Source: Gracilibacillus salitolerans
GTDB taxonomy: Bacteria > Bacillota > Bacilli > Bacillales > Amphibacillaceae
Length of the DNA: 64,000 nucleotides
Direction: 5' to 3'
Assembly (NCBI RefSeq): GCF_009650095.1
Contig: NZ_CP045915.1
Location: 4,526,001-4,590,000, forward strand
The position numbers and the translations under genes are program-made. Positions 1-64,000 of the stretch are shown here, in pieces (position 1 is the stretch's first letter; each line of letters opens with the position of its first letter). The notes beneath the pieces are model-generated. The model searched no databases and was not told where the DNA came from. It saw only the letters and a list, made by a program, of their open reading frames with translations.

Positions 1-104
1 TCTTTTCAAATGATAATTTCCACCCGAATCATAGAGGATACAGATTAATGGCGGAACGTGTCATTACTTATTTAGAGAATGATTTACAAGAAGTTCAAAA
101 TTAA
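1..104 (+). CDS. SGNH/GDSL hydrolase, C-terminal end (YpmR-like)
   Basis: The third frame is open from the window edge to a TAA at 102-104 and encodes the last 33 residues of a protein. The fragment contains NDNFHPNHRGYRLMAERV, which matches the last conserved block (D-x-x-H-P followed by G-Y) of SGNH/GDSL esterases, where the Asp and His complete the catalytic triad. The next gene is ypmS, and ypmR-ypmS adjacency is known in Bacillus, so a YpmR-type lipase/esterase is likely. The start and most of the gene lie outside the window. Confidence 0.7.
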   Translation, partial: FSNDNFHPNHRGYRLMAERVITYLENDLQEVQN

Positions 105-116
105 AGGATGACAATA

Positions 117-722
117 ATGGAAGAGAAAAAAATAACGAACTGGAAAAAATTATTTGTTACCTTAGCTGCAATTAATATACTCCTTATTGTCGGGATTGTA
201 CTTCTCATTTACTGGCCGGTACCCGGGGCGGAACCACCAGAGAAAGTATTTCTTGAGGAGGAATCAGGGGCGGAATTTACGATCCGCTCAAGTAAAGATA
301 ACCTAAACGAACTAGTCAATGCTTATATTGAGAAATTGCCAAAGCCGGATAACATTCAATATTCACTCCGGCTAGATGAAGAAGTCCATTTGATGGGGAC
401 TGTTGAAGCTTTTTCGACAGAAGTGCCAGTAAACATTTCGTTTGAACCGATCGTACAGGAAAATGGTGACATCATTCTCCAGTCAACCGGGATGTCCCTG
501 GGATTATTACGATTACCACAGGATCGTATTTTACAATATGTCAGCAGTCGTGTGGAAACGCCTGAATGGATTACGATCAATCCAAAGGAAGAACACATTT
601 ATATCGCTCTAACTCAAATGGAATTAAGAAGTAATTTTCATATAAGAGCACAGCAAGTTGATTTATTAAATGATAATATTTCTTTCCGTATTAAAGTGCC
701 GAATAATACGTTAGGATTATAA
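117..722 (+). CDS. ypmS: YpmS family protein (DUF2140), membrane-anchored
   Basis: The product is about 201 residues: a short basic N-terminus, one membrane segment (about residues 13-33 of the longer frame), then an extracytoplasmic domain. Sequence and position after a YpmR-like gene match the uncharacterised YpmS family of Bacillaceae. An ATG at 108 is in frame, but AAAGGA at 104-109 overlaps it, while the ATG at 117 sits at proper distance, so 117 is preferred. The gene lies 3-12 bases after the upstream stop and is probably co-transcribed. Function is not established. A role at the outer face of the membrane is inferred from topology only. Confidence 0.75.
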   Translation: MEEKKITNWKKLFVTLAAINILLIVGIVLLIYWPVPGAEPPEKVFLEEESGAEFTIRSSKDNLNELVNAYIEKLPKPDNIQYSLRLDEEVHLMGTVEAFSTEVPVNISFEPIVQENGDIILQSTGMSLGLLRLPQDRILQYVSSRVETPEWITINPKEEHIYIALTQMELRSNFHIRAQQVDLLNDNISFRIKVPNNTLGL

Positions 723-725
723 TTA

Positions 726-752
726 GGCGAGGTAGACGATCCTTGCCTTTTC
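726..752 (+). terminator. Rho-independent terminator after ypmS
   Basis: GGCGAGG ... CCTTGCC forms a short stem directly after the ypmS stop and is followed by TTTTCT. It separates ypmS from the convergent liaR end. Confidence 0.5.
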
Positions 753-771
753 TATCACTATTCGGGGTAGT

Positions 772-1413
772 TTATCCATCATTTTCGATTAAGGCGTTTT
801 GATAGGCATAGACAGCCGCCTGTGTGCGGTCTTGCACCTCCAGCTTACTTAAAATATTGCTGACATGGACTTTCGTAGTTTTTAGCGCAATAAACAGTTG
901 ATCGGCAATTTCCTGGTTAGTCTTCCCATGGGCAATCAATAACAGGATTTCCATCTCTCGTTTGGTTAAGCTGTCATGTAATGCTTGATTGTTATGACTA
1001 CTGAATTTTGCTATCATTTTAGCTGTCACTTCTTTTTCAAGAACAGATTCGCCTGCATGGGTATCGCGAATTGCTTTAGCGATCACATCTGCTTTCGACG
1101 TCTTTAATAGATAGCTTGTCGCACCAGCTTCTATTGCAGGATAGACTTTATCATCGTCAATAAAACTAGTCACAATTAAAATCTTCGCTTCTGGCCATTT
1201 AGTGATGATTTGGCGTGTTGCTTCAATACCGTCCATTCCATCCATGACTAAGTCCATTAAAATCACGTCCGGTTTATGTTCCAGAGCTAATTCCACTGCT
1301 TTTTGACCATTATCCGCCTCCGCAATAACATCGATATCACCCTGTGTTGTCAAATAAGCACTCACACCGATTCGCACCATTTCATGGTCATCGACAAATA
1401 ATACTCGTATCAT
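772..1413 (-). CDS. liaR: LiaR/VraR-type response regulator
   Basis: 213 residues. The N-terminal receiver domain (1-120) has the acidic pair D8/D9, phospho-acceptor D54 in ILMDLVMDG, and the conserved Thr/Ser and Lys positions. A LuxR/NarL helix-turn-helix lies at about 148-208 (LTKREMEILLLIAHGKTNQE). The start codon overlaps the liaS stop by one base (TAATG), so the two are translationally coupled. Family knowledge: LiaR is phosphorylated by LiaS when lipid II-cycle antibiotics perturb the envelope and then activates liaIH. The 65-bp element shared by two promoters in this window is a candidate target. Confidence 0.92.
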   Translation of the reverse strand: MIRVLFVDDHEMVRIGVSAYLTTQGDIDVIAEADNGQKAVELALEHKPDVILMDLVMDGMDGIEATRQIITKWPEAKILIVTSFIDDDKVYPAIEAGATSYLLKTSKADVIAKAIRDTHAGESVLEKEVTAKMIAKFSSHNNQALHDSLTKREMEILLLIAHGKTNQEIADQLFIALKTTKVHVSNILSKLEVQDRTQAAVYAYQNALIENDG

Positions 1414-2447
1414 TATTTCTCACCTTCTTCACTGATTAATGGAACACGTACTTCTATTTTTGTCCCTTCATTTGATAGACTTACGATGTTCAGACGAGCA
1501 CCAACTTCAGCTGCTCGTTCATACATATTAGTAAGGCCATAAGAACTGTCCTTTTTTTCCTGCACCTTAAATCCGATACCATCATCGACAATTCTCAGAA
1601 TCAAAAAATCATCCCGTTGTATTAATAACACATCGACCGCAGAAGCTTTAGCATGTCTTAATGCATTGGAAATTGCTTCTTGTAAAATTCGAAACAGCTG
1701 ATCTTCAATTCCCTTGTTCACTTTGATCTCTTCCAAACGCCAGGAAATATCCATTGGTACTTTGGCTTGGAGCTCTTCTAGTAGTTGCTCCATTCCTTCA
1801 TTTAATGATTTGTCGTTCAATAAGACCGGCCGCAAATGCAACAGTAATGCACGCATTTCCAATTGTGACTGTTGAATCATTGCTTCGATTTGATGCAGTT
1901 GTTTAGTTGTTGTTTCTTTGTGCTCTTTATTAGATGCAATCACAGCAGAAACTAGCATAGAAGCGGCAAAAAGCTCCTGACTGACAGAGTCATGTAACTC
2001 TCTTGCTAAACGATTGCGCTCTTCAGAAATGACCTGATTAATTGTTTCTTCCTGCGCACTTGCTCTTTCATCAATTAATTTCTGTGTCCGCTTCGTTTGA
2101 TCCTGAATGTATTGCTGTACTTCTTTTAAACGGCTGAGCACATGATTCATTTCTTCGTAGGAAACAGGCTCCGAAAAAGATTGATTTTTAAGTAATCTCG
2201 TTAAACTGTTTTCTAAAAACTGAATACGACGCTGCCAGATCACAGCAATAATAATACCTATAATCGAGCCAAATAGAATCGTAACAGTCGGTAGCATCAC
2301 GACAAATGGAATCTCTAAAACTTTTGTCGTCCATAGTAATTGCCAATTTTCGATTGGAAATGCCAAATAGTAAAATACACTCAAAATGAGGAGAAGGAAT
2401 AAAGCAAACATAGAAGCGGTGGCGATCATTCTAGTATATAATTTCAT
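1413..2447 (-). CDS. liaS: LiaS/VraS-type sensor histidine kinase
   Basis: 344 residues. Two membrane helices (about 10-30 and 45-72) enclose a very short external loop, the intramembrane-sensing layout of LiaS/VraS. A HAMP-like and coiled-coil linker follows, then a HisKA_3 domain with the phosphorylated His at 152 (RELHDSVSQELF) and an HATPase_c domain with N-box (EAISNALRHAKA) and G-box (DDGIGF). It overlaps liaF by four bases (ATGA) and liaR by one. It is expected to phosphorylate LiaR under control of LiaF. Confidence 0.92.
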   Translation of the reverse strand: MKLYTRMIATASMFALFLLLILSVFYYLAFPIENWQLLWTTKVLEIPFVVMLPTVTILFGSIIGIIIAVIWQRRIQFLENSLTRLLKNQSFSEPVSYEEMNHVLSRLKEVQQYIQDQTKRTQKLIDERASAQEETINQVISEERNRLARELHDSVSQELFAASMLVSAVIASNKEHKETTTKQLHQIEAMIQQSQLEMRALLLHLRPVLLNDKSLNEGMEQLLEELQAKVPMDISWRLEEIKVNKGIEDQLFRILQEAISNALRHAKASAVDVLLIQRDDFLILRIVDDGIGFKVQEKKDSSYGLTNMYERAAEVGARLNIVSLSNEGTKIEVRVPLISEEGEK

Positions 2448-3163
2448 CCTCTTCTCACCTCAAGCTTTCCGGCAATCATTTGAGTAAAGATTTTTACCCT
2501 TTGAGGTGAGCTATGATAGCCTTTGGTTTGCAGTTGAATATGACGGTTAAAGGCATTTTTCTCCTCATGATCAAACGCTTCAACATCACCAAATAGTACA
2601 GCATGATCAATTGTTACTTCAACATCATATGGTACGATAATGACAATTTTTCCAGCAAGATGACGAATAACCATGACAGATTCTTCTTTTGGCAACATCG
2701 TATCATTTAAATCAACTACCACGTCACCTAATGCTGATTGAATATTAAGATCCTGCCAAGAGAAGCCGTTTTGGGTAGTATGATATTTACCAAACCATTT
2801 ATTCTGAATGACACGGTCTTCGTACAATGTTTCTTCTGTCATATCAATGTGATTAGGCAACGGTTGGTTCTCTTTTTGCTTCTGTTGATACCAATGCCAG
2901 ATAAAATAAAGAATAATAACAAAAATAAAGAAGCGAATCACGAACGTATTAATAACAGCAATAAAAACAATGAATGCACCACCCCAGAATAACGTTTTAC
3001 CTGTGGTACTTTGAAAAGAACGTCTCCCGAAGTACATTCCAACTGCCCCTAATGCAATAAGAAAAAGGAGGCCAGCATCCATAAAAATAAATTCTACGAG
3101 CAAAAATATACAACCGATTATCAATAAAATCTTCAATATATCATTATTTGATTTTGTCGACAT
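2444..3163 (-). CDS. liaF: LiaF-type inhibitor of the LiaSR system
   Basis: 239 residues. The N-terminal half has about four hydrophobic segments (residues 10-90). The C-terminal half is a soluble beta-rich domain of the LiaF/VraT (DUF2154) type, including the stretch GDVVVDLNDTMLP. In Bacillus LiaF holds LiaS inactive in the absence of stress. The start ATG at 3163 is preceded by AAAGGGGG. First gene of a liaFSR operon with overlapping junctions. No liaG homologue is present between liaH and liaF; that space holds a repeat and a hairpin. Confidence 0.88.
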   Translation of the reverse strand: MSTKSNNDILKILLIIGCIFLLVEFIFMDAGLLFLIALGAVGMYFGRRSFQSTTGKTLFWGGAFIVFIAVINTFVIRFFIFVIILYFIWHWYQQKQKENQPLPNHIDMTEETLYEDRVIQNKWFGKYHTTQNGFSWQDLNIQSALGDVVVDLNDTMLPKEESVMVIRHLAGKIVIIVPYDVEVTIDHAVLFGDVEAFDHEEKNAFNRHIQLQTKGYHSSPQRVKIFTQMIAGKLEVRRG

Positions 3164-3417
3164 ATGAGCAGGCCCCCTTTTGTGAAATTATTATCGACAA
3201 AGAAAGTATATACAGAAATGTCTAGCTCCAGCACCCAAAAACTAGTCCCTTCCCTCAACTGCGTACGATAAGTCAGATAAGTCATCATCAGTTCCTTCGT
3301 CACTATGATTCCTTTATCTCCTCCACTTCAGTCTATGGTCTACCGTTTTTAAACGGGCGCTTACGCATTTCTTATCGTTAATAAAAGGTGCAGTAAGTTC
3401 TGCACCTTCAGCACGGA

Positions 3418-3445
3418 CGCTAACTTCCTGATAAGTTTCGCTAAC
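3418..3445. repeat. 28-bp dispersed repeat, copy 1
   Basis: These 28 bases occur again, perfectly but in the opposite orientation, at 10809-10836. The repeat itself contains GTTAGCGAAACT and AGTTAGCG as near-direct repeats of GTTAGCG. It directly abuts the strong hairpin at 3445-3472. Confidence 0.7.
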
Positions 3446-3472
3446 GGTCAGTGGGGTAACCCCCACTGACCG
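3445..3472 (-). terminator. Strong hairpin downstream of liaH
   Basis: CGGTCAGTGGGG pairs perfectly with CCCCACTGACCG around a 4-base loop, 29 bases after the liaH stop. There is no U-tract. It could be an mRNA 3'-end stabiliser or a partial terminator that lets liaIH be expressed more strongly than liaFSR, as in B. subtilis, where a hairpin after liaH has that effect. Confidence 0.55.
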
Positions 3473-3500
3473 TAGCCTCTCTTTATAGGATAGCACGTTT

Positions 3501-4130
3501 TTAGTTAGTTGTTGTAGCTTTTTTTTCTAATTCTTGAAAGCGTGCGTCTAATGTATGCAAGCGATAATCTGTTTGAACGCGTTGTTCAATGCGTTCAATG
3601 TAGCTTTCAAGCTCCGCAAATTTTGAAGCACTTTTGGAAACTAACTCTGTTTCCAGTACTTTGTTCATTCCTTGTTTCGTTCGAGCAATGTTTTCTCTGC
3701 TTCGTAATTCCAATCGTTTCACATAAAGATCTTTTAATTTCTGTTTCATTTGGACATATTTTGTCTCAAGCATTTCAAGATCTTTGACTGACTTATCGGA
3801 CATTTCATTTAAATGGGAAATGCGTGCCTCGAATTGCTCTAATTCCGTTTTTGCCTCATCCCGTAATTCTGTTTCTTCCATCTCTTCCGCTAATTGGATT
3901 TGACGTTTACGTTTTTCGGACATCATTTTTGCGTGGTTTAATTCTTTTGCAATATCCTGTTTTATTTCATATTGCTTCTCAACCAATCGCTTGATTTTCT
4001 TTACTTCTTGCTCACACTCACGGATGTACTGATTAACGTGTGCGATAGGGTTTTTCTCCTCTTTTCGATCCATTGCCTCGTGTAAATCTGCCATCACCGA
4101 ATCTTTAATACGTGTAAATAAGTTTGACAT
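3501..4130 (-). CDS. liaH: LiaH, PspA/IM30 family
   Basis: 209 residues, almost entirely charged coiled coil with heptad-like spacing, beginning MSNLFTRIKDSVMADLHE. Length and sequence fit PspA/LiaH phage-shock proteins, which form large oligomers on the inner face of the membrane and protect it under envelope stress. It sits 22 bases behind the liaI-like gene under the same promoter. B. subtilis LiaH is anchored at the membrane by LiaI, which the preceding gene resembles in size and topology. Confidence 0.9.
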   Translation of the reverse strand: MSNLFTRIKDSVMADLHEAMDRKEEKNPIAHVNQYIRECEQEVKKIKRLVEKQYEIKQDIAKELNHAKMMSEKRKRQIQLAEEMEETELRDEAKTELEQFEARISHLNEMSDKSVKDLEMLETKYVQMKQKLKDLYVKRLELRSRENIARTKQGMNKVLETELVSKSASKFAELESYIERIEQRVQTDYRLHTLDARFQELEKKATTTN

Positions 4131-4152
4131 GTATATTCCTCCTCATTTTTAT

Positions 4153-4461
4153 TTAAAGCTTGTCCCACTCTAAGTAATCTTGACGTTCTTTTTCTTCCTG
4201 ATATTTTTTATAGCTGTAATACAAAACGACTAAAGCTACCACACCGATTAGTGCCGGAATGTTAGACAGTGACATGGAGACACCGATTAAGATGACAATT
4301 CCCCAGCCGACTTTTTTCCCGGCGGTATTCGCTAAGATGAATTGCTTCACTCCATAGTAAGCAACCACCACACTAATCAGGAGCATAATCATCGGGCCTA
4401 AATTTGCTAGTAATATGATTGAGGCGATTATCGCTAAACTGATAAGTAGAAATGTTTTCAA
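4153..4461 (-). CDS. LiaI-like small membrane protein
   Basis: About 102 residues with three to four hydrophobic segments and a charged C-terminal tail (KKYQEEKERQDYLEWDKL). The start is taken as TTG at 4461: GGAGGG at 4468-4473 is six bases upstream, whereas the upstream in-frame ATG at 4479 itself lies on the Shine-Dalgarno region. Position in front of liaH and topology suggest the LiaI role of membrane anchor for LiaH, although it is shorter in tail than some LiaI proteins and also resembles LiaF N-terminal segments. Assignment is by context. Confidence 0.75.
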   Translation of the reverse strand: MKTFLLISLAIIASIILLANLGPMIMLLISVVVAYYGVKQFILANTAGKKVGWGIVILIGVSMSLSNIPALIGVVALVVLYYSYKKYQEEKERQDYLEWDKL

Positions 4462-4485
4462 TGCGTTCCCTCCTTCCATAACTTA

Positions 4486-4550
4486 ATGATAGCTTGTCTC
4501 ACCGATTCAGGTAATGGGCTGCGGATATATTTTAGACTAAGACTCGAGGC
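4486..4550 (-). promoter_or_regulatory. liaIH promoter region, element shared with the gene at 7383-7952
   Basis: On the minus strand TATCAT (4486-4491) is a good -10, placed about 18 bases before the Shine-Dalgarno site; the -35 position (TTACCT, 17-bp spacer) is weak, as expected for an activated promoter. The region upstream includes GAGTCTTAGTCTAAAATA. All 65 bases align without gaps to 7978-8042 with 12 mismatches. The likely activator is LiaR (inference). Confidence 0.65.
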
Positions 4551-4643
4551 TTATTTTGAGTAGGACTATCTTTTTCATTTTAAGCAAGCAACAATCTCTA
4601 TACCCTACGTGTTTACGCACGTAGAGCTAGATAACATACCTAT

Positions 4644-4680
4644 TAAAAAAGCACCCGCCAGTTTATATAACGAGTGCTTA
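4644..4680 (-). terminator. Terminator of the DPBB/DUF3889 gene
   Basis: Minus strand AGCACTCG ... CGGGTGCT (one G-T pair) followed by six T residues, directly after the stop at 4685. Confidence 0.7.
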
Positions 4681-4684
4681 CCAC

Positions 4685-5278
4685 CTATAATTCTTTGATA
4701 TCAAATGAAATTACGCGTTCTGTAGTTGGATTATAGACTACGGTTCCTCTTACGGTTATCCGTTCTTGAGTATTTTGCAAGGAATAATCATAGACTTCCC
4801 TCACTTGATTTTGTGCTGGTTGTGTTTTTTCGACAAAATTATAATCTGTCACATTATAATTCGGATAAGCTGTCTGTGTTACTTCTAATAAATATTTGCC
4901 CCATTTGACTTGCTCCAACTCCGGAGATGGTTGAAATTGAATGGAAAGCACTCCTACAGATGGATTTGCACCCAATGCTTGAAATGCTCTACGATGCAAA
5001 TTCAACCTTGTCGCCGGAGCATTAGGCACTGTATCAACAACCGTAACAATAACTTCTCTAGCATTTTGCGGATTTCTCACTTTAATGGTTTGGCCACACT
5101 GATATGGAGAATTGCTGCTAACAGCTACTGTCATGTATTGATTATGAGACCATGGAATATTACATTGCGTTACATTCCCACCTTCTGTCCAAGTCGCCTG
5201 CCCATTGATAAAATTTTGACGGATATCGTCTGCATACATTTGATAATACGGATATCCGTACTGATAATATGGGTACAT
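4685..5278 (-). CDS. DPBB (RlpA/barwin-like) domain protein with DUF3889 tail
   Basis: 197 residues. The first 19 residues are Tyr/Pro-rich (MYPYYQYGYPYYQMY), with no signal peptide. Residues about 24-100 look like a double-psi beta-barrel: CNIPWSHNQ, CGQTIKVRNPQ and VTVVDTVPN are the usual blocks. Residues about 120-195 contain VKWGKYLLEVTQTAYPNYNVTDYNF, cut here as KWGK plus YPN, which is the DUF3889 signature of Bacillus proteins. Single-gene unit with its own Shine-Dalgarno (AGGAGG) and terminator, just upstream of lia. The Tyr-rich head recalls spore-coat proteins, but that role is only a suggestion. Confidence 0.65.
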   Translation of the reverse strand: MYPYYQYGYPYYQMYADDIRQNFINGQATWTEGGNVTQCNIPWSHNQYMTVAVSSNSPYQCGQTIKVRNPQNAREVIVTVVDTVPNAPATRLNLHRRAFQALGANPSVGVLSIQFQPSPELEQVKWGKYLLEVTQTAYPNYNVTDYNFVEKTQPAQNQVREVYDYSLQNTQERITVRGTVVYNPTTERVISFDIKEL

Positions 5279-5420
5279 CCTCTATTCCTCCTAAACATTT
5301 ACTCAAGATATTCTATGAAAAGATAGGCAAATGTTGTGACAACAGAAAGATCGAATTTTCTAATCTTCATTTTAAAATAAGAAAAGCACATATGAGTGTT
5401 TTAGGTATCCTCAATAATTA

Positions 5421-6467
5421 TTAATATAACTCCCTTAAATGAACTTTGGAATTATAACTTGTTAGTTCCTTGTTCTTTTTGATTCTCTGAACAAAATCAG
5501 GATTTGCTAAGATTGGTCGACCAAATGCAGCGAGGTCAATTGTCCCCTCTTGTAAAGCATTATTGGCCGTATCTATATCTAAATTACCTACACCTATGAT
5601 AGTATCATCCCAATATTTTCTAACTAGTTGGTGTAAGGTCATTTCATTAGTAATAACGTCTTTAAAATCATTGGTTGATGGGTGTATTATTTTTAAACCA
5701 ATTTCTTTAAAAACTTGAACAAAGGTTTTTATTGTTGTTTCGGGATTATCCCAATTAAATGTCGGCAAATCATCCTTTATTTCAGAAAACCGAATGATCG
5801 TATTTTGCGGACCAACTTCATTGACAACTGCATGAAGTATCTCCTTCATAAAAGTTAGACGTTGGTATAAGTTTCCGCCATACTTATCTTCTCTTTTATT
5901 TGTAACGTTGGAATTAAATTGGTCTATTAAATAGCCATGTGCCCCATGTACCTCTACACCATCAAACCCTGCAGTTTTAGCATTTCTAGCAGCAAGAGCA
6001 TATTGATTAATGACACTTTGTATATCATGAAATGACATTTGCTCCGGAGTTCCATATGGTTTACGCAAACGATGAACGAGTCCATCGGCTTTGATTTTTG
6101 AAGGAGCTTGTGGAGCGTAACCTCCTGTAAGTTCATGATGCGTTAACCTCCCAACATGCCAAAGTTGAGCAACGATAGTTCCTCCTTCTAAATGAACAGC
6201 TTCTGTCACCTTTTTCCATGCATTTATTTGTTTTTCTGTAAATAGGCCAGGTATACCAAAAGTACCTTTACCTCGTGGACTTGGATTTATTCCTTCTGTA
6301 ATAATTAATCCAACGCCGTTTGCAGCTCTTCTTCGATAATATTCAACAACATCTTTTCCAACTATTCCAGTTTCATTATCTGCAAAACTTCTCGTCATCG
6401 GAGCCATTACTACCTTACTTTGAAGGTTCCAATTATTTAACTGTACAGGATTTAGTAATTCAATCAT
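5421..6467 (-). CDS. Old yellow enzyme family NADH:flavin oxidoreductase
   Basis: 348 residues, a full-length FMN-binding TIM barrel. MAPMTRS near the N-terminus, AQLWHVGR, and the substrate-binding H-x-x-H pair in VEVHGAHGYLIDQF are visible; the later DKYGGN and FGRPILANPDF blocks complete the family pattern. Members reduce activated C=C bonds (enones, nitro compounds, maleimides) with NAD(P)H. It is divergent from an Lrp/AsnC-type regulator (6623-7048), 155 bases apart, which probably controls it. A weak hairpin at about 5384-5402 follows the stop. Confidence 0.87.
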   Translation of the reverse strand: MIELLNPVQLNNWNLQSKVVMAPMTRSFADNETGIVGKDVVEYYRRRAANGVGLIITEGINPSPRGKGTFGIPGLFTEKQINAWKKVTEAVHLEGGTIVAQLWHVGRLTHHELTGGYAPQAPSKIKADGLVHRLRKPYGTPEQMSFHDIQSVINQYALAARNAKTAGFDGVEVHGAHGYLIDQFNSNVTNKREDKYGGNLYQRLTFMKEILHAVVNEVGPQNTIIRFSEIKDDLPTFNWDNPETTIKTFVQVFKEIGLKIIHPSTNDFKDVITNEMTLHQLVRKYWDDTIIGVGNLDIDTANNALQEGTIDLAAFGRPILANPDFVQRIKKNKELTSYNSKVHLRELY

Positions 6468-6622
6468 TTATATCGCTCCTTAAAATAAAATTATTTCTTG
6501 AGAAGAATTATAAATTAAATAAAAGATTATTTACATGGACAATTAATGTTTATATGGTATATTTACTTATAAATTAACTTTATTTTAATTATTACACTTT
6601 GATTTTAAAGGAGGTTATTCTA

Positions 6623-7048
6623 TTGGATGAAATGGATAAGCAAATTTTATTAGTACTTCAACAACAAGCAAGAATCTCAATGACCGATCTGGGCAGAGCA
6701 GTCGCATTATCCCAACCAGCAGTGACAGAAAGGGTAAAAAGGATGGAAGAGAACGGGGTGATTGACTATTATCGAGCAGTTGTAACACCAGAAAAAGTAA
6801 ATAAACCTGTATCAGCCTATGTTTTATTTCACACGAAAAGTTGTGAAAGGTTTGCGGACTATTGTAAGAAGGCAGAAGAAGTTATTGAATTACACAGAAT
6901 AAGTGGTCAGTATAATTTTTTATTAAGAATAGTCACTGAATCATTACAATCCCTAGAAGGTAGCATTAATAATTTAGGAGAATACGGTGATTCAACAACC
7001 CTTATTGTTCTTTCCTCCCCAATAAAAGGAGAAAAGATAATTCCTTAG
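6623..7048 (+). CDS. Lrp/AsnC family transcriptional regulator
   Basis: About 141 residues from a TTG at 6623, chosen because a perfect AAAGGAGG (6607-6614) ends eight bases before it; an upstream in-frame TTG at 6599 has no such site. Residues 1-60 carry the winged helix-turn-helix (QARISMTDLGRAVALSQPAV) and the rest is a RAM/AsnC ligand-binding domain, somewhat short at the C-terminus. Proteins of this family bind amino acids or other small ligands and form dimers to octamers. Divergence from the OYE gene suggests local regulation. The regulated ligand is unknown. Confidence 0.85.
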   Translation: MDEMDKQILLVLQQQARISMTDLGRAVALSQPAVTERVKRMEENGVIDYYRAVVTPEKVNKPVSAYVLFHTKSCERFADYCKKAEEVIELHRISGQYNFLLRIVTESLQSLEGSINNLGEYGDSTTLIVLSSPIKGEKIIP

Positions 7049-7125
7049 ATAATTGTGGAACGTGTTTCGACTTCACAAAGAAAAATAACCCTTCTTCCTA
7101 TCCGTTTCGATAATTAGCTTAATGA

Positions 7126-7305
7126 TCCTATATCTTTTTTGGGCACTTTTCTTTCATAACAGGATTAATAGATGTTATCTTAACTGCTATAGTGGGATTG
7201 GGAATTTCTAAATTATTTGAGCTAGAAGAAAAAGTAAAAAGGAAGCAAAATAAAAATAATTCTGATGAGGGTAGCATTAGAATACTTTATCGTACAGGGA
7301 TCTAG
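7126..7305 (+). pseudogene. Possible remnant of a membrane protein gene
   Basis: The 334-bp gap after the Lrp gene contains an open stretch with no start codon signal, running from a TGA at 7123 to a TAG at 7303. It encodes about 59 residues: a hydrophobic helix (GLIDVILTAIVGLGISKLF) followed by a charged tail (ELEEKVKRKQNKNN). This looks like the last transmembrane helix and cytoplasmic tail of a transporter-type protein, with the rest lost. I cannot name the family. Confidence 0.3.
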
Positions 7306-7328
7306 ACACGATATTATTTATCTTATCT

Positions 7329-7359
7329 AAAAAAAAGAGCCTTGTAAAAGACTCTTAAA
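7329..7359 (-). terminator. Terminator of the NlpC/P60-like gene
   Basis: Minus strand AAGAGTC ... GGCTCTT followed by eight T residues, 24 bases after the stop of the gene at 7383. Confidence 0.75.
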
Positions 7360-7382
7360 AATAAATTAAAATATAATTGCTA

Positions 7383-7952
7383 TTAGCTGTAAATTCTCTT
7401 CCATAGTGGTACTTTCACTTCATAACCACCATGTTGTTGTAAATAGACAGGTAAATCACCGTGATAAATTAACTCTAATGCTTTCCATTCTTTTAAGTCT
7501 TGTGGTTTTACCAAACATGCCGGTTTATCATCGATATAAATCCCTGCCTCCTTTAAGACGGTAACGACAAATTCCGAACAGAAATAAGCGTGCTTTCGTT
7601 GCCATTCCATGTTAAAAAGAACACCAAATAATCCTAACAGATTATAACGATATTGATCTGTTTCAGCTTCCATCTTTTCGATCCGTTGCTTTAATAGATA
7701 ATATGTATCATCTGTAATCGTTAATTGGTAGATCGCACATTGAGAATGGTTAAAAAATGGTGTACGTAAATTCTCTTTGACAAATCCGCCAATCCAAGGA
7801 TTATATGGATGTTTTCTCCCGAAGCTATACACTTCTGTTAAAGGTGTATCAAAAGCAATCGAGGCATGATTTAATGTTGATTTTGTACACAGATTAATGG
7901 TACGTGATAAAAGCGTCCCCGTATCTGTGAATACAAGATAAACTTTTTTCAT
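7383..7952 (-). CDS. Permuted NlpC/P60-type cysteine hydrolase (YiiX/YaeF-like)
   Basis: 189 residues without signal peptide. A His in TLNHASIAF (about residue 29) precedes the putative catalytic Cys in AYFCSEFV (about residue 125), the order seen in circularly permuted papain-like NlpC/P60 proteins (YaeF/YiiX/LRAT branch) rather than in classical NlpC/P60. Such proteins are peptidases, amidases or acyltransferases, often acting at membranes or walls. Its promoter region is a close copy of that of liaIH, so it is likely part of the envelope-stress response. Single-gene unit with its own terminator. Exact substrate unknown. Confidence 0.75.
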   Translation of the reverse strand: MKKVYLVFTDTGTLLSRTINLCTKSTLNHASIAFDTPLTEVYSFGRKHPYNPWIGGFVKENLRTPFFNHSQCAIYQLTITDDTYYLLKQRIEKMEAETDQYRYNLLGLFGVLFNMEWQRKHAYFCSEFVVTVLKEAGIYIDDKPACLVKPQDLKEWKALELIYHGDLPVYLQQHGGYEVKVPLWKRIYS

Positions 7953-7977
7953 CTGCGCCCCCTCCTTCCATCTCTAT

Positions 7978-8042
7978 ATGATAGTTTGTCTTATCGGTTT
8001 GGATAATGGGCTGTGGATATATTTTGAAGTAAGACTTGAGGC
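7978..8042 (-). promoter_or_regulatory. Promoter region, second copy of the lia-type element
   Basis: On the minus strand TATCAT (7978-7983) forms the -10, about 26 bases before the ATG at 7952. The 65 bases align without gaps with 4486-4550 at 53 identities, including the -10, the block ATATATCC(A/G)CAGCCCATTA and the upstream AGTCTTA. The coding sequences behind the two copies are unrelated, so conservation is probably functional. Confidence 0.65.
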
Positions 8043-8316
8043 GTATTATTTAAATTTTGGAATTTATTTACTTTGAATTTCCTGAGTGGAAAAAAATTCA
8101 ATATAAATGTATTTTTACTATAGTATATTTCTTAACGATGTGCAAGGGGGACTTGTCCAGAAAAGTGTAAAAGTTATTTTAACAATGGCTGGCGTTGTCT
8201 CTATTCTTTGTCGAGGAAGGTGCATTTCATGACTTTCATTAGACGCTGAAACAAAAAGAGATTAGGACAAAATACAGATACCCGAACATTCAAAAAAACA
8301 GAATCGAGTACCGCCC

Positions 8317-8409
8317 TTTCTTGGATATTCCGTTTTGTTCCTTGGATATCTCATGCTCTTCCTTGGATATATTCATTTATCCAAGGAAGAACTATACTTT
8401 TCCAAGGAA
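8317..8409. repeat. Array A: 12-bp word TTCCTTGGATAT every 21 bp with orientation flip
   Basis: Direct copies start at 8317 (one mismatch), 8338 and 8359; inverted copies start at 8377 and 8398. All same-orientation neighbours are exactly 21 bp apart, and a 6-bp gap separates the two orientations. The innermost pair makes an 11-bp perfect stem. The 545-bp gap 7953-8497 otherwise holds the promoter above and the topB terminator; 8050-8316 shows nothing I can name. Confidence 0.75.
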
Positions 8410-8431
8410 CAGAAATACTTGTACAATGAAC

Positions 8432-8467
8432 AAAAACACGTACATCAAGTTTGATGTACGTGTTTTT
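8432..8467. terminator. Bidirectional terminator downstream of topB
   Basis: AAAACACGTACATCAA pairs with TTGATGTACGTGTTTT, flanked by A residues on the left and T residues on the right, 30 bases after the topB stop. Confidence 0.85.
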
Positions 8468-8497
8468 TCGTAAGTCGAGTACTTCTGTCTCAGTCTC

Positions 8498-10663
8498 TTA
8501 TTTTTTCTTCAATTTCTCTAGTGCATCTGCCAATGCTGTGTTGGCAAAGCCCTCGTCCTGTTTTTTAAGGTATTTGTTTACATCGCGTTTGTTTGCATTA
8601 TTTTTGCCTTGTTTTTCTTTTCGCTTCTGGAAGGAGGATAATTTTTCGCGATAACCACATTTGCAAGAAAAAGTTTGTCCTTCTCCCTGTCCTCGTAAGT
8701 CCATTCTTTTATGACATTTCGGACAGCGCGCATTTGTCTTTTTGGCAATCGGTTTACGCTCTCCACACTCACGATCCTGACAGACAAGCATACGTCCTTT
8801 TTTTCCGTTCACTTCTAACATAAGCTTGCCACACGTTGGACATTTCGTACCTGTCATATTATCGTGTTTATACTTCACATCGCTTGATTTCACTTGGTGT
8901 ACGACTTCTTTTGTATAGTCTTTAATTTCATTGATAAAAGTTGCTTTCTTCAATTGACCGTTAGCGATCTGGTTCAGTTTTTTCTCCCACTCAGCTGTTA
9001 ACATTGGTGAACGCAAATCAGCTGGTACGAGCTCAAGTAACTGTTTACCTTTTGACGTCAGATATAAATACTTACCTTTTTTCTCGATGTAAAAGGTGTT
9101 AAATAACTTTTCGATAATATCCGCTCTTGTAGCAACAGTACCTAATCCGCCAGTTGCTTGTAAAGTTTTTGTTGCGTGTTTTTCGTTTTGCGCCAAAAAC
9201 TTCGCCGGGTTTTCCATTGCTTGTAATAATGTACCTTCCGTTAAACGTTCTGGTGGTTTTGTTTCACCTTCGATCATTGATAAGACAGGCTTATCCCAGA
9301 CATGTTGTTCTTTGATATTACTGATTTTTTGTTCGTCATCATCATTTTCGTCCGTGTTATAAACTGCTTTAAAGCCTTGATCGATTACATTTTTTCCGGT
9401 AGCCGTGAATGTTTCTCCTGCTATTTCTGCAGTTAACTGTATATGCTCAAATTGAAATGGCGGTAGTAACACTGCCAAGAAACGTTTAATGACCAGATCA
9501 TATATTTTTTGTTCCTGATCTGATAGCTTCGATAAATAAACCGGCTCCTCAGTCGGAATAATGGCATGGTGATCAGAAACTTTGGCATTGTCGACAAATG
9601 ATTTGTGTGCTTTAATTGGTTGTTTTTTAATTTTGTTTGCTGCCGTTGCGTAAGGACCTACTCCACAGCTTGCAACTCTTTCCTTTAAAGTCGGTACAAT
9701 GTCTGTGGAAATATATTTAGAATCGGTACGTGGATACGTCAATACTTTATGCTGTTCATAAAGCTTCTGCATTATCGATAATGTTTGTTTCCCCGAGAAA
9801 CTAAAGATCCGGTTCGCATCCCGCTGTAAATCGGTTAAATCGTATAAAGTTGGTGCATAGCTCTTTTTATTCTTTTTATCAATATTAGTGACGGTTAGGG
9901 CTTGATTTTGCAATCGAGATTGGAGCTCTTTTGCCTTTGATTGATCAAAAGAGCGTGTTTCTCCTTTGGCATTTCGCCATGTTAAGGTAATCCCGTCTTT
10001 TGTACGTGCTTTGATTTGATAATATTTTTTCGGTTTAAATTGTTTAATTTCTTTTTCCCTTGAGGCAATCATCGCCAATGTCGGTGTCTGAACACGACCA
10101 CTTGATAACTGTGCATTAAATTTGGTTGTTAATGCTCTTGTCGCATTTAAGCCAACATACCAGTCCGCTTCCGAACGTGCGACTGCTGCTTGGTATAAGT
10201 TTTCATACTGCTTTCCTGGCTTTAAGTTTTGAAAACCTTGTTTAATGGCTTGATCTGTTACGGAAGATATCCACAACCTTTTCACAGGCTTGTTCACTCG
10301 TACTTTTGCCAAAATCCAACGAGCAACTAGTTCGCCTTCTCTTCCTGCATCTGTTGCGATCACTACCTCACTAACGTCTTTACGTATCACTTGGCTTTTA
10401 ACTGCTTGAAATTGTTTGCCTGTTTTTTTGATAACGACTAGTTTCAGTTGATCTGGCAGCATTGGCAATTCGTCTAGCTTCCAAGTTTTATATTTATTAT
10501 CATAGGCTTCAGGATCAGCTAATGTTACTAAATGACCAAGTGCCCACGTCACAATATATTTTGAACCTTCTAGATAGCCATTTCCTTTTTTGTTACATTT
10601 CAATACTCGTGCTATGTCACGGCCAACAGATGGCTTTTCTGCTATTACTACTGTTTTACTCAT
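8498..10663 (-). CDS. topB: DNA topoisomerase III
   Basis: About 721 residues, the normal length for Bacillus TopB. The N-terminal TOPRIM domain shows IAEKPSVGRDIARVL and TDAGREGELVARW; the catalytic Tyr lies at about residue 310 in TYPRTDSKY. The C-terminus carries two Cys-rich zinc-ribbon modules (CPTCGK ... CQDREC and CPKCHK ... CKCGY). The enzyme relaxes negatively supercoiled DNA and decatenates replication or recombination intermediates. Start taken as ATG at 10663, nine bases after GGAAGGG; the in-frame TTG at 10672 abuts that site. Single-gene unit. Confidence 0.95.
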   Translation of the reverse strand: MSKTVVIAEKPSVGRDIARVLKCNKKGNGYLEGSKYIVTWALGHLVTLADPEAYDNKYKTWKLDELPMLPDQLKLVVIKKTGKQFQAVKSQVIRKDVSEVVIATDAGREGELVARWILAKVRVNKPVKRLWISSVTDQAIKQGFQNLKPGKQYENLYQAAVARSEADWYVGLNATRALTTKFNAQLSSGRVQTPTLAMIASREKEIKQFKPKKYYQIKARTKDGITLTWRNAKGETRSFDQSKAKELQSRLQNQALTVTNIDKKNKKSYAPTLYDLTDLQRDANRIFSFSGKQTLSIMQKLYEQHKVLTYPRTDSKYISTDIVPTLKERVASCGVGPYATAANKIKKQPIKAHKSFVDNAKVSDHHAIIPTEEPVYLSKLSDQEQKIYDLVIKRFLAVLLPPFQFEHIQLTAEIAGETFTATGKNVIDQGFKAVYNTDENDDDEQKISNIKEQHVWDKPVLSMIEGETKPPERLTEGTLLQAMENPAKFLAQNEKHATKTLQATGGLGTVATRADIIEKLFNTFYIEKKGKYLYLTSKGKQLLELVPADLRSPMLTAEWEKKLNQIANGQLKKATFINEIKDYTKEVVHQVKSSDVKYKHDNMTGTKCPTCGKLMLEVNGKKGRMLVCQDRECGERKPIAKKTNARCPKCHKRMDLRGQGEGQTFSCKCGYREKLSSFQKRKEKQGKNNANKRDVNKYLKKQDEGFANTALADALEKLKKK

Positions 10664-10808
10664 TGATTCCAACCCTTCCTATTGCTTCACTTCTTCTACT
10701 TTAACATAATAATTCAAAATCGACACTTGCCTATTCTTCTGCCAGATTGACGAATTAGAATAATTTAAAGTGAGACTTCCCTCAGTAGGATTTTGTTCCC
10801 CACTGCGA

Positions 10809-10836
10809 GTTAGCGAAACTTATCAGGAAGTTAGCG
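10809..10836. repeat. 28-bp dispersed repeat, copy 2
   Basis: Perfect inverted-orientation match to 3418-3445. It lies in the 232-bp gap between topB and the ger operon, in which I see no other feature. Confidence 0.7.
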
Positions 10837-10895
10837 CCGTGATAAAATAGACATCCACATTTGAAAGAGCATGGCACCACTAAACATATCCCAAA

Positions 10896-11150
10896 CTAAA
10901 CCTTGTGCTCTGTTGGTAAGAAAAGTTGGACAAGGTCTGTAATAATCTGAATGGAGCTAAACTTTTCAAGTGGAAAAAGGTGGAGTTGATTCACGACGAA
11001 TAAAAAATAGGCTGTTGTCAATAAAGTGAAATACAGAATTAGCTCTCTTTTATTTTTCCTTTTCCGTAGACGTTTGGCATCAATTAATAGAAGCATGATA
11101 AATATAAGTGATAGTACAGTAATCCACATATATAGTATCCTTTCATTCAA
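10896..11150 (-). CDS. Small two-helix membrane protein at the end of the ger operon
   Basis: 84 residues with two hydrophobic segments (about 5-25 and 36-56) separated by a very basic loop (DAKRLRKRKNKRE). It overlaps the Ger(x)C gene by eight bases, so it is translated from the same message. Small membrane proteins (GerD-like or 'D' subunits) are known as accessory parts of some ger operons, and this may be one, but I recognise no named family. Confidence 0.6.
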   Translation of the reverse strand: MNERILYMWITVLSLIFIMLLLIDAKRLRKRKNKRELILYFTLLTTAYFLFVVNQLHLFPLEKFSSIQIITDLVQLFLPTEHKV

Positions 11151-12294
11151 TCTTCGTTTGTGTTGGTTCGATAATTAATCCTGATCTCCGTATATTTGAT
11201 GTTACTTGTATATCAAATTTCACTTTTGCTAGTAACTCATCTGGTTGATTTTTGACTTTTTTCCAAGCATCAGGATAGGATCTTCTCAATTTCTGTCCAA
11301 TACCATAAATATCCGAACCCATTTCTTTAGCTAGTTCAAATTCATTTTCAATATGCGTGGTAATTATTTCACTTAATTTCTCCTCAACCTGTTCCAACTT
11401 GTCCCTCTCTAAGAGATCAATTGAACACGTTTGGTCAGAGAGATTTCCTTCCAAAAATATATTCACTTTATAAGTTACTTCTTCATTCTCGAAATTAAGC
11501 TCGTCTTCACTTTCATAACTAGTTGTCTGAAAAGCGAATAATTCTTCCTCATCCCCAGGGCATGCTCCTTCAAGGATGAAATAATCATAAGTGTCTTTTA
11601 AGAGCTCTGTACCCGCTAATTCAGGCCTATCAATATAGCCTACTACTTTATCTTCTTTAAATACTGCAACCTCTCTCACCTCATATGATTCCACTTCTCC
11701 TCTTATGGTTTTAGGGTGAATCACATCCGCGGATGCATCAATACCCGGTGTAGTGAGTACCGTGGTAAAGTCACGTAGCTTTACTTTCCGTGCAATAATT
11801 TGCCGTTGTTCGGCCGTATCTAAAAGATCACTCATTGCTTTAGAGGGAATACTTCCAAGTTCTATTTTTTGGTTCAGTAAATCCTGTGCACTACCTCTTG
11901 TTACTACTAAATAGGAACCAGCACGACTATCTCTATCACGTTCAAACCATGTAATAATCGGGGCAACACCCTCTCTAGCTAATTCCTCACCAAAAATGAT
12001 AATCTGGAGGTGCGACCAGTATAGTCGCCGCGGGGACAGTCTATTCATATTTTTAATTGCACTCATTACCGTTTCACCTTGAGCTGTTATACTCCACGTT
12101 GGTAATTCGGACCCTTGATCCTCTGTTAGCGGTTTAATCACCTGAGCCGTTATTTCATAAACATCTTCCTTGTCACTAACTTTATCAATTCCTACACCTA
12201 TTACAACTGCAACTTCATTTAGTTCTTTCTTATCCCAGCAACCACTTAAAAGTACAATACAAATAAATAACAAAACTAATCTTATTATTTTCAC
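11143..12294 (-). CDS. Ger(x)C family spore germination lipoprotein
   Basis: 383 residues. The signal peptide ends in lipobox LLSGC, with Cys19 as the lipidated residue, followed by WDKKELN, typical of the family. N-terminal and C-terminal Ger(x)C domains cover the remainder (VVIGVGIDK; VKFDIQVTSNIRRSG). The C subunit sits on the outer face of the inner forespore membrane and is needed for germinant response. It overlaps the A subunit gene by four bases. Confidence 0.92.
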   Translation of the reverse strand: MKIIRLVLLFICIVLLSGCWDKKELNEVAVVIGVGIDKVSDKEDVYEITAQVIKPLTEDQGSELPTWSITAQGETVMSAIKNMNRLSPRRLYWSHLQIIIFGEELAREGVAPIITWFERDRDSRAGSYLVVTRGSAQDLLNQKIELGSIPSKAMSDLLDTAEQRQIIARKVKLRDFTTVLTTPGIDASADVIHPKTIRGEVESYEVREVAVFKEDKVVGYIDRPELAGTELLKDTYDYFILEGACPGDEEELFAFQTTSYESEDELNFENEEVTYKVNIFLEGNLSDQTCSIDLLERDKLEQVEEKLSEIITTHIENEFELAKEMGSDIYGIGQKLRRSYPDAWKKVKNQPDELLAKVKFDIQVTSNIRRSGLIIEPTQTKIE

Positions 12295-13826
12295 TTTTTT
12301 TGTCTCCTATTTAAATGGTTATTATCATTTGAATCTGACATCCTATCCTTATTTTCACCTGCAACCTCATTTGGTCTTTCTCTCATCGTCCACCACGGTG
12401 TTCTTATGAATAAGTCACCCCAATTGTCTTTGTGAAAGGGCACAATAGGAGTTAAGTATGGTACACCAAAGGAACGAAGTGTAGTCAAGTGGATATAGAT
12501 AAAGATTAACCCAAAAATTAAACCAAAAGCACCCAGAACAGCAGACAATATGATAAGAGCAAATCTTAACAACCTTGCCGATATTGCTAAGTTATAAGAT
12601 GGGGTTGTAAAAGAACTTATGGCAGTTAATGAAACGGCAATAACGGTTGCTTGTCCAACCAGTCCGGCTTCCACCGCCGCCTGTCCTAAGACTAATCCCC
12701 CAACGATTGATACTGCTGCCCCGATTGTTTTAGGCAACCGGAGTCCCGCTTCTCTTAATATTTCAAATGTTATCTCCATTAAAAGAACCTCAATAGCTAT
12801 AGCAAACGGTACCCCTTCTCGTTGTCCCGTTAACGCAATCAATAATGGGGTAGGAATCATTTCTTGATGATAAGTAAGAAGTGCTACATAAAAACCGGGT
12901 AATACAATCGATAGAAGAAATGAAAATCCCCTTAACAGTTTAAGAAAACTTGCAAAATCATACCTTTGATAATAATCTTCATTCGATGTTAAAAATAACC
13001 CAATGGTAGCTGGTACTAATAAAGCACCAGGAGTACCGTCGGATAATATAGCAATTCTACCTTCTAACAACCCGGCAGAGATACGATCTGGTCTTTCTGA
13101 ATTAAAAATGGTTGGAAATGGCGTATATCCGTTTGGATCTTCGATAATTTCTTCTAAATATAGCGAATCTAGAATGCCATCTATTTCAATTTTTTCCAAC
13201 CTTTTTTTTACTTCCTCAAACATTTCTGGTTTTACAACATCATCAATGCCTATCATGGCAACTGTGGTTTGAGATAATTCACCTATATTCATCTCGTGAA
13301 CCTTTAATTTATGTGTATGAAGACGTCTACGGATTAAGCCAATGTTGGTTTGTAACGTTTCATTAAAAGTTTCTCTTGGTCCACGAACCACTGTTTCCAC
13401 TTCAGATTCCGAAACTTGACGTCTTTCCCCTCCAGCAGTATCAAGTGCAATACCATTCGTTTGTTTGTCGATTAAAACCAGTGAATATCCTTGTAACATA
13501 AATGTAATGGATTCTTTTATCGATGAAGTATCTTCTTTTTTTATCGTAGAGAAATTAATTTCCTTTACATTTATTGGATTGTTTTGATCTTGCTTATAGT
13601 TATCGTTTAATTCACTAATTACATATTCTTCAATAGATTCTCTTTCAATTAGACTGTCTATGTACAACACGGCGATAGGATTATAATCATCATTGCCAAT
13701 ATAACGAATAATTAGGTCTGAACTATGCCCGAATAGCTCTTTAATGATTCTAATATCTTCCGCTAGATTACCTTTAAATTGATAATCTTCTATCTTCTTT
13801 TTTACCGTTGGTTTTCTTCTAAACAT
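12291..13826 (-). CDS. GerA family germinant receptor A subunit
   Basis: 511 residues. The first ~240 residues are soluble (two-lobed N-terminal domain) and are followed by five to six membrane helices, with the family block GRIAILSDGTPGALLVP at about 260 and the C-terminal hydrophilic tail. The A and B subunits together form the germinant-binding receptor in the spore inner membrane. The gene is preceded by the B subunit (six-base gap) and followed by the C subunit, an unusual B-A-C order compared with the common A-B-C. Confidence 0.93.
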   Translation of the reverse strand: MFRRKPTVKKKIEDYQFKGNLAEDIRIIKELFGHSSDLIIRYIGNDDYNPIAVLYIDSLIERESIEEYVISELNDNYKQDQNNPINVKEINFSTIKKEDTSSIKESITFMLQGYSLVLIDKQTNGIALDTAGGERRQVSESEVETVVRGPRETFNETLQTNIGLIRRRLHTHKLKVHEMNIGELSQTTVAMIGIDDVVKPEMFEEVKKRLEKIEIDGILDSLYLEEIIEDPNGYTPFPTIFNSERPDRISAGLLEGRIAILSDGTPGALLVPATIGLFLTSNEDYYQRYDFASFLKLLRGFSFLLSIVLPGFYVALLTYHQEMIPTPLLIALTGQREGVPFAIAIEVLLMEITFEILREAGLRLPKTIGAAVSIVGGLVLGQAAVEAGLVGQATVIAVSLTAISSFTTPSYNLAISARLLRFALIILSAVLGAFGLIFGLIFIYIHLTTLRSFGVPYLTPIVPFHKDNWGDLFIRTPWWTMRERPNEVAGENKDRMSDSNDNNHLNRRQKK

Positions 13827-13832
13827 AATGAT

Positions 13833-14918
13833 TCAACCTCGTTTTATTTGCTTAAATTGACTTATCATTAATAAGAGTATGGGAATAACTAACGCTATAA
13901 ACGTTGAAAAGTATGGATAAATGTGCATGAGGAATCGATATATCCCAATTAAGTCGTCACTTGTAAGTAAAGAAAAAATAGCTAATAAAGTAGCTGTAGG
14001 GATAGTTAGTAATGTATAGTCATCTATATGAAATAATTGAGCCATCCCTACCACAATAGCATATAAAAACAGGGAAATTTTTGAAAAGGACCCCAACGAC
14101 CATAGTACAACACCGAGAATATCTAATCTTTGTAGTGCCCCAATTTCTATATCTCTTAAAGTTTGGAAAGTGGGAAAGTATAGTCCCATTGCTCGCTCTT
14201 CTCCAAAAACCGCCACTACACCAGTAATTGGTCCAATAAACATGATAATTAAAATCAGCATCGTTAAAATACTAAATCTCTTTAATTTTTTCTTGTTAGC
14301 AACATACGGAAATACCATTCCAAGAACAATAAAAGAACTGTAAAGAGAAATGATGTTAAATGACCCCACCATGACTGGACTAAATCCATCTTCCAGTATG
14401 GGGAGTAAATTTTGATAGTCCTTGTCTTTGTGAGTTAAAATGGATGCCATAATACCTATTGGGATCATTAATACAAGAAACGTTTGATTCGTTCTTGCCA
14501 AAATTTCTAAGCGATTTCGAATTGTATACACGGCAAGCATTAACATGGCTACAAGATAAATCATAAGTGGCGTACGAGGAGTAATCGCGGAATTGTAAAA
14601 TTCGCTAAATCCCCTTAATGATAAACTCGCTTCATGGAAAAAATAAAAAAGAAATATGATTGCTATTATTTTTCCAATCCATTTACCAAGAATAATCTGA
14701 GAGTATTCTATTAATGTATGTTCAGGGTATCGTTGAGCCAGTAATGCTATCACAAAACCAATTAGCATAGCGGGAAAAATAGCAAGGATTACAGATAGCC
14801 AACTGTCTCTACCAGCATGATTAATAATGACGGGAATAAATAATAAATGACCTGTAACAGTAATACTAGAAATCGCTAGCATTAAAGCTTGGATTGACGA
14901 AATCCTTATTTTTTCCAT
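13833..14918 (-). CDS. GerAB/GerKB-type germinant receptor permease subunit
   Basis: About 361 residues, ten predicted membrane helices, an APC-superfamily spore permease. Start taken as ATG at 14918 (MEKIRISSIQ): GGAGGT lies eight bases upstream, whereas the longer frame would start before that site. First gene of a B-A-C-small operon. In other receptors the B subunit contains the amino-acid or sugar germinant pocket. The ligand here cannot be read from sequence alone. Confidence 0.9.
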   Translation of the reverse strand: MEKIRISSIQALMLAISSITVTGHLLFIPVIINHAGRDSWLSVILAIFPAMLIGFVIALLAQRYPEHTLIEYSQIILGKWIGKIIAIIFLFYFFHEASLSLRGFSEFYNSAITPRTPLMIYLVAMLMLAVYTIRNRLEILARTNQTFLVLMIPIGIMASILTHKDKDYQNLLPILEDGFSPVMVGSFNIISLYSSFIVLGMVFPYVANKKKLKRFSILTMLILIIMFIGPITGVVAVFGEERAMGLYFPTFQTLRDIEIGALQRLDILGVVLWSLGSFSKISLFLYAIVVGMAQLFHIDDYTLLTIPTATLLAIFSLLTSDDLIGIYRFLMHIYPYFSTFIALVIPILLLMISQFKQIKRG

Positions 14919-14946
14919 ATATCCCCACCTCCATTGCACATACAGT

Positions 14947-14976
14947 TAGTATCCATTATTGTCTATTGATTATACA
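14947..14976 (-). promoter_or_regulatory. Candidate sigma-G promoter of the ger operon
   Basis: Minus strand TGTATA (14971-14976), 17-bp spacer, then GATACTA (14947-14953). This fits the forespore sigma-G consensus TGhATw - 17/18 - CATwhTA at all but one position. Transcription would begin near 14940, just before the ribosome-binding site. ger receptor operons are known sigma-G targets. Confidence 0.6.
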
Positions 14977-15156
14977 TTTATGCAATCATAATTTAGTACA
15001 TCTACATAGTTTCGAAAAACACAATGGTGGGTTTGGATACACAAGGCAGGCCCGAAAATCAAACTGAACATTTCCTTTTCTTCTAAGCATTATCTTTTAG
15101 CCAAATCATGTTATCATAAGTTAATCGTATATTATCATTTGTTGGAGTGATAGGAA

Positions 15157-16272
15157 TTGAAAACATGGATACAAAAACAAACGAAAAAACAACTTTTTAT
15201 ATATTTTTTGATTGTAGCAAGTTTTATCGGCTCGATTATCTTTGTCAATCATAATCATGCATTCTACGAGCGACCGATTGCCAAAGTAACTGAGGCTATT
15301 GAAACAGACAGAACTGAAACGGTAGATCAACATCAAAATCAAGATATTATAGTTAACCAGCAAATTACGGCAGAAGTACAAAACGGTACATACAAAGGCG
15401 AATCTATCCATATTAACAATGAATACTCCGGCTCACATGCTTATGATCATTCCTTTCAGCCTGGTGACGAAGTGTTTGTAACCATCGATGATTCATCGCA
15501 TACAGGAACCATTGAAGATGTAAAACGTGATAAGTATCTCATTTTAGTGGCATGGTTATTTTCGATAATTTTGCTTGTGATAGGGAAGAGACAAGGTCTA
15601 TTATCGGTTATCAGCTTAGCTGTTAATGCGGCGATTTTGTCATTCGCATTGGACATATATCTGCAAAATTCGGACATTAGTCTACTGATCATCTGCGGTA
15701 TTAGCATCGTGCTTTTCACTGTGATATCGTTACTAATGGTCAATGGCCGAAATGAAAAGACATACACAGCAATTATCGCCACCTTACTAGGTACATTAAG
15801 TTCCTTGTTGATTGCGTATCTGGCTTTATTTATGACAGGCGAACAAGGATTACGCTATGAAGAAATGTCGTTTCTCAGTCGAAATCCGCAAACTGTCTTT
15901 ATGGCGGGGCTGTTGATCGGATCGTTAGGTGCGGTGATGGATGTCGCAATCACGATGTCATCGTCTATTTTTGAACTTTATGAAAAAAATAATCAGATAA
16001 AATTGAAGACGCTCAAAGCATCTGGTATAGATATTGGAAAAGATATTATGGGGACGATGACCAATATCTTATTTTTTGCCTATGTAAGTGGTTCGATTCC
16101 CATGCTGCTTTTATACTTTAAAAACGCGTCGCCGCTGGGTTTTACATTATCCATGAACCTTTCTATCGAATTAGCACGTGCTTTAGCTGGCGGCATTGGC
16201 ATTGTATTGACGATTCCCATTGCAATCTACACGTCGATTTTCTTTATTCAAAGAAAGAGGGCTAGAATATGA
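15157..16272 (+). CDS. YibE/F family membrane protein, long form
   Basis: 371 residues starting at TTG 15157, seven bases after GGAGTG. One N-terminal helix, an extracytoplasmic region (about 40-125) with an OB-like feel, then seven or so membrane helices containing LSAVxx-type repeats typical of YibE/F (GTLSSLLIAYLALF; DVAITMSSSIFEL). Overlaps the next gene by the sequence ATGA. YibE/F proteins occur as pairs in Firmicutes; function is unknown, and export of a small molecule has been proposed from topology. Confidence 0.85.
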   Translation: MKTWIQKQTKKQLFIYFLIVASFIGSIIFVNHNHAFYERPIAKVTEAIETDRTETVDQHQNQDIIVNQQITAEVQNGTYKGESIHINNEYSGSHAYDHSFQPGDEVFVTIDDSSHTGTIEDVKRDKYLILVAWLFSIILLVIGKRQGLLSVISLAVNAAILSFALDIYLQNSDISLLIICGISIVLFTVISLLMVNGRNEKTYTAIIATLLGTLSSLLIAYLALFMTGEQGLRYEEMSFLSRNPQTVFMAGLLIGSLGAVMDVAITMSSSIFELYEKNNQIKLKTLKASGIDIGKDIMGTMTNILFFAYVSGSIPMLLLYFKNASPLGFTLSMNLSIELARALAGGIGIVLTIPIAIYTSIFFIQRKRARI

Positions 16273-17036
16273 GTGTATTAGTATTATTATCCATCATATT
16301 ATTTGTGTTGATGGCTATTGTCGGTGGAAAAAAAGGAGTAAAATCGTTTATTGCCTTATTTTTGAATTTTGGTGTACTGATCATCACGATATTAGTAATG
16401 AATGATCCGAACGCCAATCCAATTTGGTTAACATTACTGGCCTGTACTTTCATTAGTGCCATCAGTCTTTTTTATATTAATGATGTTAACAGTAAAACAA
16501 CCATGGCATTCTTCTCTACTATTATAACGCTTGTAATTCTATTCTTTTTCATCATCATTATTACGGAACAATCGATGATTCAAGGATTTGGTGCAGAAGA
16601 GTCAGAAGAATTGATGACCTTCTCTTTACATATCGGAATTGATTTTGTAAAAGTTGCTACATCTGTGATTATAATGAGTACGATTGGGGCAATTGTTGAT
16701 ACAGCTATTTCGATTACCTCACCAATGCGGGAAATTCATCACCATAATCCGACGATTACCAGAAAAGATTTATTTATGGCAGGCATACGTATTGGAAGAG
16801 ATATATTAGGTACAAGTACAAACACACTGTTCTTTGCTTTTTTCGGTGGCTATATGGGGCTTTTGATCTGGTTTAAAGACTTGTCTTATTCATTTGGAGA
16901 AATTATTAACGCCAAGGTATTTAATGACGAAATGATTACCATCCTCACTGCCGGCATGGGGGTTGCACTCGTTATTCCGATTGCTTCCTGGATGACTTCC
17001 TATTATCTTGTAACAATGGGAACCAAAAAGAAATAG
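16269..17036 (+). CDS. YibE/F family membrane protein, short form
   Basis: 255 residues, six to seven membrane helices and no external domain. It shares with its neighbour the block GAIVDTAISITSPMREIHHHNP and a later RIGRDILGTSTNTLFFAFFGG, so the two are paralogues that probably form a heteromeric membrane complex. Four-base overlap (ATGA) indicates coupled translation. No named substrate. Confidence 0.85.
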   Translation: MSVLVLLSIILFVLMAIVGGKKGVKSFIALFLNFGVLIITILVMNDPNANPIWLTLLACTFISAISLFYINDVNSKTTMAFFSTIITLVILFFFIIIITEQSMIQGFGAEESEELMTFSLHIGIDFVKVATSVIIMSTIGAIVDTAISITSPMREIHHHNPTITRKDLFMAGIRIGRDILGTSTNTLFFAFFGGYMGLLIWFKDLSYSFGEIINAKVFNDEMITILTAGMGVALVIPIASWMTSYYLVTMGTKKK

Positions 17037-17065
17037 GCCTGAAGTTAGCTTCCTTCGGCCTATTT
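17031..17065. terminator. Bidirectional terminator between YibF and the ResA-like gene
   Basis: AAATAGGCC-(T)-GAAG pairs with CTTCGGCCTATTT (one bulged T). It overlaps both convergent gene ends. Confidence 0.75.
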
Positions 17066-17578
17066 CAATTTATTATATTCTAGCATCAACTGGTCATAGT
17101 TAAGTGGACCAAATACATAAAATTGAATGACGCCATCGGAATCAATCATATAGGTAGTAGGGATAGGTCGAATTTGGTAGCGATCACCCACGACATTATC
17201 CTGATCCAATGGTATGGCAAATGATAAACCATACTCTTCGACAAACTGACCAACATCCTCCAAATCAGATTCTGTTTTCGTTAAATTAATCGCTAAAATA
17301 TTCATTCCTGTGTCCTGATAAAAACGCTCTATATCCGGCATTTCTGATCGGCAAGGTGGACACCATGTTGCCCAGAAGTTAAGCATCACTGGTTCACCGC
17401 GATAATCGGATAATTTCACTGTTTCTCCGTCCCATGTTTCCAGTTTAAAATCCGGAGCCGTGTTCCCTATTTCCAAACCAATATTATCTGCTTCTGTAAC
17501 CTTATTATCTGTTACAAATTCAATAACAGCCCAAGCCATCATTGCCAGTAAAACGGCACTAATGATCCATTTTTTCAT
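17060..17578 (-). CDS. ResA/TlpA-like membrane-anchored thiol-disulfide oxidoreductase
   Basis: About 172 residues from ATG 17578 (MKKWIIS), preceded by GGAGGT at seven bases. One N-terminal membrane anchor (about 4-22), then a thioredoxin fold with the redox motif WCPPC in NFWATWCPPCRSEMP and the cis-Pro block PIPTTYMID. Such proteins reduce extracytoplasmic disulfides, as in cytochrome c maturation or spore cortex synthesis. Its start lies inside the end of the upstream membrane-protein gene, which is probably its partner. No cytochrome c genes are nearby, so the target is open. Confidence 0.88.
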   Translation of the reverse strand: MKKWIISAVLLAMMAWAVIEFVTDNKVTEADNIGLEIGNTAPDFKLETWDGETVKLSDYRGEPVMLNFWATWCPPCRSEMPDIERFYQDTGMNILAINLTKTESDLEDVGQFVEEYGLSFAIPLDQDNVVGDRYQIRPIPTTYMIDSDGVIQFYVFGPLNYDQLMLEYNKLK

Positions 17579-18224
17579 CACAGATACCTCCATTACGATA
17601 ATATATATATCCTTGGAGCACGCCAATCATGACTAAAAGCATGTAAAAGATGACATGTGGTGAGAATTGAAAAATAGTTGTTTGTATCACAGTTTGTAAT
17701 AACCCCCACCCAATCAATGTAGTATTTGAGATGGTGATGGGGGATTTTTTATCACTATAATAGATGATAAAAAATAATAGCAGCAGTAAACCTATCAGAT
17801 ATAACCAGTTAGTTTGGTAAAATATATGATGCAAAAAAGAATAAATGAAACTAGCAGCGAGAAATACGGTATTAAATACATACAGATGATCATAGTATTG
17901 ATTAATGGTACTGATCCATCTCCACTTACTGAACAGAATGGTAATAATAATCGCTATGTAAAATGCATTCGTATTAGCCGGATAAGCTAAAATAGCAATA
18001 GGATCTGATAGAAAAGTACTCCATTGAAGCACCACTTTTCCAATCCAAATAGACACCACTAAGGTAATCAAGATATTGGATACCCTATCTAATAGTCCCC
18101 TTCTTTTACCCTTTTCATACGGACTAACCCCGTAGAAAAAAAGAAAGCCCAGCACAAAACTAACAAGCATGAAAACTAAATCAACCTTAATGACAAAGGG
18201 GCCAAGTAACCATGCCTGAGGCAT
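17559..18224 (-). CDS. Polytopic membrane protein, Lgt-like N-terminus
   Basis: About 221 residues with six or seven membrane helices. Start taken as ATG 18224, eight bases after GGGAGG. The beginning (LGPFVIKVDLVFMLVSFVLG) recalls the first helix of prolipoprotein diacylglyceryl transferase, but the signature Arg/His motifs of Lgt are not visible, so catalytic activity is doubtful. It overlaps the ResA-like gene by 20 bases. By context it could be the electron-donor or scaffold for the thioredoxin-like protein; this is inference. Confidence 0.5.
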   Translation of the reverse strand: MPQAWLLGPFVIKVDLVFMLVSFVLGFLFFYGVSPYEKGKRRGLLDRVSNILITLVVSIWIGKVVLQWSTFLSDPIAILAYPANTNAFYIAIIITILFSKWRWISTINQYYDHLYVFNTVFLAASFIYSFLHHIFYQTNWLYLIGLLLLLFFIIYYSDKKSPITISNTTLIGWGLLQTVIQTTIFQFSPHVIFYMLLVMIGVLQGYIYYRNGGICDEKMDH

Positions 18225-18365
18225 ATCGCCCACCTCCCTTCTCTATTATATATAAATAGGTGGGAATATGGACAGAGAATTGTCCCAAGGTTACAACTAG
18301 TTACTCCTACTATATGCTCGCATTTTTTTATAATATGATTAAATAAACTAAACTAACAAAGCGTA

Positions 18366-19481
18366 TCATCCCTCTTGTTCAACGTACTTATTAGAAAAAG
18401 CGGATATGTTTAATAAAATACCTGCAGAGATCATCGTTATCAGTAATGATGATCCACCGTAACTGATAAACGGTAATGTAATACCAGTAATTGGTAACAT
18501 TCCTAAAATCGCACCTAAATTGATAAAAGCTTGTATAATGATTTGGAAGGTAATACCGATTGCTAACAGCTTACCAAATTCATCTCGTGCGCTCATAGCA
18601 ATACGAACCCCTTTTATAAAAAGAAAGAAATAGAAGCTTAACACAATCATTACACCAAACAAACCTAATTCTTCCGTTATAATCGACATAATAAAGTCTG
18701 TATGTGCCTCTGGTAAATAACCGAGCTTCTGAACACTTCCTCCTAACCCATTCCCTATGATCCCCCCAGTATGAATCGAGATATAGGAATTAACTAACTG
18801 ATAACCTGCCCCTTGTGCATCTGCAAAGGGATCCATGAAAGATGTAATTCGTTCTATTCGATAGGGAGACATCATCGCAAAGAAAATAAATACTGCTACC
18901 GCTACACTTGCTAGTAAAAATAGATGACGAAATCGAATGCTTGTAAAAAATAAAATCATACCGCATGAAAATAAAATAAGTGTTGCAGATCCTAAATCTG
19001 GTTGTCCCAGCAATAAACCAAATATAACTGCCAAGATAATAAGTGGCGGAATGACTCCTTTACCGAAGTGACCAATATAGGCTTCTTTTCTACTATAAAA
19101 ATAAGCAAAGTAAATAAGCATTGTTAGTTTTGCAAATTCGACTGGTTGAAATAAAAATCCACCGATTGAAATCCACCTAGTTGAAAAATTCCGCTCCACA
19201 CCGACTCCAGGAATCAAAACGAGAACTAAAGCTGTCAAAGTAAACATTACAAATAAAGGACTTATTTTTTTATAAACTTGATAGGGCATTATCATAGCAC
19301 CTATTAAAAATAAACTGCTAATAACAGCCCAAAATAACTGTCTGTGAAAATAGTGTGCTGCGTTATCATACTGGATATATGCATAAGGGTAGCTTGCACT
19401 ATAAACCATTACGACACCAAATATTACGAATAACAAAAGTACAACAAATAATGTTAAGTCTATATTCCTCATACGTATCAT
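18366..19481 (-). CDS. FtsW/RodA/SpoVE family glycosyltransferase, copy 2
   Basis: 371 residues, about ten membrane helices, a SEDS-family protein. Conserved blocks are visible: GGFLFQPVEFAKL, LGQPDLGSATLI, LPEAHTDFIMSIITEELG and the C-terminal ITLPFISYGGSSL. The catalytic Asp of SEDS proteins corresponds to the Asp in QPDLGSA-type or nearby TM4 loop sequence, so activity is plausible. SEDS proteins polymerise lipid II into glycan with a class B PBP. It follows its paralogue by 12 bases, and no PBP gene is nearby. Confidence 0.9.
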   Translation of the reverse strand: MIRMRNIDLTLFVVLLLFVIFGVVMVYSASYPYAYIQYDNAAHYFHRQLFWAVISSLFLIGAMIMPYQVYKKISPLFVMFTLTALVLVLIPGVGVERNFSTRWISIGGFLFQPVEFAKLTMLIYFAYFYSRKEAYIGHFGKGVIPPLIILAVIFGLLLGQPDLGSATLILFSCGMILFFTSIRFRHLFLLASVAVAVFIFFAMMSPYRIERITSFMDPFADAQGAGYQLVNSYISIHTGGIIGNGLGGSVQKLGYLPEAHTDFIMSIITEELGLFGVMIVLSFYFFLFIKGVRIAMSARDEFGKLLAIGITFQIIIQAFINLGAILGMLPITGITLPFISYGGSSLLITMISAGILLNISAFSNKYVEQEG

Positions 19482-19493
19482 TGCTTACTCCCC

Positions 19494-20657
19494 TTATGCA
19501 GCCAACTCATTCTCTGACGAAAACATATAATCTTTAGACCGCGCATAAATACTTTGAACCAAACCTAACGCAAGCATATTGGTGATTAACGCACTTCCAC
19601 CATAACTAATAAATGGTAGTGCAATTCCTGTTACAGGCATTAAGCCAATCGTCATCGCTATATTTTGGAAGACTTGAAAGGAAATGAGGGTAATGATACC
19701 GACACAGATATAAACACCGAATAAATCATCCGTTTTTAACGCAATGGTTATCATACGGTAGATCAATAAAAAATAGAGAACGATTAAAATACTAGCTCCT
19801 ATGAATCCAAATTCTTCTCCAATCACTGCAAATACAAAATCAGTATGTGCTTCAGGGACACGTCCACTTTGAACTTGATGACCTTGGTTAAATCCTGATC
19901 CTGTTAACTGTCCTGCCCCAATCCCTAACATCGCTTGTCTTAATTGATAACCGTAATCCATTGTATATTCTGCAGGGTTAATCCAGCTGTAAATTCGACC
20001 TAATTGATGTGGCTTGAAAAATCCAGTTATCCACTCTTCGTGTTGAGAAAATAAATAAACGAATAATAATGCACTGGATGTGATCACAGAAATAATACAG
20101 GCAACCATTTTATTACCTATATTCGACATAAATAATAACCCTAGTGCAACCACCGCAATTAAAAGGGCAGAACCTAAATCCGGTTGTCTTAGAATCAAAA
20201 TAAACGGGATTGCCAACACAGTGACAGTTTTTAGCACAAGCGGAATACTTTTGAGAAAGGATAGTTTTTCTGTACCATATTTTTTATAAATCGCTGCCAG
20301 ATAAATAACTAAAAAAATCTTCATTAATTCAGATGGCTGCAGGTCCATAAACCCTAGATCCATCCATCTTTGAGAACCGTTTCTTTCAATACCAAAAAAG
20401 CGAACATAAATAAGTAACAAAATCCCCAAAATATATAAATATACAGACCACTTTTCAAGTAAGTCATAATCAAAGTAAGCAACAGCAATCATGATTACGA
20501 TACTGATGATGTACCAAATAAGCTGTCTCCTAGCAAAATAAAAAGATTGGCCATCGGTGTATTGACCTGTACCACTGTAAACAGCTAACAAACTAATAAT
20601 TAATAGACCAATTAGAATAATGAGCATTAGATAATCGATTGTGGGTTTCTTTGTCAT
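19494..20657 (-). CDS. FtsW/RodA/SpoVE family glycosyltransferase, copy 1
   Basis: 387 residues, ten predicted membrane helices. Blocks match the neighbour: MDLQPSELMKIFLV, LRQPDLGSALLI, VPEAHTDFVFAVIGEEFG, GIALPFISYGGSA. The form is nearer RodA than FtsW (no long cytoplasmic tail). Two SEDS genes in tandem suggest an extra elongation or sporulation module in addition to the housekeeping RodA/FtsW. Transcribed with the upstream XRE-DUF1232 gene (15-base gap). Confidence 0.9.
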   Translation of the reverse strand: MTKKPTIDYLMLIILIGLLIISLLAVYSGTGQYTDGQSFYFARRQLIWYIISIVIMIAVAYFDYDLLEKWSVYLYILGILLLIYVRFFGIERNGSQRWMDLGFMDLQPSELMKIFLVIYLAAIYKKYGTEKLSFLKSIPLVLKTVTVLAIPFILILRQPDLGSALLIAVVALGLLFMSNIGNKMVACIISVITSSALLFVYLFSQHEEWITGFFKPHQLGRIYSWINPAEYTMDYGYQLRQAMLGIGAGQLTGSGFNQGHQVQSGRVPEAHTDFVFAVIGEEFGFIGASILIVLYFLLIYRMITIALKTDDLFGVYICVGIITLISFQVFQNIAMTIGLMPVTGIALPFISYGGSALITNMLALGLVQSIYARSKDYMFSSENELAA

Positions 20658-20672
20658 TTGTCTCTTCCTTTT

Positions 20673-21281
20673 TTAATGCTTCATTGATAATGATTGCATG
20701 ACGTACTGTACAGCTAATGCATCATCTAAATAACCTATAGGAAATAAATAATCCGGAATCATATCTATTGATGCAATAAAATAAAATAATGCACTTCCGA
20801 TTAATAAAAGCTCTTTTGTAGATGCTTTCTTTTCTTTAAATGTCTGATACATAGACTCTAACTGTTGTATAAACGGACCTTGTCCACCTAAGGTAGCCAT
20901 TTTTGATTTGAATTGATGTAAAATGGTCACTCTTCCTTCTTCTGTACTGCTTTCTTGCTGATACTCTTGTAATCTTTTCTTCAACCTATCAACCGAAAAA
21001 TCTTTTACAGGCAGATCCATTTCCGTGATCAACGCACGTACATGATGAAAAGATACAGGCTGGTCTGGCTCGCTACTTTCTTCAGAACTTATTAGGTCTG
21101 ATAAAGGAATATGTAAACTTTGTGAAATAGCTTTTAGATGATCTAATGTGGCGTTTCTCTTTCCATTAATAATTCTAGAGATCGTGGAAACGTTAATTCC
21201 GGTTTCTTTTGCCAATTGACGCATACTCTTATTGCTTTCCTTTAATGCTTCTTTTATTAGTACAGCATAATTTGTTGTCAT
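20673..21281 (-). CDS. XRE helix-turn-helix protein with C-terminal DUF1232 (YkvA-like) domain
   Basis: 202 residues. Residues about 5-62 are a Cro/CI-type helix-turn-helix (RQLAKETGINVSTISRIING), then a linker, and about 150-197 match DUF1232, with SIDMIPDYLFPIGYLDDAL as core; DUF1232 is usually membrane-associated through its two short hydrophobic segments. First gene of the operon with the two SEDS genes. Its promoter carries a perfect palindrome over the -35 box, which is probably its own operator. Membrane tethering of a repressor that controls cell-wall glycosyltransferases is an attractive reading, but inferred. Confidence 0.85.
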   Translation of the reverse strand: MTTNYAVLIKEALKESNKSMRQLAKETGINVSTISRIINGKRNATLDHLKAISQSLHIPLSDLISSEESSEPDQPVSFHHVRALITEMDLPVKDFSVDRLKKRLQEYQQESSTEEGRVTILHQFKSKMATLGGQGPFIQQLESMYQTFKEKKASTKELLLIGSALFYFIASIDMIPDYLFPIGYLDDALAVQYVMQSLSMKH

Positions 21282-21322
21282 ATTTGTACACCCTCTTTTA
21301 AAAACCTATATTAAAGATATAA

Positions 21323-21347
21323 GAGTGTTGACAAATTGTCAACACTC
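21323..21347 (-). promoter_or_regulatory. Promoter with 25-bp perfect palindrome, putative autoregulatory operator
   Basis: GAGTGTTGACAA, one central base, then its exact complement TTGTCAACACTC. On the minus strand the TTGACA of one arm serves as -35, with TATCTT 17 bases downstream as -10, so a bound dimer would block RNA polymerase. Confidence 0.7.
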
Positions 21348-21514
21348 CTTTTTTGAATAACTTTCATTCCCCTAACAATTAAACAGTTTCAACTGACATT
21401 TTAAACTATCTATATCTAAAGAATTTCGATATAATGTGCTATGGACAACTACTATTTTAAACTGTGAAATATTTGATTTTTTTTAAAAAAATAGAGAACA
21501 AAAGGGGACACAAC

Positions 21515-22165
21515 ATGAAAGCGATGACATGGAGAAAATTTAATATGGTACTAATTGGCAACCTATTTATCGGGATCGCTGTAGCACTGTTAAGAATTAG
21601 CGCTTTAGGGACAGATCCTTTTTCAACATTAAACTTGGGAATAAGCGGTTTTCTTGGTATATCATTTGGTGTTTATCAGTTGATATTTAACCCTCTTTTA
21701 CTTGGTGTTGTATTTATTTATTATAGAAATTTAATTGGAATCGGAACTATCGTGAATATGGTTGGAATCGGCTTTATTTCTGATTTTATAGTCTTTGGTT
21801 ATAACTTCTTCTTTGATGATATGTCTATCCTTGCCATTCGAATTGTGATGATGGCAGTAGCAGTTATTTTTGCAAGTCTAGGTGTTGCTTTATATATTAC
21901 GCCGAATTTAGGAATTTCACCATATGATGCATTAGCTTTTGTTGTTGAAAAAGTTTCAAAAAACAAAATTCCTTTTCCTATTGCGAGGATTACGACAGAT
22001 ATTTTATGTGTTGCTATTGGATTTTCATTTGGAGCGATAGTCGGTGTTGCGACCGTTATACTCGCCTTTTTTACCGGTCCGCTTATCCAGTTTTTCCGTA
22101 AGTACGTAGCTGAACCAATGCTCGCTTATGAGAAAGCACCAGCTGTTGCTGTAAGTTTGAAATAA
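21515..22165 (+). CDS. YczE/YyaS/YitT-like integral membrane protein
   Basis: About 216 residues from ATG 21515, behind AAAGGGG; the longer reading frame from 21464 lacks a ribosome-binding site. Five or six membrane helices; LGTDPFSTLNLGIS and ITPNLGISPYDAL are the usual conserved blocks of the YczE family. In Bacillus YczE supports surfactin/bacillaene-type metabolism post-transcriptionally by an unknown route. It is monocistronic, with a strong terminator. Confidence 0.8.
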   Translation: MKAMTWRKFNMVLIGNLFIGIAVALLRISALGTDPFSTLNLGISGFLGISFGVYQLIFNPLLLGVVFIYYRNLIGIGTIVNMVGIGFISDFIVFGYNFFFDDMSILAIRIVMMAVAVIFASLGVALYITPNLGISPYDALAFVVEKVSKNKIPFPIARITTDILCVAIGFSFGAIVGVATVILAFFTGPLIQFFRKYVAEPMLAYEKAPAVAVSLK

Positions 22166-22217
22166 GGTTTAATTTGATAAAACACCTTTCAAACCTACAT
22201 CTTGCTACAAATAGAAA

Positions 22218-22260
22218 GAATCCATTTTGGAAAAAGATCGACCAAAATGGATTCTCTTTA
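22218..22260 (+). terminator. Terminator after the YczE-like gene
   Basis: GAATCCATTTTGG pairs perfectly with CCAAAATGGATTC over an 11-base loop, followed by TCTTTA. Confidence 0.8.
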
Positions 22261-22330
22261 CAGATTTATAATGGATTTTTTTAAAGTTTAATTTTGGTCG
22301 TTTCTTTAATTTAAACTTCATATGAACTGA

Positions 22331-22858
22331 TTAATTAGATAACTGTTTAAGATATTCATCAAGTTCATTGAATTGTGAGGCCATTCCTTCCTCTAAGCCC
22401 ATTTCTATAACGGCTTTAAGTGCTTCTTCTGATTCAAATTGGTTTTGTATAATAAGCTTTGTCTTCCCAGACTGCTCTTCAAAGTTCATAGTAATTAATT
22501 GCTTAGGGGCATCCGAACTAACATTACCCTCTTCATCAGAGAATGTATCGGTATATACAATTTTCTCCGGCACAATAATTTCATGGTAAGTAACCTTTCC
22601 CCAAGATTTTTGACCATAAAAATCTTTTTGGTTTTTATCTTCACAAGTCATACAAAAATGCCAAACTCCTCCAGGCTTAAAATCAAATGATTTATTCTCT
22701 GTTGTCCAGCCGGTAGGCCCCCACCAGTTTGCTAAATGTTCTGATTCTGAGAACGTTTTAAAGACGAGTTCCCTTGGTGCATCAAACATTCTCTCCAACA
22801 CAAGTTTCTTCCCATTCACATACGAATTCAAACGATTTGCTGCATTTTTTTCAGACAT
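22331..22858 (-). CDS. SRPBCC/AHSA1 domain protein
   Basis: 175 residues, a helix-grip (START-like) fold of the Aha1_C/YndB kind: LERMFDAPRELVFKTFSE at the N-terminus, WWGPTGWTTE, and the C-terminal helix EEGMASQFNELDEYL. These proteins bind hydrophobic ligands. The gene follows an ArsR-type repressor by 90 bases on the same strand, an arrangement common in Firmicutes in which the repressor regulates both genes. Confidence 0.85.
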   Translation of the reverse strand: MSEKNAANRLNSYVNGKKLVLERMFDAPRELVFKTFSESEHLANWWGPTGWTTENKSFDFKPGGVWHFCMTCEDKNQKDFYGQKSWGKVTYHEIIVPEKIVYTDTFSDEEGNVSSDAPKQLITMNFEEQSGKTKLIIQNQFESEEALKAVIEMGLEEGMASQFNELDEYLKQLSN

Positions 22859-22948
22859 TTATTTTCCTCCTTATTTTGAGACATTTATCTTCTTGATAAA
22901 CAAGCCTCCCTCATAGGTATTAAAAGCATATTGTCTCAGATATGCTTT

Positions 22949-23272
22949 TTATTCGCCCTTTTCCTTACGTTGCAGTTCCTTTAGGCAATCTTCCAATTGA
23001 TCCAATCTGTCTTCCCACAAATGTCTAAAGGAATCGAACCAACTGTCTATTTCTTTCAATCCCTGGACGTGTAACTTATAAATACGACGATTAGCCATTG
23101 GATGAACTTCTACGAGCTTTGCTTCACACAGTACCCGAAGGTGTTTGGAAACTTGAGGCTGGCGAAGACGAAGATGTTCAGCGATTTCCCCTACTGTACA
23201 AGGGCCACCGCGCAATAGTTCAATGATGTTTAGTCTATTTGGTTCGGCAATTGCACTCAATATCTTTTCCAT
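22949..23272 (-). CDS. ArsR-family winged helix repressor
   Basis: 107 residues from ATG 23272 (MEKILSAIAEPNRLNII). The helix-turn-helix is CTVGEIAEHLRLRQPQVSKHL; metal-binding Cys motifs typical of ArsR/SmtB are absent, so it is of the non-metal SRPBCC-associated group. Translation starts six bases after a consensus -10, so the message has little or no leader and no Shine-Dalgarno site. A TTG 36 bases upstream is in frame but would fall inside the -35 box. Confidence 0.85.
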   Translation of the reverse strand: MEKILSAIAEPNRLNIIELLRGGPCTVGEIAEHLRLRQPQVSKHLRVLCEAKLVEVHPMANRRIYKLHVQGLKEIDSWFDSFRHLWEDRLDQLEDCLKELQRKEKGE

Positions 23273-23278
23273 ATCCAC

Positions 23279-23316
23279 AATATACCACGAAAGGAATATT
23301 CCTGTCAAGGAATATT
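23279..23316 (-). promoter_or_regulatory. Promoter/operator of the ArsR gene, leaderless start
   Basis: Minus strand TTGACA (23303-23308), 18-bp spacer, TATATT (23279-23284). A 22-bp perfect palindrome at 23295-23316 (AATATTCCT, four bases, AGGAATATT) covers the -35 box and is the likely operator. A start site seven bases beyond the -10 would coincide with the ATG. Confidence 0.75.
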
Positions 23317-23525
23317 TAAAATCCCTTGATTACGAAAACTTGCCTGAGCAGATGGTGCTTTATGCCCTTTTGGGAAAAAGCGAAGTATTCTGCCTGAGCA
23401 ATTACTTAACTTTATCTAATAGAACAAAGACCAACGCCCGTATATTCAGGCATACATGCTACTTCAATCCAATATTCATAATAAGGATTATCTCATCAAT
23501 TTCAATTCAGCTTGTTCATTATAAA

Positions 23526-23691
23526 TTTTGGTACTTATCCTCTTTCTTAGTTCCAAATTTAAGATATTGGGTTTCATTTTGGTACTTAAACCTCCTTTAA
23601 GTACCATATTTGATCGTTTGCTTTCTGGTTTTGGTTTTTAATCGTCTTTTAAGTACTATTTTTATTTTGCGCTTCGATATTTTGGTACTTA
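23526..23691. repeat. Array C: 51-bp tandem repeat with TTTTGGTACTTA and its inverse
   Basis: TTTTGGTACTTA occurs at 23526, 23577 and 23680, with a diverged copy at 23629, so the period is 51-52 bp. Between successive copies lies an inverted form (TTTAAGTACCAT at 23596, TTTTAAGTACTA at 23647, a poor one near 23545), so each unit can form a hairpin. The rest of the 533-bp gap holds CTGCCTGAGCA-type fragments (23340-23400) and a TCTAGCTCC-type dispersed sequence near 23715-23780. No gene is supported there. Confidence 0.65.
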
Positions 23692-23802
23692 TTTTTTAGG
23701 CTGACAATTTATACTTTCGCCCAAAGGCGTAAGGGCGATTCGTAAAGTCGCTAGTTTCTGGGCGCTCGGAGCTAGACAAATACGCAACTTTTATCTAATA
23801 TA

Positions 23803-23838
23803 AAAAAGGATCTCTACTAGAAAAGCAGAGATCCTTTT
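23803..23838 (-). terminator. Terminator after the GH36 gene
   Basis: AAAAAGGATCTCT pairs with AGAGATCCTTTTT around a 10-base loop, adjacent to the stop at 23842. Confidence 0.85.
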
Positions 23839-23841
23839 TAT

Positions 23842-26067
23842 TTATTTCTTATGGAGTACAAATAGGCGAGAATAGAAGTCCCCGGCTACTTCGTGTTCAT
23901 GATGTTCACGGAATCGTTCGTGATCTAATGGTATACCAATCTCCATTAATTCATCCCCATGATATACACCTTCATACTCTTCGATTTCATAACTTGCCTC
24001 TGGGTCTAATCCTTTCAGTAACAACCGCTTGAAGCCTGGATTCGGACGGGATAATACATGATAGTCAGCCGCTATTGCCTTCGACTTATCTTCCGATACT
24101 GAAATCCATGATGTTCGATTACCGTCTTTTTCAAATGGGCTTTGGATACGGTGGAATGTACCGAATTGGAATACTTCCCGATGTTTCTTAAAAAATGCAA
24201 TTTGCTCTTTCATTTCCTGTTTTTCTTCTTCGGGCATCCTTGTCACATCTAACTCGTAACCAAATGCGCCAAAATAAGCTACTTCCGCTCTGGTTTTAAC
24301 ACTCGTATAACGTCCAACCTGATGGTTAGGTACTGCTGATACGTGTGCCCCCATGGAACTTATCGGATACACAAAAGATGTACCATATTGAATTTTGAGA
24401 CGTTCCATCGCATCGGTATCATCACTTGTCCATGTTTGTGGTGCATAATACAACATACCAGGGTCAAATCTGCAACCGCCACTTGCACAAGATTCAAATA
24501 AAATCTCAGGAAATTCAGATGTTAAACGTTCATATAAATCATATACCCCCAAAATATAACGGTGTATTACTTCACGCTGGCGATCGACAGGTAATGTCTC
24601 AGAGCCAATCTCGGTTAAATAGCGGTTCATATCCCATTTCACATAAGAAATTGGGGCATCTCGTAAGATTTCTGCCATCATATTATAAAGTGCATCTACT
24701 ACTTCTTTACGAGAGAAGTCAAGCACATACTGATTACGACCATGTGACTGGTTTCGGTTTGGCACATGGATAATCCAGTCTGGATGCTCTTCATATAGCT
24801 TACTTACTTTTGACACCATTTCAGGTTCAAACCACAAACCGAAATCCATCCCGAGATCGGTAACCTTTTCTGCTATGCCGGTTATTCCATTCGGCAATTT
24901 ATCATAGTTAACGAACCAATCTCCTAATGACGTTGTATCATCATTACGTTTGCCGAACCAACCATCATCCAGTACGAATAATTCAACACCTAACTCTTTC
25001 GATTGTTTTGCCATCTCGAGGATTTTTTCTTCATCGAAGTCAAAATACGTTCCTTCCCAGTTGTTCGTTAAAATAGGGCGTACTTGATCACGCCATTTAC
25101 CTCTCACTAAACGTTTTTGATAAAGATGATGGAAGTTTTGACTCATGCCATTAAGTCCTTCATTAGAATAAGTCATCGCTACTTCCGGTGTTTGAAAGCT
25201 TTCACCTGTTTCCAGCAGCCAATTAAAATCAAATGGATTTATTCCAAGACTGACACGCGTAACATCTAAATAATCGACTTCTACTTGAGCAAGAAAGTTA
25301 CCACTGTACACTAGGCTGAAACCATAGACATCACCTTGAAACTCCGTAGCCTCTGGTCGTTTCAGTGCAATAAACGGGTTGTGCTGGCTGCTGCTAATGC
25401 CACGTGTACTAGAGATATTTTGGATTCCTTCCTCCAATCTTCGCGTTTTAAGATGACGTTCTCTACTCCACGCTCCTGATAACTGCATCATTTCATAATT
25501 TGAGTCAAAGAAATCAACATTTGCGCTCATCGCTCGTAGGATGTTAAGTTTCTGCTTACCATGATTTCTAAACTTGGAACTCCGTATAATCGCATCTTGG
25601 TCTTCAAAAACAGAGTAAAGCAAGGTCAATTCTGCATCGATTTCGTCATCATATAAGGTAATTTCTACCGTCTCTACCGAATCACCATCCTCCGCATACG
25701 TGGCAGGCAAGCCATCCAATTTTGGCTTTCCTTTGTAAATCTTGTGTTCTTTATACTTAAAATCGTTAATTCTGCTGCCATTCTCTTGCAGAACTTGGAA
25801 TGCTGGTTCACGGAAGTCGGTTGTACCGTAAGTAGGGTATTCCTGTTTTGTCTGTTCTAATGAAAAAGTCATATCCCCATCTTTTAAATAGGTAATATTG
25901 GAACGAAATCCTGTTTCAAGATAATGTTGAAAAGAATCTTTATGTTTTACTTTTTTACCATAATATAGATGTCCGAGATGTTCATTTTCTAAAACTGTAA
26001 AAACATAGCTTGATTGATTTGTTTGTAAATGGAATTCTCTTGTTTGTTCATTATAATTAATTGGCAT
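23842..26067 (-). CDS. GH36 alpha-galactosidase
   Basis: 741 residues, typical for bacterial GH36. An N-terminal beta-supersandwich (1-330) precedes the TIM barrel. Asp479 in YVKWDMNR fits the nucleophile, and Asp549 in TWTSDD fits the acid/base; SCASGGCRFD (about 527-535) forms the substrate loop. It should remove terminal alpha-1,6-galactose from raffinose, melibiose or stachyose taken up by the adjacent transporter. There is no signal peptide, so it is cytoplasmic. Last gene of the operon, 12 bases after the MalG-type permease. Confidence 0.94.
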   Translation of the reverse strand: MPINYNEQTREFHLQTNQSSYVFTVLENEHLGHLYYGKKVKHKDSFQHYLETGFRSNITYLKDGDMTFSLEQTKQEYPTYGTTDFREPAFQVLQENGSRINDFKYKEHKIYKGKPKLDGLPATYAEDGDSVETVEITLYDDEIDAELTLLYSVFEDQDAIIRSSKFRNHGKQKLNILRAMSANVDFFDSNYEMMQLSGAWSRERHLKTRRLEEGIQNISSTRGISSSQHNPFIALKRPEATEFQGDVYGFSLVYSGNFLAQVEVDYLDVTRVSLGINPFDFNWLLETGESFQTPEVAMTYSNEGLNGMSQNFHHLYQKRLVRGKWRDQVRPILTNNWEGTYFDFDEEKILEMAKQSKELGVELFVLDDGWFGKRNDDTTSLGDWFVNYDKLPNGITGIAEKVTDLGMDFGLWFEPEMVSKVSKLYEEHPDWIIHVPNRNQSHGRNQYVLDFSRKEVVDALYNMMAEILRDAPISYVKWDMNRYLTEIGSETLPVDRQREVIHRYILGVYDLYERLTSEFPEILFESCASGGCRFDPGMLYYAPQTWTSDDTDAMERLKIQYGTSFVYPISSMGAHVSAVPNHQVGRYTSVKTRAEVAYFGAFGYELDVTRMPEEEKQEMKEQIAFFKKHREVFQFGTFHRIQSPFEKDGNRTSWISVSEDKSKAIAADYHVLSRPNPGFKRLLLKGLDPEASYEIEEYEGVYHGDELMEIGIPLDHERFREHHEHEVAGDFYSRLFVLHKK

Positions 26068-26079
26068 GTTAATACTCCT

Positions 26080-26910
26080 TTATCCTTTTACTGATCCTGA
26101 TGCTAATCCTTTAATAAAATATTTTTGTAAAAATAAAAATAGAATGACCATTGGTAGCATTGCTATTATAGCTGCAGATGCAACAAGATTTAAATTGTTC
26201 GTATTCTCTCCAAAGAATCCTGATAGAGCAACTGTCATTGTCTGAACTGATTTATCTTGTAAAAAGAAAATCGCAAATTGGTAATCATTCCATATAAATA
26301 CACAAGCAATGATCAAAACAGAAGCCGTAACAGGCTTTAATAATGGAAACACGATTCGGAAGAAAATATTTATTGTACTTGCTCCATCAATTCGAGCTGC
26401 TTCTTCCAGTGATTTTGGAATAGTTGAACGAATAAAACCTGCATATAAGAATATTGTTAATGGTAAATAGGCGGCTACATTGTTAAAAATAGCTACCTCA
26501 TGTGTATTCATTAGCCCAATACTAACCACTAATTGATACAATGGAACTAACGCTGCTAATGGTGGTACCACCATAATCGCAATGAAGAACATATACATAA
26601 ATTTATTTAATTTCGTTTGTCTTCTCGCTAAAGGATATGCTGCAAGAGAACCTACGATAATTAATAGTATGGCGGCAAAGAATGTTATAATCGTTGTATT
26701 CAACAGAGCATTACCTAAATTCGCCTTTTCCCAAGCTTCACTGAAATTAGCCCAATTTATTTCGGTAGGAAAAACCCATTTTGAACTGAAATCACCTTTT
26801 TCCTTTAAAGCTGTTGTTATTAGAATATAAAACGGCATAAGGTGCAAAAGGGTAATGACTAATGCTAATAATGATAACATTGTTTTTTTTCTTCTAGAGG
26901 TATAATTCAT
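26080..26910 (-). CDS. CUT1 ABC sugar transporter permease (MalG/MsmG type)
   Basis: 276 residues, six membrane helices, with the EAA loop EEAARIDGASTINIF before the penultimate helix pair. The C-terminus ends GLASGSVKG, typical of MsmG-like permeases. It overlaps the preceding permease gene by one base. Pairs with the MalF-type subunit; the ATPase is not encoded here and is probably a shared MsmK/MsmX-type protein encoded elsewhere. Confidence 0.92.
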   Translation of the reverse strand: MNYTSRRKKTMLSLLALVITLLHLMPFYILITTALKEKGDFSSKWVFPTEINWANFSEAWEKANLGNALLNTTIITFFAAILLIIVGSLAAYPLARRQTKLNKFMYMFFIAIMVVPPLAALVPLYQLVVSIGLMNTHEVAIFNNVAAYLPLTIFLYAGFIRSTIPKSLEEAARIDGASTINIFFRIVFPLLKPVTASVLIIACVFIWNDYQFAIFFLQDKSVQTMTVALSGFFGENTNNLNLVASAAIIAMLPMVILFLFLQKYFIKGLASGSVKG

Positions 26911-27806
26911 TATGCCTCCACCTCCTTACGTCGGAAGTACACAAGAGCCGATAAACTTAAGATCAATATAATCACCATCATTAAAACACCTTGGGTTGCT
27001 GCATAACCAGCATCTTGTCGTGAAAAATACAAATCATACATAAACGTAGACATGGACTGCGATGCATTACCAGGGCCACCACCTGTTAATGAAATAATGA
27101 CATCAAATAGTTTCAAACCACCAATAATGTTGATAACCATATTGATGGTTATGGACGGCATCAATAATGGTAATGTGATGTTTTTAAACTGTTGAAAGGA
27201 AGAAGCTCCATCAATTTCAGCCGCTTCATAAAAGTCTTTTGAAACACTTTGTAAACCAGCTAAATATATGATCATCGCTATTCCGACGAATTGGAAAGTA
27301 TTAACAAATACAATAATCCAAATATTTAAGTCCGCATTTCCTAATGCATTAATGGGGTCTCTGCCCAATGCCAAAAGGATATCGTTTAATGCCCCACCTT
27401 GGTAAGCAAAGAAAAAATACCAAATATACCCCATGATTAACGGACTGATAATCACGGGTAAATAAACAATCGTACGTGTTATCGCTTTAAATCTTATACT
27501 TTGATTTAAAAGTAATGCATAAGCTAAACCTAAAACATTTTGAAAAATTGTACTTCCTATGCCATATAGTAAGGTGTTTCTTACTATGGTCCATGTATCA
27601 GAGTCTGTCAACATACGTGTATATTGCTTTAAACCAACAAAATCATACATTTGCGAAAAGCCATTCCAGTTTGTAAATGAAATCCGAATACCGTTCAGAA
27701 AAGGATACACAATAAAAAAGGCTACAAACAAGAATGCCGGCAAATACATCCACCAAAGTGATGAATTCTTCTCTATTTTTGCAGTTTTTCTTGTGTTTAT
27801 ACTCAT
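26910..27806 (-). CDS. CUT1 ABC sugar transporter permease (MalF/MsmF type)
   Basis: 298 residues with six membrane helices; EAA loop [14 protein letters not shown]. The N-terminal [21 protein letters not shown] is the usual first helix. Forms the channel with the neighbouring permease for alpha-galactosides delivered by the lipoprotein encoded upstream (62-base gap). Confidence 0.92.
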
Positions 27807-27868
27807 CGCTATTCAACTCCTATTTAAGCGAGCAGGGGAATTACTCCCTACTCGCTGTGCACTATGTT

Positions 27869-29152
27869 TTATTCTGATCCTTCTTGTTCTAACAGACGAG
27901 TATATTCGGTAGCCATTTTTTCTGATACGTCTTCAGGTGTTAAAGAACCAGATAATAATTCTTGACCCGCTGTACCCATCGGCTCCCACATACCACTCGG
28001 CAAGAATACTCTGTCGAAATAAGGCTCTACCATTACATCAGAATACTCATCATAGTAAGGTTGGAAATAAATATCTGCAGATGCGTTCGTAAGCCCTGCT
28101 GGTAGTGATGTGCCTTCTGCTAATTCCTGAACAATTTCCGGCTGTGCTAAAAATTCTATAAATGTTTTCGCTTCTTCCGGATACTCTGTATCTTTCCAGA
28201 TAGCATAGGTGTGACGTTCTCCGCCAATCCAGCTTTGCTCTCCACCCTCATGAATTGCAGGCACTGGCATAACACCTAATTCTGCATCAGGATTTAATTC
28301 ACGAACAGCACCAATTGGAGTTGTTGCCATAACAAAGGCAATTTTATCCTGTGCTAATAACTGTGTTTTTTCATGAACTTGCGCTGTTAAAGCATCTAAA
28401 TTGATTAATTCTTTCTCTTGCATTTCTAATAACTTTTCAGGTAAAAATGTATAAGGTTCCCAATTAAACGACCCATCTAATAATGCTTCGCTATAGTCGT
28501 AATCAGGATGTGTAATTAATAATGGTGTAGCAAATTGGTCAAAAAACTGACCAAACTCTCCTTCTTCACTTCCTCCAAACCAAAGTGGTATCACTTCTCC
28601 GTTACTTTCTTCTTTAATCGTTTCAAGCGCAGTCATAAATTCATCAAATGTATTCGGTGGCTCGATTCCATATTCATCAAGCACGTTTTTGTTATATGTC
28701 AATCCATCTTTTGCCTGATTAATCGGGTAAGCATATACCTTCCCATCTTCATCCGTAAATATCTCTTCCAAAGCAGGATCCAAATCTGCTACCCAGTCCA
28801 TATCACTTAAATCCATTGTGTATTCACCATAACGATTTTGTGACCAGCCATGTGTATCAAATAAGTCTGGCATATCATTTGCTGCCATTTTTACACGCAA
28901 TTGACTTTCATACTCTCCAGCTGGAAAATTATAATCGATATTTATTTCCGGATACTCTTCCTCAAATTTTTCAATAACAGATTCCATCGCTATTTGGTCT
29001 GCTTCATTCGTAACTGTAGAGTATAAAGAAAGGGTTACGCCATCCTTTCCGCTTTCTCCATTCGTCTCATCTGATGATCCATCAGTAGAGCAACCGATTA
29101 ATAGAACAGAAATAAAGCAAATAAATATAAGTGATTTTAAAAACGTTTTCAT
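27869..29152 (-). CDS. Extracellular sugar-binding lipoprotein of the ABC transporter
   Basis: 427 residues, signal peptide with lipobox LLIGC (Cys21), then an acidic, periplasmic-binding-protein-like cluster B fold. Linked to GH36 and two permeases, so the substrates are likely raffinose-family oligosaccharides or melibiose, as in MsmE/RafE. First gene of the operon. The 198-bp leader contains hairpins and an isolated ribosome-binding site (see 29202-29335). Confidence 0.9.
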   Translation of the reverse strand: MKTFLKSLIFICFISVLLIGCSTDGSSDETNGESGKDGVTLSLYSTVTNEADQIAMESVIEKFEEEYPEINIDYNFPAGEYESQLRVKMAANDMPDLFDTHGWSQNRYGEYTMDLSDMDWVADLDPALEEIFTDEDGKVYAYPINQAKDGLTYNKNVLDEYGIEPPNTFDEFMTALETIKEESNGEVIPLWFGGSEEGEFGQFFDQFATPLLITHPDYDYSEALLDGSFNWEPYTFLPEKLLEMQEKELINLDALTAQVHEKTQLLAQDKIAFVMATTPIGAVRELNPDAELGVMPVPAIHEGGEQSWIGGERHTYAIWKDTEYPEEAKTFIEFLAQPEIVQELAEGTSLPAGLTNASADIYFQPYYDEYSDVMVEPYFDRVFLPSGMWEPMGTAGQELLSGSLTPEDVSEKMATEYTRLLEQEGSE

Positions 29153-29201
29153 TATAAAACTCCTTTTTAAAAAAATATTTAAGAACTGTAAACATTGTAA
29201 G

Positions 29202-29335
29202 GAGCACTAAATTTCATTTATAATAAAAGTGCTCTTGTCCAAAAAAGAGTGCCAGTAGTCCTAGAATCGTTCCGCCAAAAACCTTTCTAGGACTGCTACA
29301 TTACATATCTTCCAAGGTTAATCTCACCTCCTTAA
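29202..29335 (-). promoter_or_regulatory. Leader with two inverted repeats and an orphan Shine-Dalgarno site
   Basis: Reading 5' to 3' on the minus strand: TAAGGAGGTGAG (about 29323-29334) with no full-length gene behind it; a perfect 10-bp stem, AGTCCTAGAA/TTCTAGGACT (29257-29294); then GAGCACT/AGTGCTC (29202-29234) close to a half-match of the ATTTAGTAAA motif found before the lacI-type gene. An eight-codon frame (GTG ... TAA) follows the Shine-Dalgarno site. Promoter boxes are not clear. Confidence 0.4.
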
Positions 29336-29350
29336 AGTTGTAAAATATAT

Positions 29351-30531
<1,181 letters not shown>

Positions 30532-30593
30532 ATAATCCCTAACAAATTCTGTTATTACGTAAATATTTATCTGGGGAGTTTCCAAAAATAATA

Positions 30594-30641
30594 AAAGAAC
30601 ACCTTCTTTATTTCTGCAGAGAGAAGAAAGAAGGTGTTCTT
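30594..30641. terminator. Bidirectional terminator after the GH4 gene
   Basis: AAGAACACCTTCTTT pairs perfectly with AAAGAAGGTGTTCTT over a 17-base loop, with T residues after and A residues before; it ends three bases from the GH4 stop. Confidence 0.85.
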
Positions 30642-30643
30642 TT

Positions 30644-31942
30644 TTATTGATATTCTGGCAGCCAATCACCATGTTCTTTGATTAAATCATCACATAAAGC
30701 AATAATATCATCAATTGATAGTTCTGCTGCAGTGTGAGGATCGAGCAGTGCTGCTTGATAAATTTTTTCTTTTTTCTTCGTTAGTGCCGCTTCTATTGTT
30801 AACAGCTGTGTATTAATGTTGGTTCTATTCAGCGCTGCCAATTGTTCCGGCAAATCACCCACATAGGTAGGTGTTACCCCACTAGCATCGACTAAACACG
30901 GAACTTCCACAACAGCATTTTCCGGCAAATTACTAATAAGTCCTCCTGTGTTCAATACATTACCACCTATTTTAAATGGCTGATTCTTTTCCATCGCTTC
31001 AATGATATATGATCCATATTCATGCGAACGTTCATGTTGTAGATTTTGATCGCTGACAAGGTCATCACGCATTTTTTTCCAGCCCTCAATTTGATTGACG
31101 CAACGACGTGGATATTCATCAAGAGGAATATTATAGTTATCGATTAATTCCGGATACTTGTTCTTAATAAAATATGGATGGTATTCTGCATTATGCTCTG
31201 ATGACTCTGTCACATAATAACCGAACTTATCCATCAATTCAAAACGCACCATATCATCATGCTTCTCCTGCTGCTTTTCCTTTGCACGTTTTTTAATTTC
31301 CGGATAAAGGTCTTCCCCATTTCTAGTGATGTCAAGCAACCATGCCATATGGTTAATACCAGCAATCTTCCATTGAATATTGTCTTTTGGCATGTCTAGG
31401 GAGTCTAATAAATGACTGGCACAAACCTGAACACTGTGGCAAAGTCCAACTGTTTTGATTCCTTCTTTTAACATCACATTGGTTAGTACCGCCATTGGAT
31501 TCGTGTAATTTAAGAACCATGCATCAGGGCAAACCTCTTTCATATCACGAGCAAATTCCTGCATAACCGGAATTGTTCTTAAGTTACGAAAGATTCCGCC
31601 TATTCCTAGTGTATCCGCAATCGTTTGTCGTAAGCCATATTTCTTCGGAACTTCAAAATCGGTAATCGTACACGGGTCATAGCCCCCAACCTGAATAGCA
31701 TTAATCACATATTTCGCACCTCTTAATGCTTCTTTACGATCATGGTAAGCTTTTACTTTCACGTTTGAGCTTAAGCTTTTCTTTAAATTGTTTAACATCA
31801 TTTCTGAATCGTTTAAACGCCCGTGATCAATATCGAACAAAGCAAATTCGAAATCTTGTAAGGCATCTACTGTCATACAGTCCCCTAGTACATTCTTTGC
31901 AAAAACCGTACTCCCCGCACCTAAAAACGTTATTTTTGACAT
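30644..31942 (-). CDS. melA: GH4 alpha-galactosidase (MelA type, NAD and metal dependent)
   Basis: 432 residues from ATG 31942 (MSKITFLGAGSTVF), preceded by AGGAGGGTGAAT; the longer open frame upstream has no start signal. The N-terminal Rossmann fold carries GAGSTVF, and the GH4 blocks NYTNPMA and GLCHSVQ (Cys and His as Mn ligands) are clear. GH4 enzymes cleave by an NAD-dependent oxidation-elimination route. Sequence layout fits MelA alpha-galactosidase better than 6-phospho-glucosidases. Sits behind a promoter that is embedded at the end of the araC-type gene. Confidence 0.9.
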   Translation of the reverse strand: MSKITFLGAGSTVFAKNVLGDCMTVDALQDFEFALFDIDHGRLNDSEMMLNNLKKSLSSNVKVKAYHDRKEALRGAKYVINAIQVGGYDPCTITDFEVPKKYGLRQTIADTLGIGGIFRNLRTIPVMQEFARDMKEVCPDAWFLNYTNPMAVLTNVMLKEGIKTVGLCHSVQVCASHLLDSLDMPKDNIQWKIAGINHMAWLLDITRNGEDLYPEIKKRAKEKQQEKHDDMVRFELMDKFGYYVTESSEHNAEYHPYFIKNKYPELIDNYNIPLDEYPRRCVNQIEGWKKMRDDLVSDQNLQHERSHEYGSYIIEAMEKNQPFKIGGNVLNTGGLISNLPENAVVEVPCLVDASGVTPTYVGDLPEQLAALNRTNINTQLLTIEAALTKKKEKIYQAALLDPHTAAELSIDDIIALCDDLIKEHGDWLPEYQ

Positions 31943-31983
31943 ATTCACCCTCCTAATATTTCGCATTAAATTGTAATACATAC

Positions 31984-32068
31984 TACCATCATATAGGGAT
32001 TTTAAACCGCTAACAATCGTAAATATTTCTGATAAGAGTAAAATATTGCGGTTGTTAATCAATGAATA
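31984..32068 (-). promoter_or_regulatory. GH4 gene promoter, element shared with the LplABC operon
   Basis: Minus strand TTGTTA, 17 bp, TATGAT (-10 at 31988-31993). A cre-like TTGTTAGCGGTTTAAA spans the -35 region. Upstream is a near-direct repeat, AATATTTTAC and AATATTTACG, about 21 bp apart, as expected for an AraC-type activator. The 85 bases align without gaps to 42264-42348 at about 81% identity, and the left end overlaps the araC-type stop codon. Confidence 0.7.
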
Positions 32069-32939
32069 ATCGATCAACTGGCATGACAGATTTATTTTGA
32101 CGGTAGTTACTTGGCGTCTCATTCAGCAACTTTTTAAACACTTTACTAAAATAGTTACTTGATGTATAGCCAACTTCTTTCGCAATTTCTTCGATTGTCT
32201 TCTCGTTATCTTGTAATAGGTCTAATGCATGTTGGATACGCACTTTTGTTAAATACTCGATCGGTGTTTGATTGACAGAGGCAGAAAAAAGCCGAGTAAA
32301 ATGATATTTGGATAATCCAGAGACGGCTACCATATCATTTAATGAAATATCCTCTGCATAATTTTTTTCAATAAAAGAAACCGCTTTGGTAATCGCCATA
32401 GGCAAATATTTCTCCTGACGTTGTTCATATTCGAGATATTGCAGGAATTCCATTAAAAAGGAATACGCATAACCAGAAGCCTCATAGGCATGGTTAATAC
32501 CGGTCGTTTCTAATTTCTCTAGTGTTCGTAATATATGTTTGATTGGATTTGCATGGTTGGGAAATTGAAAGATATGTCCATATTTTTCTGTTATGAAATG
32601 AAAATGATGTAAAGCTTCATTTCCATAAACAGTGATATACATAAAGTCCCAGCGAACCGATTCTTCTGGTAAATAGTAACAATGATCACTGGGAATTTCG
32701 ACGAAAAACGCATCTCCTTTTGTCAAATGGTAAGTTTCCTCTCCAACTCTAATAGCTCCACTTCCATCTAATGTATACTGAAATATAACACGGCCCTCTT
32801 CGCCTCTTTGTAATCCATCCCATATATACGTATGCTCTGTACGCGATTCCCTCCCAATGGCATGGAGGCCGGCAACTCGCTCCTGATAATCTCCTTTTAA
32901 CCGAAAACCGTATGAATGGTGTTTAGAATATGGCCGCAT
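32055..32939 (-). CDS. AraC family regulator (MsmR/RafR-like)
   Basis: 294 residues. An N-terminal cupin-type sugar-binding domain (about 15-140, with GDAFFVEIPSDHCYYLPEE) and two C-terminal helix-turn-helix units (MVAVSGLSKYHFTRLF and IEEIAKEVGYTSSNYFSKVF). Start ATG 32939 has AGGAGGAG six bases upstream. Upstream of and adjacent to the GH4 gene, and so a candidate activator of that gene and, through the shared promoter element, of the transporter at 38538-42118. Confidence 0.9.
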   Translation of the reverse strand: MRPYSKHHSYGFRLKGDYQERVAGLHAIGRESRTEHTYIWDGLQRGEEGRVIFQYTLDGSGAIRVGEETYHLTKGDAFFVEIPSDHCYYLPEESVRWDFMYITVYGNEALHHFHFITEKYGHIFQFPNHANPIKHILRTLEKLETTGINHAYEASGYAYSFLMEFLQYLEYEQRQEKYLPMAITKAVSFIEKNYAEDISLNDMVAVSGLSKYHFTRLFSASVNQTPIEYLTKVRIQHALDLLQDNEKTIEEIAKEVGYTSSNYFSKVFKKLLNETPSNYRQNKSVMPVDRLFID

Positions 32940-33060
32940 GAGATCTCCTCCTTACTTCTATCATACCGAAATTCTTAAGAATGTCATTCCTTGATTGACT
33001 TCCTATCCCAAATCGCTTAAGCTTGCTTTATGATATGAGATAATGGAGGAATTTTGGAGT

Positions 33061-34680
33061 ATGCTACAAGCAACTAATGTAAGTTTACGTTTTGGTGATA
33101 AAAAGTTATTTGAAGACGTTAATATTAAATTCACAGCCGGAAATTGCTATGGTTTAATCGGTGCCAATGGTGCTGGTAAATCAACTTTCCTTAAAATATT
33201 GTCAGGTGAACTCGAACCACAGACTGGTCACGTTTCACTCGGAAAAGGTGAACGTCTTGCTGTGTTAAAGCAGGATCACTTCGCCTATGAAGAATACGAA
33301 GTACTAAAGACTGTTGTCATGGGACACACTCGTTTATATGAAGTAATGCAGGAAAAGGATACAATTTATGCCAAAGGGGAATTCACCGAAGAAGACGGCA
33401 TGCGTGCTGCGGAATTAGAAGGTGAATTTGCCGAGATGAACGGTTGGGAAGCAGAATCAGACGCAGCTATTCTTTTAAAAGGTCTTGGAATTGATGAAAA
33501 TCTCCATACGAAAAAAATGGCCGATTTATCAGGTTCTGAAAAGGTAAAAGTATTACTTGCGCAAGCATTATTCGGTAACCCGGATATTTTATTATTAGAT
33601 GAGCCGACTAACCACTTGGATATTCAAGCGATTCAATGGTTGGAAGAATTCTTGATTAACTTTGAAAATACCGTTATTGTTGTTTCTCACGACCGTCACT
33701 TTTTAAATAAAGTATGTACACATATTGCAGATGTCGACTATGGAAAAATCGAATTATACGTGGGGAACTATGATTTCTGGTATGAATCCAGTCAATTAGC
33801 CTTACAAATGGCGAAAGATCAAAACAAGAAAAAAGAAGAGAAAATGAAAGAGTTACAGAACTTTATCGCACGTTTTAGTGCCAATGCATCGAAATCAAAA
33901 CAAGCGACTTCTCGTAAAAAAATGCTCGATAACATTACACTAGATGACATAAAACCATCTTCCCGTCGTTATCCGTATGTAGCCTTCCAACCTGGCCGCG
34001 ACATCGGAAATGATTTATTACGTGTCGAAGGTATTTCGAAAACAATAGATGGCGTTAAGGTGTTAGATAATGTGAGTTTCACGTTAAAACCGTATGATAA
34101 AGCTGCTTTTATCGGACCAAACGAAAATGCTAAAACCGTTTTATTTGATATCTTAATGGGTGAAATGGAACCTGACGAAGGAAGCTATACTTGGGGCGTG
34201 ACCACTTCACAATCGTACTTCCCGAAAGATAACTCAGAATTTTTCGATGGCAATAACATGACCTTAGTGGAGTGGCTCCGTCAATATTCACCAGATGATC
34301 AAACCGAAACGTTCTTACGTGGATTCCTTGGTCGTATGTTATTCTCTGGGGAGGAAGCATTGAAAAAAGCGAATGTCTTATCCGGTGGAGAGAAAGTGCG
34401 TTGTATGTTATCAAAAATGATGTTAAGTAACGCCAATGTGCTGGTATTGGATGAACCGACAAACCACTTAGACCTAGAATCAATCACTGCATTGAACAAT
34501 GGCTTAATTAAGTTTAAAGGTTCGATTCTGTTCACATCACATGACCATCAGTTCATTAATAGTATCGCCAATCGCCTTATCGAAATTACACCAAAAGGAA
34601 TTGTAGATAAAGAAATCAGTTATGATGAGTATGTAGCAGATCAGAAATTACAAAAAGAAATCAGTGCGATGTATGCATAA
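33061..34680 (+). CDS. ABC-F family ATPase (YkpA/YbiT-like)
   Basis: 539 residues, two ATP-binding cassettes: Walker A GANGAGKST (about 36-44) and the second as GPNENAKTV, a degenerate Walker A in which the usual GKS/T is AKT; signature SGSEKVK and SGGEKVR; Walker B ILLLDEPTNHLD and VLVLDEPTNHLD. The ABC-F linker lies at about 240-300. Start ATG 33061 (MLQATNVSLRF). ABC-F proteins act on ribosomes as translation factors or give antibiotic protection; this one is of the housekeeping YkpA/YbiT group. Monocistronic with a terminator. Confidence 0.9.
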   Translation: MLQATNVSLRFGDKKLFEDVNIKFTAGNCYGLIGANGAGKSTFLKILSGELEPQTGHVSLGKGERLAVLKQDHFAYEEYEVLKTVVMGHTRLYEVMQEKDTIYAKGEFTEEDGMRAAELEGEFAEMNGWEAESDAAILLKGLGIDENLHTKKMADLSGSEKVKVLLAQALFGNPDILLLDEPTNHLDIQAIQWLEEFLINFENTVIVVSHDRHFLNKVCTHIADVDYGKIELYVGNYDFWYESSQLALQMAKDQNKKKEEKMKELQNFIARFSANASKSKQATSRKKMLDNITLDDIKPSSRRYPYVAFQPGRDIGNDLLRVEGISKTIDGVKVLDNVSFTLKPYDKAAFIGPNENAKTVLFDILMGEMEPDEGSYTWGVTTSQSYFPKDNSEFFDGNNMTLVEWLRQYSPDDQTETFLRGFLGRMLFSGEEALKKANVLSGGEKVRCMLSKMMLSNANVLVLDEPTNHLDLESITALNNGLIKFKGSILFTSHDHQFINSIANRLIEITPKGIVDKEISYDEYVADQKLQKEISAMYA

Positions 34681-34684
34681 TATC

Positions 34685-34716
34685 AAGGCTACCTCTTCTA
34701 AAGAGGTAGCCTTTTT
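34685..34716 (+). terminator. Terminator after the ABC-F gene
   Basis: AAGGCTACCTCTT pairs with AAGAGGTAGCCTT around a short loop, followed by TTT, four bases after the stop. Confidence 0.88.
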
Positions 34717-34752
34717 AACAAGTCAAGAAAGTATATAATTGTGCACATAAAA

Positions 34753-35218
34753 CATAAACTACGAAGTAACTGTTATTTGGATTTGCTTTCTTCCATTCTG
34801 AATTTTGATGAGTGCTCTGATCGTCGCTGCGAAAAAATACTCCCTTTCCGTGGGCAACACTTCAGCCTCCTCAGAAGCAAAAACCGCTTCTTGTGGGGTC
34901 TTCAGTCGTTGCTGTTCCCACAGGAGTGTCGCATTTTTCCGCAGCTTAGAATAGTGTGCTGATAAAGTGACAGGAAACCCAAAGAATATATATCTATGGG
35001 TTCTGTTCTTTCAATAACCAGAACACTAAAACAAGCGAAGGCAGAATACGGAGACTCCTGTGGGACAGCGAGAGCTGAAGATCCACTTTGCAAAGTTAGC
35101 TGAAGCCGAGCCCACGGAAAGCGCAGTATTCTGCCGGAGCGAAGAATAGCACCCACCTCAAATCAGAATGGAAGGAAGCCTAACCTAAATAAATTTTCAC
35201 AAGTTCGCAGTGTTCATC
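34753..35218. repeat. Inverted-repeat element, copy 1 (about 470 bp)
   Basis: Two arms (about 34753-34950 and 35030-35218) are imperfect inverted copies, each with CTTCCATTCTGA near the outside, TTTCCGTGGG in the middle and CCCACAGGAGT toward the centre. The whole length, including the centre (AATAGTGTGCTGATAAAGTG), matches the reverse strand of 55140-55620. No reading frame of convincing quality. Fills most of the 819-bp gap between the ABC-F and YesL genes. Confidence 0.75.
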
Positions 35219-35261
35219 CAGTGCGAATGAGGATCGTGCTGATTATGCCCGTTTTTTCTTA

Positions 35262-35480
35262 TTGCGAAAGTTTATTGCTAAATCCAGCTCAGTTATTTCC
35301 ATTTTCTGTTGGATACCTCTTGTAACTTTGAGTACTCTTCTTGGAACTCAAAAAGGAACTATGAAAACACTAGAGGATGATATATTTTATACTATTTTTA
35401 GAATCAATATCTTTTCTTTCATATTTATCATATTAAATTTACCTATGCTATATTTTTGTGTATGCTTAATAGATAGATAA
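35262..35480 (+). CDS. Doubtful short frame upstream of the YesL-like gene
   Basis: 72 codons from a TTG without a ribosome-binding site; an internal ATG (MKTLEDDIFYTIF) would give 39 residues behind a poor AAGGA. The product has two hydrophobic stretches (FSFIFIILNLPMLYF at the end). It may be a remnant or a chance frame. I do not recognise it. Confidence 0.2.
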   Translation: MRKFIAKSSSVISIFCWIPLVTLSTLLGTQKGTMKTLEDDIFYTIFRINIFSFIFIILNLPMLYFCVCLIDR

Positions 35481-35499
35481 ATAATTTCGGAGGGTCTAT

Positions 35500-36108
35500 A
35501 TGAATAAAGGTATTTCAGTTTATATAACTATCGGTGAGTGGATTTTTAAAATTCTGCTATTAAACTTGTACTGGTTTATCTTTTCTGTACTAGGGTTATT
35601 TGTGGTTGGCATTTTCCCAGCAACTGCAGCCTTGTTCGCCACCATAAGACAAGATATTAAAGCAGAGGATGATATCAAATTATTCCGAGAGTTCATCCAT
35701 TATTACAAACAGGAATTTATTAAATCCAATATTCTTGGGTACATCCTGACGATTGCCACTGCTATTTTGTTGTTTAACATTCAAATTATAGGACAGTTAG
35801 GCAGTTCACTATTAAACTCAACGTTAATGGTAATGACATATATTTTGTTAGCTATTATTGCGCTTGTTTCTGTTTTTATTTTTCCAATCTACGTGCACTA
35901 TCATTTTTCCGTTCTTGGTTATATTAAATATTCTGCTATTTTGGTTATTGGTAAGCCACTTCAGACCATTTCCATGCTGGTCTTAATTGCGGCAACCTTT
36001 TACTTCTACTATTTGATGCCAGGTTTTATACCTGTTCTAGGTGTTAGTTTGCTAGCTTATATTATTATGCGGACGGCTTATTCTTTCTTTGCAATACCAG
36101 AACAATAA
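35500..36108 (+). CDS. YesL family protein (DUF624)
   Basis: 202 residues, six membrane helices. The second helix block LGLFVVGIFPATAALFATIR is the hallmark of YesL/DUF624. Shine-Dalgarno GGAGGG is six bases before the ATG. YesL proteins are often found with polysaccharide-utilisation or CUT1 transporter genes and are thought to assist sensing or transport; here the CUT1/LplABC locus lies 2.4 kb away on the other strand. Function unknown. Confidence 0.85.
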   Translation: MNKGISVYITIGEWIFKILLLNLYWFIFSVLGLFVVGIFPATAALFATIRQDIKAEDDIKLFREFIHYYKQEFIKSNILGYILTIATAILLFNIQIIGQLGSSLLNSTLMVMTYILLAIIALVSVFIFPIYVHYHFSVLGYIKYSAILVIGKPLQTISMLVLIAATFYFYYLMPGFIPVLGVSLLAYIIMRTAYSFFAIPEQ

Positions 36109-36115
36109 AACATGC

Positions 36116-37029
36116 TTAACCAATTGTAAGAACCACTTTTCCATAACCGTGTCCTGTTTCGACTTCCCGGTGCGCCTCGACCACTTTGTCAAGCGGGAAT
36201 GATTTTCTAACATGAATAATTAATTTTCCTTTCATATAAAGGTTAACAAGTTCGGAAAGGCGCTCCGTTGAACGTTGACTTCTTATAGGACGAACACCAA
36301 ATTCCTCTACTAGGTCGAATGCAACAATGGTCCCAATACGGTCTTTGTTTTCGACAATGTCTTTCGAAGCGATCAGAGCCTCGCTTCCCGCGGCATCGAG
36401 AGCTACGTCTATTCCATTCGGGGCAAGAGAACGCACTCTGTTAACAAGTCCGTCTCCATAAGTGACAGGGACCACTCCGAGTGATCGCAGGTAATCGTGA
36501 TTGTACTCACTTGCGGTGCCGATGACGGTTGCTCCCCATGCTTGAGCTATTTGTACTGCGAAGGTACCAACTCCGCCTGCTGCAGCGTGAATCAATATGG
36601 TGTCTCCCTTACCAACACCAAGTTCTTGTAACGCGGTGTGAGCTGTTTGACCTGAGGCTGTTATGACACCTGCTTCTTCCCAAGTCATTTGTTGTGGTTT
36701 TTTCACGATCTGATCTGTTTTGACTACCACATATTCAGCATAACAGGCCATTAGCTCCCAGCCTAAAACCTCATCCCCCACCTCAAATCCTGCGACATCT
36801 TTACCGACTTGATCAATCACTCCTGAAAACTCGTTACCAAGCACTTGCGGAAATTCCACTGTCAATCCTGGAGGTGTCCAGCCTTCCTTTCGCACAGCAC
36901 AATCAAATGGTTGAATGCCAGCGGATTTGACCCGAACGCGTACTTGATCGTTCGTTGCTTGTGGGTCATCAACTTCCATTACATTAAAACCTCTGCAGGT
37001 CCATAATTAGAAAACGCTGCTACTCTCAT
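36116..37029 (-). pseudogene. Zinc-less quinone oxidoreductase-like alcohol dehydrogenase, frameshifted near its start
   Basis: The 287-residue frame from 36979 is an NAD(P)-binding medium-chain dehydrogenase (GDTILIHAAAGGVGTFAVQIAQ), but its N-terminus is incomplete. The missing start is found in another frame: ATG at 37029 behind AAAGGATG encodes MRVAAFSNYGPAEVLM, followed by TAA. The two parts are joined at ATGTAATGG, where one lost base (or two added) breaks the frame. Restart at the overlapping ATG (TAATG) could still give a protein lacking 16 residues. It could be a real disabling mutation, restart translation, or a sequencing error. Confidence 0.7.
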
Positions 37030-37070
37030 ATACACTCATCCTTTGTGAGTTTTTATTTATTTGACAATAA

Positions 37071-37409
37071 TCATTTAAAGACCTCGACTGTAAAGCCACC
37101 TGGAGCTTTCATATAAAATGTCCAACGATGTGCCCTTTTAGGAGCCTTTACATCAAATCCATCATTTTTCATACGTTGATTGATTTCATTTACCTGTTCT
37201 TCACTCTCCTGCTCAAAACCGATATGAAAGGAATTAGGATAGTTGACTTTAGAACCCTTCGTTAAAGCAAGCAATAGTCCATCATCATCTACTAATAAGG
37301 CAAAGGAATCTTTATAAGTGCTTCTAGTTTGTACATCGAAATATTTTTCTAAAAACACTCGAGTATCGTTAACATCAGTGACAGTTAAGTTAATATGGTT
37401 TAGCTTCAT
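37071..37409 (-). CDS. VOC (glyoxalase/dioxygenase) family protein
   Basis: 112 residues, two beta-alpha-beta-beta-beta halves as in glyoxalase/bleomycin resistance proteins. It opens with MKLNHINLTVTD, and the metal-type His8 and the Glu near the end (FTVEVFK) are visible. A gene of detoxification or modification type; substrate unknown. It lies 45 bases upstream of the broken dehydrogenase gene and may be in one transcript. Divergent from a LysR regulator. Confidence 0.8.
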   Translation of the reverse strand: MKLNHINLTVTDVNDTRVFLEKYFDVQTRSTYKDSFALLVDDDGLLLALTKGSKVNYPNSFHIGFEQESEEQVNEINQRMKNDGFDVKAPKRAHRWTFYMKAPGGFTVEVFK

Positions 37410-37554
37410 ACATCACACTCCATTTCTAAATTTCTAGTGACCGTTATTTTTGTTGTCACCTTACAGTTATTGTAATATCATAATTAGATAAATTAAAATA
37501 TATATTTATTCATAAATATATATACTTGAGTATATGAATAATGGAGGGATATGA

Positions 37555-38430
37555 ATGGAAATGTTGCAGTTATATTATTTCCGAACAGTTGCCAAACTTG
37601 AACATATGAGTAAAGCAGCAGAAGAAATTCGCATTGCGCAACCTGCTCTTAGTAAAACGATTGCCCGGTTAGAAGAGGATCTAGGTGTACCTTTATTCGA
37701 GCGTAAGGGAAGGAATATCAAACTAAACTCATTTGGGAAAGTATTTTTGAAGAAAGTCGAAATGGCACTGGGAGCTCTTGAAGAAGGGCGAAAAGAAATA
37801 GAAGACCTTGCAGGAATGGAACAAAGGCGTGTCTTTTTATCCACTTCCACTCATAAATGCTTTTCTGACATTATTGGCTCTTTCCTATCCAAGCATCCTG
37901 ATGTAAAACTTCAAATCAGCCAAGCCACAACTCAAGAAAAGGTAAAACAATTAAGAAATCGTGAAATTGATTTTTGTATTACTTTCCCACCGTTAGAAGA
38001 GGAGGGAATAAAAGGAAAATCCTTTCTCACTGAAGAAATATTATTAGCTGTTCCTTCTACACACCAATTTGCTAATCGAAAAAGCATCCATCTGCATGAA
38101 CTGGCAGATGATTCATTTATTAATATAAAAGAAGGGAATCCTTTTCGAGCAATGACGGACTCTTTTTGTAAAGAAGCAGGTTTTACGCCGAATATAGTTT
38201 GTGAAGTTGACGAACTTTCTGCCATCAGTCATTTCCTTCGCACAGGTATTGGTGTTGCCTTTTTACCGGAAACCTTCTTTGAAGATAATAATCCACCATT
38301 CCAGCTAGTGCATATCGATAAACCCGTATATCAGCGAACCTATCAAATCGCATGGCTTGAAGACCGTTATCTATCCAAGGCAGCTTGTACATTTCGAGAT
38401 TATGTAGTTGATTACTTTAACGAATCTTAA
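37555..38430 (+). CDS. LysR family transcriptional regulator
   Basis: 291 residues. Winged helix-turn-helix at 1-60 (MSKAAEEIRIAQPALSKTIARLEE) and a periplasmic-binding-like effector domain. It is of the type seen with MmoB-like or YwbI-type metabolism regulators. Divergently transcribed from the VOC gene, 145 bases away; the gap includes AT-rich sequence with ATAAATATATA. Probable control of the VOC/dehydrogenase pair. Shine-Dalgarno GGAGGG precedes the ATG. Confidence 0.87.
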   Translation: MEMLQLYYFRTVAKLEHMSKAAEEIRIAQPALSKTIARLEEDLGVPLFERKGRNIKLNSFGKVFLKKVEMALGALEEGRKEIEDLAGMEQRRVFLSTSTHKCFSDIIGSFLSKHPDVKLQISQATTQEKVKQLRNREIDFCITFPPLEEEGIKGKSFLTEEILLAVPSTHQFANRKSIHLHELADDSFINIKEGNPFRAMTDSFCKEAGFTPNIVCEVDELSAISHFLRTGIGVAFLPETFFEDNNPPFQLVHIDKPVYQRTYQIAWLEDRYLSKAACTFRDYVVDYFNES

Positions 38431-38455
38431 AAAGTACAGGATATGATGTCATTTG

Positions 38456-38527
38456 TCCGCGAGATAGTGTGTGTTGTTGGCGAGAAATCTAAACTTATCT
38501 CGTGAAGAGAGGCACTTATCTCGCGAA
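38456..38527. repeat. Array B: 12-bp word TTCGCGAGATAA every 21 bp with orientation flip
   Basis: Two copies in one orientation start at 38456 and 38477; two inverted copies (TTATCTCGTGAA and TTATCTCGCGAA) start at 38495 and 38516. Spacing is 21 bp within each orientation, with a 6-bp gap at the flip, the same geometry as the array at 8317-8409. It fills the space between two convergent genes. Confidence 0.72.
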
Positions 38528-38537
38528 CAGAATAGTT

Positions 38538-39452
38538 TTATCCTTTAACTGATCCGATTAATACACCTTTTTCAAAGTATTTCTGAATAAATGGATACAG
38601 GATTAACACAGGCAGGGAGGATACTATGATGACACCATATTTAACCTGGTCGGCATAACGTTGAGCATAACCTCCACCAGTTCCGCCACTTCCTGCACCT
38701 TCCGCAAACACCTGATTAGATAGCAGGATATCCCTCAAAACAATCTGTAAGGGCTGCAAGTTATAATCTCGGATATAAATTAACCCTGTAAAGAAGTCAT
38801 TCCAATGCCATACCAGGTAGTAAAGACCGATTACTGCGGTAACAGCCTTGGACAATGGTAAAACAATGGTAGAGAAAAACTTAAAATGCGAACAGCCATC
38901 CATTGTTGCTGCTTCAAACATTTCGTGCGGGATGTTGTTCTCAAAGAATGTTCTCGTAATAATTAAATTAAAGACATTCACCGTAAGCGGATTAAAGATA
39001 AACACCCATGGCGTATCTAATAAACTTAAATCTCTCATTAGCATATAAGTAGGGATAAGCCCACCATTAAAAAACATCGTGAAGATAAAGAAAAACATTA
39101 AAAATCTTCTAGCTTTAAACTCATGACGAGACAATACATATGCTGCCGGTAACGTTAATAGCAAATTAATAAATGTCCCAAAAAGAGCGTAAAACAAAGT
39201 ATTACGATACCCGATCCAAACTCTTGAATCTGCAAAGATTTGTTCATATCCAAATAAACTAAATCCCTTTGGAAGAAAAAGAACTCTTCCAGTAGAAACA
39301 TAAGTAGGGTCACTAATCGATGCTATGATAATAAAATAAATCGGATAGGCCACAATAAAAAACATTAATATACATATCGCCACCACTGTAACATCGAATA
39401 GTAAATCTGTCGGTTTTTTATTTCTAATTCTATTCATTGTGATAGAAGGCAT
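38538..39452 (-). CDS. CUT1 ABC permease, LplC/YtcP type
   Basis: 304 residues, six membrane helices, with EAATMDGCSHFKFF as EAA loop and the C-terminus KGVLIGSVKG. LplC/YtcP-type permeases work with an LplB partner and a large binding protein, usually for oligosaccharides derived from plant polymers. Third gene of the operon. A Gly/Ala-rich loop (AEGAGSGGTGGG) before the last helix is unusual but present in relatives. Confidence 0.88.
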   Translation of the reverse strand: MPSITMNRIRNKKPTDLLFDVTVVAICILMFFIVAYPIYFIIIASISDPTYVSTGRVLFLPKGFSLFGYEQIFADSRVWIGYRNTLFYALFGTFINLLLTLPAAYVLSRHEFKARRFLMFFFIFTMFFNGGLIPTYMLMRDLSLLDTPWVFIFNPLTVNVFNLIITRTFFENNIPHEMFEAATMDGCSHFKFFSTIVLPLSKAVTAVIGLYYLVWHWNDFFTGLIYIRDYNLQPLQIVLRDILLSNQVFAEGAGSGGTGGGYAQRYADQVKYGVIIVSSLPVLILYPFIQKYFEKGVLIGSVKG

Positions 39453-39489
39453 TACTCTTCCTCCTTCAAATTAATATGAGCTACTAGAC

Positions 39490-40440
39490 TTACCATAGAC
39501 TGATCCGGGCCACTTTCTTCGCAATGGTGTTAACAATAACTAACATCATAAAATTAATGAATGTATTGAATAAACCAATCGCCGCGGCATAACTAAATTG
39601 ATTGGATACAATACCAGTTTTATAAACATACGTTTCAATTACTTCTGATATTGGTAAATTGAGAGAGTTCTGCATTAGGAATATTTTTTCAAATCCTGTA
39701 CTAATCACTGTTCCCATATTAAGTATTAATAAAATAATGATGGTCGGGATAATAGCCGGTATCTCCACATTCTTAATAATTTGCCATTTGTTCGCTCCAT
39801 CAATTTTTGCTGCATCATATAGCTGTGGATCAACAGCGGCTAATGCTGCCAGATAAATAATACTGTTCCACCCGACATGTTGCCACACATCTGACAATAC
39901 ATAGATTGGAACAAATGCATTTACAGATGCTAACAAGTTCCCTTCCACACCTAGCTTTGCTAATAGTAAACCGAGAACTCCGGTATTTGGAGATAACATT
40001 ACATTTAATAAACCTACTAATACAACGATGGAAATGAAATGAGGTAAATAAACGGTTGTTTGTAAAATTCGTTTCCCTCTTTTCCATCTGATTTGGTTTA
40101 CTAATAGAGCGAGGGCAATTGGTGCCGGGAAACCAACAAGAATTGTCGTTACACTAATTAGTAACGTGTTACGGATCAGATCCCAAAAAAGATGACTATT
40201 AATAAATTGTTCAAAATATTTAAGTCCTGCCCATTCTCCACCCGTCAAACCAGCAGTGAAATCATATTCCCGAAATGCTAATTGAATACCATACATCGGA
40301 ATATAGTTAAATATAATTACACAGATGATTGCAGGTAGAATCATAAGCCACAATTGATAATCTCTTCTTAACGTATTAAGAACGGTTGCTTTTTTCGCCT
40401 TGGGCAAAGTTTCCGTATTAGTTCCTTGGATCAAGGCCAT
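39490..40440 (-). CDS. CUT1 ABC permease, LplB type
   Basis: 316 residues. N-terminal cytoplasmic head of ~30 residues, then six helices; LMILPAIICVIIFNYIPMYG is the characteristic first helix of LplB. EAA loop is YDAAKIDGANKWQ. Lies 64 bases after the binding-protein gene and 37 bases before lplC. No ATPase in the cluster. Confidence 0.88.
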   Translation of the reverse strand: MALIQGTNTETLPKAKKATVLNTLRRDYQLWLMILPAIICVIIFNYIPMYGIQLAFREYDFTAGLTGGEWAGLKYFEQFINSHLFWDLIRNTLLISVTTILVGFPAPIALALLVNQIRWKRGKRILQTTVYLPHFISIVVLVGLLNVMLSPNTGVLGLLLAKLGVEGNLLASVNAFVPIYVLSDVWQHVGWNSIIYLAALAAVDPQLYDAAKIDGANKWQIIKNVEIPAIIPTIIILLILNMGTVISTGFEKIFLMQNSLNLPISEVIETYVYKTGIVSNQFSYAAAIGLFNTFINFMMLVIVNTIAKKVARISLW

Positions 40441-40504
40441 GATATGACTCTCCTTTTTTTAGAGAGATATCAGCTGTTGGACTAATATCTCTCCTTCTAG
40501 TTTT

Positions 40505-42118
40505 CTAGTTTAATTGTTCGTTGTAATCATCATAGTAACCTTGGATAATCTCGATATTTGATGGTAAGCCCATCTGTTCTACTTGTTGCAAATAGCTATC
40601 CCATTCATCTTCAACACCACCTGAGGTGATCCACTCACCAAATTTGGAAATGGCAATATTCATGAAGTCTGTATTAACGAGAGTCATTTGATTGTGATCC
40701 TCTTCTGAATATTTCAGCATCATTCCCGGAAACACATCATTTTCACGATCAAGTGATTCGAATAAGGCATTAAATGGAGCTTGTTGTTCATCTACTGCCT
40801 GCATATCCACAGGTAACTCCACGTCTAATTCATCCGAAATAAACATCGGTCCGTTATCTGCCCAAGTAGAAGTCCATTTCCATGTACCTGGATCCATTTC
40901 TTCATCTTGTGGTTCAAGGATTTTGTAAGAGTTTTCCCCAGTCTCTTCAATATTGGGGCCGATAGAACCAAATAACACTTGTAGACTAACTTCAGGGTCG
41001 TATAGTTCATTGATAAACTTCATGGCGGCTTCTTTATTACTTGTCGCTGATGACATTTGGATAAAGTTAACGCCAAAGTTCAATTCATTATAGTCATAAG
41101 ACCAGCTTACTTCCCCATCATAATCCGCAGATACCTTCATCGGATCGAACGTTTCATATTGATCTGAAACGTCTAAACCGAACCTGTCGGTTCTTTCCCA
41201 ACCGAATGTATAACCTATTTTGGCTTCATCACCATCACCACGTGCTAAAGCCTGATACTGTGAATAGTCTTGCGTAAATGCTTCATCATTTATTAAACCG
41301 TTCTCATATAATTTGTTTAAAAAGGATACAAATGTTTTGTATCTTTCATCTACAAAGAAATTCTTCACTTCACCATCTTCCAGGAAGTATCCTTGACCGC
41401 CACCACCAGTTACCGTCATGCCCATGCTGCCAAGTAACACCGTTGGATGGAAGTAACCAAAACCACCTTCACCAACTGGGGCAAAGTCCATTGGAATTTC
41501 ATCATTTGGATCACCATTACCATTGGCATCCTCTTCTTTAAACGCCATTAATACATCAAACAATTCATCCCAATTCGTCGGCACATCTAATCCTAGATTC
41601 TCTAGCCATTGATTATTAATGAATTGCATAGTAGCTGTTTCCGGCCAGAACTGTTGGTACTTAGATAACCCGTAAATTTCTCCATCCGTTTGTGTTGAAA
41701 GTAATTCCGTTTCTGGGTGCTCATCAAACATTGCTTGAATGTTTGATCCATGCTCTTCTATCAGTGGTTTAAGGTTTTCAAATAAACCTGGGAATTGGGC
41801 AAAATCCGCATCTGTGATGGCATTCGGACCAACAATTATATCAGGAATATCACCACCAGCTAACATCGCACCTTTCTTTTGATCCCAGTCAGCTGTAACC
41901 TCTTCCCATTTAATTTCCACACCTGCTCGTTCTTCTACTTCTGCTAACCATTCCATGTCTTCAAGGTCTTTGGTTAATGGGTGCTTTGTAATGAGTCCTG
42001 TTAAAACAACCTTTCCATCTTCGGTTTCTTCTGGCTCATTACTTGTTTCATCATCGCTACATGCTACTAATATAAGCATCAAACAAATGGTGATAAATAA
42101 TATTATTTTGTTCTTCAC
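40505..42118 (-). CDS. LplA-type extracellular solute-binding lipoprotein
   Basis: 537 residues. Lipobox ILVAC (Cys20), followed by an acidic Ser/Glu-rich linker, then a large cluster-D-type binding domain; at over 500 residues it fits the LplA/YtcQ group, not the smaller MsmE group. Recruits an oligosaccharide to the LplBC permease. Promoter similarity with the GH4 gene suggests galactose-containing substrate, which is inference. A long leader of about 140 bases follows the shared promoter element. Confidence 0.87.
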   Translation of the reverse strand: MKNKIILFITICLMLILVACSDDETSNEPEETEDGKVVLTGLITKHPLTKDLEDMEWLAEVEERAGVEIKWEEVTADWDQKKGAMLAGGDIPDIIVGPNAITDADFAQFPGLFENLKPLIEEHGSNIQAMFDEHPETELLSTQTDGEIYGLSKYQQFWPETATMQFINNQWLENLGLDVPTNWDELFDVLMAFKEEDANGNGDPNDEIPMDFAPVGEGGFGYFHPTVLLGSMGMTVTGGGGQGYFLEDGEVKNFFVDERYKTFVSFLNKLYENGLINDEAFTQDYSQYQALARGDGDEAKIGYTFGWERTDRFGLDVSDQYETFDPMKVSADYDGEVSWSYDYNELNFGVNFIQMSSATSNKEAAMKFINELYDPEVSLQVLFGSIGPNIEETGENSYKILEPQDEEMDPGTWKWTSTWADNGPMFISDELDVELPVDMQAVDEQQAPFNALFESLDRENDVFPGMMLKYSEEDHNQMTLVNTDFMNIAISKFGEWITSGGVEDEWDSYLQQVEQMGLPSNIEIIQGYYDDYNEQLN

Positions 42119-42263
42119 ACCTAACTCCCCCTTAATTAATTTTATTCATCATTAAAGATCGAATTGATACGCCTATTAATTAAATCAAGTCTGACTGCTC
42201 GAAGCTAAAAACGTAGTTCAAGACATTCCTCCTTATGATCAGTATTAAATCGCTATCCCTTAA

Positions 42264-42348
42264 TACCATCATATGAAGTTTTAAAAGCGTTTACAATCGT
42301 AAATATTTTTGAAAAGAGTAACATATTGCGTTTAATAATTAATAAATA
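42264..42348 (-). promoter_or_regulatory. LplABC operon promoter, element shared with the GH4 gene
   Basis: Minus strand TTGTAA, 17-bp spacer, TATGAT (-10 at 42268-42273). TTGTAAACGCTTTTAA over the -35 resembles a cre site. The core CAATCGTAAATATTT is identical in the two copies, as is most of the adjacent block that ends in ATATTGCG. No gaps in the alignment. Confidence 0.7.
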
Positions 42349-42395
42349 CCTTTATTATAGATAGACGATCTCCCCTCATGTAATAAGAACATTTT

Positions 42396-42410
42396 TGTTA
42401 TCGCTTACAT
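42396..42410. promoter_or_regulatory. Perfect-consensus cre site, upstream of the LplABC promoter
   Basis: Minus strand ATGTAAGCGATAACA agrees with the CcpA consensus WTGNAANCGNWNNCW at every position. It lies about 125 bp upstream of the LplABC -10 and could act through looping, or serve an unannotated transcript. The 716-bp gap 42119-42834 otherwise holds the promoter and terminator listed here; 42412-42780 is AT-rich with no supported gene. Confidence 0.55.
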
Positions 42411-42789
42411 TATGGGGTTAAAATATAAACAAGTTAAACTAGTTTCTTGTTCGTACATGTTTTCGAACTATTGCAATAGAACTTATTTACAGTATGCCAC
42501 CATTAACAGTTTGTGTGAATTCACTTTTTTTGTGAAAACATATCTTATTTTTAGATTTCCGTTAGATTTTACACTTATACAAATTTATAATAATGTTAAT
42601 AATGCCTTTGATGAAAGCTTTTTAGTACATATATACTATTTTTCATCCGAAAATTATAACAAGCACATTATATTTTAGCTATATTAAATTTGTGCTTACA
42701 TATTTTCTATTTAGTTAGCACCCAATTTAACTGGTAAGTTTTAGCTCTAAGAGAATTGCGCAGATAACCGTGCAAACACTTTTCTAAAG

Positions 42790-42832
42790 TGCAAAAAAAA
42801 TCACCTGAGGACTCAACCTCAAGCGACTTTTT
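42790..42832 (-). terminator. Terminator of the trp operon
   Basis: Minus strand TCGCTTGAGG ... CCTCAGGTGA (with G-T pairs) followed by eight T residues, just after the trpA stop. Confidence 0.8.
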
Positions 42833-42834
42833 TC

Positions 42835-43623
42835 TTATTTCTGGCTTGAAATGTGTGCGGATGCGATTAATTCGCGTATTGCAGCTTTGTCATCCTTATA
42901 TAACGAATCAACAATTTTACTTCCGACTACAACTCCATCACAATGCTCTGTTAATGAACGCACATGCTCTGGATTGGATACCCCGAAGCCTGCGAGGACT
43001 GGAACACTACTTTTTTCTCTTAGTGATTCTAAGTGAGCACCTAGATTTTCTTGGAAGGAAGAGCGTACTCCAGTAGTGCCGGTTACTGTCACAGCATAGA
43101 GAAAGCCTTCCGTGCGTTTTCCGATTTCTGCTAACCGTTCGTCCGTGCTTGTTAATGCAGCTAAACGAATGAGTGCAATTTCGTTGTTCTGTAAAGCAGG
43201 AACGATGATACCCTCTTCTTCCAGAGGTAAATCCGGAATGATTAATCCGTCGATTCCTGCTTCCGCGCAGGCTTTAGCAAAGTTCCCTATGCCATAAGTA
43301 TGAATCGGATTAATATACGTCATCAGTACGATCGGGAGATTCCGCTCATCTTTACTTTCTTTTAATTTTTCTAGTACAGCACTAAGTGATACGCCGTTTG
43401 CCAATGCACGAAGACCCGCTTCTTGAATCGTTGGGCCATCTGCCACTGGATCGGAAAAGGCAATCCCTAGTTCGACGACAGTTGCACCTGCATCTTCTAA
43501 AAAGGCTAACTGTTCATCCAGTTGATCTAATCCACCATCACCTGCCATGATATAAGGTACAAAGGCTTTATCACCACGTTTTAATACGTCATTGAATGCT
43601 TGATCTATTTTTGCCTTACCCAT
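42835..43623 (-). CDS. trpA: Tryptophan synthase alpha subunit
   Basis: About 262 residues; start taken as ATG 43623 ([10 protein letters not shown]) behind GGTGGTGA. A TIM barrel with catalytic Glu in [16 protein letters not shown] and Asp in [14 protein letters not shown]. It cleaves indole-3-glycerol phosphate to indole, which is channelled to TrpB. Overlaps the end of trpB by eight bases. Last gene of the operon, then a terminator. Confidence 0.95.
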
Positions 43624-44821
43624 TTGCTTCACCACCTAATGCATCTCTCACTGTTTCGACATCTTTATCGCCACGCCCTGACAAACAAATCACCATAACC
43701 TCATCTTCGTTCATTTCCTTGGCAAGTTTCGTTGCATATGCAATGGCATGGGCACTTTCTAATGCTGGAATAATTCCTTCTGTTTTCGATAATTCCTGTA
43801 ATCCTTCTAGTGCTTCTTCGTCTGTAATATCCACATAGTTGACACGGCCAATATCTCGCAAGTGACTATGCTCAGGTCCTACTCCAGGATAATCAAGACC
43901 AGCAGAAATCGAATGTGCTTCTTGAATCTGTCCATTTTCGTCTTGTAATAAATAAGTCATCGTACCGTGCAGAATACCTTTTTTTCCATAACTTAAAGTA
44001 ACAGCATGTTGATCGGTATCGACACCTTTTCCACCAGCTTCAACTCCATATAGTTTCACTTTTTCATCCTCGACAAATGGATAGAACATCCCCATTGAGT
44101 TACTGCCGCCACCAATACAAGCAACGACAGCATCTGGTAGGCGGCCTTCCTTTTCATTCACTTGTTTTTTCGTTTCGGTACCAATCATGCTTTGGAAGTC
44201 ACGAACGATTTGTGGGAATGGATGCGGTCCGACAACAGAACCGATAATATAATGAGTGTCCTCAACATGACTTACCCAGTAACGCAATGCTTCGTTTACG
44301 GCATCCTTTAATGTACCACTGCCTTGATCGACACTTTCGACACGAGCACCTAATAACTCCATGCGGAAGACATTAAGCTTCTGACGGCGCACATCTTCTT
44401 TCCCCATGAAAATTACACATTCTAACCCGAGCAGTGCACACACCGTAGCAGTTGCTACCCCGTGTTGACCTGCCCCTGTTTCAGCAACAACTTTTTTCTT
44501 ACCCATTCGTAAGGTTAAAAGCGCTTGCCCGAGTGCATTATTAATTTTGTGAGCACCCGTATGATTTAAGTCTTCACGCTTCAAGTAAATTTTCGGACCG
44601 CCTAATTTTTTTGAAAAACGTTCTGCATAATATAGCGGTGTTTCCCTTCCAACATATTCTTTTAAATAATAATCAAATTCGTCTAAAAATTCCTCATCAT
44701 GAATAGCTTCTTCATATGCTTTTTCCAATTCTAAAACGGCTGGCATTAACGTTTCGGGTACAAAACGGCCACCGTATTCCCCATAATGGCCTGTTTCATT
44801 TGGTTCATGATAGTTCGCCAT
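43616..44821 (-). CDS. trpB: Tryptophan synthase beta subunit
   Basis: About 401 residues from ATG 44821 (MANYHEPN), six bases behind AAAGGTG. The PLP Lys lies in the block [13 protein letters not shown], and the phosphate-binding loop [10 protein letters not shown] is present. Condenses indole with serine. Overlaps trpF by 17 bases. Standard TrpB1 type, with a conserved TrpA interface, adjacent to trpA. Confidence 0.96.
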
Positions 44822-45434
44822 TTCCATCACCTTTCTTTGCTGCATCTATAAATGCTTTTATTTTGTTTAAATCCTTCTCATCATCCGTCTCAACACCACT
44901 GGAGACATCTACACCAGCAGGAGACACTTCTTTGATCGCATCTTCAATATTACCTACTTTAAGACCGCCTGCAAGCAAAATCTTTTTATTCAAAAAGTCA
45001 TATTCTTTTGCTATAGACCAGTCGAACGTTTCGCCTGAACCGCCACGGTACTTACCGGCTGGGCTGTCTAATAAATAGTACGCACAGTCATAGTCTGCGA
45101 TATTATCCAGATCATTCGCCTGACGCACCTCAAATGCTTTTATAACTGGTAAACCTACTTCCTGACAAAAGGCAGGCGACTCATCCCCATGTAATTGTAC
45201 ATAATCCAAGCCGACATCATAAGCTATTTCCTGGATTGTTTCGATGCTTTCATTGACAAAAACACCGACCTTCTTCACATGGGATGGAACAAATCGAGCC
45301 AGTTTCGATGCTTGTTCTTTTGTGACTCGTCGTTTACTTTTGGCAAACACAAATCCAATGAAATCTGCACCTGCTCCTGCAGCAGCTTGAATCGCTTCTT
45401 CATTTTGTAACCCACAAATTTTTACTTGAACCAT
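44805..45434 (-). CDS. trpF: Phosphoribosylanthranilate isomerase
   Basis: 209 residues, a small TIM barrel. Catalytic Cys in VKICGL and Asp in [17 protein letters not shown] loop, with AGGL near the end binding phosphate. Converts PRA to CdRP. Two bases after trpC and overlapping trpB. Confidence 0.94.
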
Positions 45435-45436
45435 GT

Positions 45437-46216
45437 TTACTCTCCTAACGGCACTCTTAAACTGTCAAATGTTTCTTTTAAATCAACAGAACGCATCATC
45501 GTTTCACCAACTAAAATCCCTTTGGCGCCAACTTTCTGCACACGTTCAACATCTGCTTTTTCCTTCATGCCACTTTCGCTGATTAATAATGTTTTAGTAG
45601 TGTCAATTTTTGCTGCCAGTCTCTCCGTTGTGGCCAGATCTACTTCAAATGTTTTCAGATCACGGTTGTTAATGCCGATAATTTGAGCACCTATTCTTTG
45701 GGCAACTGCTAATTCTTCTTCATTGTGTACCTCGAATAATATTTCCAGCCCTTTTTCATCCGCATAATTGTATAGTTCCGCAAGTCTTTGTTCAGGCAAG
45801 GCTGCTGCGATTAATAAAATCAAATTCGCACCGGCGTCATAGGCACGATCGATTTGAATTTCATCAATGATAAAATCCTTGTTTAATACTGGAATGTCCA
45901 CTACTTCTCTAACCTCTTGCATATCTTCCATTGTTCCTTGGAAAAACGGCGTATCAGTTAACACCGAGATTGCACCTGCTCCACATGTTTCGTAGATACG
46001 TCCTTGTGTAGCAGGTTCGACCCCATCATTAATTAACCCTTTGGAAGGAGAAGCACGTTTCATCTCTGCTATGATACTCATTTTTTCTGCGTTCATAAAG
46101 GTATCATATAAGGAAACATTCACACGTTTTCCTTGTATTAATCCTGGGTGATAGCTATCTTTTAATTCCGCTATTTCCTTCTCTTTTTCTGCTAAAATCT
46201 TATCTAAAATAGTCAT
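45437..46216 (-). CDS. trpC: Indole-3-glycerol phosphate synthase
   Basis: 259 residues. MTILDKILAEKEKEIAELK opens a typical TrpC; the blocks AEMKRASPSKG (catalytic Lys), VLTDTPFFQG, LNKDFIID and ISESGM are all present. Closes the indole ring from CdRP. One base separates it from trpD. Confidence 0.95.
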   Translation of the reverse strand: MTILDKILAEKEKEIAELKDSYHPGLIQGKRVNVSLYDTFMNAEKMSIIAEMKRASPSKGLINDGVEPATQGRIYETCGAGAISVLTDTPFFQGTMEDMQEVREVVDIPVLNKDFIIDEIQIDRAYDAGANLILLIAAALPEQRLAELYNYADEKGLEILFEVHNEEELAVAQRIGAQIIGINNRDLKTFEVDLATTERLAAKIDTTKTLLISESGMKEKADVERVQKVGAKGILVGETMMRSVDLKETFDSLRVPLGE

Positions 46217-46217
46217 G

Positions 46218-47243
46218 TTACACCTCTAGTTTCATCTTATTGCTTATCGTAACAAGATTCTCTAATTTGGCTAATGCAGCACCAGAATCAATTGACTCTC
46301 GTGCTAATTCTACCCCTTTTTGCACCGTATCTGCTTTGCCATTAGCAAAAATGCCTAACCCTGCATTTAATAAAACTGTGTCACGATGTGGTCCTTTGTT
46401 GCCTTCTAATACATTGCGTAAAATCTCTGCATTTTCTTTCGCATCGCCACCTCTGATTAAATCATTTTCTACAATAGGCAAGTTCACTTCTTCTGGTTTA
46501 AGGGTGAATTTCATGATTTCACCTCGATCTAATAATACCAAATGATTCTCGCCTGCTAAAGATGCTTCATCCATATAGCCAGCACCATTTACAATCAATG
46601 CTCGTTTGCGGCCTAATTTATGCAATACACCTGCCATTGTTTCTAATGAGTCACGGCGATATGTCCCCATCAATTGAGAAGTAAGTTTAACAGGATTCGT
46701 TAATGGTCCAATCACATTAAAGATGGTCGGCACACCTAATTCTCTTCTCACTTTCATTGCACGCTTCATTGCTGGATGTACATTTGGAGCAAATAAGAAG
46801 GCAATACCATTTTGTTTTAAAATGTCATATGTTTCCGGCCGAGTGAATTCTAAAGGAACACCGAGATGCTCTAATACATCCGCACTTCCTGTTTTACTCG
46901 AAATACTACGATTACCATGTTTTGCTACGGTAATACCTGCACCTGCAATGACAAAAGCAGAAGTTGTACTAATATTAAAACTTTGTGAACCATCGCCTCC
47001 TGTGCCACAGTTATCCATTGCACCTGCAAGTTCATCCGGCAATGCAAGTGGAGAAATTTCTAACAATACATTTACTAGCCCTGTAATCTCATCCACTGTT
47101 TCCCCTTTTGTCTTCAGTGCTGCTAAAAAAGCACCAATGGCAATATCACTTGTTTCTTCTGAAAAAATAAATCTTGCAGCTTCCTCCATTTCTGTTAATG
47201 TCAAATTTTCTTTTTCCATCACTTTTTTTAAAAATGTTTTCAT
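46218..47243 (-). CDS. trpD: Anthranilate phosphoribosyltransferase
   Basis: 341 residues with the glycine-rich CGTGGDGSQSFNISTTS, KHGNRSISSKTGSADVLE and the PRPP-binding blocks typical of TrpD. Overlaps trpG by four bases (ATGA). Confidence 0.95.
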   Translation of the reverse strand: MKTFLKKVMEKENLTLTEMEEAARFIFSEETSDIAIGAFLAALKTKGETVDEITGLVNVLLEISPLALPDELAGAMDNCGTGGDGSQSFNISTTSAFVIAGAGITVAKHGNRSISSKTGSADVLEHLGVPLEFTRPETYDILKQNGIAFLFAPNVHPAMKRAMKVRRELGVPTIFNVIGPLTNPVKLTSQLMGTYRRDSLETMAGVLHKLGRKRALIVNGAGYMDEASLAGENHLVLLDRGEIMKFTLKPEEVNLPIVENDLIRGGDAKENAEILRNVLEGNKGPHRDTVLLNAGLGIFANGKADTVQKGVELARESIDSGAALAKLENLVTISNKMKLEV

Positions 47244-47827
47244 GCTTTTTGCCCCTTTCTAATCGACTCAAAAAAATTGTTTAGTAATTGCTTACCTTTT
47301 CCTGTTCCAATTGATTCTGGGTGAAATTGTAGTCCGTAAACAGGTAAATAGGTATGCTTTACTGCCATAATTTCTTGATCATCCATTGCCGTTGCGGTTA
47401 CTAATAACTGATCAGGTATCGTATCTTTCTCAATTACTAGTGAGTGATAACGCATCACTTCTAACGGTTGCTCTAAATAATTAAAGATTTCATCGTTCTG
47501 ATGACGAATCATCGAAGTTTTACCATGTTTGATCTGTCCTGCATGCGTAACAGTTGCTCCATATGCAACACCAATTGCCTGATGACCTAAACATATACCT
47601 AAAATAGGAAACTCACTAGATAGAGCTTTCACAACATCGATACAAATTCCGGCTTCTTCAGGAGTACCAGGCCCCGGTGAAAGAATAATAGCTTCGGGAT
47701 TCAATTGCCTGATTTCCTCTAGTTTGATCTTGTCGTTTCGAACGACTTCGACTTGTTTTCCTAGTTCCGACATATATTGAAACAAGTTATAGGTAAAGGA
47801 ATCATAGTTATCAATTAAAAGAATCAT
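47240..47827 (-). CDS. trpG: Anthranilate synthase glutamine amidotransferase subunit
   Basis: 195 residues, class I glutaminase: nucleophile Cys in LGICLGHQAIG, catalytic His in YGLQFHPESIGT. In B. subtilis the equivalent gene lies in the folate operon and serves both pathways; here it is inside trp, between E and D, overlapping each by four bases. It may still also serve para-aminobenzoate synthesis if no other copy exists. Confidence 0.93.
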   Translation of the reverse strand: MILLIDNYDSFTYNLFQYMSELGKQVEVVRNDKIKLEEIRQLNPEAIILSPGPGTPEEAGICIDVVKALSSEFPILGICLGHQAIGVAYGATVTHAGQIKHGKTSMIRHQNDEIFNYLEQPLEVMRYHSLVIEKDTIPDQLLVTATAMDDQEIMAVKHTYLPVYGLQFHPESIGTGKGKQLLNNFFESIRKGQKA

Positions 47828-49203
47828 TTTTTACTAACCTCCAATAGCGATTTTGCCTTATTTAACGTTTCCTGGTATTCCGAATGTGGGTCAGAGTCAT
47901 AGACGATGCCAGCTCCGGCTTGCACATATGCATGTTGGCCTTTAATTACCATCGTACGAATTGCTAACGCTAAATCGAGATCACCATTCATATTGATGTA
48001 TCCGACAGCCCCTGCATAGACGCCTCGCTTTTTGTCTTCGAGATCATTAATAATTTGCATTGCTCGAATTTTCGGAGCTCCTGATACTGTTCCTGCCGGC
48101 AGTGTCGATATCAGTGCATCTAAACCTGTGTAGTTATGAGTTAATTCACCATGCACTTCTGAAACAATGTGCATAACATGTTGATAACGTTCAATCGTCA
48201 TATACTTCGGTATTGTTATCGAACCAATTTCACAAACACGCCCCAGGTCATTCCGGCTCAAATCTACTAACATTTTGTGTTCTGCTAATTCTTTGTCATC
48301 TGTTAATAATTCTGTTGCTAATTGCTGATCCTCTGCTTTTGTTTTCCCCCTTGGTCTTGTACCTGCAATCGGGTTTGTGACAACATTTCGTCCGGTTGTT
48401 TTAATTAAACTCTCTGGTGAGGCTCCAAGCACAATATAATCATCAAAATCGATAAAATACATATAAGGTGATGGATTCGCTACTCTCAACCTCCGATAAA
48501 AGGTGAATGGATCGGCATCAAAGCTTGCTTTCATTCGTTGTGACAAGACTACTTGAAAAATGTCTCCATCAATTATATGTTGTTTAGCTGTTTCGACCAT
48601 GTTCAAGAATGTTTCTTTTTCAATCGATGGTTCGAAGCTGACGAGTAACTCTTCATCAGGCATCGTCGGTTCTGGTGTCAAGATTTGATCCTGCAGTTGA
48701 TGTAAGTTGGCTTCTAATTGGTCATCATTTCTTGAACCATCTAAATTAACCGTCATCAGCGTAACCTTTTGTTTCATATGATCAAAAACAATCACATCCT
48801 GGTAAAACATCATGTGGACATCTGGCATGTCAATTTCATCATCCAACAGTTCGCCAATGTATTCATATTGTCTAATCGCATCATAGCCAATATATCCGAT
48901 TGCTCCGCTGTAAAAAGCGTATGGTAATGGGAGTTCCTCGTTGGGAATGTGTGCCTTGACTACTTCTAACGGTTTTTGCTGAATCGATTCGGTTGTTCCG
49001 TCGGTATGGTTCGTGACGGTTGTCTCCGTTGCTGATCCGATAATTTCTTTGTATGGATTTAGTCCAATGAAAGAGAAGCGACCTTTTTCATCATGACTAC
49101 CGGAGCTTTCCAGTAAGAATTTTTTCTTGCCTTTGATTCTGTTGAAGATAGAGATTGGTGTGATTGTATCTCCATTTAGTTCCGTGCTTTTATAATTAAC
49201 CAT
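47824..49203 (-). CDS. trpE: Anthranilate synthase component I
   Basis: About 459 residues from ATG 49203 (MVNYKSTELNG), behind AAAAGGAGTCG. Chorismate-binding blocks are clear: DIFQVVLSQRM, NPSPYMYFIDF, PIAGTRPRGKT, DLSRNDLG and the C-terminal QAGAGIVYDSDP. Leu/Ser motif for Trp feedback (LLESSGSHDEKGRFS) is present at the N-terminus. First gene of trpEGDCFBA, with two T-boxes in front. Confidence 0.95.
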   Translation of the reverse strand: MVNYKSTELNGDTITPISIFNRIKGKKKFLLESSGSHDEKGRFSFIGLNPYKEIIGSATETTVTNHTDGTTESIQQKPLEVVKAHIPNEELPLPYAFYSGAIGYIGYDAIRQYEYIGELLDDEIDMPDVHMMFYQDVIVFDHMKQKVTLMTVNLDGSRNDDQLEANLHQLQDQILTPEPTMPDEELLVSFEPSIEKETFLNMVETAKQHIIDGDIFQVVLSQRMKASFDADPFTFYRRLRVANPSPYMYFIDFDDYIVLGASPESLIKTTGRNVVTNPIAGTRPRGKTKAEDQQLATELLTDDKELAEHKMLVDLSRNDLGRVCEIGSITIPKYMTIERYQHVMHIVSEVHGELTHNYTGLDALISTLPAGTVSGAPKIRAMQIINDLEDKKRGVYAGAVGYINMNGDLDLALAIRTMVIKGQHAYVQAGAGIVYDSDPHSEYQETLNKAKSLLEVSKK

Positions 49204-49245
49204 TTTAGTTCGACTCCTTTTTTTCAAATTTGATTATTCGAATAT

Positions 49246-49500
49246 AAAAAACCGTCCATATACAAACTTTATTAGTCTGCATAAGGACGGTTTGGTTTAC
49301 CGCGGTGCCACCTTTTGTTGAAGGGCTATTTGATGTATAGCCTTCCGCTCTTCATCCGTTAACGGGGATCAGCCGTTGCCCTGTACTATTATTTCCAAGG
49401 CACTCTCGAAGGTCCATTCCAATTTCCGTGTATACCGGATTCTCAGCATCTCCAGCTCTCTGTTATACAGGGGGAAACTATACTCTTCCTTCTCATTGAT
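49246..49500 (-). ncRNA. T-box riboswitch 2 (proximal), tryptophan-specific
   Basis: Read on the minus strand: stem I GAGAGCTGGAGATGCTGAG, candidate specifier TGG in GGAATGGACCTTCGAG, the T-box motif AAAAGGTGGCACCGCGG (about 49299-49315), and an intrinsic terminator (ACCGTCC ... GGACGGTTTTTT, 49246-49294). Uncharged tRNA-Trp should stabilise the antiterminator and permit transcription of trpE. Confidence 0.85.
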
Positions 49501-49565
49501 TTATTTGATTACTATTTTTCTGGACACTTTTTTCCTTTACTGGACACTTGGCTTTTCCAACAAAA

Positions 49566-49840
49566 CAAAAAGGGTTTCCACATCCGAAAAGGACGAGGAA
49601 ACCCGTGGTACCACCTTTGTTAGCTGCCCATACAGCTCACTTAATACGTCAATGGATGAATCAATCCATGAACGCTTCCCTTTTGCAACGAGTGGGTATC
49701 TCGCCAAAGCCTACTAGATAATCGTTCGGTTTGGGGCTCGGAAGTCCATTCACTTACCATGCACACTGATTCGCACCATCCATCAGCTCTCTTTAGTGCT
49801 TGAGTATAAGCTACTTCTCTTCGTCAATGCCATCACGTTT
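49566..49840 (-). ncRNA. T-box riboswitch 1 (distal), tryptophan-specific
   Basis: Read on the minus strand: stem I AGAGCTGATGGATGGTGCGA, TGG in GAATGGACTTCCGAGCC as the specifier, T-box motif AACAAAGGTGGTACCACG (about 49604-49621) and terminator GGGTTTCC ... GGAAACCCTTTTT (49566-49603). Tandem with T-box 2, which gives two serial checks for tRNA-Trp charging. Confidence 0.87.
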
Positions 49841-49855
49841 TTTAATGTTGTTACT

Positions 49856-49884
49856 ATCATAGTACGCTCTTGATATTTTGTCAA
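49856..49884 (-). promoter_or_regulatory. Sigma-A promoter of the trp operon
   Basis: TTGACA (49879-49884), 17-bp spacer, TATGAT (49856-49861) on the minus strand; leads into T-box 1. Confidence 0.85.
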
Positions 49885-49922
49885 TAACTTTCCGGTTGAA
49901 TTTTCAGAAAATTTATCCAATG

Positions 49923-50471
49923 TTAAAACTCGATAATTTCTTCCTCAATTTTCTCACCAAGATGTCGACCTGGCTGATCAACCTTTACTAGAATTCGTTC
50001 ACCTTCTTGTAGTGTAATTGCTGGTTTTTCCATGTGTTCAGGAGTTAATAAGTGAACACTGTCTGCTTCTTGTAATGTCGCCGAAATCTCCGTATCGCCA
50101 ACTTTTGCTATCACACGCATAAGGGGGCGTTTTTCTATTTTCACTCGACCAATGGCAAGTTTTCGCGTCTCTCCTTTTTCATTATAAACCGTGATGCTAT
50201 CACCCGGTTTCAGTTCTGCTAAATATGCTGTCTTCTCATCTTCTTTGAGAACATAGTGATGAATGGCTCCACTATTTACGCGAAAAGGTCTGGCAGGGTA
50301 TGTATCGGTTGTACGATTTTCCGCTAATACAAAAAAGTAGCCATGACCTGTATTTCCTAAAAGTATTCCCTCTGTCGGGGAAAGATGGTCAACTAAATCT
50401 AAACAGACCCGTGATCCCTTACCTATACTCTCAATTCGGACAACCTCTGCCTCTTGCAGGTTATTTACCAA
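49923..50471 (-). CDS. Stand-alone C-terminal domain of 3-dehydroquinate synthase II
   Basis: 182 residues. The sequence follows the C-terminal half of archaeal DHQ synthase II (PF01959) nearly end to end: GKGSRVCLDLVD, EGILLGN, RPFRVNSGAIHHYVL, YLAELKPGDSI, IGRVKIEKRPLM, ATLQEADSVHLL, PGRHLGEKIEE. Archaeal full-length proteins have ~350 residues, and the N-terminal half, which carries the substrate Lys chemistry, is missing, so the protein is unlikely to be the same enzyme. It lies 39 bases upstream of the trp promoter on the same strand and may share in aromatic metabolism. No terminator lies between it and the trp promoter. Confidence 0.85.
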   Translation of the reverse strand: MVNNLQEAEVVRIESIGKGSRVCLDLVDHLSPTEGILLGNTGHGYFFVLAENRTTDTYPARPFRVNSGAIHHYVLKEDEKTAYLAELKPGDSITVYNEKGETRKLAIGRVKIEKRPLMRVIAKVGDTEISATLQEADSVHLLTPEHMEKPAITLQEGERILVKVDQPGRHLGEKIEEEIIEF

Positions 50472-50582
50472 TTTTTATCCTCCATTCAAAATTTTGTGCG
50501 TTTTTCCACAGAAATTACATAGTTATTATACCGAATATCATATACAATATATGTTGGATTTACAAATTAGGAGGGGTAACAT

Positions 50583-50702
50583 ATGAGAAAATTATTAGTA
50601 GTGTTATTTCTTCTATTAATCGCATGCTTCGGTGTGATTGGATTTTCCGCTAACGAACAATCTATAAATGATGATGTAATTGAAATGGAGCAAGCAGAAT
50701 AG
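50583..50702 (+). CDS. 39-residue secreted or membrane-bound peptide
   Basis: ATG at 50583 follows AGGAGGGG at seven bases, and the frame ends at TAG 50700-50702. The product starts MRKLLVVLFLLLIACFGVIG, a basic residue pair plus a long hydrophobic stretch, then an acidic tail (SINDDVIEMEQAE). A terminator follows ten bases later. It could be a small signal peptide-containing protein or a single-pass membrane microprotein. No family recognised; the good start signal and terminator argue that it is real. Confidence 0.6.
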   Translation: MRKLLVVLFLLLIACFGVIGFSANEQSINDDVIEMEQAE

Positions 50703-50711
50703 GAGAAAATT

Positions 50712-50745
50712 AAAGGCTGCTGACTAGTTTAGTCAGCAGCCTTTT
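50712..50745. terminator. Bidirectional terminator
   Basis: AAAGGCTGCTGACT pairs with AGTCAGCAGCCTTT, serving the peptide gene on the plus strand and the Gfo/Idh gene on the minus strand. Confidence 0.85.
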
Positions 50746-50750
50746 GTCTA

Positions 50751-52043
50751 TTATTTTCTTTTCAAATCTACTAGATCATCTACTTTTACTGCTTGCCCTG
50801 TAGCTAAAGACTTATTTCCGGCAATACCAGTTAAAATCGAAATAGCACCATCAATATGAGAAGCAGCACGGTTGAATTCATCCTCTTTTGGTACCCCGAA
50901 TAAATCATTTAACAATTCTGGGTCTCCACCACCATGGCCACCTTCTTTTTCTTCCACTTCTACTTCATATGATTCACCAAACATTGGTAACACTCGTATT
51001 ACTTTCCCGCTCAGTTTTCCTTCGTCACTCTTGTTACCACCTGAATTAATATATGATTGCTCACGTACTTGTACTTCAATTCGGCCTTCTGTACCATTAA
51101 AGGCAATCTGGAAACCTTCCCATGGTAAATAGGCATTTAAGGAATAGGTTAAAATCGCTTTATTTTTATACGTTACATTCACACCTAATGTATCCTCAAT
51201 ATTAATACCATCACCAAACACACTTTGATCACGGTGGTATCCGTCTTCTTTTTCTGCATCTAAATACATAGATTTCAAGTGTTCATTGGATTCTAAATCA
51301 ATAGCAAATGAATCTTCTTTTGCATATTCGCTTCCGTGTGCACGCTCATAAAACTTAGTCACACCACGTTCTTCGGCATTTTCTTTCCCGTAAAAGCGAA
51401 GACCTCCTGTTGCATAGACAACCTCTGGTTCCGTATTAAGCCAGAAATTAACCAGATCAAAGTGATGAGTAGATTTATGAACGAGCAAACCACCACTATT
51501 GCGCTTATCACGATGCCAACGACGGAAATAATCCGCACCATGCTGTGTATCCAGAGCCCACTCGAAGTGAACAGAATTAACTTGACCAATTACTCCGTCT
51601 CGAATTAGTTCACGAATCTTCGTATTATGTGGAGCATAACGGTAATTGAATGTTACGCGAACATTTTGACCTGTTCGTTCAATTGCATCAATAATCGCTT
51701 GTGTTTTTTCCGCATCTACTGTCATTGGTTTTTCCGTAATGGCATCACAGCCTAATTCCATTGCACGGATAATGTAGCGATGATGAGTTCGGTCCATTGA
51801 TGTTACAATGACAATGTCTGGTTTCTCTGTTTCAATCATTTCATCAAATCGATCTGCTGTATACGTATTGATTTCTGAGACTCCATATTTGTCTTTTAAT
51901 AGTTTGTTAGCATAGTTTAATCTTGTTTGATTGGTATCACAAAAAGCTACTAGTTCACATGTTTCCTGAAAATCACGCACCATTGCCCCATAGAAAAACT
52001 CTGCACGGCCACCGGTTCCAACTAATACATATTTTTTCTTCAC
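50751..52043 (-). CDS. Gfo/Idh/MocA family oxidoreductase
   Basis: About 430 residues from a GTG at 52043, eight bases after GGGAG. Rossmann domain (VLVGTGGRAEFFYGAM) with the EKPM motif (CDAITEKPMTVDAEK) that holds the catalytic Lys. The C-terminal domain is longer than average and has HKSTHHFDLVNFWL for substrate binding. Members oxidise or epimerise sugars such as inositol, scyllo-inositol or glucosides. No transporter is adjacent. Two regulator-like sites sit upstream (52066-52094). Confidence 0.85.
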   Translation of the reverse strand: MKKKYVLVGTGGRAEFFYGAMVRDFQETCELVAFCDTNQTRLNYANKLLKDKYGVSEINTYTADRFDEMIETEKPDIVIVTSMDRTHHRYIIRAMELGCDAITEKPMTVDAEKTQAIIDAIERTGQNVRVTFNYRYAPHNTKIRELIRDGVIGQVNSVHFEWALDTQHGADYFRRWHRDKRNSGGLLVHKSTHHFDLVNFWLNTEPEVVYATGGLRFYGKENAEERGVTKFYERAHGSEYAKEDSFAIDLESNEHLKSMYLDAEKEDGYHRDQSVFGDGINIEDTLGVNVTYKNKAILTYSLNAYLPWEGFQIAFNGTEGRIEVQVREQSYINSGGNKSDEGKLSGKVIRVLPMFGESYEVEVEEKEGGHGGGDPELLNDLFGVPKEDEFNRAASHIDGAISILTGIAGNKSLATGQAVKVDDLVDLKRK

Positions 52044-52065
52044 TCTGAACACTCCCAATGTTATT

Positions 52066-52094
52066 TTGTAATCGCTTTAATAACAACGTTGTTA
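52066..52094 (-). promoter_or_regulatory. Palindromic operator candidate and cre-like site
   Basis: TAACAACGTTGTTA (52081-52094) is a perfect 14-bp palindrome with the central CG typical of LacI/GalR-family operators. TTGTAATCGCTTTAA (52066-52080) fits the cre consensus with one mismatch. Both lie within 55 bases of the GTG start, so a sugar-responsive repressor and CcpA are plausible. The rest of 52095-52248 shows nothing else. Confidence 0.5.
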
Positions 52095-52248
52095 AAATTA
52101 TAAGATATTTACCCTGAAATAGCAACTCTTAATCTGTGATTTTTTTTAATTGTTTTTGATTTTATTTGTTTTTGTATTATACACTTATAGCAATACGACC
52201 CGTTTTTTTGATAAAAAGCTATTATATTCTCGTAGCGTTCAAAGTACA

Positions 52249-52283
52249 AAAAAACTCCCTCGTTAAAAAACGAGAGAGTTTCT
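52249..52283 (-). terminator. Terminator after the LysM-3D gene
   Basis: Minus strand AAACTCTCTCGTT ... AACGAGGGAGTTT then T residues, 11 bases after the stop. Confidence 0.8.
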
Positions 52284-52293
52284 AATTACTTTA

Positions 52294-53097
52294 CTAGTCT
52301 AATATAGTAACGTCTACTGAGCGAACGCCCCACTCGTAGGCTTCGTCTTTTGTTGGAACATGAATGTCGATTTTGTTCCCTTTGATTGCTCCACCAGTAT
52401 CTCCTGCAATTGCTTCTCCGTAACCTTCCACATGTACTCTAGTTCCAAGTGGGATAACACTAGGGTCTACAGCAATTACTTTCATATTTCGATTTTCCAA
52501 TAAGTCAATACCTGTAGCAGTGACACCTGAACAACCGTCACATTCAGCAGTATATGCAGTAGCTGTCACTGAAATGGTTTCACCACTCTGCTCAGAAGAG
52601 TCTTCACTTGGTGTATTGGATTGTTTTTCAATCTTAGGCTCAGAAGCTTCTGGCGTTTCTTCTGTTTTGTTTACTTCCTGTGCTTCCTCTGTTTGATTTA
52701 CTTCCTGAGTTTCCTCTTCTGGACTTGCTTCAGACTTATCTTTGTCTACTTCCTTGATGGTTAATTTTTCATCAATAATTATTAAATCTGTTTCGAGGTT
52801 ATTCCATTCTTTTAAATCGCTAACTGTTACATCATGTTCCACAGCGATTTCACTTAATGAATCTCCTCTTTCTACGTTGTAAGTAATTTCTCTATCTATC
52901 TCTAAAATTTGTTTTGGAAAAATCAAGTCTGAATCTAGTTTGTTAATCTCCTTTAAATCTGCAACTGTTGTATTATGTTCTTGTGCAATGTCCCACAAAC
53001 TATCTCCTTTTTCTACCTCGTATTCTGCTGCCGAAATTGGTAGTACAAAGAAGAAACTAGTTGTAACAAAACCTACTGACACTAAAAACTTTCGCAT
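52294..53097 (-). CDS. Secreted LysM-3D domain cell-wall hydrolase (YocH-like)
   Basis: About 267 residues. Signal peptide (cleavage near ISAA/EYEV), LysM at about 26-68 and 73-115, an acidic Glu/Thr-rich linker (116-175) with three imperfect repeats of EEAQEVNKTEE type, then a 3D domain with TAYTA, DPSVIPLGTRV, DTGGAIKG and DIHV, whose three Asp residues are the catalytic set. YocH-type enzymes trim peptidoglycan and are WalRK-controlled in B. subtilis. Two Met codons start the frame; GGAGG lies eight bases before the second (53097), which is preferred. Confidence 0.88.
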   Translation of the reverse strand: MRKFLVSVGFVTTSFFFVLPISAAEYEVEKGDSLWDIAQEHNTTVADLKEINKLDSDLIFPKQILEIDREITYNVERGDSLSEIAVEHDVTVSDLKEWNNLETDLIIIDEKLTIKEVDKDKSEASPEEETQEVNQTEEAQEVNKTEETPEASEPKIEKQSNTPSEDSSEQSGETISVTATAYTAECDGCSGVTATGIDLLENRNMKVIAVDPSVIPLGTRVHVEGYGEAIAGDTGGAIKGNKIDIHVPTKDEAYEWGVRSVDVTILD

Positions 53098-53299
53098 CAT
53101 AGTTGCCTCCTTTCAATGTTGACAAGCACCACTATATCACAACGAATATACGCTGTGGTTACAGCCAATTTAAGAGTCTGTAACAAAATTTACGATATTA
53201 CAAAGGCTTGTCACATTTGTCATTATGGGGCAACAATGATAGATTTTATACGTCATTTCGTAATATTTTTCTATCTTTATACTTTTTTTAAATCTATCA

Positions 53300-54844
53300 T
53301 TATTCGATTATGCGAAAATGACTATTAGATTTTGGTATTAATTCGTTCCTCTTCAGTAGATCATCAGCAATCAATTCTGTCATATCTATTGGTATATCTT
53401 TCACCACTTCTTTATTTTTAAACATATGATAGTCTCCACCACCACTAGCACGATAATTATTCATAACGACTTGAAATTCTTGACTTAACTCAAGTGGCTG
53501 ACCTTGGTATTCTAATGTAATCACTCGTTCACCAATTGGATTTGACACTTTTACTTCATAGTAAATTCCTTGCCACATATCATAGTTATAAGGTTGAGGT
53601 TTTGGCTCTAAATAAGATGGGTTAATGACTATTTCTTTGTTTTCCAGTTGAAAATAACTAGCGGATTTTTCTAACGCTTCTTTTATATCATGACCTGTGA
53701 TTTTCAGTACTTTCAGTGTATTGGGATAAATATAATTACTTACAATATCTCTCATCGTTACTTGCTTCGGAAAACCCGGTGACTGATCGTGAAATAACGC
53801 CGTACAGGAAATATCCACTTCTGCTATATTCATCTGTAATTGATTGATATAGTTAATAAAAGGGTGTCCGTTTAACCGCACTTTCATGGGATCGCATATT
53901 TCCATATCCCCCTTCACAGTTGTAATGGTTTGATCTAAAAAGGCTTGGACAGCTCTTTCATCCTCTACTATGCTATTTTCCACTTGCCGATCTATTTCCG
54001 TCTGTTCATCTACATAATGCAAGGTAGAAGTAATCGATTGTATCCTTTGATCGATTGTTAATGTTATTTCTGCGATCGCCTGACCATTATTCCCAGGTTG
54101 AACAACTGTTACCCCATTAATCTGTTCTGTCAAAAATCGATGCTGGTGACCTGTAATTAATATATCTATCCCCTCTACTTCCTGACAGATTTGATAACCT
54201 TGGTTTTCTCCTGTGAAGTCTTCCGTTGGCTCCCCTGTTTTGGGATCACGTTCTAATCCACCGTGGTAACTAACAATCATCACATCAGGTGCTTCGGTTT
54301 CACGGATTTTTGCTACCCATTTCTTTGCTGACTGACACGCGTCTTCAAAAGTAAGATCTTCTATATGATTAGGATCCTCCCAATTTGGGATGTAATGTGT
54401 CGTTAATCCTAATATGGCAAATCGTATACCCGCTATTTTTTTGATGATATAAGGCTTGCCTAAGAATGGCTGCTTCGTTTTTTTATCGATAATGTTAGCA
54501 GATAACCAAGGGAAATCAGATACTTCTACTGCCTCTTGTAAATAATGCAATCCATAATTAAATTCATGATTCCCTATTACCGCAAGATCATAATTTAATT
54601 GATTAGCAATATTAATCATCGGGCTAGGTTGATCTGGTTGTTTCTTGGCAAAATAATATGTAAATGGACTTCCTTGAATAAAGTCTCCGTTATCTATTAA
54701 TATGGTATCGTATTTTCTCCTTATTTCTTTCAAAATAGAAGCTGTTTTTGCTAAACCCATTTGTGTTTCTTGATTATTGCGATAATTTGTTGGCATGATA
54801 TAACCGTGCACATCACTTGTAACACCAATCGAAACTGTCTTCAT
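53300..54844 (-). CDS. yunD: YunD-like metallophosphatase of the 5'-nucleotidase family
   Basis: 514 residues without signal peptide. The calcineurin-type metal sites are present: SDVHGYI, LIDNGDFIQGSP, IGNHEFNYG, SYHGGLERD and GHQHRF. The C-terminal half is a 5_nucleotid_C domain (about 330-510). It may hydrolyse nucleotides, 2',3'-cyclic nucleotides or related phosphates in the cytoplasm. Single gene, Shine-Dalgarno GGAGGAG six bases before ATG 54844. Confidence 0.87.
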   Translation of the reverse strand: MKTVSIGVTSDVHGYIMPTNYRNNQETQMGLAKTASILKEIRRKYDTILIDNGDFIQGSPFTYYFAKKQPDQPSPMINIANQLNYDLAVIGNHEFNYGLHYLQEAVEVSDFPWLSANIIDKKTKQPFLGKPYIIKKIAGIRFAILGLTTHYIPNWEDPNHIEDLTFEDACQSAKKWVAKIRETEAPDVMIVSYHGGLERDPKTGEPTEDFTGENQGYQICQEVEGIDILITGHQHRFLTEQINGVTVVQPGNNGQAIAEITLTIDQRIQSITSTLHYVDEQTEIDRQVENSIVEDERAVQAFLDQTITTVKGDMEICDPMKVRLNGHPFINYINQLQMNIAEVDISCTALFHDQSPGFPKQVTMRDIVSNYIYPNTLKVLKITGHDIKEALEKSASYFQLENKEIVINPSYLEPKPQPYNYDMWQGIYYEVKVSNPIGERVITLEYQGQPLELSQEFQVVMNNYRASGGGDYHMFKNKEVVKDIPIDMTELIADDLLKRNELIPKSNSHFRIIE

Positions 54845-55033
54845 TTAAACTCCTCCTCTGAACCTTATTATCTATCATTATAACGTTATATAATAGAATC
54901 AGGAAAAACTTTACATGATCTTAACTGAGACTTAACACCACCTTTTCATTTATTTGATATAGTTAAAGTGTTCCAAATTGAGCAATGCTGCAAAGATTGC
55001 TTTCTCACAAAATGATAGCCCCTTTTTCTTTTG

Positions 55034-55062
55034 GCCGATGAGATACCTCATCGGCTTTTCTT
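55034..55062 (+). terminator. Orphan terminator, possible end of a small RNA
   Basis: GCCGATGAG pairs perfectly with CTCATCGGC around a 4-base loop and is followed by TTTTCTTTTTT. No plus-strand gene ends here: yunD starts on the other strand at 54844. Immediately upstream is a C/T-rich stretch TAGCCCCTTTTTC. The pattern fits a small RNA of about 60-150 bases, but no good promoter boxes could be fixed. Confidence 0.4.
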
Positions 55063-55139
55063 TTTTCATTCAATAGAATATATTTGTCCCTAAACAGCAC
55101 AAACCACCTGTCTAGATTTAATGATCTGATTCGCAGTAG

Positions 55140-55620
55140 ATACAAACTGCGAAGTTGTGAAAATTTGACTTGGTGTTGCTTCCTCCCATTCTGATTTAAG
55201 GTGAGTGCTAGCATTCGCTACGGCAGAATACTTCGCTTTCCGTGGGCACGGCCTCAGCCTCCTCAAAAAGCAAAGTGCGCTTTTCTGTGGGGTCTTCAGC
55301 TCGCGCTGTTCCCACAGGAGTCTGCGTATTCTGCCTCCGCTAATTTTGGAGTTCTGATTGTTGAAAGAAATGGACTCATGGAACTATATTCTTGGAACTT
55401 TCTATCACTTTATTAGAACACTATTCAAAGCTGCGGAAAAATGCGACACTCCTGTGGGAAAGGAACAGTCTGAAGACCCCGCAGTGAGCGTTCTTTGCTC
55501 GCGAGGAGGCTGAAGCGTTCCCCACGGAAAGGGAGTGTTTTTCCGCAGCGTCGGACTAGGACTCATCTCAAATAGAATGGGAGGAAGGAACACAAAAGTT
55601 ACTTCGCAGTTTATGGATTC
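55140..55620. repeat. Inverted-repeat element, copy 2 (about 480 bp)
   Basis: Same structure as 34753-35218, in opposite orientation: ends with AAACTGCGAAGT / ACTTCGCAGTTT, arms with CTTTCCGTGGG and CCCACAGGAGT, and a centre containing AATAGTGTTCTAATAAAGTG on the minus strand. Not associated with any recognisable transposase. Fills most of 54845-55683. Confidence 0.75.
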
Positions 55621-55646
55621 TGTTCTCCACTTTTTCCCTTTGCAAC

Positions 55647-55685
55647 AAAAAAACGCATCGGAATCCAATGCATCCAATGCGTTTT
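55647..55685 (-). terminator. Terminator after the nitroreductase gene
   Basis: Minus strand AACGCATTGGA ... TCCGATGCGTT followed by seven T residues, overlapping the stop codon region. Confidence 0.75.
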
Positions 55686-56250
55686 ACTCTATAATGGTGA
55701 TTCTTTCTTTGGCTGACTTTCTTGGAACTGGAGATTGGTTTTTGGCTGGGTAGCCTACTTGTATTTGTCCGACTACTCTTTCATCATCTTTTAAGCCAAT
55801 CAATTCTGCTGTTTCTTCACAGAAAGCCAGTTTTCCTGTTTTCCAAAACGTACTTAACCCTTTTTCCCATGCTAATAAACTAAAGTTCTGAATTAAACAA
55901 CTGGAAGAAGCATAATCCTCTTCTCTTAATTTTTCTTGTGGATGTAGTGTATTAACTACAAAAAAGATAAATGGTACATTCATGATTTTATGATAAGCAT
56001 TATCGCTCACTATTTTTAATTCTTCATCTGAATTACTGTTAGTTTTTGACACCGCCACTTGACGGTTAATCTCCGCTAACTTTTCTTTTGCTTCGCCTTG
56101 TATAAAAACAAAACGCCATGGTTCCGTCATTTTATGATTAGGCACCCATATAGCTGTTTCTAATAATTCTTCTATTAAAAATCCTGGAACCTCTTTATCC
56201 TGATAAGCAGATATCGAGCGACGTTCTTTTATGAGTTGTTGTAAGTTCAT
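55684..56250 (-). CDS. Nitroreductase family protein (YdjA/YfhC-like)
   Basis: 188 residues, FMN-dependent fold. It begins NLQQLIKERRSISAYQDKEV, with the FMN-binding RRSxR-type motif, and the helix NHKMTEPWRFVF follows; ASSCLIQNFSLLAWEKGLSTFW carries the second binding block. Reduces nitroaromatics or quinones with NAD(P)H in related enzymes. Monocistronic; Shine-Dalgarno GGGAGGG upstream. Substrate unknown. Confidence 0.85.
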   Translation of the reverse strand: MNLQQLIKERRSISAYQDKEVPGFLIEELLETAIWVPNHKMTEPWRFVFIQGEAKEKLAEINRQVAVSKTNSNSDEELKIVSDNAYHKIMNVPFIFFVVNTLHPQEKLREEDYASSSCLIQNFSLLAWEKGLSTFWKTGKLAFCEETAELIGLKDDERVVGQIQVGYPAKNQSPVPRKSAKERITIIE

Positions 56251-56362
56251 GAAGACGCCCTCCCTTGTTATTGATAATCATTTTCAACTAAGATTTATCA
56301 TATCATATTTGTTAAAGGAGTCAAGTTATCTAAACTTTTATACCATAATTTTCAAAATGTAC

Positions 56363-56391
56363 TTGAAATTGGTTTCTTGTTATTGTAAAAT
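56363..56391 (+). promoter_or_regulatory. Sigma-A promoter of the SAM-I leader
   Basis: TTGAAA (56363-56368), 17-bp spacer, TAAAAT (56386-56391), placed about 40 bases before the riboswitch aptamer. Confidence 0.6.
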
Positions 56392-56423
56392 ACTAACATA
56401 TGTTACTAACTAAATAGCTTTTT

Positions 56424-56575
56424 CTTATCCAGAGAGGTGGAGGGACTGGCCTTACGATACCTCAGCAACCGTCTTTAATTGACAAGGTGCTAAATCCAGC
56501 AAGCATTATGTGCTTGAAAGATGAGAGTCTTTACTAATGAATCTCCGTCTTTCTATAGCCGGGGATTTTTTATTT
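56424..56575 (+). ncRNA. SAM-I (S-box) riboswitch with terminator
   Basis: CTTATCCAGAGAGGTGGAGG, GGACTGGCC, CAGCAACC, AAGGTGCTAAATCCAGC and GATGAGA are the consecutive S-box blocks in normal order. A terminator (AATCTCCG ... CGGGGATT followed by T residues) ends at 56575. High SAM should stop transcription ahead of yitJ-metE. Confidence 0.95.
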
Positions 56576-56599
56576 TATACAGAAGAGAGGTGAAACTTA

Positions 56600-58441
56600 A
56601 TGTCTGACTTAATCACTCATTTACAAAACAGGTTAATAGTCGCTGATGGAGCAATGGGGACTTTACTATACTCCCACGGTGTTGATCGATGTTTCGAATC
56701 TTACAACACCACTCATCCCGATGAAATCCTCCATGTTCATCAAACTTATCTTGATGCTGGAGCAGAAGTTATTCAGACCAACACTTATGGAGCGAACTAT
56801 ATCAAATTGTCTCGCTTTGGTTTAGAAGACCAAGTACATCAATTGAATACCAAAGCGGTTCAGCTCGCCAAGACTGCTGCTGAAGACCGAGCATTTGTAT
56901 TAGGAACAATCGGAGGAATTAGAGGGGTTCAAAAATTAATAACTTCCAAAAAAGAGATTATCCGCAGCTTTAAAGAACAACTATTCTCACTATTACTAGA
57001 AGGTGTGGATGGCATTTTACTGGAAACATACTATGACTTTGAAGAAATAAAACAAGTGTTAGAGATTGCTAGACAAGAAACAGATCTACCTATCATTGCG
57101 AATGTTTCCATGCACGAACCTGGCGTGATGGAAAATGGGATCCAGCTTGCAGTGGCCCTCCAAAAATTAGAAGAGATTGGCGCAGACGTTGTAGGAGTGA
57201 ACTGCCATTTAGGTCCTCACTATATGATCAAAGCACTAGAGTCTGTCCCACTTCTTGAAAAGGCCTTATTAGCAGCATATCCGAATGCAAGTCTTCCTGC
57301 TTATCAAAACGGGAAACTAGTTTACAACCAATATAGCCACTACTTTGAAAGATGTGCGAAGGATTTCCGCGATCAAGGTGTGCGCTTACTAGGTGGATGT
57401 TGTGGTACAACACCGGAACATATCCGAGCACTCAAAGAGGGTATTGCCGACTTAGAGCCTATTAAAGAAAAAGAAATCAAACAAGTAACATTTACCCAAA
57501 ACACAAATGACCAGCAACCTCCACTACGAACAACGCTTGCAGATAAGGCTCGAAAACGACATACCGTTATTGTGGAACTAGACGCACCAAAACATCTGGA
57601 CACAGAATCCTTCATGAATGGTGCATTTGCATTGGAGAATGCTGGGGTGGATGCCATTACCTTAGCTGATAACTCCTTGGCTACTCCACGTATTAGTAAT
57701 CTCGCAATGGCCATGAAAATGAAGCAAGCAGGTTGTCACGCAACACCACTTATCCATTTAACGTGTCGTGACCGAAATTTAATTGGGCTTCAATCCCATT
57801 TAATGGGACTGCATACACTAGGCTTTCATGAAATTCTAGCCATTACTGGAGATCCGACACGAATTGGTGGTTTTCCAGGTGCATCATCTGTTTTTGATGT
57901 GACATCTTTTGAACTAACAAAACTTATTAAACAACAGTCTAACCAAGGGCTTTCTTTTTCTGGTCGTTCTTTAAAAACAAACACCCAGTTTCAAGTAGCT
58001 GCTGCATTTAATCCTAATGTAGCTAATCTCGATAAAGCAGTAAAAAGAATGGAACGGAAAATAAAGCATGGTGCGGACTACTTTTTGACTCAGCCTATTT
58101 TCAATCATGAGCAAATTATCGAATTACATCGACTTACTAAACATATTGATAAACCCATTTTCATTGGGATTATGCCACTCACTTCCCATCGGAATGCAGA
58201 ATTTCTTCATCATGAAGTGCCAGGCATGAAACTGTCCGATGAAGTTCGAACAAGAATGCAGCATCATGATAATCGCCAAGATAGTTTACAAGAGGGTATC
58301 CAAATCTCCAAGGAATTAATCAAGACGGCTATGAACTATTTTAATGGCATTTATATTATCACACCGTTTATGCACTATCCGTTAACAGTGGAACTCACGA
58401 AGTATGTTCATCAACAAGCTAAGTTAGTAACAAAAATATAA
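56600..58441 (+). CDS. yitJ: Bifunctional homocysteine S-methyltransferase / methylenetetrahydrofolate reductase
   Basis: 613 residues. Residues 1-295 form the homocysteine methyltransferase barrel with zinc-ligand cysteines in GVNCHLGP and [10 protein letters not shown]. Residues about 315-605 are a MetF-type methylenetetrahydrofolate reductase (FAD site around [24 protein letters not shown]). It supplies methyl-THF for MetE and may itself methylate homocysteine. First gene after the SAM-I riboswitch; RBS GAAGAGAGGTG is before the ATG. Confidence 0.94.
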
Positions 58442-58463
58442 AATTAAAAGGAGTTTTTACACG

Positions 58464-60737
58464 ATGACTACGATTTTCAGTGCCAATTTAGGTTACCCAC
58501 GTATAGGAGAAAAAAGAGAATGGAAAAAATCAATTGAAGCATTTTGGCAAGGAGATATTACCGATAAATCACTGAAAGAACAAACAAAAAAACTACGCTT
58601 AAACAATTTGAAGAAGCAAAAGGAACAAGGCATTGATTTTATTCCTGTAGGGGACTTTTCATTTTATGATCATATATTAGATACGGCCGTTTCTTTCAAT
58701 ATTATACCGGAACGTTTTAATCATCATAACCCAACAGACTTGTCTAGCTATTTCGCCATTGCCCGTGGTGAAACGAATGCGGTAGCAGCTGAAATGACAA
58801 AATGGTTTAATACGAATTATCACTATATCGTGCCGGAACTAAAAGGAACTACACCAACATTAATCGAGAACCGGGCATTATACTATTATGAAGAAGCAAA
58901 AGAAGAATTGAACATTGATGGAAAGCCTGTTATTGTCGGACCAGTCACATTTGTGAAACTTGCAAAAGGCTATCAAGAAAGCGAATTGGAAAGCTGGGTT
59001 AACCGATTGCTGCCATTGTATCAACAAATCCTTAGCGAGTTAGCGACGGCTGGAGCCAGTTGGGTGCAGATAGATGAGCCAATTTTAGGCACCAATCTCT
59101 CCGAGAAGGAAATACAACTTGTAGAGCAAGTTTACCAAACGATCGATAACAATGTATCAGGTATTCAAATTATTTTACAAACTTATTTTGAGACTGTTCA
59201 ACATTATGAGCGAATTACAGCTCTACCGGTAAAAGGAATTGGCTTAGACTTTGTTCATGGCGATAATTTAGCCTTAATCAAAAAGTTTGGTTTTCCTTCT
59301 GATAAAGTTTTAGGCGCAGGTATTATCAATGGACGTAATGTATGGCGCGCGGACTTAGATGAAAAATATCAACTTTTACAAGATATCCAACAAGCAGCAA
59401 ACCCAAAAACATTGATTGTACAACCGTCCTGTTCTCTATTGCATGTGCCTGTGACAAAACACTTAGAGGAAAAACTTGATCCTGTTGTAAAAGACGGCTT
59501 AAGCTTTGCCAACGAGAAATTAGAAGAGCTGCAAATCTTAACAACCGCTTTACAAGAAGGAAAACAGTCTGTAGAAAATGCTTTCGAAGCTAGCAAACAA
59601 GCTATTTCCAACTTAAATCAATCCGATTACCGCAGTCAAACACCTGCAGTTGCCAAAACAGATGCTAAACGCGAAATTCCTTTTGCTGAAAGGAAGAAAC
59701 GTCAACAGGCGACATTAAAATTGCCATTACTACCTACTACAACGATAGGAAGTTTGCCGCAAACAAATGAGGTAAAACGAACAAGAACAAAGTGGCGTAA
59801 AGGTGATATTTCCGACCAGCAATATAATGAATTTGTTGAAGATGAAACGAGAAGATGGATTCAAATTCAGGAAGATCTAGATTTAGATGTACTCGTTCAC
59901 GGAGAATTCGAGCGAACAGATATGGTTGAATATTTTGGAGAAAAATTAAAAGGCTTTGCCGTAACTGAATTTGGTTGGGTTCAATCCTATGGTTCACGTT
60001 GTGTCAAACCACCTTTATTAGTCGGAAATGTCGAGTGGGAAAAAGCCATTACGGTAAAAGAAATTGCCTATGCTCAATCTTTAACCGATAAGCCTGTCAA
60101 AGGGATGTTAACCGGACCTGTTACGATCTTAAACTGGTCATTTGTTCACGAAGGATTACCTCGGTTCACGGTACAAGACCAAATTGCCTTAGCTCTCGAA
60201 AAGGAAGTATTGGCACTCGAAGAAACAGGTATTAACATTATACAAGTAGATGAACCTGCATTACGAGAAGGTTTACCACTGGATCGGTTAAAATGGCCAG
60301 CTTATTTTGATGCTGCGGTAAATGCTTTTCAACTTGCAACGTCAACAGTAAAACCAGAAACACAAATCCATACCCATATGTGCTACTCTGAATTCGGGGA
60401 AATTTATGAAGCTATTGATGGATTAGACGCTGATGTGATTTCCATCGAAACTTCTCGAAGTCACGGAGAAATGGTTGAAACTTTTGAAAAAAATGACTAT
60501 AAAAAGGATATCGGGCTTGGCGTCTATGACATTCACAGCCCACGTGTTCCGACTTTGCAAGAACTTGAAGCAAACATCCAACGTGCCCTGGAAACTATCG
60601 ATGTCGAACAATTCTGGATCAACCCAGACTGCGGACTGAAAACAAGAAGAGAAGCTGAAACCATTGCCGCTTTGGAAAAAATGGTGGAAGCAGCTAAGAA
60701 AGTAAGAAAACAGTATACCACTATTAATCAACACTAA
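58464..60737 (+). CDS. metE: Cobalamin-independent methionine synthase
   Basis: 757 residues, duplicated barrels. The C-terminal catalytic barrel holds the zinc ligands: HTHMCYSEF (His and Cys), Glu in [12 protein letters not shown], and Cys in [10 protein letters not shown]-terminal barrel opens [14 protein letters not shown], which binds folate. It transfers the methyl of 5-methyl-THF-triglutamate to homocysteine. Follows yitJ by 22 bases and shares the SAM-I riboswitch; ends near a strong terminator at 60847. Confidence 0.96.
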
Positions 60738-61135
60738 TATGTAAGAAAAGTACTTTCCCCAAGCTGGCTTTCAGTGGGAGGTGCTGTTCCAAGGAAGAGG
60801 ACATTGATCCCAAAAGAATAACTTGGCTTATCGCCAAGCACTTAAAAAATGGCTACATTCAACATTTTGCTGAATGTAGCCATTTTATATGCCATTTTTA
60901 TATTTTCTTCAGGAATAAGTGTGATCCAGAATCTGATTGATGCCCTGATAAGGTTGGAACTGTGTAAAACCAATATGGTGTACTTAAACTACCTCAACCA
61001 GATTCAATTTACTCGTACATGCTAATATACAGGAACCTTAAAGAAGAAATTACATAATCTCTGTATGAACGTCCTAATTATAGAAACAATAAGATATGAT
61101 GTCGAATAGTGTAGATAAGTACAGGAGGGCATTTT
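60738..61135 (+). other. Intergenic region after metE
   Basis: No gene is supported. It contains a small hairpin (CTTGGC ... GCCAAG, about 60821-60839) and the metE terminator listed separately. The stretch 60890-61080 has an open-looking segment (YLNYLNQIQFTRT) that could be a fragment of a lost gene, but I cannot place it. The RBS AGGAGGGC just before 61136 belongs to the next gene. Confidence 0.3.
60847..60886 (+). terminator. Terminator of yitJ-metE
   Basis: AATGGCTACATTCA pairs with TGAATGTAGCCATT, followed by TTATAT, 110 bases after the stop. Confidence 0.8.
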
Positions 61136-61699
61136 ATGAAATACAAGGAGTATTGGGACCAGATATATGAAAAGAATGAAGAGTTAAATTCGATAATATC
61201 TTCTTATTGGAGTAATTACTCCGATATGGGAACATGGCAGTTTTGGGTTGTAGTTTCCTTATTGATATTCCCCCTATTCTTGCTCTACTTTACAGTAGAC
61301 AGAAAAAGAATGTTTGAGTTGTTTTTCTTTGGATACACAGTTCATATGCTTTGGACATACGTTGATATTATACTCGAAAGGTACGGTTATTTCGTTCACA
61401 CATATTTTCTCACACCAGTATTGCCAATGGCACTAAATATGACTGCTTCTGCACTTCCAGTAGGCTTCTTACTTATATATCAATATTGTACAAATAATAA
61501 GAAAAACTTCTATTTGTATACTATAATATTAAGTGTGGTGTTTGCATTTGGTTTTGCAAGCTTAGAAGCCCATTTTGGGTTGTTAAAATTTAATAAAGGA
61601 ATGAATCAATTTTATGTTTTCCTCATCGATATAGTAATAGCATTTATTTCTTTTTGGTTTACAAAATTCATTAGAAGGATCGTAAATATGCCAAAATAG
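61136..61699 (+). CDS. CBO0543-type integral membrane protein
   Basis: 187 residues with five or so membrane helices (about 35-55, 65-85, 95-120, 125-145, 155-175) and a short hydrophilic head. WVVVSLLIFPLFLLYF followed by DRKR is the usual start in this Firmicute family, named CBO0543, for which no function is known. Shine-Dalgarno AGGAGGG is six bases before the ATG. Monocistronic, with a terminator. Confidence 0.7.
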   Translation: MKYKEYWDQIYEKNEELNSIISSYWSNYSDMGTWQFWVVVSLLIFPLFLLYFTVDRKRMFELFFFGYTVHMLWTYVDIILERYGYFVHTYFLTPVLPMALNMTASALPVGFLLIYQYCTNNKKNFYLYTIILSVVFAFGFASLEAHFGLLKFNKGMNQFYVFLIDIVIAFISFWFTKFIRRIVNMPK

Positions 61700-61731
61700 T
61701 TATTTAATTTGCGGGAGCTTTTGTTGCAATG

Positions 61732-61760
61732 AAGGAGCGCTTTTCCATGGCGCTCCTTTT
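61732..61760 (+). terminator. Terminator after the CBO0543-type gene
   Basis: AAGGAGCGC pairs with GCGCTCCTT around an 8-base loop, followed by TTG; it is shared with the remnant on the other strand. Confidence 0.75.
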
Positions 61761-61765
61761 GTTAA

Positions 61766-61984
61766 CTACATAGGTATTGTGTATTCACGACTTATGCCGT
61801 TGTTTATTAGACGTTGTAGCTCTTTTACTATACGGGACAGGCGGCTTAAGACTTTACCGTAAGTTGCACCTAAATATTGTTGCAATTTACCGATTGTTTC
61901 AGGACCTATTAAACCTACTTTAGCAACAGCATTTTGTATAAGCAAGATAGAACTATATTTGATATTGCTGATACCATATCCCAA
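61766..61984 (-). pseudogene. Remnant of an endolysin-type cell-wall-binding domain
   Basis: 72 codons preceded directly by a stop codon and with no ribosome-binding site. It encodes GLIGPETIGKLQQYLG and later VKELQRLINNGI, which match the C-terminal repeat of phage-type N-acetylmuramoyl-L-alanine amidases or lysozymes (IWGPxTTKALQxYLG ... VVKALQRRLN). The N-terminal catalytic part is absent, so it is a decayed fragment of a phage or autolysin gene. Confidence 0.6.
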
Positions 61985-62048
61985 TTAGTTCCTTCCATTT
62001 AACACAATGGCAAACTAGATTTTCCAGGAATAAATCCCATTTTCGTTA

Positions 62049-64000
62049 TCAGATTAATTTTCTTTTGCGAATCATCAGTAGTAACCCAAATGCGATTACT
62101 GCAATTCCTGCTAGTAAGTAATTAAACATGGACGTAGCAGTATCTGGCAGTACATTGTTTTGGTTGGATGTGCTTTCTGATTTAGATTGATCTTTTGGTT
62201 CATTAGCATTATCATCATTTTTTACTTCGCCGCCAGAGTTTCCGTCACTGTTATTGGTGGCATTTCCTTTTGTATTTCCATCGCTGTTATCTGTTCCGTC
62301 TTCTCCATTGTTTTCACCATTATTATCTGATCCTTCTCCACCAGAGTTATCGCCATCATTATCTGGTTCATCTTCACTAGCTTCCAATACAGTAAAAGTC
62401 GAGAAGTGAGAAGTTGTGGCCATTACAACACCATCTTGATATTCACCACCAATTTCTTCCCATTCACCAGTCTCTTCATTTAGATAGAAAATTTTTAGAA
62501 TATCCGTATTGTCAGGATTTTCGTCATCGATATCAAAGGCTAATTGAACACCGTCTGTTTCAGAAAAATCACTTATTACATTTTCACCTTCAACCAGAGT
62601 GAAATCATAAACAGCACTTTTTGCACCTTCTACATCTGCAAGCTTTTCGATGATGATAGTGACATCCTGTTCCCCACTAAATATTGCTGCTGGAAAATCT
62701 AGTGCTACATCATTTTTTTTTACAGATAAAACGGCATTTTTAGCTTTTAATTTTGCTAATTGTGACTGTGTTACGGTAATTTCTAATGGTTGGCTTTCAT
62801 CTATATCTTCTACTTCCGTAAAGTCGACCGTAGCTTTACCATTTGCAGCTACATGATCAAAAATAGCATCTTTTACTATTGCCTTATTCCCAGCAACATC
62901 TGGCAATGTCACTTTCGGCACAGCAGAGATACGACCTTCTGTTCCATAAGCCAATGGGTTATCTTCCGTTGTCTCTAATGAAATAATATAATTTTCGAGT
63001 GCTTCTACATCAACCGGTCCTTCTTCTCGCTCAGAATCTATTGATCCAAATACGCCTCCGGAAGCTAAATAGCTATTTGTTGTTAATGTATAGGTATCTT
63101 TCTTTTTAACCTTCTTACCATTTGGAAGTGTTATGGATATCACCTTATTTGCAGCTTTATTATAGCGATATTGGAATCCAGACACACTATAATCCGAACC
63201 GTTATCAGAAAGCTGTGCATTTAATATCTCTTCTAATTCAGCACCTGTCACTTCCATTTTCACCAATGTATTGCCATGAGTGAGTATCTTTTCTAATGAC
63301 GATGTTGTGATCGGTCCTACTAATAATGAAGAACTAATTCCTCCACCATTTGTCACAGCAAAATCACTGTCCATTTCCATTCTCATACTATCCGTAATTA
63401 AATTACCTAGACCATGATCGATGCCATTCGTATAACTGCCGACTAAATCTTGGGCATTATAGCCGATCGCTTCGTCTTCATCATCCATGTCTGGAAGTTC
63501 ATCAGTTTGAGCAATACGTCCCTCTGATCCAATCACTAATGGGTTATCTTCAGACGTATCTAAATACTTGATGTAGTCTACTGCAGCATCGACATCGACT
63601 GGACCCATCACTGGATTGTTACCTAGGTTGCTAATAGGACCATCCTGTGTACCAATATAATTGTTCGTTGCTAATACATACGTCTCTTCTGGATCGATCG
63701 GTGATCCATCCGGGAAGGTAATATCTACTACATGCTGATAATCATAATTGTATGTGTAATGTAAACCGGACACACTATAGTCTGAACCATATCCTGATAA
63801 GTTATCGTTTAAGATTGGAATTAAGTCTTTTCCTTTGATTTCCAATGACATCACACTATTAGCAAAAGGTAAAATATTAAATACTTCACCCCAAGTAATT
63901 GGGCCGACGTTTAATGAGTCACGGATGCCACCACCATTATGCATAGCAAAGTCAGCATCCATTACCCATTTCATGCCATCTGCTATTAAATTACCTAAAC
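62049..64000 (-). CDS. LPxTG-anchored multidomain 5'-nucleotidase family protein (YfkN-like), C-terminal part
   Basis: The frame is open to the window edge, so the N-terminus and catalytic domain are missing; the in-frame ATG at 63974 is not the start. Two 5_nucleotid_C domains follow each other (first ~160 residues and about 175-350 of the visible part), each with NGGGI, GSDYSVSG and a DNPL...GRI ending, with no metallophosphatase domain between. A beta-rich region follows (about 350-550), then an Asn/Gly/Asp-rich spacer, the sortase motif LPDTA, a hydrophobic helix and RKRK. Anchored to the wall, it would salvage phosphate from nucleotides outside the cell. Confidence 0.85.
   Translation of the reverse strand, partial: LGNLIADGMKWVMDADFAMHNGGGIRDSLNVGPITWGEVFNILPFANSVMSLEIKGKDLIPILNDNLSGYGSDYSVSGLHYTYNYDYQHVVDITFPDGSPIDPEETYVLATNNYIGTQDGPISNLGNNPVMGPVDVDAAVDYIKYLDTSEDNPLVIGSEGRIAQTDELPDMDDEDEAIGYNAQDLVGSYTNGIDHGLGNLITDSMRMEMDSDFAVTNGGGISSSLLVGPITTSSLEKILTHGNTLVKMEVTGAELEEILNAQLSDNGSDYSVSGFQYRYNKAANKVISITLPNGKKVKKKDTYTLTTNSYLASGGVFGSIDSEREEGPVDVEALENYIISLETTEDNPLAYGTEGRISAVPKVTLPDVAGNKAIVKDAIFDHVAANGKATVDFTEVEDIDESQPLEITVTQSQLAKLKAKNAVLSVKKNDVALDFPAAIFSGEQDVTIIIEKLADVEGAKSAVYDFTLVEGENVISDFSETDGVQLAFDIDDENPDNTDILKIFYLNEETGEWEEIGGEYQDGVVMATTSHFSTFTVLEASEDEPDNDGDNSGGEGSDNNGENNGEDGTDNSDGNTKGNATNNSDGNSGGEVKNDDNANEPKDQSKSESTSNQNNVLPDTATSMFNYLLAGIAVIAFGLLLMIRKRKLI

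Follow-up and report, generated by a model that had tools for sequence, protein, structure and literature searches.

The question raised by this locus is what a bacterium does with a gene encoding only the C-terminal half of archaeal-type 3-dehydroquinate (DHQ) synthase II, placed a short distance ahead of its trp operon. Such a stand-alone half was recognised, in an initial annotation made from the sequence, in the 64,000-nucleotide stretch of Gracilibacillus salitolerans DNA analysed here (hereafter the window). The elements that define the gene are as follows.

49923..50471, minus strand: stand-alone gene for the C-terminal domain of DHQ synthase II, 182 amino acids from a TTG start, PF01959 match at E 8.8e-63
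50479..50483, minus strand: Shine-Dalgarno sequence GGAGG, 7 nt 5' of the TTG, by reading of the sequence
50475..50477, minus strand: in-frame TAA, two codons ahead of the TTG

Since the TAA at 50475..50477 closes the reading frame, there is no extension upstream into an N-terminal half. Consistent with this, the Pfam scan places the protein on positions 166-343 of the 344 in the PF01959 profile (212.7 bits, E 8.8e-63), a C-half match for which chance is excluded, and in a whole-genome profile search the gene is the single PF01959 match of G. salitolerans. The initial annotation was thus right about the stand-alone half, of which only these profile positions are matched, and about the Shine-Dalgarno site (GGAGG, 7 nt before the TTG); the start it quoted, VNNLQEAEV, is correct as sequence but begins at residue 2, residue 1 coming from the TTG. 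The two-domain make-up of DHQ synthase II (N-terminal PF01959 plus C-terminal PF26558) is not found in the window protein, whose membership of the C-terminal PF26558 domain comes through a precomputed label on 120 listed relatives, the protein itself having been scanned with the older, undivided PF01959 model. Its best NCBIfam equivalog, NF002627, scores 188.3 bits against a cut-off of 392, and the model for 3,4-AHBA synthase (NF041224) scores 114.9 bits against a cut-off of 750.

The short form is by no means peculiar to this genome. A protein search with the window protein gave 291 candidates, 178 of them relatives at E <= 0.001, and the best 120 of the 178, 147-222 aa long, are without exception labelled PF26558.1 alone; PF26558.1 together with PF01959.22 is found on 119 of the 120 listed matches of a full-length query, the exception (P0138, 217 aa) lying on an 830-base contig. 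Among the best 80 of 96 loci in species genomes, 78 are short and two, both from Euryarchaeota, are full-length, and overall the short form accounts for 112 of the 163 family loci gathered, with some genomes counted twice. Within the window's family, a check for short PF01959 members that had been proposed at the outset yields matches in 45 of 159 genomes, all of them C-half only and 43 apparently whole. The window's order has matches in 28 of 249 genomes (25 short, five of which also lie within the family count of 45, and three full-length), its phylum in 20 of 398 (18 full-length in type, one weak, and the short gene of the window itself), Verrucomicrobiota in three of 240 (two full-length and one short, the latter being the centre genome itself) and the phylum of an archaeal member in 69 of 145, all of full-length type by profile span. 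Fifteen genomes examined through named loci hold one match each, short in 14 and full-length in one. Both forms together were seen in none of the genomes searched, be it by family, order, phylum, archaeal phylum or named loci. On viral contigs, 37 stretches matched a pattern and none encodes a relative, while plasmid records gave 13 matches of 33-38% identity; the three that were inspected are full-length genes (369-446 aa by annotated coordinates), two of which adjoin an annotated ADH synthase. Damaged copies occur as well: one is split into two pieces (G022), another keeps only profile positions 260-343 (G107), and Gracilibacillus boraciitolerans (L040) has a damaged copy with a 147-aa frame. 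Judged by organism names only, many salt-water, saline and alkaline bacteria carry the stand-alone form; a strain of Halobacillus halophilus (L083) is one such carrier. A tie to salt adaptation through ectoine synthase was considered and found not to be clear: the enzyme is present in 39 of 45 genomes with the short gene versus 83 of 114 without it, and six short-gene genomes lack it.

Is the gene, then, what remains of a decaying full-length gene? Half of the family profile is missing and two of the 45 family genomes hold damaged copies, as such a scenario would have it. To our minds, however, it is hardly credible and we reject it, given that no full-length gene exists in any of the 45 matching family genomes, that no remains of an N-domain were found nearby, that dN/dS lies at 0.06-0.08 and that the short proteins form one group spanning phyla. 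The latter is seen in a tree built from 83 C-domains (44 short, 21 archaeal full-length and 18 bacterial full-length rows, out of 91, 41 and 18 available, with near relatives among the short rows removed by hand and every second archaeal row used), where all 44 short rows fall on one side of a 100/100 branch versus 39 full-length rows on the other. This short group comprises Bacillota, Verrucomicrobiota and Pseudomonadota; long branches were flagged for L107, L108, L070 and P0105. Read without a root, the tree would fit loss of the N-domain as well as its later gain. To its three nearest relatives the gene shows dN/dS values of 0.064, 0.078 and 0.082, to a fourth, with dS near saturation, 0.068, while a fifth comparison is saturated; over the same three near comparisons the four trp genes range from 0.032 to 0.085 and the upstream Gfo/Idh-type gene from 0.020 to 0.038. 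Based on its values in the near comparisons (0.064-0.082), the gene is under strong purifying selection, a little weaker than that on most neighbours (its dN to L034 is 0.159 versus 0.046-0.073 for the four trp genes). Relaxed selection, which had been named as a sign of decay, is therefore not seen, and the earlier view that the start does not reflect a recent truncation holds good, with relatives in one 100/100 group, dN/dS at 0.06-0.08 and 120 listed relatives labelled PF26558.1 alone.

If the gene is intact, the missing N-terminal domain might still be supplied in trans by a protein that has escaped recognition. This scenario draws on the poor conservation of the N-domain between groups, which could let a diverged partner go undetected, and on its weak resemblance to solved structures (TIM-barrel-like matches only, E 0.013 or worse). 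Against it, an N-domain model found no credible N-domain in seven short-form genomes (no match at E<=10 in six, E 0.37 in the seventh) while matching both full-length control genomes at <=1.2e-37, one of which had given a row to the model and the other had not; the alignment of N-domain references excludes L113, L114, L122, L125 and L162 and holds the L118 row without its end. The fetched short loci likewise gave nothing below E 0.28, and no partner gene recurs outside related genera among 81 loci (window included). An N-domain encoded elsewhere in the genome was rejected, with a single PF01959 match and no N-domain in the short-form genomes searched, and we consider a partner in trans unlikely.

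Next to domain make-up, the name DHQ synthase II brings with it a pathway. In the archaeal route, according to PMC4162585, a (trans)aldolase makes an intermediate whose oxidative deamination and cyclisation have been proposed as the task of DHQ synthase II; the name ADH for this intermediate is taken from the NCBIfam model. Using an aldolase model search, we found an ADH-synthase-type aldolase in 46 of 50 full-length loci (eight of which supplied model sequences and so match by construction), in none of 112 short loci and nowhere in the window region. Aldolases accompany 17 of 18 Bacillota full-length genes (missing in L130) and 29 of 32 archaeal ones (missing in L140, L142 and L146), the archaeal set being the best 30 of 69 genomes plus L109 and L110. 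Full-length loci from the genome search carry flanks of 1.5 kb, and 5 kb or more is available on each side of the gene in 65 of the 77 short loci from genome contigs that were measured; a shortage of sequence around the short genes thus does not account for the contrast. Left uncounted was an ORF at L064, a short locus, which scored 14.4 bits (E 0.00099) in one of two aldolase searches. Seven of ten ORFs scanned near Bacillota full-length genes, from seven loci, are DeoC-type aldolases. The window's own genome has no ADH synthase match at E<=0.001, and a genus survey found one in just 1 of 17 genomes (own included) at 115 bits against a cut-off of 299. Hence an ADH synthase in the genome or beside the gene, expected of a DHQ synthase II, is lacking for the window gene.

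Nor does the short protein replace AroB, as a DHQ synthase II would be expected to. A proposed check for aroB found AroB in the window's own genome and in 159 of 159 family genomes, with or without the short gene, which is present in 45 of them, and nothing points to the AroB partner that had been suggested. A partnership with AroB, or an alternative to it in dehydroquinate synthesis, could appeal to homology with DHQ synthase II, to the database name and to Halobacterium salinarum, where an insertion in the full-length gene leads to aromatic auxotrophy according to PMC4162585. Yet the invariable presence of AroB, together with an ADH synthase that is found neither in the genome nor beside the gene, makes this reading very unlikely. 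Moreover, the same source reports that a full-length member, MMP0006 of Methanococcus maripaludis (69% identical to its M. jannaschii homologue), is not needed for aromatic amino-acid synthesis, so that membership of the family is no proof of the role. KEGG K11646 is listed in PMC9978934, and in the open literature, judged by title or abstract start, we found no paper treating the stand-alone form. With four features expected of DHQ synthase II absent (two domains, equivalog-level score, ADH synthase, AroB replacement) and one, the conserved core, present, the label '3-dehydroquinate synthase II' that databases give to the short proteins is probably wrong.

A different tie to aromatic metabolism is suggested by the position of the gene. 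Between it and trpE, and just upstream of it, the window holds the following elements.

49586..49836, minus strand: T-box leader 1 of the trp operon, RF00230, 129.6 bits, a neighbour outside the gene
49280..49505, minus strand: T-box leader 2 of the trp operon, RF00230, 132.9 bits, a neighbour outside the gene
49856..49884, minus strand: promoter-like site of the trp operon, TTGACA-17-TATGAT, 11/12, between the gene and the T-boxes
50537..50565, minus strand: the gene's own promoter-like site, TTGTAA-17-TATGAT, 9/12, a consensus match only

The gene does sit ahead of a tandem T-box leader, as first described, with two T-boxes downstream of it and before trpE. Counting the window, 35 of 81 loci have it ahead of trpE, namely in Gracilibacillus, Aquibacillus, Amphibacillus, Paraliobacillus, Halolactibacillus and a few related genera, and in all 35 of these trp-type loci it keeps its place ahead of trp while other neighbours change, a constancy that a functional tie could explain. 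Of the 13 trp-type rows entered in the tree, 12 belong to a single starred group of 16 rows, and that from Streptohalobacillus (L102) is unresolved at the base. T-boxes follow the gene directly before trpE in the window and in nine of nine loci scanned out of 34 fetched trp-type loci; eight of the nine have two T-boxes and L070 has one. At L043 the T-boxes also lie 3' of two inserted genes. Two or more ORFs separate the gene from trpE in Aquibacillus loci L043, L046, L054, L058, L059, L068 and L075, and these ORFs include one that clusters with what we take to be DEAD-helicase-like proteins. A role tied to the trp operon, with the protein binding a ligand as a sensor, carrier or modulator for aromatic amino-acid synthesis, would be in line with the order gene-T-box-trp being kept over several genera (35/81 loci), even where upstream neighbours change. 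The adjacency, however, is limited to one set of genera, the T-boxes and the trp promoter-like site lie 3' of the gene, one or more other genes intervene in some trp-type loci, and none of eight other-type loci scanned (of 44) has a T-box. We therefore hold such a role to be improbable, and the link to aromatic metabolism first proposed on the strength of the trp adjacency and T-boxes finds no support.

With a promoter-like site of its own and that of trp lying between it and the T-boxes, the gene looks like a separate transcription unit, although read-through into trp is possible, no terminator-like site having been found between gene and trp in the window. Among 33 trp-type loci, 18 have a block of the TATATGATA type ahead of the gene, versus 1 of 42 others. 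Promoter-like sites number seven in the scanned stretch versus 4.4 +/- 1.8 in shuffles. Upstream of the gene a SigA pattern is found in 8 of 75 loci versus 2.35 in shuffles, the starts being script-chosen and some of them doubtful; SigB and SigW patterns are found in 0/75 each. Riboswitch control was rejected, since the region ahead of the gene has no Rfam match, be it in the window or at eight other loci; at L104 (Evansella sp.) a Bacillaceae-1 RNA, 9675-9743 (+), lies about 135 bases 3' of the short gene. On the other side of the window gene, a small 39-aa ORF whose N-terminus is hydrophobic lies at 50583-50702 (+); after it, at 50712-50744, comes a strong hairpin that resembles a bidirectional terminator, and further away a SAM riboswitch at 56422-56527 (+) precedes a 613-aa gene at 56600, which we take to be homocysteine methyltransferase / methylenetetrahydrofolate reductase-like.

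Outside the trp-type genera, the neighbours of the short gene vary by genus group. Among ten close neighbours scanned, nine adjoin short genes and show no relationship with one another: hydroxyethylthiazole kinase, sugar-diacid regulator, histidine kinase, transposase, inositol monophosphatase, PRD regulator, glyoxalase, HlyD and metallophosphatase. The tenth, beside the full-length L109, is an aldolase. Marinococcus and Salibacterium/Alteribacillus (L063, L067, L072, L080, L076, L088, L089 and L096-L098) have another group-specific gene order, with what we assume to be a cation/proton-antiporter-like gene near the short gene.

If neither the N-domain nor the pathway travels with the short protein, where does its function reside? 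Over 59 full-length proteins, 32 C-half versus five N-half columns are at least 95% conserved. The corresponding numbers are 46 C-half and eight N-half columns for 30 archaeal and 42 and 27 for 18 Bacillota full-length proteins, and 53 Poseidoniales-type sequences share many invariant N-half columns. Because N-half columns are well kept inside these groups, the N-half may well share in the chemistry of full-length enzymes. The original view that chemistry resides in the missing N-half is nonetheless doubtful: the whole-family conservation (32 versus 5) contradicts it, though without disproving it. Twenty-seven columns are conserved in all three groups, short (91 rows), bacterial full-length (18) and archaeal full-length (41), so that the short proteins do carry the conserved core residues of the DHQ synthase II C-domain. 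Eighteen of them are polar, including six Arg, one Lys, two His, three Glu, one Asp and one Cys; in the window protein, with the TTG residue as 1, these are R21, C23, D25, E51, R61, R64, N66, H71, Y73, Y83, R109, K111, E113, R115, Q134, R169, H170 and E181. Ten further columns (D28, G42, Y45, L49, Y58, P59, R119, S130, S138 and D165) are at least 95% conserved in the short group and have another majority residue in both full-length groups. Common and short-specific columns together fit a shared binding or active site with changed specificity. Such conservation marks where function concentrates and is no proof that the C-half works alone, and a conserved putative binding site could serve sensing instead of catalysis. 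Sequence searches of solved structures gave no credible relative of the family, the best E being 1.1 or worse.

On balance the most likely reading, which we hold with modest confidence, is that the window protein is an old single-domain protein, the conserved core of its family, that acts as a stand-alone enzyme on a different anionic metabolite. It would correspond to the conserved part of DHQ synthase II, free of an N-terminal domain that varies more. Going by the conserved residues, this core probably binds an anionic small metabolite, carboxylate- or phosphate-bearing and perhaps with NAD(P), and probably performs chemistry on it unaided; the substrate would be other than that of DHQ synthase II and the product would not be dehydroquinate. 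The gene is probably transcribed alone, and its position ahead of trp is probably an inherited gene order in one set of genera. A more tentative extension, which we hold to be possible without counting on it, sees the C-terminal domain as the catalytic unit of the whole family, constituting by itself a separate enzyme class for an undescribed metabolite, while the TIM-like N-domain was perhaps added (or lost) to tune the substrate or to bring in the ADH pathway. Should a stand-alone enzyme be the right reading, many '3-dehydroquinate synthase II' database entries would need a new name and pathway reconstructions that count such entries as aromatic biosynthesis would be affected; a natural single-domain version may also offer a small test object for locating the chemistry of the family.

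How, then, does the protein compare with known systems? Closest is archaeal DHQ synthase II (EC 1.4.1.24; MJ1249, OE1475F; PF01959/PF26558), to whose C-terminal domain it is homologous, with 27 columns in common. It differs, however, in lacking the N-terminal domain and an adjoining ADH synthase, in coexisting with AroB and in scoring 188.3 bits where the nearest equivalog demands 392. The same C-domain family is found in the bacterial 3,4-AHBA synthases (NF041224), including BagC/FevH and GriH; unlike these, the window protein is short, stays far under the cut-off of 750 and is encoded in no such cluster, with no aldolase nearby. Full-length bacterial members in general adjoin aldolases, some in biosynthetic surroundings, whereas the window gene does not. 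MMP0006 of Methanococcus maripaludis belongs to the same family but is full-length, unlike the window protein, and AroB (PF01761), which makes DHQ, the nominal product of the window protein, is of a different family and separately present in the genome.
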